NCBI GenBank assembly: GCA_946626395.1
Contig: CAMOUF010000288.1
Span: 1 to 36,774 of the forward strand
Direction: 5' to 3'
Length of the DNA: 36,774 nucleotides
From: an uncultured Clostridia bacterium
Lineage (GTDB): Bacteria; Bacillota; Clostridia; Christensenellales; Aristaeellaceae
The position numbers were made by a program, and so were the translations under genes. Of the stretch, positions 1 to 36,774 are shown piece after piece. Numbering within the stretch: the stretch's first letter is position 1; each line of letters opens with the position of its first letter. The notes beneath the pieces are model-generated. The model saw nothing but the letters and a program-made list of their open reading frames with translations, ran no database searches and had not been told where the DNA came from.

Positions 1-94
1 AAGTTCCAAGTTCTGAGTTCTAAGTTCCAAGCGGATTTTGTCAAATGAGAAAAGACTATTCAGCTTAGAACTTTGAACTTTGAACTGAAAACTT
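1..94. repeat. Inverted repeat made of degenerate 7-bp units (TTCNNAG)
   Basis: Left arm AAGTTCC AAGTTCT GAGTTCT AAGTTCC AAG (1-31); right arm CTTAGAA CTTTGAA CTTTGAA CTGAAAA CTT (64-94) is its imperfect reverse complement. May be truncated by the window start. Confidence 0.75.
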
Positions 95-103
95 CATCCT
101 TCA

Positions 104-1090
104 TTACTCACCGGTGAGGCCCGCCCGGTCCACGGATTCCACGAACTGCTTTTGCAGCACGAAGTACATGATCAGCAGCGGGGCGATGGCCAGCATGGTG
201 CCTGCCATCCGGATGGCGTCGTTGATCTTGTTGGTGGAGGTGACGGAGCTGGCCCGGGCGTCGAAGGTGGTGTTATAGCTGTCCTCGAACTTCTGCAGCT
301 CGATCATCAGGGTGGTCAGGCCCTTGGCACGGGTGTGGCCGTAGCCCAGATACTCCCGGATCAGCGTGGTTTCATTCCAGTACCACACGAAGCTGAACAG
401 GGTGACCACCACGATGGCGGCGGTGCACAGGGGCACGGCGATGCGCCAGTAGGCCTTGAAATGGCCCGCCCCATCGATTTCCGCCGCCTCCACCAGGGAC
501 TGGGGCGTCTGCCGGTGGAAGTTATAGAAGATCAGCACGCACAGCACGCTTTTGATGCCCTGGCCCAGCAGGGCGGTGATCAGGAAGGGCTTCACCGTGC
601 CGTCCGCCAGCTTCAAGCGGGAGAAGGTCAGGTAATTGGGAAGGGAAGTGACCTGGGTGGGCAAAAGGAACGCCAGCAGCAGCACGGCCATCCAGAAGCC
701 CTTCAGGGGGAACTTGTACCGGGCGAAGCCGTAGCCCACCATGGAGCACACGAACACCTGGCAGATGGTGGGCACCAGGGCCAGCACCAGGTTCTTCCAC
801 AGGCTGTTCCAGTAGTCCAGGGTCAGGATGGCGTCCTGATAGTTTTTCCCGGTAATCTGGGAGGGCAGCCATTTAGCGGAGGCGTCCAGCAGATCGCTTC
901 TGCCCATCAGGGAACGGGAGAACATATACAGCACGGGATACAGGTAAATGAAGGCGATGGTGATAAGCAGCACATACACCACCACGCTCATGAGCACGCC
1001 CCGCTTATCGGCGCTGCCCAGCATGAGCTTTTTGAATTTATCCTTGCGGATTTCTTTTTTCCGGGCCTTTTGCAGCGCGTCCGTCGTCAT
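104..1090 (-). CDS. Carbohydrate ABC transporter permease (MalG-like)
   Basis: Multi-TM protein with EAAEIDGAGHFKAYWRIAVPL permease loop; 4-bp overlap with upstream permease gene. Confidence 0.9.
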   Translation of the reverse strand: MTTDALQKARKKEIRKDKFKKLMLGSADKRGVLMSVVVYVLLITIAFIYLYPVLYMFSRSLMGRSDLLDASAKWLPSQITGKNYQDAILTLDYWNSLWKNLVLALVPTICQVFVCSMVGYGFARYKFPLKGFWMAVLLLAFLLPTQVTSLPNYLTFSRLKLADGTVKPFLITALLGQGIKSVLCVLIFYNFHRQTPQSLVEAAEIDGAGHFKAYWRIAVPLCTAAIVVVTLFSFVWYWNETTLIREYLGYGHTRAKGLTTLMIELQKFEDSYNTTFDARASSVTSTNKINDAIRMAGTMLAIAPLLIMYFVLQKQFVESVDRAGLTGE

Positions 1091-2193
1091 GCGGCCTTCC
1101 TCCTTCCCAGCAGCTTATTGAGCTTCTTATTCTGGCCTGCGCGCTTGGCGCTTTCCACGTCCCGCCGCCACACGTCGTTGCTCTTCTTTTCCTTCTTTTC
1201 CCGGATCAGCAGGAACGTGATCAGCAGCAGCACCGCCACCACCACCGTGTACAGCCAGGTCATGGCCGCGCCGTAGGAGTAGCCCTTGGTGACGGCATAG
1301 GTGGCGTTATAGATCAGGTCGATGATGGGGTTGGTGGAGTTGGTGGCCAAGGTCACCACGGTATAAATGGAGTTCAGCAGGATCATGGAGCGCAGGGTGG
1401 GCAAAGTGATTTTCCAGAAGGTTTCCCAGCCCGACGCGCCGTCGATCTTGGCGGCCTCGTACAGGGTGTTCGGCACCTTTTGCAGGCCCGCCAGGAAAAT
1501 CAGGATCTGAATGCCGGAATTCCACAGGATCAGAATCAGCTGAGAAAACAGATCCATGATGGGCTGGGAGATGAATTCCGGGAAATCCGTCAGGATGGAG
1601 GCGATGGTGTTCTGGCTCACCATGGGCACGGAGGAAACGCCCTGAGCGGTGAGCTGGCTCATCACCGGGCCGGTGGCGATGATCACCGGCAGGAAGAAGA
1701 TGGTGCGGAACACGCCCCGGCCCTTGATTTTGCCGTTGAGCATCAGGGCGATGATCAGGGAAAAGGCGATAATGATGGGCAGCTGCAAAATCAGGGACAC
1801 AGCGAAATTCGCCAGCGTGACGGGGTAATTGAGCTCCTTATTGAACACGGAAATGTAATTAGCCAGGGGCGTATACACCGTGTTGCCCAGGGCGTCCTGC
1901 CCCGTCAGGGGCTCCAGGCGCAGGACGTTGTCCAGCTTCAGATTATAGAAGGAATACAGAAGCGAATTGGCCACGCCGCTCAAGAAAAAGATGCAGATGC
2001 CCACCACCCAGGGCAGGATGAAGAAGTAGCCCCACAGCGCTTCCCGGGTGGCTTTCCTGACGGGCTTTCCGTTCCTGTTCCGGATCAGGGCGTATATCAG
2101 GGAAACGATCAGGAACACGCACACGCCGATCAGCAGCGCGTAAGGCAGGTATTCCAGCTTGGGAAGCAGGAATTCATAGAGCCAGTTTCCCAT
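1087..2193 (-). CDS. Sugar ABC transporter permease (MalF/UgpA-like)
   Basis: Multi-TM, EAAKIDGASGWETFWKITLPTL EAA loop. Confidence 0.9.
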   Translation of the reverse strand: MGNWLYEFLLPKLEYLPYALLIGVCVFLIVSLIYALIRNRNGKPVRKATREALWGYFFILPWVVGICIFFLSGVANSLLYSFYNLKLDNVLRLEPLTGQDALGNTVYTPLANYISVFNKELNYPVTLANFAVSLILQLPIIIAFSLIIALMLNGKIKGRGVFRTIFFLPVIIATGPVMSQLTAQGVSSVPMVSQNTIASILTDFPEFISQPIMDLFSQLILILWNSGIQILIFLAGLQKVPNTLYEAAKIDGASGWETFWKITLPTLRSMILLNSIYTVVTLATNSTNPIIDLIYNATYAVTKGYSYGAAMTWLYTVVVAVLLLITFLLIREKKEKKSNDVWRRDVESAKRAGQNKKLNKLLGRRKAA

Positions 2194-2194
2194 C

Positions 2195-4372
2195 TTATTT
2201 CACCGCCTTCCATGTCATGGGCTCCAGGGTCTGGCCGTCCGCCTGGGCGGTTTCCTCGCCGTAATTCAGGTAGACCTTTACGCCGTTGGACCAGGTGACC
2301 CGGGTCACATCGCCCAGGATATCATGGGCCACGATGGAAGCCCCATCCAGGCTGGCATGAAGAGCTTTGAGCTGTTCATACCACTTGGCGATGGTGACCC
2401 GGTACAGATCCCAGCGGGAGGAATAAATATCGGCGGAGTTGGTGTGCTGCAATTCGATAGGGTCTTCCATGGTGATCAGGAAGCAGGGGCGCGTGCCCTG
2501 TTCCGCCAGCCGCAGGAAGAACTTATGGGAATTGGCCTGAAAATTCACGTATTCCAGATAGGCGGGCATTTTGCCGCTCAGGGCAATGGCCAGCAGGGGC
2601 ACGTCCTGAGATTCATAGGCGTAATCCGAGCCCGTCACCGGCAGATCGTTCAGCGCCCAGGCGCAGGGCCACAGATAGGCGTTGGCTGCCTTGAGGGTGG
2701 TGCGGTAATCGTTGCGCATGAGCCCTGCGATATTGGTGTAATAATCCGCCAGCCTGCCGGAATCCTGGTAATGGTTCTGGTATGAATAATCCGACATCAG
2801 GGAGGTGATGCCCGTGAGCACCACGCCCGGCTCTCCACCGCCCTGGGAAGGAAGGGCGTCTTTGGTGCGCAGGGCCAGCTCCCAGGAGCGCTCCGGCGTC
2901 AGGTAATTCAGGGTATCGTACACCTTGCCGAAGGTGGGACGGCTCCAGGTTTGGCTGGTGATTTTCTTGAAGGCGGAATAGGTGAGGGTGGGATGGGTTT
3001 CCGGGTTTACGGAAAGGAAATCCAGCTCCAGGGCCAGGTCCACGCCCAGGCCGGCGCATTTTTTCATCAGCGCTTCCAGGCCGCCCTTGCCGCCCAGGGC
3101 CCCGGCGGGACGGCAGCCGTCGGTGGGCACGCCCCCGGTGAGGCCGTTCTCCTGCCAGCCCCGGTACACGGCGGATACCCGGTCTACCCCGTCGGTCTTG
3201 AGCCATTCCAGGATCTGGGCAGCCTGGTCAAAGGTGGTCATGACCACGTCTGCCTTGCCGGTCACGGAGTTTTCCTTTTCCAGGCCCAGGAAGTCGATTT
3301 CCACGTCGAAGGGTCGGGTTTCTTCCGCCACGCCGAAGAAGCCTTTTTCCTCCATATACTCCCGCCAGGCGCAGGCCAGGCCAGCGTAAGTGGCGTTTTC
3401 GCCGTCCGCCAGCAGGAAATGCTGCACGATGTCAAAATTCCGGCTGGATTCCGTGAGCATGTCCACAGCGCCGGAGGAGGGGCCGGTGGGCTGCTTATAC
3501 ACGAAACGGTAGGTATACTTGGCGCTGATCCAATCGAAGCTCAGGTTGTTGGCTCCGTTGGGGAAGGCGCGGATGCGGGCGGCGGTGTCGCCCTTCTCGA
3601 TCACGCCCAGGAAGCCGATTTGATCATCCGTATGCACCATGCCGAACACCGGCATGATCACCGGCTCCGTGCCCACACTGAACTGGGAATTGACGGTATC
3701 CTCCACGCCGATATTGGTGCCGTACACAGGCCGGTCAAAGGGCGAGGAAAAGCGCTTTTCATTGTCCTTGAGCTCGATCAAAGCGCCCTGGCCGTCGGGG
3801 ATGATCATGTAGCCCGCGTCCTGGCCCAGCACGCTGTAGCCCAGGAAGGGATAGGCGGTGAAGGTGGACACGGTGTAGCGGTGGCCATCCTGTTCGCCAT
3901 TGATGATTTTATCCTGGGGGATTTTCACGGTCAGGTCGCTTCCGTTCAGGGTCACTTCCACAGAGTAGCCCACTTGGTAATCCGGAAAGAACACGTCGGC
4001 GGCAAAGCCGTTTTGCAGCTTGGTGAGCTTGATTTCGTTTTTCAGGTTCACCAGGTCCGCCTGGGTGTTGGTGCTTTTCACATCCTCGATGAATTCCATC
4101 ACGATGCCGCTTTGGTAAAAACCCTTCCAGGCGGCCTGATCCTTGAAATCGTCGGGATTCTGCACGGTGGAATAGAGAACGCTGCCGTTTTTCCTGCTTT
4201 CCAGGATGATAGCCAGGGTGTCCTCTTTGAGATACAGGTTAAAGCTGTCGGAGGAAACCGCCAGGGAATAATCCCCGGGGATTTTGCCGCCGGCGCTTTC
4301 GGCGTTTCCCAGGATGGGCGGCAGCAGCGCAAGCGCCACAAGCAGGCAAAGGAATTTATACTTTCCTGACAA
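2195..4372 (-). CDS. DUF5696-like secreted protein (likely TTG start at 4372)
   Basis: Signal-peptide-like N-terminus LSGKYKFLCLLVALALLPPILGNAES; long extracellular protein encoded between a Yip1 gene and ABC permeases, as expected for DUF5696 neighbourhoods. The ORF-track start at 4435 would overlap the preceding gene by 80 bp; TTG is preceded by GGAGAGGTGG. Confidence 0.75.
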   Translation of the reverse strand: MSGKYKFLCLLVALALLPPILGNAESAGGKIPGDYSLAVSSDSFNLYLKEDTLAIILESRKNGSVLYSTVQNPDDFKDQAAWKGFYQSGIVMEFIEDVKSTNTQADLVNLKNEIKLTKLQNGFAADVFFPDYQVGYSVEVTLNGSDLTVKIPQDKIINGEQDGHRYTVSTFTAYPFLGYSVLGQDAGYMIIPDGQGALIELKDNEKRFSSPFDRPVYGTNIGVEDTVNSQFSVGTEPVIMPVFGMVHTDDQIGFLGVIEKGDTAARIRAFPNGANNLSFDWISAKYTYRFVYKQPTGPSSGAVDMLTESSRNFDIVQHFLLADGENATYAGLACAWREYMEEKGFFGVAEETRPFDVEIDFLGLEKENSVTGKADVVMTTFDQAAQILEWLKTDGVDRVSAVYRGWQENGLTGGVPTDGCRPAGALGGKGGLEALMKKCAGLGVDLALELDFLSVNPETHPTLTYSAFKKITSQTWSRPTFGKVYDTLNYLTPERSWELALRTKDALPSQGGGEPGVVLTGITSLMSDYSYQNHYQDSGRLADYYTNIAGLMRNDYRTTLKAANAYLWPCAWALNDLPVTGSDYAYESQDVPLLAIALSGKMPAYLEYVNFQANSHKFFLRLAEQGTRPCFLITMEDPIELQHTNSADIYSSRWDLYRVTIAKWYEQLKALHASLDGASIVAHDILGDVTRVTWSNGVKVYLNYGEETAQADGQTLEPMTWKAVK

Positions 4373-6401
4373 AGCGATACACCACCTCTCCGTAAATGGA
4401 GGATACGAAATCCACCAGCTGCCCAATGAGCACATACACCACGAACAGCAGCGCCACCGCCACCAGCACGGTAAAAAGCGTGATGACGATAATGCCCAGG
4501 GTCTTTTTGAAAGAATAGTCGTTCAGGTACATCAGTGCCAGCACGATCAGCACCCCGGTAAAGCCGTAGGCCACCACGTCCAGCAGGGTCAGGAAGAATT
4601 CCTCGTTGAAGGTGAGCACGTTGCTCAGAATCAGCCGGATGGGCAGGGCGATGATCATGGGGGTCAGGGCCGCCGCCGCGCCAATGAAGATATCCTTGAA
4701 GGTGGCTTCGCCCTCTTTGATGGTGCACACCAGGTAGCAGCAGATGGTGAGCATCAGGAAGGCCCCGAAGGTCAGCGCCGCGTCCCGCAGAAGCTCGAAT
4801 TCGCCTTCCCGGACGGACTTAAAGAGGAAGCCGGAAAAATACTTATTGGCCACCTGGAGAATGAACAGCAGCACCACGATCAGCACCGCGGCCAGCACAG
4901 AGGAGCGCTTTTCCTTCTTGATGCCGTAGCAGCAGTCGAAGGGGTTGCGGCTCATGGTAAAGCACCAGCCCATCTGACGAAGAATGGGAACGCCGCCGAT
5001 CTTTCCTCCCGCCGTCCGAAGGGGGGCCAGGAAATGCAGCTTTTTGTCCGCCAGGCCGATCAGCTTCCACACCACCACCAGGGCCACCACGGCAATGAGG
5101 ATCACGCCCAGGTTTTTATGGAGCCAATCGGAGCGCAGCTCCCAGAAGGCGTCGGAATAGCCCTTCCGGTTGCCGCCGTTGCGGAAAGAGGACAGGGCCT
5201 GGTCAAAGTTGCCCTCCCGGTACAGCGCTTCACCCAGGCCGGTGGAGGCGTAGGTGAACAGGCTGTTCATGCGCAGCACTTCCGTCCAGGGCACCTTGGA
5301 TTCGGCGTACTTGCCATCCTGGAACAGGGTGAAGGCGCTGTGCACCAGGTCGGTAAACTCAGTGGCGGACAGGACCTGCACGCTGTTTAATATTTCGTCC
5401 AGCACGAAGATATTGTATTCATCCGTCACCACCAGGCCGGTTACGGATTTGAAGGTGCCCACGCGCTGGTCGCCGGTATCGGTGGCCCCGAAGAGGAACA
5501 GGGTGCTGCCCTCGGAGGTGTACTCCATGATGGAGCCGTCCTTGTTGGCGGTGAAGATGGAGCCGAAGCTGTTTACCGCCACGGCGGCGGTGCGCTCGGT
5601 ATTGTAATCCGGGGTCAGGGTGTTGCGGCCCGCCACGTTCAATCGGCGCAGGGCGGCGTTTTCCGCCTCGGACACGGTGTACACCATGCCCTTTTCGTCA
5701 ATGGTCAGGTTCTTGACGGAGGTGGGCACGATGTCCGCCTGCATTTTCAATTGATCCTCGCTCAGGATCTTTTGCCGGATGGCGGTGATCCAGTTGACCC
5801 GGCTCTGATTGGCGCCGTAGTAACCCAGGAATTCGCCGCTGCCCACGGGGCTCATCTGCACGATGCCGTTGGTGTTGCCCACGGAGGCGATATACAGGTT
5901 GCCGCGCTTGTCCAGCACCAGCTTGTTGGGCTTGAAGGCGGCGCTTTCCCCAAAGAGCGGGGTGTCGGTGGGCTTGGTGTAGGAGCGGACTTCCTTGCCG
6001 TCCTTGTCAAACATCACCACGGCCCTGCCCTTTTCATCCGCCACGAACACATTGAGGTCGTCGTCCACGAACACGCCCTTGGCGGATTTGAGGGTTTTCT
6101 TGCTGCCGATTTCCTTGACGTATTCGCCGCTTTGGGTCACAACCAGAATGCGGCTGTTGCCGTCATCGGCGATATAGAGGTTTCCGTCCGGGCCCAGACG
6201 CATATCCTGGGGGTTTTTCAGGGTTTCTTCCCCGAAGCGGGTCATGGTACGCCGGGGCTCATAGGCCGCCTGGGTCTCCACCAGATCGCCGTCCACGCCC
6301 AGGGTAAAGGTGCGGTAGGGCACCGAGGCCAGCGCGCTTTCGCACTGCGCGGTCAAAAGAACCGCTGCCAGCAGGAGAAGCGCATACCGTTTCATTCGCA
6401 T
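4356..6401 (-). CDS. NHL-repeat / TPR / Yip1-domain membrane protein
   Basis: Signal peptide; NHL-like repeats (NPQDMRLGPDGNLYIADDGNSRILV..., KGVFVDDDLNVFVADEKGRAVVMFDKDGK, NKLVLDKRGNLYIASVGNTNGIV); TPR-like helices; C-terminal multi-TM Yip1-like region. Confidence 0.85.
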   Translation of the reverse strand: MRMKRYALLLLAAVLLTAQCESALASVPYRTFTLGVDGDLVETQAAYEPRRTMTRFGEETLKNPQDMRLGPDGNLYIADDGNSRILVVTQSGEYVKEIGSKKTLKSAKGVFVDDDLNVFVADEKGRAVVMFDKDGKEVRSYTKPTDTPLFGESAAFKPNKLVLDKRGNLYIASVGNTNGIVQMSPVGSGEFLGYYGANQSRVNWITAIRQKILSEDQLKMQADIVPTSVKNLTIDEKGMVYTVSEAENAALRRLNVAGRNTLTPDYNTERTAAVAVNSFGSIFTANKDGSIMEYTSEGSTLFLFGATDTGDQRVGTFKSVTGLVVTDEYNIFVLDEILNSVQVLSATEFTDLVHSAFTLFQDGKYAESKVPWTEVLRMNSLFTYASTGLGEALYREGNFDQALSSFRNGGNRKGYSDAFWELRSDWLHKNLGVILIAVVALVVVWKLIGLADKKLHFLAPLRTAGGKIGGVPILRQMGWCFTMSRNPFDCCYGIKKEKRSSVLAAVLIVVLLFILQVANKYFSGFLFKSVREGEFELLRDAALTFGAFLMLTICCYLVCTIKEGEATFKDIFIGAAAALTPMIIALPIRLILSNVLTFNEEFFLTLLDVVAYGFTGVLIVLALMYLNDYSFKKTLGIIVITLFTVLVAVALLFVVYVLIGQLVDFVSSIYGEVVYRFVRKV

Positions 6402-6413
6402 GGCTCCTCCTCC

Positions 6414-7280
6414 TTACTTGATGCCCGAATAGGCCATGGTGTTCATCACGCTGGACTGCATGATGATAAACAGAAGCAAATTGGGAATGAACATGATCAG
6501 CGCAGCCGCCGCGGCCATGCCCTGGCCCTGCACCGTGCCCACGCTGGTTAAGGTGTTCATGTAGAACGGCAGGGTGCGGATACCCTCGGAGGATGTGAAC
6601 AGGTTGGAGGTTTCCACGTTGGTCCACACGCTCTGGAAAGCCAGGATCGCGCCGGTGGCGATGGCGGGCTTGGTCAGGGGCAGGATGATCTTGCGGTAGA
6701 TGGTGAAGCTGCCCGCGCCCTCCAGCTGCGCCGCCTCGATCAGGGAATTGGGCACGCCGTCGATGAACTGCTTGATCAAAAACAGGCACACCGGCATGGC
6801 GATGAGGGGCAGGATATGGGCCAGGTAAGTGTCCAGGATACCCAGGGTATTGATGGTCAGATACCGGGGAATGGTCACCGCCGTGGCCACGAACATCAGG
6901 GCGATGTTATTGACCTCGAACACCGGGCCCTTGAGCTTGAAATCCATCTTGGAAAGGGCGAAGCCCGCCATGGTGGAAATGAGGATGCTCAGGAACACCA
7001 CCGCCAGGGTGACCACCAGGGAATTGAAGATATACCGGCTGATGGGGATGGACGCGCCTGCCGTGGTCTGGAACAGGTTCCGGAAATTCACCAGCGAAGG
7101 ATGGCTGACGAAAAACCGGGGCGGAAACGCGAACAATTCGTCCATGGGCTTGAACGCGTGATTGATGATGTAGATGATGGGCGCGCCCATGAAGATGGCG
7201 ATAGGGATCAAATACAGGTACAGCGGAATCTGGTTTTTGTGAAACTTTTTCGGGTTCACCTTCGTGCCGCCGACAGCCAT
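6414..7280 (-). CDS. Carbohydrate ABC transporter permease (MalG-like)
   Basis: IEAAQLEGAGSFTIYRKIILPLTKPAI EAA loop; AGGAGGT RBS upstream. Confidence 0.92.
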   Translation of the reverse strand: MAVGGTKVNPKKFHKNQIPLYLYLIPIAIFMGAPIIYIINHAFKPMDELFAFPPRFFVSHPSLVNFRNLFQTTAGASIPISRYIFNSLVVTLAVVFLSILISTMAGFALSKMDFKLKGPVFEVNNIALMFVATAVTIPRYLTINTLGILDTYLAHILPLIAMPVCLFLIKQFIDGVPNSLIEAAQLEGAGSFTIYRKIILPLTKPAIATGAILAFQSVWTNVETSNLFTSSEGIRTLPFYMNTLTSVGTVQGQGMAAAAALIMFIPNLLLFIIMQSSVMNTMAYSGIK

Positions 7281-7370
7281 GAAGCTACACCTCCTAAAAC
7301 GAAGAGGACGGAGTTTTTCGTGGGGAATGCACGTCCTTGAGCAAGAATGAAAGAGAAGCGATGAAAGGAA

Positions 7371-8258
7371 TTATTCGTCCTTGGCGGAGAACAGCTTCCG
7401 CGCCACGAAGGAGAACACGTAAATCAGCGCCAGCAGGCTCACCGACACGGCGGCGGCATAGCCCATTTCATACCGGGTGAAGCCGTAGTCGTCAATGTGG
7501 TTCACCATCAGCTGGGCTGCGTATTGGGGCGTGGGGTTGGAGCCGGTGAGCATCACGCCGATATTGCCGGCCTGGAATGCGCCCACCACGCTCATCACCG
7601 CGCCAAAGAGCATCTGGGGCTTCATGGAGGGGATGGTGATGTAGAACACTTCCTGGACGCGGTTGCGGATGCCGTCGATGGCTCCGGCCTCATACAGCTC
7701 GGCGTTCACGTTGAGCAAGCCGGCCAGCATGGCCAGGAAGCCCACGCCCATGCTGCTCCACAGCGCCACGATGATCACGATGGGCAGGATATACTGGGTA
7801 TTGAGCATCCACACGATGGGCTCGGTAATGACTCCCAACTGGGTGAGCACATAGTTGGCAATGCCGCTCTGGTCTCCCAGGAACACCACCCGCCACATGA
7901 CCGTCATGGCAACGCCCATGGTCATGGAGGGGGAATAGATGATCAGCGCCAGGATAGTGCGGGGCAGCCGGGTCAATTGGCTCAGGGACCAGGCCAGGAA
8001 GAAGGCCAGCAGATACCCCACCGGGCCCACGATCACGGCGAAGAGAATGGTATTGGGCAATACATACTGGAGAAAAATGGTGTCCTGGGTAAAGAGGTTG
8101 ATATAGTTGGTCAGGCCCACGAACTGGGGCGTCTGCACGGCGTTGTAGTTGGTGAAGGACAGGCCGATGGCCATCACCGTGGGAATGATGATGAAGATCA
8201 GGAACAGCACAAGGTACGGAGCCAGAAACAGGTACGGCGTTTTTTTATCGGTTCTCAT
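7371..8258 (-). CDS. Sugar ABC transporter permease (MalF-like)
   Basis: [33 protein letters not shown] start; [27 protein letters not shown] loop; 4-bp overlap with upstream CDS. Confidence 0.92.
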
Positions 8259-11119
8259 TTCTGTCCCTCCTTCCCTGCCGGGTGGGCCTCATTCCAGGCG
8301 TCGATGTATTTTTGCACCACGTCCACCGTTGGCGTGGGGAAATCCTTGAGCATTTCCCCGTTTTTATAGTAGCCGAACTCCTCCAGCTTGCGGTATGTTT
8401 CCCGATTGATGCGCTTGACGGCGGTATCCAGCGCCCGGCGGGCGTCCACGCCGTCCACCACCACGGAGATAAAGGCATTGGACAATTCCCGCTCCAGCAT
8501 ATAGGTGCCCAGTACCCAGGGCGCTTCCGTCATCCACTTCATCTGCTCCATGATCACCTTTTTATGGGCGCTCTTTAAGGGCAGGGTGGCGAAGGCGGCG
8601 GAATTGGCGGTGGGCCAGATATATTCGGAGCCGTAGGTGCTCTGGAGCAGGGAGCCAAAGCGGCTCTGTACATCCTCGCTGCTCCACCATTTGAGGAACT
8701 CCCAGGCCTTGTCCGGCATTTTAGTCTGGCTCAGAATCGCCATGGTTTCCGCGCCGCCGGTGGTCCAGCGGGCCACGGTGCCGTCCTCCTGGGTCAGCCC
8801 CGGGAACAGGGAAATATCCCACAGGGAATCCAGTTCCGGCGCAGCGTTGAGCAGCAGGTTGTAGGTGGCCAGATCGGCGATGCCGATGGGCAGGGTGCCG
8901 TCCCTGAACTGCTGATAGAATCCGGGAGAGGGCACGTCGGTGGGCATGTTATACACGGTAAACAGTTCCGTCATTTCCCGGAAGCCCTTCAGGGAAGCGT
9001 CGCTGTCCAGGGTGGTGTCGCCGATGGTGGTATCGTAAATAGAGCCGCCGCACTGCAAAATCAGCGGCAGGGTGCCGGGGAACACCTTCATGCCCACCAT
9101 GCCCGCGGTGGGGAAATAGAAGTTCATGTTCCTGCGCTGCAATTCAGGCAGGATGAGCTTGACTTCCTCCATGCTGTCCGGCACGTCGATCTGCAGGGCG
9201 TCCAGGATGTCTTTCCGGTAAAACTGCACCCAGAAGTTCACCGTTTCCGGCATGGCATAGACTCCGTCCCCCAGGGTGTAGGGGATGAACAGGCCGGGAG
9301 AAAACCGCTGGGCCACCTGCCCAAAGTCCTCAAACTGGGTCAGATCATACAGCGCGCCGCGGATATTCAGGTAGCTGGGCACCACGTACTGCAGGCTCAG
9401 CACCACGTCCGGGGCGGTGCCCGCCGCGTTGGCCAGCACCAGCTTGTTGGCATCGGGCATCAGAGAAATATCCACCTGGATGCCGGTATTCGGCGTGAAT
9501 TCCACGTCGATCAGGTTCTGCACCAATTCCACGTACTGGCGGCTGCGGCCCATCCATACCTGCAAATGGGTCTTGTCGCCGGAGCCCGCGGCGTAATCCT
9601 GGCTGGAGAAGGAGGTCACGAACCGCTCCACGGTCTTGCCCGCCTGCTCGCCGAAGCCGGGACGGCCGGGAAGAGAAGCGCCTTCCTGGAAGAAAATGAT
9701 CTGGTCGATGGCAAGATCATTGTTGGCCATGTCCTGCAATTGCTGGGCCAGCATCCGGGAGGCGGAGTTGGACCCGGTGGACAGTTCGGACAGACGCCGG
9801 GGCAGATCCTCCGGCTTCAATGCCAGGCGGTGCAATTGATCCGCGCACAGGGTCAGGCTGGAAAAGGCGCTGCCGGAGCCGTTGGCGGAAAACTGCTTGA
9901 TGTATTCCACCGCCTGGGCGCAGTCGTCGCCCCAGCCGTTCAGACGGTCCTCGATATCCGGAATATACTGGCGCACGTTATAGCTGCGGTACTGGTCCGC
10001 CGCGCCGCCGGAGAGGCGGGTGATTTCCAGGCTCAGGGAATTGATTTCGCTGAGCACCCGGTCGATCATTTCATACACCGGAGTGAGCAGCGCGGCGTTC
10101 AGGCGCAGGGACAGGGTATGCTCTCCCTGGGAAAGGAAGTAGGTCTGGTTTTCCTCCCCCGCCCGGATGACCTTGTCCGTAAAGCTGGTGGAATAATCCA
10201 TGGGCACCTGCCGGGCCGCCTGGGAGGGAAGCTCCCCGTCCAGCAGGATATCCAGGAATACCGGGAAATCCGCCTTCACGCTCTGGCGGTAATGGAAGTC
10301 CAGCTGATACCAGCCTTCCTTTTCCGCGGTGAATTTGTAGGTCACGGTGTCCCCCGCGGTATCGAAGGACGCGCCGTCCAGGTGATTGATCACCCGGTGA
10401 TCGGTGCTGTAGGGGGTGAGCAGGGCGTTGAATTCCCCCGCGCCGCGAATGGAAGATTTGCTGCGGCTGAAAATGTCCTCGCCCTCGATGATGATCACGC
10501 CGGCGCCCTGGGCCTTTTCCCCCGCGTAAGCGGCGGGCTCCTCCGGGGCTTTCAGGGTCACGGCGCTCAAATGCGCGCCGCTGTCCTGCACCTCAAAAGA
10601 AAGAGTATGCTTCCCCGCTTTGAGCTCAAACAGGAAGGGCACGTCGATGCGGGCAGTGGAGTCTGTCAGGCCCGCCTCCTGCTCCGCGTCCGCCGCCACG
10701 GGGGCGGGGGCGATTTCGTTGCCGTAGCGGTCCACGGGGATTTCGTCGGATGCCGTCACCCACAGAGAGTTCAGCTTGATCCGCCGCAGTTCATAGAAGG
10801 GCAGACCGCCGTCGATCCGCAGGATCAGTTCGGTGGGCAGGGTGGACTGGGTCACGTTCCGGTAGGTGAGCCAGATTTCATACTGGCCGTCCTCCGGGGC
10901 GTTTACCTCCGCCTGTACCGTTTCCCCGGCCATGGCGGTTAAATCGGTTTCCGTTCTGATTGCTTCTCCCGCGTATACCGGCAGGGGGTATTCCTGCTTC
11001 AGGCTGGAATACAGCGGCTCCGTGCGGCCCATGCGAACGCTTTCTTCCGCCCCTGCCGCGGGCAGCGTCCAGCATAGCGACAGCACCAGCACCGCCAGCA
11101 ACGCCATTGTCCTGCGCAT
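8255..11119 (-). CDS. Large extracellular solute-binding protein with N-terminal carbohydrate-binding-like beta-sandwich region
   Basis: Signal peptide [25 protein letters not shown]-terminal type-1 SBP signatures ([37 protein letters not shown]..., [18 protein letters not shown]); N-terminal ~450 aa not SBP-like. Confidence 0.85.
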
Positions 11120-11191
11120 AAACGCACCTCCATCTTTTTTTTTACAACATGATCCCTACTGATTGTGCTTTTATTCAGCAATCGACGCGTT

Positions 11192-12643
11192 TTAAGGCAT
11201 ATTCCCGTCCGCGTCGTCATACCGGATGCCCCAGGCCGCTTCCCCATCCTGGCTCAGGGCGGTAAAGCAGGTGACGATGGCGCTTTGAGAACCGTCCACA
11301 GCGCGGATAAAAAGTCCCCGGTATTCCTTGCCGGCGATGCTCAAGGTCATATGCCCGTCCTCATCCCCGGTCCACGTTCCTTCATAGCCGCCGGTCACCG
11401 TGCCGTCGTCCAGCAGCGCCGCTTCTTTGGACACATGTTCCACGGCGTTGATGTCGTGCTCATGGAGCAGGATTTTGTATTTCCCATAACGGAATGAATC
11501 GGGAACCGTTTCCTTTTCTTCCCCCGCGTAGCGAAGGGGCGACACTACCGGCCAGCCCTGATCGTTCATGAACATCTGATGCACCCGCACGGTAAAGGTT
11601 TCGCCGCTGTTGGCAAAGCGGGTATGGAAGATCAGGAAGTACTGTCCCGTGGCCTCGTCGTAATACGCGCTGTTGTGACCGGGAGAGCGCAGCGCCTGAG
11701 CCATGCGGCTTGTGTCCGTCTCCGCGGAGGCGAACTGGTAGCCGCCCATGAGCTTGACCCCGTAGCCCTCGTAGTCCGGGTCGTTAAAAAAGGTGCCGGG
11801 CCTGCCGCCGCAGGAAATCATGTCCTGATCCAGGCTGTCATAAAAGGGCCCGTCGGGATTCCTGGACCGGCACACCCGGATATTGTAGCCGCCGTTGCTG
11901 TCCAGGCCGCCAAAGGAAAGGAACAGATAATAATAATCCGTTTCGGGGCTGTAAAGCATATAGGGGCCTTCGATGCGGGCGTGGTTTTTGCCCAGCAGCT
12001 TTTTGCCGTAGTTCTGATCGGGCAGGGGCAGGCCCGTTTCATTGTCCATTTTCAGGATGAAGATGCCCCCGGAATAGCTGCCGTACACCATCCACAATTG
12101 GCCCTCCTTATCCAGGAAGGCGCAGGGGTCCACCACGTTGGGATAATAGGTGGCGTTATAGCCCGCCATGCCGCTTTTGAGGAACACCCCCTGATCCACA
12201 AAGGGCCCCTCCGGCCCGTCGGCAATGGCCAGCCCCAGGGCGGACAGGGGGCTGGAACCCTCGCAGGTACAGTAATACAGGGCATACTTTCCATTGTCCA
12301 GCCGCTGCACGTCCGGGGCCCAGAAGGTGTTTGTTTTCGCCCAGGAGAGGGCTTCCTTCATTTGAGTCTGCACGTTTTCCACCAGGGTGCAGCCCGCCTG
12401 GGCGTCCTTGCTGATCAGCTTCCAGTTCATCAGGTCCGTGGATTTGGCGGCGGCCATATGGCTGCCGTAAATATAAAAGGTGCCGTCCTCCGCCCGGATG
12501 ACCGACGGATCATGAACGGAAACGCTGGCAAATTTCGGTGTTTTATATGGCTCCTCAGCCAGACTGCTTTCTCCCATGGCGCTTCCTCCCTGGGCCCAGA
12601 TCAGGCAGGCGGCTGCCGCCCAGGCCAGCCATCTTTTTTTCAT
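11192..12643 (-). CDS. Secreted glycoside hydrolase family 43, arabinan endo-1,5-alpha-L-arabinosidase-like
   Basis: Signal peptide; VHDPSVIRAEDGTFYIYGSH, DPCAFLDKEGQLWMVYGSYSGGIF, ARIEGPYMLY catalytic-region motifs and a C-terminal beta-sandwich module. Confidence 0.9.
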   Translation of the reverse strand: MKKRWLAWAAAACLIWAQGGSAMGESSLAEEPYKTPKFASVSVHDPSVIRAEDGTFYIYGSHMAAAKSTDLMNWKLISKDAQAGCTLVENVQTQMKEALSWAKTNTFWAPDVQRLDNGKYALYYCTCEGSSPLSALGLAIADGPEGPFVDQGVFLKSGMAGYNATYYPNVVDPCAFLDKEGQLWMVYGSYSGGIFILKMDNETGLPLPDQNYGKKLLGKNHARIEGPYMLYSPETDYYYLFLSFGGLDSNGGYNIRVCRSRNPDGPFYDSLDQDMISCGGRPGTFFNDPDYEGYGVKLMGGYQFASAETDTSRMAQALRSPGHNSAYYDEATGQYFLIFHTRFANSGETFTVRVHQMFMNDQGWPVVSPLRYAGEEKETVPDSFRYGKYKILLHEHDINAVEHVSKEAALLDDGTVTGGYEGTWTGDEDGHMTLSIAGKEYRGLFIRAVDGSQSAIVTCFTALSQDGEAAWGIRYDDADGNMP

Positions 12644-12671
12644 GCAGCAAGTCCTCCGTCAGTGGTTTTGG

Positions 12672-12687
12672 TTTGGAAAAGTCCAAA
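12672..12687. promoter_or_regulatory. Palindrome TTTGGA-AAAG-TCCAAA in the GH43 leader
   Basis: Perfect 6-bp inverted repeat between predicted promoter and GH43 start. Confidence 0.5.
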
Positions 12688-12712
12688 GCAATAAACGAAT
12701 TTCTTTAATAAA

Positions 12713-12741
12713 ATAATAATGGATTCCATGGCAAATGTCAA
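12713..12741 (-). promoter_or_regulatory. Sigma70-type promoter for the GH43/ABC cluster
   Basis: Minus-strand TTGACA-17 bp-TATTAT. Confidence 0.65.
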
Positions 12742-12820
12742 TATGTTTTTCCACATGCTGAAAGTAATATTTTCATTTTTCTTCCAGATTATCAATGCTG
12801 GTTTATCACAGTAAAGCGCC

Positions 12821-12849
12821 TTGAAATTTTCAATTTCCCATGGTATGAT
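12821..12849 (+). promoter_or_regulatory. Sigma70-type promoter for ABC exporter pair 1
   Basis: TTGAAA-17 bp-TATGAT, 30 bp upstream of the CDS. Confidence 0.6.
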
Positions 12850-12878
12850 GCATGTGTTCCCGTTTTTAAGGAGGTGAA

Positions 12879-14663
12879 ATGCGGCCGAATCCCGCTTGCC
12901 ATATGCGTTTTATCTGGAAATATGTGAAAAAATACGCCCGGCGGCTGTTCGGGGTGATGGGCATCAAGCTCAGCGGCACGGCGCTGGAGCTGCTGATCCC
13001 TTATGTGATGGAGCATCTGATCGACCATGTGGTGCCCACCCGGCAAATGGGCCAGGTGCTGCTGTGGGGCGCGGTCATGGTGCTGCTGGCCATCGGCGTG
13101 CGCTTTTTGAATGTAAACGCCAACCGGCTCAGCGTGCGCACCGCCAAAGAAAGCATTTTTGAAATCCGGCGGGATCTGTTCCACGCCGCGCTGAACCTGT
13201 CCGGCAGCCAGATGGACGGGGTGGGCCTGCCCTCCCTGATCTCCCGCATGACCTCGGACACCTATAACGTGCAGTCCTTTATCCAGTCCATCCAGACCAT
13301 CGGTATCCGCGCGCCCATTATGCTCATTGGGGGCATCGCCATCACCCTGACCATGGACACGGGCCTGGCCGCCATTCTGTGCGTGATGGCCCCCATCATG
13401 ATCGCCCTGGTGGTGTTCATTTCCATGAAGGGCATTCCCCTTTACGACCAGGTGCAGCGGGGCATGGACGATATCGTGCGGGTGATGCGGGAAAATATCA
13501 CCGGCATCCGGGTGGTGAAGGCCCTGTCCCGGGAGCCCAGGGAAATCCGGCGTTTCTCCCAGGCCAACGGAGAAACCGCCCGGCGGGATATCAGGGCGGG
13601 CATGATCATGGCGCTGCCCGGCCCCATCGTGACGCTGTTTTTGAACGTGGGGCTTTCCCTGGTAGTGCTGCTGGGGGCGCGCCGGGTCAACGACGGGCTG
13701 ACGGAGCCTGGGGTGATCCTGGCTTTCCTTACCTATTTTAATATGATCCTCATGGGCGTGATGGGCCTGAACCGCATATTCATGATGCTGTCCAAGGCCA
13801 ACGCCTCCGCCAAGCGCATTGCCCAGGTGGCGGAAACGGAAGCAGACCTGTCCCCCATTCCGGAAACGGCAGCCGCCGTGCAAAAAAAGGACGGCTTTAT
13901 CGTGTTTGACCACGTCTCCTTTTCCTATGACAGCGACAGCGAAGCCGCCGACGCCATGAGCTTTGCGGGGGCCAAGCGGCAAAAGTGCCTGGAGGATATT
14001 GATTTTGCCATTCCCCGGGGCGGCTCCCTGGGCATCATCGGCGCCACCGGCGCGGGCAAAACCAGCATCGTGAATCTGTTGATGCGGTTTTACGATCCCC
14101 AGGCAGGCCACGTGTTCGTGGACGGGAAGGACGTGAGAACCTACGACCCGGACGAACTGCACCGGCGCTTTGGCGTGGTGTTTCAGAACGACGTGATTTT
14201 CGCCGACACCATCCGGGAAAACATTTCCTTTGGCCGGGACGCCACCGACGAGGCCATCCGCTTCGCCGCCCGGGACGCCATGGTCCAGGAGTTCGTGGAA
14301 GCCTACGAGGATGATTACAACCACCGGGCCGTGATCCACGGGGCCAATTTTTCCGGCGGGCAGAAGCAGCGGCTTTTGATCGCCCGGGCCCTGGCGGCCC
14401 AGCCGGAAATCCTGGTGCTGGACGATTCCTCCTCCGCCCTGGACTACCGCACCGACGCCGCCCTGCGCCGGGCCATCCGGGAAAACCATGCCTGCGCCGC
14501 CACCATCGTGATCGCCCAGCGCATTTCCTCCATCATGAGCCTGGACCAGATCATCGTGCTGGACGAAGGCCGGGTCATTGGAAAAGGCACCCACGAAGAA
14601 CTGCTTTCCTCCTGCCCGGCTTACCGGTATATTCATGAAACGCAGATGGGGGAGGGGGACTGA
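12879..14663 (+). CDS. ABC exporter half-transporter (degenerate-site partner)
   Basis: TM domain plus NBD: GATGAGKTS Walker A, FSGGQKQ signature, ILVLDDSSS, VIAQR. Confidence 0.92.
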   Translation: MRPNPACHMRFIWKYVKKYARRLFGVMGIKLSGTALELLIPYVMEHLIDHVVPTRQMGQVLLWGAVMVLLAIGVRFLNVNANRLSVRTAKESIFEIRRDLFHAALNLSGSQMDGVGLPSLISRMTSDTYNVQSFIQSIQTIGIRAPIMLIGGIAITLTMDTGLAAILCVMAPIMIALVVFISMKGIPLYDQVQRGMDDIVRVMRENITGIRVVKALSREPREIRRFSQANGETARRDIRAGMIMALPGPIVTLFLNVGLSLVVLLGARRVNDGLTEPGVILAFLTYFNMILMGVMGLNRIFMMLSKANASAKRIAQVAETEADLSPIPETAAAVQKKDGFIVFDHVSFSYDSDSEAADAMSFAGAKRQKCLEDIDFAIPRGGSLGIIGATGAGKTSIVNLLMRFYDPQAGHVFVDGKDVRTYDPDELHRRFGVVFQNDVIFADTIRENISFGRDATDEAIRFAARDAMVQEFVEAYEDDYNHRAVIHGANFSGGQKQRLLIARALAAQPEILVLDDSSSALDYRTDAALRRAIRENHACAATIVIAQRISSIMSLDQIIVLDEGRVIGKGTHEELLSSCPAYRYIHETQMGEGD

Positions 14664-16433
14664 ATGGCGCGGCGCGATTCCATTATGCGCAAGCCCAAGG
14701 ATTCCCGCGGGGCGCTGCGGCGGATGATTTCCTTCCTGGGCCCCTTTCGATGGCTGATTCTGCTGGTAGCGGCGCTGTGCGTGCTGTCCAATTTGCTGGC
14801 CCTGTGGGGGCCCGACCTGGCGGGCCATGCCATCAACGAGGCGGCGGCGGGAAAGGGAAAAGTGGATTTTGACAAAGTGACCTATTACGTTTACCGGATG
14901 CTGGCCTGTTACGTCTGCTCCTCCCTGCTCACCATCTCCATTCACGCCATCATGATGAACGTGTCCAAGCGCACGGCCAAAAATATGCGCCAAAGCGTGT
15001 TTGACAAGCTCATGCGCCTGCCGGTGGGATACTTTGACCGCAACCAGGCCGGGGACATCATCAGCCGGGTCAGCTACGACATTGACGTGATTTCCACCTG
15101 CATGGCCACCGACGTGGTCTCCATCCTGACCAGCACTGTGACGGTGGTGGGGTCGGTGATCATGATGATCCGCATTTCCCTGCCCCTGTCCGCCGTGACG
15201 CTGTTCAGCGTGCCCGCCGCCATCCTGTATCCCTCCCGGATGCGGAAGATCACCCAGCCCCGGTTCATCCGGCGCTCCAAATCCTACGGGGCCATGAACG
15301 GCTTTGTGGAGGAAATGCTGTCCGGGCAAAAGACCATCCAGGCCTACGCCTACGAAAAACGGGTGGAGGAGAAATTCGATTCGATCAACAGCAGCGCCGC
15401 CGAAGCCTACTATGACGCGGACCGCTACGGCGTGACCATCGGGCCCACCATGGGCTCCATCAACAATATGACCCTGGCCCTGATTGCCCTGCTGGGGTCG
15501 GTACTGTATATGGGCGGGCACATCGACCTGGGCTCCATTTCCTCCTTCGTGCTTTATTCCCGAAAATTTTCCGGGCCCATCAACGAAATCGCCAATATTA
15601 TCAATGAGCTGTTTTCCGCCCTGGCCGCCGCTGAACGGGTGTTTGCCCTGCTGGACGAAAAGGAGGAGCTTTCCGACGCCGAGAACGCTCAAGTTCTCTC
15701 CCACGTCCGGGGCGACGTGGCGCTGAAGAACGTGGCCTTTGGCTATGACGGCGGAAAAACCATCATTCACGATCTGACCATGCAGGCCCCGGCGGGCAAG
15801 CTGGTGGCCATCGTCGGCCCCACCGGCGCGGGGAAAACCACCATCATCAACCTGCTCATGCGCTTTTACGACGTGGACAGCGGCTCCATCACCGTGGACG
15901 GGACGGACGTAAGAGCCCTGACCCGGCGAAGCCTGCGGGGCGCCTATGCCATGGTATTGCAGGATACCTGGGTATTCCAGGGCACCATCTTTGACAATAT
16001 CGCTTACGGCAAGGATGACGCCACCATGGACGAGGTGGTGGCCGCCGCCAAGGCCGCCCATATCCATCCCTTCATCATGCGCCTGCCCCAGGGGTATCAG
16101 ACCGTGATCAGTGAGGACGGGGGCAATATATCCAAGGGTCAGAAGCAATTGCTCACCATCGCCCGGGCCATGCTCTATGACGCCCGGATGCTGATTCTGG
16201 ACGAAGCCACCTCCAACGTGGATACCTCCACCGAGCGGGAGATCCAGCAGGCCATGCGCCGCCTGATGGAGGGCAAGACCTGCTTCGTCATCGCCCACCG
16301 CCTGTCTACCATCCAGCACGCCGACCTGATCCTGGTGCTGGACAAGGGCGACGTGGTGGAGCAGGGCACCCACGAAGAACTGATGCGGAAAAAGGGCTTC
16401 TATTACAAACTGTACAGATCGCAGTTCGAGTGA
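14664..16433 (+). CDS. ABC exporter half-transporter (catalytic partner)
   Basis: GPTGAGKTT Walker A, ISKGQKQ signature, LILDEATS Walker B, VIAHR H-loop; start directly abuts previous stop. Confidence 0.92.
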   Translation: MARRDSIMRKPKDSRGALRRMISFLGPFRWLILLVAALCVLSNLLALWGPDLAGHAINEAAAGKGKVDFDKVTYYVYRMLACYVCSSLLTISIHAIMMNVSKRTAKNMRQSVFDKLMRLPVGYFDRNQAGDIISRVSYDIDVISTCMATDVVSILTSTVTVVGSVIMMIRISLPLSAVTLFSVPAAILYPSRMRKITQPRFIRRSKSYGAMNGFVEEMLSGQKTIQAYAYEKRVEEKFDSINSSAAEAYYDADRYGVTIGPTMGSINNMTLALIALLGSVLYMGGHIDLGSISSFVLYSRKFSGPINEIANIINELFSALAAAERVFALLDEKEELSDAENAQVLSHVRGDVALKNVAFGYDGGKTIIHDLTMQAPAGKLVAIVGPTGAGKTTIINLLMRFYDVDSGSITVDGTDVRALTRRSLRGAYAMVLQDTWVFQGTIFDNIAYGKDDATMDEVVAAAKAAHIHPFIMRLPQGYQTVISEDGGNISKGQKQLLTIARAMLYDARMLILDEATSNVDTSTEREIQQAMRRLMEGKTCFVIAHRLSTIQHADLILVLDKGDVVEQGTHEELMRKKGFYYKLYRSQFE

Positions 16434-16479
16434 GGGGCATAGGCGGAAGAAGTTTTTTACATACACTTTAAACGAACAG

Positions 16480-16669
16480 GCAAAAGGCATTAGGCATTAG
16501 ACGAAAGAGTGCAGTGTACAGAGTTCAGAGTACAGAGAATAGAACGCACACAAAGAACGAATTCAGACTTGGGGCGACTAAAAATATCTGAACTCTTCAC
16601 TCTGAACTTTCGTTTTCCTGTTGCCCATTGCCTATTGCCTTTTGCCTATTGCCTTTTGCCTATTGCCTA
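16480..16669. repeat. Two-arm heptad-repeat inverted element
   Basis: Left arm GCAAAAG GCATTAG GCATTAG ACGAAAG AGTGCAG TGTACAG AGTTCAG AGTACAG AGAATAG (16480-16542); right arm TCTGAAC TCTTCAC TCTGAAC TTTCGTT TTCCTG then TTGCCCA TTGCCTA TTGCCTT TTGCCTA TTGCCTT TTGCCTA TTGCCTA (16587-16669). Confidence 0.85.
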
Positions 16670-16763
16670 AAAAACTCTTTCATCTTTCTCCATTTTTTAT
16701 TCCAATCATATTTTCTTTTTCTTCCGCATAGGGTGAAACCGGAACACGCGTAAAGGAGGAAGG

Positions 16764-17786
16764 ATGATGGGGCAATGCTGGCATCTGTTTCCCGGCAGCA
16801 ACACGGCGGCTGGGTTCGTGGGATTCTTTGATAATTTAAGGGGCCGGGCGGGCCGGACAGTGATCCTTAAGGGCGGGCCTGGCGTGGGCAAAAGCACACT
16901 GATGAAAGCAGTAGGCAAGCGGTACGAACGCAAGGGCTGTGCCGTGGGGTACTATCACTGCTCCGGCGACCCGGACAGTCTGGACGCCGTGCTGGTGCCG
17001 GAGGCGGATTTTCTCATCCTGGACGGCACCGCGCCCCACATCGTGGACCCAGTGCTGCCCGGCGCCCGGGACGGCATTTTGAACCTGGGCGTCTGCCTTT
17101 GTGAGGAAACGCTGGAGGAGCATGCTCCGGAAATCGAAGCCCTGGGCAAAGAAATATCCGCCTGCTACGCCCGGGCTTCTCGCTACCTGCAAGCCGCGAA
17201 GGCCTTGCGGGACGATGCAGCGGCAGTCTATTCCGCCGCCCTCTCCCCCGATGATCTTTCCACGCTGCAAAAAGAGCTGGTCTCCCTGATTCCCGCTTCT
17301 TACCCGGGCCAGGATATTCACGCCTTCGCCCAGGCCATTACCTGGAAGGGGGTGCTTCAATACCTGGACGCCCTTCTCACCGATCCGGTATACTGCCTGG
17401 ATGTGCCCTGGGGCTTTGACGTTGATGCCCTGCTGCGCCCCGTATGGGAGGCGGCAGGCAGGCGGGGTCTGGCCCGGAGCGCCTTCCACGATCCCCTGGA
17501 CGCGGGAAAGATAGCGCATATCCATGCGGGAGGCGCAGCCTTTACCACCGCCGTGACAGAAGAAGGCACCGTGTTTTCGCCCCCGCTGAACCCCGCCGTG
17601 CTGCGTCGGGAAAATTCCCGCCTGGCCTTTGACCGGGCGGCCTGCGACCTGATGCGCACCCAGGCCGTGGAGGCCCTGGCCCAGGCCAAGCAGCGCCACG
17701 ACAGCCTGGAACGTTTTTATATCGACGCGATGGACTATCCCCGGCTGGATGAAATCAAAAAAGAATTCATGGATTCTTTGCCATAA
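16764..17786 (+). CDS. PRK06851-like P-loop NTPase family protein
   Basis: Starts H-L-F-P-G-S-N-T-A-A-G-F; VILKGGPGVGKSTLMKAVGKRYERKG Walker A; GGAAGGATG start context. Confidence 0.75.
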   Translation: MMGQCWHLFPGSNTAAGFVGFFDNLRGRAGRTVILKGGPGVGKSTLMKAVGKRYERKGCAVGYYHCSGDPDSLDAVLVPEADFLILDGTAPHIVDPVLPGARDGILNLGVCLCEETLEEHAPEIEALGKEISACYARASRYLQAAKALRDDAAAVYSAALSPDDLSTLQKELVSLIPASYPGQDIHAFAQAITWKGVLQYLDALLTDPVYCLDVPWGFDVDALLRPVWEAAGRRGLARSAFHDPLDAGKIAHIHAGGAAFTTAVTEEGTVFSPPLNPAVLRRENSRLAFDRAACDLMRTQAVEALAQAKQRHDSLERFYIDAMDYPRLDEIKKEFMDSLP

Positions 17787-17797
17787 GCAGATTGCCC

Positions 17798-17824
17798 TGG
17801 GGCCGCGGCCATGCGGCCCTTTTT
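17798..17824 (+). terminator. Rho-independent terminator
   Basis: GGGCCGC-ggccat-GCGGCCC followed by TTTTT. Confidence 0.8.
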
Positions 17825-17877
17825 GTATACACAAAGCCAGAAATACAATAAATATACAAATTTCAGTAAAAATATTC

Positions 17878-17907
17878 TTGACGATGAGGATTTGAGAAAG
17901 CTATAAT
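17878..17907 (+). promoter_or_regulatory. Promoter for putP
   Basis: TTGACG-18 bp-TATAAT. Confidence 0.55.
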
Positions 17908-17960
17908 ATTCCAGCGTCAAAAAAAGAAAAGACAGACGCATGGAAAGGGGCTGAGCGCAC

Positions 17961-19415
17961 GTGAATACTGAGCTCATTATTTTCATTATTTATCTGATAT
18001 TTACTATCGGCATCGGCGTATTTTTCCTGCTGCGCAGCAAGGGCAGCAGCGAAAAGGATTATTTCCTGGGCGGCAGAAAGATGGGGCCCTGGGTATCCGC
18101 CCTGTCCGCAGGCGCGTCGGACATGAGCGCCTGGGTGCTCATGGGCCTGCCCGCCTCCGTGTACGCCTTCGGCCTGGGCAAAACCTGGATCGCCATCGGC
18201 CTGGCCATCGGCTACACCTTGAGCTGGATCATCGAGGCCCCGCGCCTGCGCCGCTATTCCATTGCGGCCAAGGATTCCATCACCATTCCCCAGTATTTGA
18301 CCAACCGCTTCCTGTCCGCCAGCAAGGCCATGCAGGTGATCTGCGCGGCGATTTTCCTGGTGGCCTACACCATTTATGCCGCCAGCAGCATCAAGGCCTG
18401 CGGCACGCTGTTCAACACCGTGGTGGGCATTGACCCCAAAATCGCCATGTACATCGCCGCGGCGGTGATCATTTCCTATACCTTTATGGGCGGCTTCTCC
18501 GCTGTCTGCTGGACGGACTTTTTCCAGGGCATGCTGATGCTGGCCGCTTTGCTGGTGGCCCCCATTTTCGCCCTGGCCGTGGTGGAAACCGGCAATGGCG
18601 GCAGCGCCACCCTGGAGGTGGGCGAGAGCTACTGGCGTCTGTTCACCGATTGGAAGGACGTGCTCTCCGGCCTGGGCTGGGGCCTGGGCTACTTCGGCAT
18701 GCCCCACATCATCATCCGCTTTATGTCCGTGCGCTCTGACAAGGACATTCACAAGAGCGCCAAAATCGGCATTACCTGGACGCTGCTGATTCTGTCCTTC
18801 GCCGTGGTCTCCGCCATCGTGGGCCGGATGCTGCTGGGCGAAATCGAGGACAGCTCCACCGTGTTCATTCAGATGGTGCGCCGCATTTTCCCGCCCGTCA
18901 TCAGCGGCATTCTTTTGTCCGCCATCCTGGCCGCCAGCATGTCCACCGCGGACAGCCAATTGCTGGCCAGCGCCTCCGCCTTTGCCAGCGACGTTTATAA
19001 GCCCATTCTCCGCAAGGGCAAGGCCAGCGACAAGGAAATGTTCTGGATCGGCCGTCTGGTGGTGCTGACCATCGCCATTGTGGCGCTGCTGATTGCCTCC
19101 AACCCCAACAGCGGCACCATCATGGGCCTGGTGGAAAACGCCTGGGGCGTGTTCGGCGCAGCCTTTGGCCCCGTGATTCTGCTCAGCCTGTTCTGGCGCA
19201 GGCTCACCTTCTCCGGCGCTGTGGCCGGCATCGTGGCGGGCGCGGCGGTGGATATCCTGTGGCTGGCCTTCCTGGGCAGCTTCGGCCTGTATGAAATCAT
19301 CCCCGGCTTCCTGTGCGGCCTGGCTGCTTCCGTGATCGTGTCCCTGCTGAGCAAGGCCCCCGCCAAAGAAGTGACCGATATTTTCGACCGGGTCTCCGCC
19401 GGACAGGAATCCTGA
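17961..19415 (+). CDS. putP: Sodium/proline symporter
   Basis: SSF-family: GGRKMGPWVSALSAGASDMSAWVLMGLPASVYAFGLGKTWIAIG, SAILAASMSTADSQLLASASAFASDVYK; GTG start. Confidence 0.93.
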   Translation: MNTELIIFIIYLIFTIGIGVFFLLRSKGSSEKDYFLGGRKMGPWVSALSAGASDMSAWVLMGLPASVYAFGLGKTWIAIGLAIGYTLSWIIEAPRLRRYSIAAKDSITIPQYLTNRFLSASKAMQVICAAIFLVAYTIYAASSIKACGTLFNTVVGIDPKIAMYIAAAVIISYTFMGGFSAVCWTDFFQGMLMLAALLVAPIFALAVVETGNGGSATLEVGESYWRLFTDWKDVLSGLGWGLGYFGMPHIIIRFMSVRSDKDIHKSAKIGITWTLLILSFAVVSAIVGRMLLGEIEDSSTVFIQMVRRIFPPVISGILLSAILAASMSTADSQLLASASAFASDVYKPILRKGKASDKEMFWIGRLVVLTIAIVALLIASNPNSGTIMGLVENAWGVFGAAFGPVILLSLFWRRLTFSGAVAGIVAGAAVDILWLAFLGSFGLYEIIPGFLCGLAASVIVSLLSKAPAKEVTDIFDRVSAGQES

Positions 19416-19434
19416 TTTTCTGTTTCTCAAACAA

Positions 19435-19482
19435 GCAGCGCCTTTCTTCCCTGGCTTTCAGAGGAGAAAGGCGCTGTCTTTT
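19435..19482 (+). terminator. Rho-independent terminator downstream of putP
   Basis: AGCGCCTTTCT...AGGAGAAAGGCGCT followed by T-rich tract. Confidence 0.8.
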
Positions 19483-19511
19483 TAAATAGCTGTTTAATAA
19501 TATGCAGATAT

Positions 19512-19546
19512 TGAATAGTATTTACCTATTCCCTATTGCCTTATTT
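19512..19546. repeat. Short heptad array (TTACCTA TTCCCTA TTGCCTT) with inverted GAATAG/CTATTC
   Basis: 7-bp periodic units overlapping the stop codon of the nucleotidyltransferase gene. Confidence 0.55.
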
Positions 19547-20437
19547 TTTCCCCAAATCCCCATACAAATCCGGCTGATACACGCCCTGTTCGATCAGGGC
19601 CCGGAAGCTGGCCGTCACGGAAGCCTTATCCTCCTTATAGGTCACGCCGAACCACTGGTCGTCGGTGGGCAGAACGGAGAAGGGAACGCCCGCCTTGAGC
19701 ATTCCATCGGCGATGACGGGCAGCAGGTATTCATCTTTCTGGGGGTTGGCCATTCCAGCCAGGAACGGGGGAAAGCCATCCTTCAGCACGTCCATGAAGG
19801 CGGCGGGACAGCACCAGAAATTCATGGAAACCAGGGAATTCACGTCCAGCGCTTTTCCGTCCGCGGACGCTCCGGCTCCTTCCTTCACGATATTCTTGGT
19901 TTCGTTGATGCCGGTGAGCCGCCCTTCCGACACCGAGCAGATGCCCCGCGTTACGCCGCCGTTATCGGACAGGGTGTTTTTCAGGACATAACCCACCAGA
20001 CCGTATCTGCCCGTTTTCAGAAATTCAGCGGCCTTTTTGAAGCCGTTCCTGCCGTAATAGTCGTCAGCGTTGATCACGGCGAAGGGGCCGTCAATCAGCC
20101 CGTCGCAGGCCAGCACGGCATGGCCGGTGCCCCAGGGCTTGGCGCGTCCTTCCGGCACGGGAATGGGCACGTTGGAAAGCTCCTGGAAGGCGTATTCCAC
20201 CTGCACGTTCAGAGGCGCGCAGATCTTTTCGATCCGGCTGCCGATGCGCTCCCGGAAGTCTCCCTCGATATCATGGCGAATAATGAATATGATCTTGTCA
20301 AATCCCGCCGCGATGGCGTCGTGGATGGAATAGTCCATGATGATGTGCTGATAATCGTCCACCGGTTCCAATTGCTTGATGCCGCCCCCGAACCGGGAGC
20401 CGATGCCTGCCGCCAGGATCACAAGAGTTGTAGGCAT
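19541..20437 (-). CDS. Sugar-phosphate nucleotidyltransferase family protein
   Basis: N-terminal LVILAAGIGSRFGGGIKQLEPV NTP_transferase motif; AVINADDYYG. Confidence 0.88.
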   Translation of the reverse strand: MPTTLVILAAGIGSRFGGGIKQLEPVDDYQHIIMDYSIHDAIAAGFDKIIFIIRHDIEGDFRERIGSRIEKICAPLNVQVEYAFQELSNVPIPVPEGRAKPWGTGHAVLACDGLIDGPFAVINADDYYGRNGFKKAAEFLKTGRYGLVGYVLKNTLSDNGGVTRGICSVSEGRLTGINETKNIVKEGAGASADGKALDVNSLVSMNFWCCPAAFMDVLKDGFPPFLAGMANPQKDEYLLPVIADGMLKAGVPFSVLPTDDQWFGVTYKEDKASVTASFRALIEQGVYQPDLYGDLGKK

Positions 20438-20516
20438 AGAAAACCCTCCTTACGCTGATGAAAAACGCGCGGAAAGACACGCTGCCGCGCTGCTTCTTCT
20501 TTTTTCTGTCAATGAA

Positions 20517-20545
20517 AGTATAGGGGGAAAGGAATGATTTGTCAA
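20517..20545 (-). promoter_or_regulatory. Promoter for nucleotidyltransferase gene
   Basis: Minus-strand TTGACA-17 bp-TATACT. Confidence 0.65.
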
Positions 20546-20625
20546 GTCCATAGAAGAAGCCTATGCCAAATGGAGCTTCGATTGTAAAATTTGCTGTTTC
20601 GCCGCCGATTGCCCTCCCCGCCGCC

Positions 20626-20654
20626 TTGACGAAGAAATGGCCTTCCTGTATAAT
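20626..20654 (+). promoter_or_regulatory. Promoter for secreted cystatin-like repeat protein
   Basis: TTGACG-17 bp-TATAAT. Confidence 0.65.
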
Positions 20655-20707
20655 GAACCCGTCCCCAAATTGTAAAACCCCACGCTATCGTAAGGAGGAT
20701 ATCATAC

Positions 20708-22072
20708 ATGAAAAGGATTCTGTGCGCGCTGCTGTGCCTGTCGCTTTTATGCGGCGCGGTCCCGGCCTTTGCCGCGGGCGAAACCGAAATCGGCACCCTG
20801 GGCAATTCCCGTAGGGCTTATACCGTCACCTGCACGGTGCCCAAGCAGTATTCCCTGCTGAAAAAGCAGCCCAACAACACCACCCTGGAATGCATGCTGG
20901 CCAACAGCAGCCCCACCAAAACCAGCTATCTCTTCGCCATCTCCGTGGACGACGACTTTGCCGACGTGGAAAGCCTGGCCGATCTGGATGAGGAAACCCT
21001 TTCCGAAATGGAAAAAACCTATCAGGAACAGGGCCTGGCCGTGGTGTATAAGACCAGCAAAAACGGCATGAAGTTCATGTGCTTAAAGGAATCGGACAGC
21101 AAAAAGAACGTGTTCCCCTCCCTGGAAACCGTGTATCAGGGCTGCTATATCCAGCTGACCCTGTCCGCCGTGGAAGGCGAAATCAGCCCCATGACGGAAA
21201 AGCAGGCCCAGACCGCCATTGATTTCCTGGCCCCCCTCGTTTTCCCCCCCGCCGATCCCCTGCCCGACGAGGAAACCAACGACGATGAAGAGGAAGCCGT
21301 AACAGCGGACGAAGAAACGCCCGCTGAAATCATCGAAGAAACGCCCGCCGAATCCGCTGAAGAAACGCCCGCTGAAACCGCCGAAGAAACGGAAGCCCTC
21401 CCTGAGGCCGAAGAAGAAAATGCTGAGCCTGCCCAGGAAGCCCAGGCCCAGCCTGAAAAAGAAGAAGCCACTGCGGAAACCCTGACCCTGACCGGGGACT
21501 GGACCGTATACAGAGAGCCTCTGCAATCCCTGCTGACCGACGAGCAAAAGCAGCTGTTTGCATCCGCCGCCGACCCCATCGGCATGGATTACGAACCCGT
21601 GGCCGTTGTGGCGACCCAGGTGGTCAGCGGGCGGAATTTCGCTTTCCTCTGCCGTCAGCCCGGCGAGGAGGGAGAATGGATCATCGTGACCGTGTACAGC
21701 AGCCTGGATGGCAAGCAGGAGGTGCTGGGCGCTCATGTGCTGGCCCTGTACAATCTGGAAACACTGGTAGAAGCGCCCGAATATAACGGACTTCCGGTGC
21801 CCGGCGGGTGGAGCGTTTGGCGGCCTGAAGATGGCGCCGCGCTGCCGGAGGACGTGCAGTCCATCGTGGACAAAGCCATCGCCGGCGCCAAGCTGAACCT
21901 GTCCCCCATCGCGCTGCTGGCCACCCAGGTGGTGGCAGGCGTGAATTACAAGGTGCTGTGCGCCGGGAATAACAACGCCCTGTATGTGCTGGACGTGTAT
22001 TCCCCCCTGACCGGCAATCCCGTGGTGCTGAATCTGGAAATCCTGGATCTGCTTTCCTACGTGGGCGCGTAA
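20708..22072 (+). CDS. Secreted protein with Glu/Pro/Ala-rich linker and two tandem cystatin-like repeats
   Basis: Signal peptide MKRILCALLCLSLLCGAVPAFA; EETPAE repeats; repeat 1 GDWTVYRE...ATQVVSGRNFAFLC, repeat 2 GGWSVWRPE...ATQVVAGVNYKVLC; AAGGAGG RBS. Confidence 0.8.
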   Translation: MKRILCALLCLSLLCGAVPAFAAGETEIGTLGNSRRAYTVTCTVPKQYSLLKKQPNNTTLECMLANSSPTKTSYLFAISVDDDFADVESLADLDEETLSEMEKTYQEQGLAVVYKTSKNGMKFMCLKESDSKKNVFPSLETVYQGCYIQLTLSAVEGEISPMTEKQAQTAIDFLAPLVFPPADPLPDEETNDDEEEAVTADEETPAEIIEETPAESAEETPAETAEETEALPEAEEENAEPAQEAQAQPEKEEATAETLTLTGDWTVYREPLQSLLTDEQKQLFASAADPIGMDYEPVAVVATQVVSGRNFAFLCRQPGEEGEWIIVTVYSSLDGKQEVLGAHVLALYNLETLVEAPEYNGLPVPGGWSVWRPEDGAALPEDVQSIVDKAIAGAKLNLSPIALLATQVVAGVNYKVLCAGNNNALYVLDVYSPLTGNPVVLNLEILDLLSYVGA

Positions 22073-22092
22073 TTTTCAAGCGCCTTTTCTCT

Positions 22093-22120
22093 CCCGGCTG
22101 CGGCATGCGGCCGGGATTAT
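22093..22120 (+). terminator. Rho-independent terminator (weak T tract)
   Basis: CCCGGC...GCCGGG followed by ATTATTCT. Confidence 0.6.
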
Positions 22121-22136
22121 TCTATATTACCCACGT

Positions 22137-22170
22137 AAAAACCGCCCGGCATACAGCATGCCGAGCGGCT
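22137..22170 (-). terminator. Rho-independent terminator of pduL
   Basis: Minus strand CCGCTCGGCATGctgtATGCCGGGCGG followed by TTTTT. Confidence 0.75.
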
Positions 22171-22184
22171 GGAAAAATGAATAA

Positions 22185-22760
22185 TCAGCGAACGATTTCG
22201 CCCATGACGTTGCCGCCGCATCCGGCAGCGTTGGATTCGTCGGTGTCGATGTGCATGGCCAGGGCGTACTTGGGGCTGACGCGCACCACCACATCGCCGA
22301 AGATCAGGCTGCGGCCTTCGGTGTTCACCTTCACGGACACCACCTGCTTGTCTTCCACTTCAAACTCCTTGGCGTCTTCGGGGGTCATATGGATGTGGCG
22401 CTTGGCGGCGATGACGCCTTCGGGGCATTCCACTTCGCCGCAGGGGCCTACCAGCTTGCAGGCGCCGGAGCCAGCGATGTCGCCGGATTCACGGATGGGG
22501 GCCACACAGCCGATGGAGCGGGCGTCGGTGAGGGACAGTTCGATCTGGGTTTCGGGTCGAATGGGCCCAAGGATGCTCACGCGGGCCAGGGTCTTCTTGG
22601 GGCCGACCACGTCCACCCTTTCTTCACTGGCGAACTGGCCGGGCTGGCTCAGATACTTTTTAGGATGAAGCTCATAGCCCGCGCCGAAAAGGGTTTCCAA
22701 ATCCTTCTGGGTCACATGCACGTGACGGGCGGAGGTTTCAACGATGAATTGCTTGGCCAT
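22185..22760 (-). CDS. pduL: Phosphate propanoyltransferase (PduL-type phosphotransacylase)
   Basis: VETSARHVHVTQKDLETLFG, ARVSILGPIRPETQIELSLTDARSIG, AAKRHIHMTPEDAKEF. Confidence 0.92.
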   Translation of the reverse strand: MAKQFIVETSARHVHVTQKDLETLFGAGYELHPKKYLSQPGQFASEERVDVVGPKKTLARVSILGPIRPETQIELSLTDARSIGCVAPIRESGDIAGSGACKLVGPCGEVECPEGVIAAKRHIHMTPEDAKEFEVEDKQVVSVKVNTEGRSLIFGDVVVRVSPKYALAMHIDTDESNAAGCGGNVMGEIVR

Positions 22761-22818
22761 GGGTAATCTACCTTCTTTCCCTCTCTCCCGGCCGGGGGCC
22801 GGTGTTTTCTTCCTTTCT

Positions 22819-22846
22819 ATTATAGCAGATTTTGCTTATTTTGCAA
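22819..22846 (-). promoter_or_regulatory. Promoter for pduL
   Basis: Minus-strand TTGCAA-16 bp-TATAAT. Confidence 0.5.
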
Positions 22847-22884
22847 GGCGCAGAATGCAGGAATTACTTTTTGCGCCGGAGTTA

Positions 22885-22913
22885 TTGACAATCGCAGAGC
22901 TGCCGCATATAAT
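22885..22913 (+). promoter_or_regulatory. Consensus sigma70 promoter for MarR/ABC operon
   Basis: TTGACA-17 bp-TATAAT. Confidence 0.8.
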
Positions 22914-22922
22914 GTTAAACGG

Positions 22923-22933
22923 TTAATGATTAA
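22923..22933. promoter_or_regulatory. Candidate MarR operator TTAATGATTAA
   Basis: Perfect odd palindrome just downstream of the -10 box and upstream of the marR-family start. Confidence 0.55.
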
Positions 22934-22965
22934 ACAATTGATTTTTTCAGAAAGGAGCGCGGGAA

Positions 22966-23457
22966 ATGGATTATAAATACGCCGTGGGAGCCATGCACCG
23001 GCTGGAGCTGCTGCGGCGAATCAAAGCCCGGGAGCTGATGGCTTCCTCCGGCCTGCATCCCGGCCAGCCCCGGCTGCTGCAATTCATCTGGGATCATCCG
23101 GGCTGCACCCAAAAAGAAGCGGCGGACGACCTGGACGTGTCCCCCGCCTCGGCGGCGGCCAGCCTCAAGCGGCTGGAAAAAGCGGGCTATGTGCTGCGCA
23201 GGCCGGACGAGCAGGACGCCCGGCGAAACCGGCTTTTTATTACCCAAGAGGGCATGGAGCAAATGAAAAACAACTGCCTCAAATTTGAGCAATTGGATGC
23301 GGACATGTTTTCCGGCTTGGCGGAAGAAGAAGTGGAGGCCTTCCGGCGGGCCTGTGAAAAAATGTTCGATAATCTGGCCGATGAAACCTGCCGCCATTTG
23401 ACGGTGTTCAAATTAGCCAAACGGGCCAGAGAGGAAGAGGAGGATCTGAACAAGTGA
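22966..23457 (+). CDS. MarR-family transcriptional regulator
   Basis: wHTH: GLHPGQPRLLQFIWDHPGCTQKEAADDLDVSPASAAASLKRLEKAGYVLRRPDEQDARRNRLFITQEG. Confidence 0.9.
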   Translation: MDYKYAVGAMHRLELLRRIKARELMASSGLHPGQPRLLQFIWDHPGCTQKEAADDLDVSPASAAASLKRLEKAGYVLRRPDEQDARRNRLFITQEGMEQMKNNCLKFEQLDADMFSGLAEEEVEAFRRACEKMFDNLADETCRHLTVFKLAKRAREEEEDLNK

Positions 23458-25196
23458 AATTCAGCCGCATACTCAAAAACTATTCGGGCAAGTATGGGAA
23501 ATACCTGCTGCTGTGCCCGCTGGCCATGATCGGCGAGGTGGCCATGGAAACCACCATTCCCATGATGACCGCCAACCTGATCAACGAAGCCATTCCTTAC
23601 AGCCGGAACACCGGCGATCTTTCCCACGTGCTGCTCTATGGGGGGCTCATGGTGCTCATGGCCATCGCCTCCATGGGCTTTGGCATGCTGGGCAGCTACC
23701 TTTCCAGCAAAGGCGCTTACGGCTTTGGCCGGAACCTGCGCCAGGCGCTGTTTGAACGGGTGCAGACCTTTTCCTTTAAAAATATCGACCGCTTCTCCAC
23801 TGCCTCCCTGGTGACCCGCCTGACCACGGACGTGAACCAGATCCAGGGCACGGTGATGATGGTGGTACGCATGGCCGTGCGCTCTCCCATCATGCTGATC
23901 ATGGCCCTGGTGATGGCCCTGCGGCTCCAGCCCGCCCTGGTCACCATCCTGGCCGTGGCCATTCCCGTTCTGGCCTTCGCCATCGGCCTGATCATGAAGC
24001 TGGCCTTCCCCCGCTTTCAGATCATGATGAAAAAATACGACGCCCTGAACGCTTCCGTCCAGGAAAACCTGATTGCCATCCGCGTGGTGAAGGCCTTCGT
24101 CCGCGCCCGGCATGAAAAGGAAAAGTTTGAAGCCTCCGCCGACGACGTGACCGCCACCCAGCGGGCCGCGGAAAAGATCGTGCTGTGGAACGGCCCCATC
24201 ATGACCATCCTGATGAACGCCAGCATCGTGGCGGTATTGTATCTGGGCGGCCAACGCATCGTGGGCGGCACCATGCTGGAGGGCGACCTGAGCGCCTTCA
24301 TTACCTATATCACCCAAATCCTGATGGCGCTGATGATGCTGTCCTTCCTGTTCCTGGGCTTCGTTCTGTCCCGGGCTTCCATTGCCCGCCTGTCCGAGGT
24401 GCTGGAGGAGCAGCCCGAAATCGTGAGCCCCGATCAGCCCATTTCCACCGTGGCGGACGGCAGTATCGTGTTCGACCATGTGAATTTCTCCTACCAGGGC
24501 GACCCCAATAACCTGGTGCTGACAGACATCAACCTGCGCATCCGCTCCGGCGAAACTGTCGGCGTCATCGGCGGCACGGGCTCTGCCAAAACCACCCTGG
24601 TGTCCCTGATTCCCCGGCTGTACGATATCACCAGCGGCAGCCTGCAGGTGGGCGGCCAGGATGTGCGCAAATATGATATCCACGCCCTGCGGGACCAGGT
24701 GGCTATGGTGCTGCAAAAGAACGTGCTGTTCTCCGGCACCATCAAGGAAAACCTGCGCTGGGGCGACGAACACGCCACCGACGAGGAAATCTTCGCGGCC
24801 TGCCAGGCAGCGGCAGCGGACGATTTCATCCGCTCCTTCCCCGAGGGCTATGACACCGACCTGGGCCAGGGCGGCGTGAACGTGTCCGGCGGCCAGAAGC
24901 AGCGGCTGTGCATTGCCCGGGCGCTGCTGAAAAAGCCCAAAATCATGATCCTGGACGACGCCACCAGCGCCGTGGACACTGCCACCGACGCCCGCATCCG
25001 CCAGGCTCTGCGCACCCAGATGGCGGACACCACCAAGATCATCATCGCCCAGCGCATCACCTCCGTCATGGACGCGGACCATATCCTGGTGCTGGACGAA
25101 GGCAAGGTGGCCGACTACGGCACCCATGAGGAACTGATGCAGCGCAGCGAAATCTATCGGGAAGTGTACACTTCCCAGCAAAAGGGGGTGGCCTAA
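23454..25196 (+). CDS. ABC exporter half-transporter (degenerate-site partner)
   Basis: GGTGSAKTT Walker A variant, VSGGQKQ, IMILDDATS, IIAQR; GTGA overlap with marR stop. Confidence 0.92.
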   Translation: MKFSRILKNYSGKYGKYLLLCPLAMIGEVAMETTIPMMTANLINEAIPYSRNTGDLSHVLLYGGLMVLMAIASMGFGMLGSYLSSKGAYGFGRNLRQALFERVQTFSFKNIDRFSTASLVTRLTTDVNQIQGTVMMVVRMAVRSPIMLIMALVMALRLQPALVTILAVAIPVLAFAIGLIMKLAFPRFQIMMKKYDALNASVQENLIAIRVVKAFVRARHEKEKFEASADDVTATQRAAEKIVLWNGPIMTILMNASIVAVLYLGGQRIVGGTMLEGDLSAFITYITQILMALMMLSFLFLGFVLSRASIARLSEVLEEQPEIVSPDQPISTVADGSIVFDHVNFSYQGDPNNLVLTDINLRIRSGETVGVIGGTGSAKTTLVSLIPRLYDITSGSLQVGGQDVRKYDIHALRDQVAMVLQKNVLFSGTIKENLRWGDEHATDEEIFAACQAAAADDFIRSFPEGYDTDLGQGGVNVSGGQKQRLCIARALLKKPKIMILDDATSAVDTATDARIRQALRTQMADTTKIIIAQRITSVMDADHILVLDEGKVADYGTHEELMQRSEIYREVYTSQQKGVA

Positions 25197-25197
25197 A

Positions 25198-27102
25198 ATG
25201 CCTCCGCGCGGACCGAGAGCCATTCAAAAACCCAAGAACGCCAAAGGCACCTTCACCCGCCTGCTGGGGTATCTGAAAGCCCACCGGCTGCGGCTGATCC
25301 TGGTTTCCCTGTGTATTTTGGCCAGCACCCTGATTTCCACCACGGGCACCTACCTGATCAAGACGGTGGTGGACGATTATATCCTGCCCCTGAAGGATCA
25401 ATACCTGGCCGGGACGTCCGTGGATTTTGGCCCCTTCCTTCGGTTCCTGCTCATGCTGCTGCTCATGTACGTGGCAGGGGCCGCAGCCCAGTTTTTCTAT
25501 AACCGGATGATGATGATGGTGTCCACCTCCACCCTGAACCGCCTGCGCAAGGAAATGTTCGATCACATGGAGGATCTGCCCATCCGGTATTTTGACCAGC
25601 GCACCCACGGCGAAATCATGAGCCGCTACACCAACGACACCGATACCCTGCGGGAATTCCTCTCCCAGTCCTTCCCCCAGGCGGTGTCCTCCGCGTTCTC
25701 CATCGTGTTTTCCCTGTTCTATATGGTGCGTTTGAACGTATGGATGACGCTGCTGGTGCTGGCCCTGACGCCCCTCATGTTCTTTATCACCGCCACCATC
25801 GGCAAAAAATCCGGCGCCAATTTCGTGGCCCAGCAAAAGGCCGTGGGCGCATTGAACGGCTATATCGAAGAAACCATCGAGGGCCAGCGGGTGGTGCAGG
25901 TATTCTGCCACGAGGAAAAGGCCAAGGAAGCCTTTGAGGAAAAGAACGAAGCCGTGCGCGTGGTGGGCACCCGGGCCAATACCATCGCCAGCATGCTGGG
26001 CCCCATCATGAATAACCTGGGCCATATCACCTATGTGATCGTGGCGCTGGTGGGCGCGGTGCTGATCGTGAACAACCCCGAGGGGGCCAGCCTGGGCATG
26101 CTCATTTCCTTCCTGCCCTTTACCCGCCAGTTCAGCCAGCCCATTTCCAACCTGAGCCAGCAGTTCAACATCATCATGCAGGCCCTGGCCGGGGCGGAGC
26201 GCATCTTTGATTTGATGGACGAGCCCGTGGAAGCGGACGACGGCTACGTGACCCTGGTGCGGGCCAAGAAGGATGAACAGGGCAACATCATCGAATGCCA
26301 GGAGCGCACCGGCATGTGGGCCTGGAAGCATCCCCACAAGGCGGACGGCAGCGTCACCTACACCGAATGCAAGGGCGACGTGGTGTTTGAGAACGTAACG
26401 TTCGGCTACGTGCCTGAAAAAACCGTGCTTCACAACATTTCCCTCTACGCCCGCCCCGGGGAAAAGATCGCCTTCGTGGGCTCCACCGGCGCAGGCAAAA
26501 CCACCATTACCAACCTGATCAACCGCTTCTATGACATTCAGGGGGGCAAGATCCGCTACGACGGCATCAACATCGAAAAGATCAAGAAAGACGATCTGCG
26601 CCGTTCCCTGGGCATGGTGCTCCAGGACACCCACCTGTTCACCGGCACCGTGAAGGAAAACATCCGCTACGGCCGTCTGGACGCCACGGATGAAGACATC
26701 GTGAAGGCCGCGAAGATCGCCAACGCCGACTTCTTCATTTCCCATCTGCCCGACGGCTATGACACCATGCTCACCGGCGACGGGGCCAACCTGAGCCAGG
26801 GCCAGCGGCAGCTGCTGGCCATCGCCCGGGCCGCCGTGGCCGACCCGCCCGTGCTGATCCTGGACGAAGCCACCTCCTCCATCGACACCCGCACCGAAGC
26901 CCTGATCGAAAAGGGCATGGATGAACTGATGAAGGGCCGCACTGTGTTCGTGATCGCCCACCGGCTGTCCACCGTGCGCAATTCCCAGGCCATCATGGTG
27001 CTGGAAAACGGCGTGATCATCGAACGCGGCAACCATGAACAGCTCCTGGCCCAGCAGGGCAAGTATTACCAGCTCTATACCGGCATGTTTGAACTTTCGT
27101 AA
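25198..27102 (+). CDS. ABC exporter half-transporter (catalytic partner)
   Basis: GSTGAGKTT Walker A, LSQGQRQ, LILDEATS, VIAHR. Confidence 0.92.
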   Translation: MPPRGPRAIQKPKNAKGTFTRLLGYLKAHRLRLILVSLCILASTLISTTGTYLIKTVVDDYILPLKDQYLAGTSVDFGPFLRFLLMLLLMYVAGAAAQFFYNRMMMMVSTSTLNRLRKEMFDHMEDLPIRYFDQRTHGEIMSRYTNDTDTLREFLSQSFPQAVSSAFSIVFSLFYMVRLNVWMTLLVLALTPLMFFITATIGKKSGANFVAQQKAVGALNGYIEETIEGQRVVQVFCHEEKAKEAFEEKNEAVRVVGTRANTIASMLGPIMNNLGHITYVIVALVGAVLIVNNPEGASLGMLISFLPFTRQFSQPISNLSQQFNIIMQALAGAERIFDLMDEPVEADDGYVTLVRAKKDEQGNIIECQERTGMWAWKHPHKADGSVTYTECKGDVVFENVTFGYVPEKTVLHNISLYARPGEKIAFVGSTGAGKTTITNLINRFYDIQGGKIRYDGINIEKIKKDDLRRSLGMVLQDTHLFTGTVKENIRYGRLDATDEDIVKAAKIANADFFISHLPDGYDTMLTGDGANLSQGQRQLLAIARAAVADPPVLILDEATSSIDTRTEALIEKGMDELMKGRTVFVIAHRLSTVRNSQAIMVLENGVIIERGNHEQLLAQQGKYYQLYTGMFELS

Positions 27103-27118
27103 CAGCCAGGATATGTTA

Positions 27119-27163
27119 AAAAGACCGGCAGCATTCTGTTAAAAGGATGCTGCCGGTCTTTCC
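27119..27163. terminator. Bidirectional Rho-independent terminator
   Basis: AAAGACCGGCAGCAT...ATGCTGCCGGTCTTT between convergent genes. Confidence 0.85.
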
Positions 27164-27167
27164 TCTT

Positions 27168-27941
27168 TCATCCGGACACCGTTTCCAGCCGGGCGATGCG
27201 GGAGGCCATGGCGTCGCAGAAGTCCGGCAGGCGCGCTGATCTCTCCTCTGTGGGACAGCCCAGGAAATCCTTGCACACGCCCACCATGCTTTTGACCTCA
27301 GACTGCAAATCCTCCATTTGCAGCATCAGCAGATCCCGCTGCACCTTCAGCCGGTCCCCCGCCGAAGAATCCTGGTGGGATACTCTTTTCAGCAGGCTGG
27401 ACAGCGCGGCCAGAATGGCCTGGGCGTCCGGGTCGTCGGCCAGCGCTGAGGGCGCTTCTTCCGAAGCGGGAACGATGGGCGCGATGGTCACCCGCATGTC
27501 GGGCGCGGGCTCCCCCGCCGCCTTGAGTTCTTCGCAAATTTGCCCAATCAGGTCGGGCCGTTTTTTCAGCAGCGCCCGGTATTTGTTCTGGTAGCGGAGA
27601 GTGAGGGTTTTATCGCCCCCCGCCATTTCCTGCACCGCCGCCCGCACGGACCGCCCACGCCCTTTGGCGGAGAGCACATACCGCAGCAGATCATGGATTT
27701 CTGTATCGGAAAAGGTTTCAAAAGGCGCGGCCCGGCGGCACTGCCCGATGGTCTGCTCCCGCAGCTGCATATAATAATAGTTCCTGACGCTGTTGGGCTT
27801 TCGGCCCAGGGCCTCCCCCGTTTTTTCAAACACACTGCGCAGCGGCTCTCCGCTGTCCGCCGCTGCCTGGATTTCCCTGAGCAGCAGCTCCGTTTCCTCC
27901 TGGCTCCAGCCGCTGTGAGCCAGCCGCAAGGTCTGTTCCAT
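27168..27941 (-). CDS. Uncharacterised protein with two tandem Myb/SANT-like helical repeats
   Basis: WSQEETELLLREIQAAADSGEPLRSVFEKTGEALGRKPNSVRNYYY and FSDTEIHDLLRYVLSAKGRGRSVRAAVQEMAGGDKTLTLRYQNKYRALL. Confidence 0.65.
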   Translation of the reverse strand: MEQTLRLAHSGWSQEETELLLREIQAAADSGEPLRSVFEKTGEALGRKPNSVRNYYYMQLREQTIGQCRRAAPFETFSDTEIHDLLRYVLSAKGRGRSVRAAVQEMAGGDKTLTLRYQNKYRALLKKRPDLIGQICEELKAAGEPAPDMRVTIAPIVPASEEAPSALADDPDAQAILAALSSLLKRVSHQDSSAGDRLKVQRDLLMLQMEDLQSEVKSMVGVCKDFLGCPTEERSARLPDFCDAMASRIARLETVSG

Positions 27942-28041
27942 GGTCTTCCCTCCGTTTGCCGGTTATTTCCTTATACAGTATGCGCGCAGTTGGGAAGGAA
28001 TATGCATACAATAGCTCCATCATTTCGAAAAAAGCAAAGAA

Positions 28042-28068
28042 AAAAGAGCGGAGACCGTCCGCTCTTAA
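28042..28068 (-). terminator. Rho-independent terminator of the O-acylation cluster
   Basis: Minus-strand AAGAGCGGA-cggtc-TCCGCTCTT followed by TTTTTC. Confidence 0.75.
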
Positions 28069-28071
28069 AAA

Positions 28072-28106
28072 CTATTAACTCCTAGCTCCTCGCTCTTCAC
28101 TCCCTC
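28072..28106. repeat. Heptad array (CTATTAA CTCCTAG CTCCTCG CTCTTCA CTCCCTC)
   Basis: Five in-phase 7-mers of CTNNNNN form spanning the DUF4358 stop codon. Confidence 0.5.
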
Positions 28107-28570
28107 CACCCCTGTCCCAGGGCGGCGGTGGTTTTATCGGCGTCAGGAGATACGATCAGGGCCAGATAAGCGCCGTTTTGCAGGGCTTTCGCCCGCTCCA
28201 GCTTGGCCGCCTGGTCGGGCTGATAATCCCGATACAGGGTCAGCTGCTCGCTGTTATAAGCGTTCAGCGCTTTTTTGACAGCGGCCTGATCCGCGTCTGA
28301 TTTGACCTTGGCGATCAGGACCATTTCCGGCGTAGCCCGGGTGGCGTCCCGGTACAAGGCCCAGTCCTCCAGGTCATCGGCCCGGATGAGGAAATGCTTT
28401 TCCAGATACTTTTCATTGATGGCGGTCAATTCCTGAAAGCCGGCGGCGGCCATCACCTTTTCCGCGATCTCCTGGCAGGAGGCGGTGAGGGCCGCGGTCT
28501 TTTCCTGAGCCGCGCACCCGGTCAAAAGGAAAAGCGCCAGCAGCAGGACGATACATTTTTTCATAAACAT
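28097..28570 (-). CDS. DUF4358-like lipoprotein
   Basis: Lipobox MKKCIVLLLALFLLTGCAAQ; EMVLIAKVKSDADQAAVKKALNAY. Confidence 0.75.
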   Translation of the reverse strand: MFMKKCIVLLLALFLLTGCAAQEKTAALTASCQEIAEKVMAAAGFQELTAINEKYLEKHFLIRADDLEDWALYRDATRATPEMVLIAKVKSDADQAAVKKALNAYNSEQLTLYRDYQPDQAAKLERAKALQNGAYLALIVSPDADKTTAALGQGWRE

Positions 28571-28605
28571 TGTCCTTTCTGTAAGGGAATAGAAGCTGAA
28601 GGAAA

Positions 28606-29349
28606 CTACTCTACTTCCACCGTGTGCCTGCGGATATAATCCTCCAGGATTTTGGAGCTTTCGGCTTTCAGGTGGAAGCCGTCAAAAGCGGCATGCTCCG
28701 TCAGCAGGAAGCCGTCCTCCCCCACGAAGAGGGCGTACAGGTCGATAAAATACAGGTGCATTTCCTCCGCCAGCTGCTTTAGCCCTTCCCGGAAATTCTG
28801 ATACCGCTTGGGGGAAATGCTGGCCTGGGCCATTTTCGTCCGGGTCATGGAGGGCGGGCACAGCACAAAGAAATAGCTGTCCGGGTATTCCTGGATCATG
28901 CGCTCCATCATCTTGCGGTAATCCTGCAGGGTGCCGTCGGAGGGCTTATGGTCCAGAGCATTGCCGCCCAGGAGGATGAATATTTTCTGATGGGGATATT
29001 GGCTGATCACGTCATAGGCGGTCACGAACCGGTCATCCCCCGGCAGATGAAACAGCTTCTTGTCGGCGGAAATGGGGCTCATGCCGATGAGGGTCACGAA
29101 GTTCGCGGTGGGGAACAAATCCAGCATTTCAATGTTTTCCATCATGGAATCGCCCAGAAACACCGCGTCCTCAAAATAATCGTCCCCCACGGGCTCATGC
29201 TCCACGGGGTCCGGGGGCGGAACCAAACCACTGCTGGCTGCCTGGGTTTCCCCCAAAGCAGGAAAGACCATGGAAAAAAGCAGCAGGAAAATCAGTCCAG
29301 CAGCGCAAGCGCGCGGCTGGAGGCCAGAGAGGAAATGCCGCTGATGCAT
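28606..29349 (-). CDS. SGNH/GDSL-like hydrolase, secreted
   Basis: FEDAVFLGDSMMENI block I, ILLGGNALDHKPSD, DGFHLKAESS block V; signal peptide. Confidence 0.78.
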   Translation of the reverse strand: MHQRHFLSGLQPRACAAGLIFLLLFSMVFPALGETQAASSGLVPPPDPVEHEPVGDDYFEDAVFLGDSMMENIEMLDLFPTANFVTLIGMSPISADKKLFHLPGDDRFVTAYDVISQYPHQKIFILLGGNALDHKPSDGTLQDYRKMMERMIQEYPDSYFFVLCPPSMTRTKMAQASISPKRYQNFREGLKQLAEEMHLYFIDLYALFVGEDGFLLTEHAAFDGFHLKAESSKILEDYIRRHTVEVE

Positions 29350-30377
29350 AGAATCGCTTCTCCTTTACAGTTGATGACCGCCTCGGCGGCGCTGCCGGAA
29401 AAATACCGGGGATCAATGGCCACGACGCGATGATAATGCCGGGCCAGCAGGGGCAAAAGGATATTGGCGTAGGAATCCTTGATCACAAAGAGCGTGCCCT
29501 CGGCCACGGCGTCATTGATCATTTCCATTGTGCCGTGGTTGCCGTAGAGCAGGGCGGCATAGCGGTCCCGGAGCTTGAGCCCTTCCCGGTCCACCAGCCC
29601 TTCCTTTTCTTCCTCCTCTGCGATCAGACGAACGCCCTCGGGAAGCATCCAGGAAAAATCGTCTGCTTTCTGCCACAGCAGAGGGCAGCGGGAATAGAAG
29701 CTGCCGTAAAAAGGCAGGGGCCCTTCTGTGTTTTCCAAAGGCAGGGGCATAAGGCCCAAGGCTTCGCAGGCGGCCTGATAGCCCACATACGCGCCGTCCA
29801 GCGTCCAGTGGTGGTCGGTCAGATAAAACAGGGGCGCGTCCCCCTTGGCTTCCCGCAAAGCATCCAGCAGCGGAACCAGGCGGGTATTCTCCGCCGCCGC
29901 GTTCAGCAGCGCTTCATCGTCCGCCACAGGGGAGAGGGCGGGCACAGCTTCCGGATACACCGCCGCGGCAGTGGGCACCGCCAGCAGATACACGGGCACG
30001 CCCGCATCCCGGCTGATGGTTTCCAGGGCTTTGGCGTTCAGCAGCACGTTGGATTTGGAATAGGCGTCCGTGCGGTCAAACATCCGCCCGTCTTTCCCCA
30101 GCACCACGCCGCCCACCAGCCGATGGCCCTCCGCTGCTTCCAGAGCAGTATACAGGGATACGAACCCATCCCGGAAGGGCAATTGATCCGCCGCGAAGGA
30201 CTCGAACCGGTCCCCCCAGCGGTCGCTGGTGACAGCGGAAAGGGAAATGTCCGGCGGGCCGGACAGCACCCGGTTTTCCATTTCGCTGAACTGGCGGCCA
30301 TGAAAAAAGCCTTGTCCCGCCAGCAGCAGCAAAAGCACCCCCAGCACGCCCCAGAACAAAGGCGCTTTTTTGATCAT
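29292..30377 (-). CDS. DHHW-family protein (AlgJ/AlgX-like)
   Basis: FSEMENRVLSG N-terminus, YLTDHHWTLDGAYVGYQA DHHW motif. Confidence 0.85.
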   Translation of the reverse strand: MIKKAPLFWGVLGVLLLLLAGQGFFHGRQFSEMENRVLSGPPDISLSAVTSDRWGDRFESFAADQLPFRDGFVSLYTALEAAEGHRLVGGVVLGKDGRMFDRTDAYSKSNVLLNAKALETISRDAGVPVYLLAVPTAAAVYPEAVPALSPVADDEALLNAAAENTRLVPLLDALREAKGDAPLFYLTDHHWTLDGAYVGYQAACEALGLMPLPLENTEGPLPFYGSFYSRCPLLWQKADDFSWMLPEGVRLIAEEEEKEGLVDREGLKLRDRYAALLYGNHGTMEMINDAVAEGTLFVIKDSYANILLPLLARHYHRVVAIDPRYFSGSAAEAVINCKGEAILCISGISSLASSRALALLD

Positions 30378-30391
30378 AAACGCCTCCTATC

Positions 30392-31756
30392 CTAAAAATG
30401 AAAATACAGAAAGGGATTATACGTGCTCTTGGCCAGCGCCGCCAGGCACAGCAAAAGCGCCCCCATCACGGTAATAAAGCGCAGCGCCCCGTGGCGCAAA
30501 AGCATTGCTTTTCCTTTTTCAATGATCCAGGGCACGCAGCAGGCCGCGGCGGCCAGCATCACCAGGGCGTATTCCCGCAGCCAGAAAAGGGTTTGGGCCT
30601 GGAACCGGAAGGACACCAGGCTGGAAAGGGCGGGCAGGATTTCCCCGATATTACAGCTGAAAATGATCCAGCCGATGCCGATGCTCAGATACCCCCACGC
30701 CCTGCGCAGGAGTTTTTCTCCTTTCACCCGGGGAAATAGATACTTGTCCGCCATCAGCATCGCAAAGTACCACACGCCCCAGAGAATGAAGTTCCAGTCC
30801 GCCCCATGCCAGAATCCGGTCAGGGACCAGACGATGAACAGGTTCAGAACGGTGCGGGCCGTGCCCTTCCGGCTGCCGCCCAGGGGAATATACACATAAT
30901 CCCGGAACCAGCCGCTCAGGGTCATATGCCACCGCCGCCAGAAATCCGTAACGGAGGAGGCGGCGTAGGGGTGATTGAAATTCCGGGGGAAGGTAAAGCC
31001 CAGCATCCGGCCCATGCCCACGGCCATCACCGAATAGCCCATGAAGTCAAAGTAAATCTGGAAGGAATAGGAAAGCATGTACAGCCAGGCGGCCAGGGTG
31101 TCTCCCTGCATGAGGGGCTTCATTTCCTGGGCCAATGCCCCCAATGGATTGGCCAAAAGCACCTTGGCCGAAAGCCCGCCCACAAACAGCGCCATGCCCG
31201 TTTCCAGGGCCCGGGCGCCAGGGCGGCGCTTTTCATGGAGGGCTTTGGATAAATCGCTGTAGCGCACGATAGGCCCGGCGATCAGCTGGGGAAACATAAA
31301 GATAAAGGTGCCGAAGGCGAACAGGTTTCTTTCGCTTTTCGTCTGCTTCCGGTACACATCCACCAGGTAGCCCGTGGCCTGGAAGGTAAAGAAGCTGATG
31401 CCCAGGGGCAACCGGTCCACGATGAGCCAGGAAAGGGCTTGGGAATTGCCCAGCAGCCCCGAAAAGAAACCCATGTATTTGTACAGCGCCAGGGCCCCCA
31501 TATTGGCCACCACGCCTACAATCAACAGCGCTTTTCTCCCCCAGGGCTTTTCTGTTTTTTCAATGCCCATGCCGCACAGCCAGTCCACCGCCAGGAGCGC
31601 GAAGAACAGGGGCACATATTTGGCGTCGCCCCAGGCGTAAAACAGAAGGCTGGCAAAAAACAGGAAAATATTCTGGGCCTTTTTCGGCAGGAAATAATGG
31701 ATCAGCAGCACCGGAGGCAAAAAATAAAGCAGGAAAGAAAGGCTTGAAAACAGCAT
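30392..31756 (-). CDS. MBOAT-family O-acyltransferase (AlgI-like)
   Basis: FWRRWHMTLSGWFRDYVYIPLGG, SLTGFWHGADWNFILWG; AGGAGG RBS. Confidence 0.93.
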   Translation of the reverse strand: MLFSSLSFLLYFLPPVLLIHYFLPKKAQNIFLFFASLLFYAWGDAKYVPLFFALLAVDWLCGMGIEKTEKPWGRKALLIVGVVANMGALALYKYMGFFSGLLGNSQALSWLIVDRLPLGISFFTFQATGYLVDVYRKQTKSERNLFAFGTFIFMFPQLIAGPIVRYSDLSKALHEKRRPGARALETGMALFVGGLSAKVLLANPLGALAQEMKPLMQGDTLAAWLYMLSYSFQIYFDFMGYSVMAVGMGRMLGFTFPRNFNHPYAASSVTDFWRRWHMTLSGWFRDYVYIPLGGSRKGTARTVLNLFIVWSLTGFWHGADWNFILWGVWYFAMLMADKYLFPRVKGEKLLRRAWGYLSIGIGWIIFSCNIGEILPALSSLVSFRFQAQTLFWLREYALVMLAAAACCVPWIIEKGKAMLLRHGALRFITVMGALLLCLAALAKSTYNPFLYFHF

Positions 31757-31794
31757 GTTCCTTCCTCCTTACAGCGTCAATATAAATCGGAAAG

Positions 31795-31823
31795 ATTATA
31801 CCGTACTTTGTTTTTTCTGTCAA
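31795..31823 (-). promoter_or_regulatory. Consensus sigma70 promoter for MBOAT cluster
   Basis: Minus-strand TTGACA-17 bp-TATAAT. Confidence 0.8.
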
Positions 31824-31878
31824 TGTTCGGCAACGCTTGAAACAGAGGGACAGCCGTAAAACGAAAAAGAGTATGTAT

Positions 31879-32010
31879 GGGAAACCGCTCTTTGGAGTTA
31901 CTACGCATGGCCTGCGCTGTGCTTGCCCATGCTCCTTCCACCATAATGATTGACTGAAAGTGCGCCAGGCGTCCCTTTGGGCTGTCTGGCTTCAAAGAGC
32001 GGTTTTCCCC
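31879..32010. other. Cloverleaf-like inverted-repeat element (possible structured RNA or miniature repeat)
   Basis: Closing stem GGGAAA-CCGCTCTTTG / CAAAGAGCGGTTTTCCC plus two internal hairpins (GCATGG...CCATGC; GCCAGGCGTCCC-ttt-GGGCTGTCTGGC). Confidence 0.6.
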
Positions 32011-32180
32011 ACTCCCCCTTCCGAGAAAGCAATAAAAGGAATCGGTCAATACGTTCTTTCTGCTTCATCCTATTTCGGAGTAAATTAGCAGGAATCGATT
32101 AGCATTCCGCGCAAAATGTTTTTATTGAACCAAGAAAAATACAACAGCCTCTTGCATCCTGCCCGGAAAAGGGCTACACT

Positions 32181-32528
32181 ATGGCTGAACCCAATCAGGA
32201 ACAGGAGATGATGCCCATGCGGTGCGGATGCCCCAAATGTGAAACGGAAAGCTATATGGTGCATTCCGAGCGGGATAACTGCTGCGTGTGCCCGGAATGC
32301 CTGTACCGGTGCTACGCCTGCCAGGGGGACGGTCAGGCCCTGTCCCGGGAAGCTATATTGCGGCTCAAGAAAAAAACCCCCGGGGAGCAGGCGTTTTTCC
32401 TGCGCCAGTACGCCGCCGAGGACGCCTCCGACCAGGCGGAGGACAGCGGCTTCCAGTCCATCCGCAGAGAGAACCCGGAGCAGCCCTTCCCTTCCTTCTT
32501 TCACAAAGGAAAGACCTGGGAGAACTGA
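32181..32528 (+). CDS. Small Cys-rich zinc-ribbon-like protein
   Basis: CGCPKC...CCVCPEC...CYAC; real start may be an internal ATG after AGGAG (about 32208). Confidence 0.55.
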   Translation: MAEPNQEQEMMPMRCGCPKCETESYMVHSERDNCCVCPECLYRCYACQGDGQALSREAILRLKKKTPGEQAFFLRQYAAEDASDQAEDSGFQSIRRENPEQPFPSFFHKGKTWEN

Positions 32529-32564
32529 GCAGCCCGGAAAATATAAGCCTGTCAAGGAAATTTG

Positions 32565-32593
32565 TTGACAGAAACGGTTTTTCCTTTTATAAT
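32565..32593 (+). promoter_or_regulatory. Consensus sigma70 promoter for hisS operon
   Basis: TTGACA-17 bp-TATAAT. Confidence 0.85.
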
Positions 32594-32605
32594 ACAGGCA
32601 TCTGG

Positions 32606-32824
32606 GCAATGACGGGACAGATTCCGCTCATGCATCCGGGCAAAGAGAGCGCGTTCGCGGCTGGAAAACGCGCCCCGGAGGAACGGAAGCGACACCCCCG
32701 AGCCTCCCGGTTCTCCGGGCGCGGCCCTGCGTTAGAAGGGAAAAAGCGGCGTGAAAACGCAAGCTGGGTGGCACCGCGAAGCATTTCTTCGTCCCATGCG
32801 CATGGCATGGGCGTATTTTTTTGA
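32606..32824 (+). promoter_or_regulatory. T-box leader riboswitch upstream of hisS
   Basis: AGAGAGC stem I motif, CTGGGTGGCACCGCG T-box sequence, then CCCATGC-gcatg-GCATGGG and poly-T terminator. Confidence 0.88.
32793..32822 (+). terminator. Regulated intrinsic terminator of the T-box leader
   Basis: CCCATGCgcatgGCATGGGCGTATTTTTTT. Confidence 0.8.
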
Positions 32825-32837
32825 GGAGGGAAAATCA

Positions 32838-34130
32838 ATGCTGACACAAGCGCCCAAGGGCACACGGGATATGCTCCCCCAGGACGCGTATCTCTGGCAA
32901 TGGATCGAACAGAAAGAGCGGGAAGCGGCAGCCAAGGCGGGCTACCGGGAAATCCGCACCCCTGTTTTCGAGCATACCGAACTGTTTCTGCGGGGCGTGG
33001 GCGACACCACGGACATTGTGCAGAAGGAAATGTATACCTTCAAGGACAAGGCCGCCCGCTCCATCACCTTGAAGCCCGAGGGCACCGCCGGGGCCGTGCG
33101 CTCCTTTATTGAAAACCATATGTACGCCGACACCCTGCCCTGCAAGGTGTATTATCTCAACGCGCCCATTTTCCGCTATGAGAACCCCCAGAGCGGACGG
33201 CTGCGGGAGCATCACCAGTTCGGCATGGAATGCTTCGGCGGCAAAGAGCCCACCGTGGAAGCGGAATTGATTTCCACGCTGTTCGGGTTCCTGCAGGGGC
33301 TGGGGCTGAAGAACCTGTCGGTGCACATCAATTCCATCGGCTGCCCCAACTGCCGGCCCAAGTATCACGCGGCCCTCAAGGAATACCTGGGGGACCGCAT
33401 CCACGAAATGTGCGAAACCTGCCAGGCCCGGTTTGAAAAGAACCCCCTGCGCATCCTGGACTGCAAGGAAGAAAAATGCAAGGCCATCGTGAAGGACGCC
33501 CCGGTGATCCTGGACTGCCTGTGCGACGAATGCAGGGAGCACTTTGCCTCTTTGCAGGAGCTGCTTTCCGCCCGGAACATTCCTTTCTCCATCGACCCCC
33601 ACATCGTGCGCGGCCTGGATTACTACACCAAGACCGTGTTTGAAATCATCATGCAGGCAGGCCGGGAGGGCCTGGCCCTGTGCGGCGGCGGCCGGTACGA
33701 CGGGCTGGTGGAGCAGCTGGGCGGCCCCGCCACCCCGGCGGCAGGCTTCGGCATCGGCGCGGAGCGGATCATCATGGAGCTGAAAAACCAAAACCTCCTG
33801 CCCCCCATGCCCTCCACCACCGACGTGTACGTGGCGAACCTGGGCGCGGAAATGAAAATCCCCGCCTTCACCTTCGCCCAGTCCCTGCGGGATTTGGGGG
33901 TCAAGGCCGATTCCGATCTGGCAGGCCGTTCTCTCAAAGCCCAGTTCAAGTTTGCCGATAAGATCGGGGCAAAATATGTCGTTCTCGTGGGCGGCGAGGA
34001 ATATGAGCGCGGCGTGATCAAACTGCGCAATATGAAAACGAAGGAAGAAGAAGAACTGCCAATCGATACCGCGGCAAACAGGATCGCCGGTATCGCCGCT
34101 GATGCGGTTATTGCCGAAACAAATCAATAA
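32838..34130 (+). CDS. hisS: Histidine--tRNA ligase
   Basis: MLTQAPKGTRDMLPQDAYLW, REHHQFGMECFG, DPHIVRGLDYYTKTVFE, LCGGGRYDGL; GAGGAGG RBS gives start at 32838, not 32751. Confidence 0.96.
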   Translation: MLTQAPKGTRDMLPQDAYLWQWIEQKEREAAAKAGYREIRTPVFEHTELFLRGVGDTTDIVQKEMYTFKDKAARSITLKPEGTAGAVRSFIENHMYADTLPCKVYYLNAPIFRYENPQSGRLREHHQFGMECFGGKEPTVEAELISTLFGFLQGLGLKNLSVHINSIGCPNCRPKYHAALKEYLGDRIHEMCETCQARFEKNPLRILDCKEEKCKAIVKDAPVILDCLCDECREHFASLQELLSARNIPFSIDPHIVRGLDYYTKTVFEIIMQAGREGLALCGGGRYDGLVEQLGGPATPAAGFGIGAERIIMELKNQNLLPPMPSTTDVYVANLGAEMKIPAFTFAQSLRDLGVKADSDLAGRSLKAQFKFADKIGAKYVVLVGGEEYERGVIKLRNMKTKEEEELPIDTAANRIAGIAADAVIAETNQ

Positions 34131-34157
34131 ATGGCGTTCAAAAGGAGGCGCTTCGCA

Positions 34158-35054
34158 GTGAACAAGCGCACGATTCTTGGGGTCCCTGTTGTCGGCTTCA
34201 TCGGCGTGGTTTCCGCGCTGACGCTGGGCATCGTCATCGGTTCTTTCTGCGATTTCCAGATCAGCCAAGCCCTGGGCAACGTGACCAGCCTGGGCACGCT
34301 TTTTGCCAATTACGCTTTCGTGCTGGCTTACTGCCTGTATCCCGCAGGCGGGGCGCTGCTGTATGTGGGGCTGAAAAAGAAGGGCGAATCGTTCCGCTTC
34401 CTGGCCCGGGTGCTGCTGGTGGTGGGCTGGTTCATGGCGGTGTATTACTCCAACAGCTATTTCGGCTCCAAGGTGCGTGACCTGTTCGGCTATGTGCCGG
34501 GCGAATCCTCCGCCCTGATTTCGGCAGCGAGCTGGCTCTTCTGGGCCGTCATTTACAGCTGGGTGCCCCCTATGGTGGTCCATCTGGCGGATGACGCTGA
34601 CCCTGACAGGCTGATCGCCGTGGGCGCGGCGATTTTGGTAGCCGGGTTCGCGGGGGACTGCCTGAATCAATGGCTCAAACAGGTGGCTTCCCGTCCGCGC
34701 TACAAGTATCTCATCACTCTGGAGGACCCCCGGAGCGCTTTCCGCAATTGGTGGCAGATGATCCCCTATCTGGCGGGCAATAACGACAGCTTCAAATCCT
34801 GGCCCAGCGGGCACATGTCCATGGCCACCATGATTTTCAGCCTGCCCATGCTGACCGGCGCGCTGAAAAACAGCAGCGCGAAAAAGAATTGGATCGCCTT
34901 TGGGATCGCCTGCGTGTATGTGCTGGCCTACATGTACAACCGCATCCACATGACCAATCATTTCCTGACCGACACCTGCTGGAGCGCGTTGATTACCTAC
35001 CTGACCTTCGCCTTGGTCAGCACGGCATTTTGCAGGACGATCGAAAAAAAGTAA
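34158..35054 (+). CDS. Phosphatase PAP2-family membrane protein
   Basis: KQVASRPRY, SWPSGHMSMAT, NRIHMTNHFLTDTCW; AAAGGAGG RBS 9 nt before GTG at 34158 (ORF-track ATG at 34131 lacks an RBS). Confidence 0.85.
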   Translation: MNKRTILGVPVVGFIGVVSALTLGIVIGSFCDFQISQALGNVTSLGTLFANYAFVLAYCLYPAGGALLYVGLKKKGESFRFLARVLLVVGWFMAVYYSNSYFGSKVRDLFGYVPGESSALISAASWLFWAVIYSWVPPMVVHLADDADPDRLIAVGAAILVAGFAGDCLNQWLKQVASRPRYKYLITLEDPRSAFRNWWQMIPYLAGNNDSFKSWPSGHMSMATMIFSLPMLTGALKNSSAKKNWIAFGIACVYVLAYMYNRIHMTNHFLTDTCWSALITYLTFALVSTAFCRTIEKK

Positions 35055-35139
35055 TACTTCTGCATGCATTGCTGCAATGCTGCTTTATTCCATTATTGCT
35101 CAAAAAGGAGGATATGCGTTTTCCGCTTGTTCCAACTTG

Positions 35140-35232
35140 ATGAGTATGACGATTCCGGATTTTGCGGCGCAATACAAAGAGAACGATCTTCATTATACCT
35201 ATCCCAACAGCCTGGACTGGCTGAACAACTGA
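35140..35232 (+). CDS. Possible 30-aa small ORF upstream of aspS
   Basis: MSMTIPDFAAQYKENDLHYTYPNSLDWLNN; start overlaps stop of an 8-codon ORF (35114-35140) with a strong AAAGGAGG RBS. Confidence 0.3.
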   Translation: MSMTIPDFAAQYKENDLHYTYPNSLDWLNN

Positions 35233-35274
35233 CAAAAAGCAATCAAACATACAGAAAAAGGAGTTGTATTCAAA

Positions 35275-36564
35275 ATGGACCGTACCCTCATTTCCAACGT
35301 GGTCTGCGGCGAAACCAACAAGATTCAGGGCTTCGTGGAGAACCTGCGCAATAAGCGCACCATGGCCTTCCTGGTGATCCGGGATCACTCTGGCCGCCTG
35401 CAGGTGACCATTGAAAAGGAAAAGCACCCCGACCTGGCGGCGATCGTGGACCAATTGACCGTTGAATCCGTGGTCACCTGCGTGGGCCCCGTGGTGGAAA
35501 ACAGCTATGTGAAGATGGGCGGCAAGGAAATGCTGCCGGAGGAAATGGAAATCCTGTCCATCGCCGAGCCCCTGCCGCTGACCAAGGACGCCGCCATCGA
35601 CAGCCGGATGGACTACCGCTGGATCGACCTGCGCTCCGACAAGAACACCCTGATCTTCAAGGCCCAGACCGAACTGGTGGGGGCCATGCGGGAATATTGC
35701 CTGAACAAGAACTTCATGGAAATCCACACTCCCAAGCTGATCGCCGCGGCCAGCGAATCCGGCTCTGACGTGTTCGAGCTCAAATACTTTGACCGGAAAG
35801 CCTATCTTTCCCAGAGCCCCCAGTTCTACAAGCAGATGGCCATGGCCGCGGGCTTTGACCGTATCTTCGAGGTGGGCCCCGTGTTCCGCGCGGAAAAGAG
35901 CTTCACCAACAAGCACGCCACCGAGTTCACCGGCTTTGACGTGGAAATGAGCTACATCACCTCCTTCCGGGACGTGATGGCCTTTGAAGCCGAGCTGCTG
36001 CAATACGCTTTAAAGCGGGTGCAGGAAAAGTACGGCGACCAGATCAAGGAGCTCTACGGCCTGGACACCATCGTGCCCACCCTGCCCTTCCCGGAAATGA
36101 AGCTCCAGGACGTGTACAAGGAATTGGAAGAACGCTACGGCTACAAGGTGGACGACAGCGAAAAGAACGACCTGACCACCGACGCGGAGCACCTGTGCGC
36201 CAAGCTGAGCATGGACAAGTTCGGCCATGAGTTCCTGTTCGTCACCGACTACGGCCCCGAAAAGCGCGCCTTCTATCACATGCGGGACGAGCACGGCATG
36301 CCCCTGGGCTACGACCTGATCTGGCGCGGCACGGAAATCACCACCGGCGCCCAGCGCGAACACCGCTATGAGCAGCTCCGCAAGCAAGCCGACGAAAAGG
36401 GCCTGGGCGAGGACGTGAAATTCTATATGGACTTCTTCCGCTTCGGCTGCCCGCCCCACGGCGGCTTCGGCCTGGGCGTGGACCGGCTGACCATGCTGCT
36501 GCTGGGCCTGTCCATCAAGGAGGTCGAATTCCTCTTCCGCGGCCCGAACCGCATCGAGCCCTGA
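35275..36564 (+). CDS. aspS: Aspartate--tRNA(Asp/Asn) ligase, archaeal/eukaryal-type
   Basis: 429 aa, lacking the bacterial GAD insertion; RSDKNTLIFKAQTELVGAMREYCLNKNFMEIHTPKLIAAASESGSDVFELKYF, VFRAEKSFTNKHATEFTGFDVEM, GGFGLGVDRLTMLLLGL. Confidence 0.93.
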   Translation: MDRTLISNVVCGETNKIQGFVENLRNKRTMAFLVIRDHSGRLQVTIEKEKHPDLAAIVDQLTVESVVTCVGPVVENSYVKMGGKEMLPEEMEILSIAEPLPLTKDAAIDSRMDYRWIDLRSDKNTLIFKAQTELVGAMREYCLNKNFMEIHTPKLIAAASESGSDVFELKYFDRKAYLSQSPQFYKQMAMAAGFDRIFEVGPVFRAEKSFTNKHATEFTGFDVEMSYITSFRDVMAFEAELLQYALKRVQEKYGDQIKELYGLDTIVPTLPFPEMKLQDVYKELEERYGYKVDDSEKNDLTTDAEHLCAKLSMDKFGHEFLFVTDYGPEKRAFYHMRDEHGMPLGYDLIWRGTEITTGAQREHRYEQLRKQADEKGLGEDVKFYMDFFRFGCPPHGGFGLGVDRLTMLLLGLSIKEVEFLFRGPNRIEP

Positions 36565-36612
36565 GTTTTTTCGCTGGTTTTTGCCCTGTTTTTTCAGGGA
36601 AAATCACCGCTG

Positions 36613-36652
36613 TCGGCAAATCCGGGAAACGATCCTGGATTTGCCGATTTTT
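36613..36652 (+). terminator. Rho-independent terminator of hisS-PAP2-aspS operon
   Basis: TCGGCAAATCC...GGATTTGCCGA (11-bp perfect stem) then TTTTT. Confidence 0.9.
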
Positions 36653-36670
36653 ATAAGAGGACGCTGCCGG

Positions 36671-36699
36671 TTGCTTTTTCAACCGATCCGGCATATAAT
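36671..36699 (+). promoter_or_regulatory. Promoter for following gene
   Basis: TTGCTT-17 bp-TATAAT. Confidence 0.55.
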
Positions 36700-36735
36700 G
36701 AACGAAGTAAGACGAAAGAAAAGAGGATTGCCTGA

Positions 36736-36774
36736 ATGAAAAACCCCCCTGTCTGGAAACGCATCCTGGCCCTG
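36736..36774 (+). CDS. N-terminus of a truncated CDS running off the window
   Basis: MKNPPVWKRILAL; follows a promoter, only 13 codons visible. Confidence 0.5.
   Translation, partial: MKNPPVWKRILAL

What the first reader, a model, noticed from the sequence alone, without database searches (positions are those of the whole stretch)
16480..16669. Long two-arm element built of in-phase heptads (NNNNNAG) between two operons
Sequence shows nine consecutive in-phase 7-mers all ending AG (GCAAAAG GCATTAG GCATTAG ACGAAAG AGTGCAG TGTACAG AGTTCAG AGTACAG AGAATAG), a ~45 bp spacer, then a mirror arm of twelve 7-mers ending with seven TTGCC(C/T)(A/T) units. The arms are nested: outer AGGCAWW-type pairs with TTGCCTA-type, inner AGTTCAG pairs with CTGAACT, with CGAAAG/CTTTCG at the switch in both arms. 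Different heptad 'words' are used but the 7-bp period and the AG are kept, which is not typical of simple slippage of a single unit or of ordinary terminators. Short tandem heptanucleotide repeats (STRR) are known in cyanobacteria; whether this is an analogous or new family is unknown.
Basis: partly seen in the sequence, partly recalled or inferred. Interest (0 to 1): 0.75.

Follow-up and report, generated by a model that had tools for sequence, protein, structure and literature searches.

The report
Heptad-armed miniature IS66-type transposon relic
The 190-bp heptad element is a worn copy of a short parasitic DNA (a MITE) that carries the end sequences of an IS66-type jumping gene and hairpin arms made of 7-letter repeats; it has hundreds of relatives in this rumen bacterium, so it gives one concrete way in which the poorly understood bacterial heptad repeats get spread.

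Summary
Nine in-phase AGNNNNN heptads (16478-16542) face a 7-periodic mirror arm ending in seven TTGCC(C/T)(A/T) units, though the right arm slips phase between its inner and outer words. It is not unique: the host has 534 hits to the outer word (10 in the reversed control), and period 7 is almost the only tandem period present.

Intact sister copies are MITEs. They have unlike left and right ends sharing GTAWYTGTTCAGYCG, 8-bp target duplications, and no genes. Those 15 bp also end an IS66-family insertion sequence in the same genus. The same ends carry at least three heptad families and several heptad-free palindromes, so heptads are passengers rather than the transposition signal. Arm lengths differ in whole heptads, which points to slippage. 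Orthologous sites in three ~89%-identical species show presence/absence, different words and core inversion. No covariation supports a conserved RNA. The window copy belongs by 85% identity over its 98-bp inner part; its outer ends have decayed and its own duplication is not visible.

Convergent heptad arms are known from Xanthomonas, where no transposon link was found. The IS66-MITE carrier and multi-word arms appear new. Why the unit is 7, and why AG is so constant here, remain open.

The parts
16462..16479 (+). left subterminal motif TACACTTTAAACGAACAG, matching the family subterminal end (A/G)CRCTTTAAGCGAAYAG
   Evidence: aligned with sister copies such as L031, L042, L213
16478..16505 (+). 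left outer arm: AGGCAAA AGGCATT AGGCATT AGACGAA
   Evidence: sequence; word family A (AGGCAWT)
16506..16542 (+). left inner arm: AGAGTGC AGTGTAC AGAGTTC AGAGTAC AGAGAAT AG
   Evidence: sequence; tandem repeat rows
16541..16587 (+). conserved core AGAACGCACACAAAGAACGAATTCAGACTTGGGGCGACTAAAAATAT
   Evidence: 85% identical over 98 bp (16506-16603) to the family query, E 1.4e-23
16588..16612 (+). right inner arm: CTGAACT CTTCACT CTGAACT TTCG
   Evidence: sequence; inverted pairs I3/I4
16621..16669 (+). right outer arm: seven TTGCC(C/T)(A/T) units
   Evidence: period 7, 7.6 copies
16670..16690 (+). decayed right end (AAAAACTCTTTCATC where intact copies have CTTAAAGTGTTCTTCAAATGATTG)
   Evidence: comparison
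16438..16732 (.). outer imperfect inverted pair GCATAGGCGGAAGAA / TTCTTCCGCATAG around the element; role unknown
   Evidence: I6
14664..16433 (+). upstream ABC transporter gene (permease/ATPase); the stop lies about 45 bp before the first heptad
16764..17786 (+). downstream PRK06851-type P-loop ATPase gene
1..90 (+). second two-arm heptad element of another word family (AGTTCCA/AGTTCTA ... TAGAACT TTGAACT), partly cut by the window edge

Best explanation
The element is an old, partly decayed copy of a non-autonomous miniature transposon (MITE) family of this rumen Clostridiales genus. Shown by sequence: intact copies are ~170-500 bp, gene-free, with a left end GTAAYTGTTCAGTCGTATCAAGAACGCTTTAA and a different right end GTATCTGTTCAGTCGCAATCATTTGAAGNRCACTTTAA, and 8-bp target duplications. 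The first 15 bp also end an IS66-family insertion sequence in the genus. Inferred: the IS66 transposase, acting in trans, recognises these ends and moves the copies, which survive mainly just after stop codons. Shown: the interior is a palindrome, here a ~45-bp core flanked by mirrored heptad arrays, and other palindromes ride behind the same ends. Arm lengths differ between copies by whole heptads. Inferred: replication slippage at hairpin-prone DNA lengthens, shortens and homogenises the arms, giving species-specific words. Any effect on neighbouring transcripts (a 3' UTR hairpin) is a by-product, not shown.
For: Copies: 40 core relatives in the own genome. End pattern 17 hits, reversed control 0, with distinct left and right ends paired in the copies that show both. 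8-bp duplications: 7 of 12 candidate elements in G000 have at least 6/8 matches (TGAAACTT, TTTATTTT and GAATTGAT exact), control 1 of 108. In other species GATATTGT, CTTTTTTC and three more are exact, control 1 of 169. IS66 partner: PF03050 transposase ends directly in GTAATTGTTCAGTCGCGCCAAGA, 20 of 23 bases equal to the MITE left end, at 8 recorded insertion contigs in 3 genomes; an IS copy with both ends in L231. End count tracks array count across 29 genus genomes (Spearman 0.81; median 25.5 vs 2). Presence/absence at orthologous sites. Arm length classes mod 7: 19 of 26 left arms in one class. 8-bp duplications are reported for IS66 elements (PMC3281130).
Against: The window copy has only one recognisable subterminal motif and no visible TIR or target duplication; it is placed by its interior. 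Many heptad arrays in G003/G005/G025 show no recognisable ends, so not every array is demonstrably a MITE. The own genome (71% complete) holds only a transposase fragment. The single IS with both ends (L231) lacks matching flanks. G012 has 17 end hits but no AGAGTNN arrays. The MITE model alone does not explain why 7 is the unit or why AG is the least variable part.
Confidence: 0.82

Rival explanations
1. Array-first: heptad palindromes are a repeat class of their own, made and spread by an unknown 7-nt-step process, and the IS66 MITEs merely picked some of them up.
For: Most array ends in G003/G005/G025 lack recognisable TIRs. Different words sit at the same orthologous site (G005_C6:75786 vs G003_C52). 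Multi-word heptad arrays, with period 7 nearly exclusive, occur in other Bacillota genera with unrelated words.
Against: End count and array count rise together across the genus. Intact heptad copies have IS66 ends and 8-bp duplications. Word swaps at one site can also be repeated insertion or decay.
Confidence: 0.2
2. A conserved RNA or DNA control element (3' UTR hairpin, terminator, or array of protein-binding sites) kept by selection.
For: Strong hairpin (z -4.9); positions shortly after stop codons; AG nearly invariant within heptads.
Against: No compensatory changes in 26 copies; left and right words often mismatch; presence/absence between ~89% identical species; no terminator-like site and no Rfam match.
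Confidence: 0.1
3. REP/BIME-like repeat moved by a Y1 (RAYT) transposase.
For: Palindromic, intergenic, high copy number.
Against: PF01797 is found in only a few array-rich genomes and is not enriched there; the ends and 8-bp duplications are those of a DDE-type element.
Confidence: 0.02
4. Assembly artefact of a metagenome-assembled genome.
For: The host is a fragmented MAG.
Against: The same architecture with independent sites in a dozen separately assembled genomes.
Confidence: 0.01

Closest known systems
Xanthomonas GGGAATC heptameric repeats (Rehm et al. 2015, PMC4692102)
   Same: Heptads with constant and variable positions; ~185 arrays per genome; 70-75 convergent two-arm pairs; intergenic, close behind the upstream ORF (28 nt) rather than the next start (160 nt).
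   Different: Single word family, G-quadruplex type, and the authors generally found no association with insertion sequences or transposable elements; here several words, no G-tracts, and an IS66-MITE carrier.
Cyanobacterial STRR and other heptanucleotide long SSRs (Calothrix, Nostoc; Beggiatoaceae TAACTGA, PMC4679880)
   Same: 7-nt unit, intergenic, genome-wide, patchy between relatives.
   Different: Reported as direct arrays of one word, mostly without mirror arms, core or transposon ends.
IS66-family insertion sequences and IS-derived MITEs
   Same: TIR beginning GTAA/GTAT shared with an IS66 transposase-bearing element, 8-bp target duplication, short gene-free body.
   Different: Interiors are exchangeable palindromes, heptad arms among them, rather than a shrunken copy of the IS interior.
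Eukaryotic foldback (FB/Galileo) elements (from general knowledge)
   Same: Long inverted arms built of short tandem repeats.
   Different: No homology; works like them in anatomy only.
REP/BIME-RAYT system
   Same: High-copy intergenic palindromes.
   Different: Other ends, other transposase class; Y1 transposase not associated here.

Membership tests
IS66-type MITE | Terminal inverted repeats shared with an IS66 transposase-bearing element | tested here: met
   (GTAAYTGTTCAGTCG at IS and MITE ends); met for intact sister copies, ends decayed in the window copy
IS66-type MITE | 8-bp target site duplication | tested here: met
   for intact copies in G000, G023, G025, G020; not visible at the window copy
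IS66-type MITE | Short, non-coding, dispersed in many copies | tested here: met
IS66-type MITE | Insertion polymorphism / empty orthologous site | tested here: met
   sister elements in G003/G005/G025; the window's own site has no close enough relative
IS66-type MITE | Mobilisation in trans by the IS66 transposase | not testable with these tools
   needs an assay
Heptanucleotide tandem repeats (STRR/LSSR) | Tandem 7-nt units, period-specific, intergenic, variable in unit number | tested here: met
Xanthomonas GGGAATC-type repeats | GGGANTN unit able to form G-quadruplexes | tested here: not met
   words AGGCAWT, AGAGTNC, AGGAGTK, AGTTCYA
Xanthomonas GGGAATC-type repeats | Two convergent arms in close proximity, shortly after the upstream ORF | tested here: met
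REP/RAYT | Associated Y1 transposase (PF01797) | tested here: not met
Intrinsic terminator | Short G+C stem followed by a T run | tested here: not met
Known structured RNA family | Rfam match above gathering score | tested here: not met
   whole window
Conserved RNA hairpin | Compensatory base-pair changes | tested here: not met
   8 consensus pairs, no double-change types in 26 copies

The most novel reading that the evidence does not exclude
The 7-nt step and the near-invariant AG reflect a specific generating or recognition machinery (a polymerase slippage register or a protein reading AG-N5 units) shared by many Bacillota. It would write new heptad words into palindromes, with IS66 MITEs only as one vehicle.
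Probability: 0.15. Interest if true: 0.85.

Novelty: new variant of a known kind. Interest (0 to 1): 0.52.

Why it matters
Heptanucleotide repeats are reported as the most abundant long simple repeats in most bacterial genomes that have them (cited in PMC4679880), and how they spread is not settled. Here a carrier can be named: MITEs with IS66 ends and 8-bp duplications that transport heptad palindromes and, behind the same ends, quite different palindromes. Spread becomes testable with a transposition assay, and the question splits in two: what moves the arrays (IS66-type ends) and what makes and keeps a 7-nt unit (still open).

Tried and rejected
Rfam on the window: none. RAYT/Y1 transposase: not associated with array-rich genomes. 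Phage collection at DNA level: no match. RNA covariation: none. Terminator and promoter scan: nothing. Using the flanking ATPase gene to find the window's own empty site: genus relatives are at most 72% identical in protein and not syntenic there. A universal AG rule: rejected, since GA-phased arrays dominate in several phylum genomes and AG is hardly above its word frequency in the G003/G005/G025 set. The G023 full-length IS66 as direct partner: its one visible end begins GTAAGCG, a different subgroup. A single-site TSD guess for G003_C79:22269 was only approximate; the systematic test replaced it.

Full report
The observation. The stretch reads as reported: AGGCAAA AGGCATT AGGCATT AGACGAA AGAGTGC AGTGTAC AGAGTTC AGAGTAC AGAGAAT AG at 16478-16542, a core, CTGAACT CTTCACT CTGAACT, CTTTCG, and seven TTGCC(C/T)(A/T) units ending at 16669. 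The left arm is strictly in phase. The element lies between an ABC transporter gene (stop at 16433) and a PRK06851-type ATPase gene (start 16764). A second two-arm element with other words (AGTTCCA) is cut by the left window edge at 1-90.

Not chance and not unique. The outer word has 534 hits in the 2.5-Mb host against 10 for the reversed control. In 371 kb, period 7 gives 94 arrays and every other period from 4 to 15 except 14 gives 0-7. The core plus inner arms has 40 matches in the own genome; the window copy is 85% identical over 98 bp to the query copy. Three word families exist in this genome: A (AGGCAWT outside AGAGTNC), B (AGGAGTK) and C (AGTTCYA). About a dozen of 28 same-genus genomes carry many related arrays with their own words; most of the others carry none.

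Ends and mobility. Aligning copies showed a subterminal CACTTTAAG motif and, further out, CTGTTCAGYCG. A pattern for this end has 17 hits in the host and none for the reversed control. There are two end types: a left one, GTAAYTGTTCAGTCGTATCAAGAACGCTTTAA, and a right one, GTATCTGTTCAGTCGCAATCATTTGAAGNRCACTTTAA. Copies that show both ends pair one of each. Flanking 8-mers match at 6 or more of 8 positions in 7 of 12 candidates against 1 of 108 control offsets; TGAAACTT, TTTATTTT and GAATTGAT are exact. In other species of the genus GATATTGT and CTTTTTTC (both heptad-bearing, G023), TCTTCCTG, CGGGCCTC and GAATAAAT are exact, with 1 of 169 in controls. These are the marks of transposition with an 8-bp duplication.

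Partner. IS66 transposases (PF03050) occur in the genus only in array-bearing genomes (G023, G006, G004). The G006/G004 transposase (Pfam IS66 match) runs straight into GTAATTGTTCAGTCGCGCCAAGA; 20 of 23 bases equal the MITE left end. The same end is seen on eight contigs of G004, G006 and G013, mostly broken at nearly the same interior point, as expected of a multicopy IS in short-read assemblies. A fragment of the transposase (89% identical over 38 residues) remains in the window's own genome. A copy with both ends lies in L231, rumen genome RUG596, ends GTAACTGTTCAGTCGCACAGAG and GTAATTGTTCAGTCGCGCCAAG; its flanks do not show a duplication. IS66 elements with 8-bp duplications are on record (PMC3281130). 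Across 29 genomes, end counts follow array counts (Spearman 0.81). That IS66 transposase moves the MITEs is inferred from the shared ends and the duplication length, not shown by experiment.

Interiors. Behind the same ends lie heptad families A, B and C in G000, AGAGTAC and AGAGTTG words in G023, and heptad-free palindromes: GGGGGAAACCATTCTTTGG in G000, CGGATATTATCCGCC in G025, and GTCATCCTGAGCG in G020. Heptads are therefore not required for movement. They are one kind of palindromic cargo.

Evolution. Three species about 89% identical in DNA allow site-by-site comparison: shared copies, clean presence/absence, different words at one site, and apparent core inversion. In one case an array has replaced the end of a gene and supplies its stop (G003_C79:12330 against G005). 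Distances between the subterminal motif and the inner anchor fall in classes 7 bp apart (19 of 26 left distances in one class mod 7; 11 and 8 of 22 right distances in two classes), and near-identical copies differ by exactly one heptad. Slippage by whole units is the natural reading (inference); the two right-arm classes show that one phase is not required across words.

Function. No compensatory change supports a kept RNA fold, and no terminator-like site or Rfam family is found. Arrays tend to lie shortly after stop codons (medians 6.5-38 bp in tandem gene pairs, simple ORF calls), as in Xanthomonas (28 nt, PMC4692102), which insertion tolerance explains as well as function does.

What stays open. 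Within heptads AG is the least variable part in families A, C and I of the host (0.97/0.99 against about 0.4-0.98 elsewhere in the unit), and AG is the most conserved dinucleotide in 63% of host arrays against a word frequency of 20%. Multi-word heptad arrays, with 7 nearly the only period, occur in other Bacillota genera, but AG dominance is not universal there. The predominance of 7 is a known puzzle for which polymerase footprint and slippage have been suggested (cited in PMC4679880). This part is not explained by the MITE model.

Verdict. A degenerate member of an IS66-type MITE family with heptad arms: known ingredients in a combination that I did not find described in the papers searched; the Xanthomonas study generally found no link of its heptads to mobile elements.

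Noticed in passing
window 1-90: A second two-arm heptad element with AGTTCCA/AGTTCTA words, cut by the window edge; the same word family elsewhere in the genome has the IS66-type ends (L206, 193 bp, 7/8 duplication).
   Followed up: partly
L099:9070-9566, L302, L303, L312: Elements with the same ends but heptad-free palindromic interiors (GGGGGAAACCATTCTTTGG, CGGATATTATCCGCC, GTCATCCTGAGCG), with exact 8-bp duplications: one set of ends, exchangeable palindromic cargo.
   Followed up: partly
L231:109-1729: An IS66-type insertion sequence with both ends and a single transposase region in rumen genome RUG596; the transposase region is split over reading frames.
   Followed up: partly
L265, L264 (genomes G173, G136): Other Bacillota carry arrays in which only AG recurs every 7 bases while the other five bases drift from unit to unit (AGTCACC AGTCACT AGTCCTC AGTTTAA AGTTAAG).
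   Followed up: partly
G003 contig C79:12330-12438: A heptad array has replaced the 3' end of a gene and provides its new stop codon, compared with the orthologue in G005.
   Followed up: no
window 16438-16451 and 16719-16732: Outer inverted pair GCATAGGCGGAAGAA / TTCTTCCGCATAG around the element, not part of the family consensus; perhaps an older hairpin into which the MITE inserted.
   Followed up: no
window 21310-21391: A 24-bp tandem repeat (3.4 copies) inside a 454-aa open reading frame without a family match.
   Followed up: no
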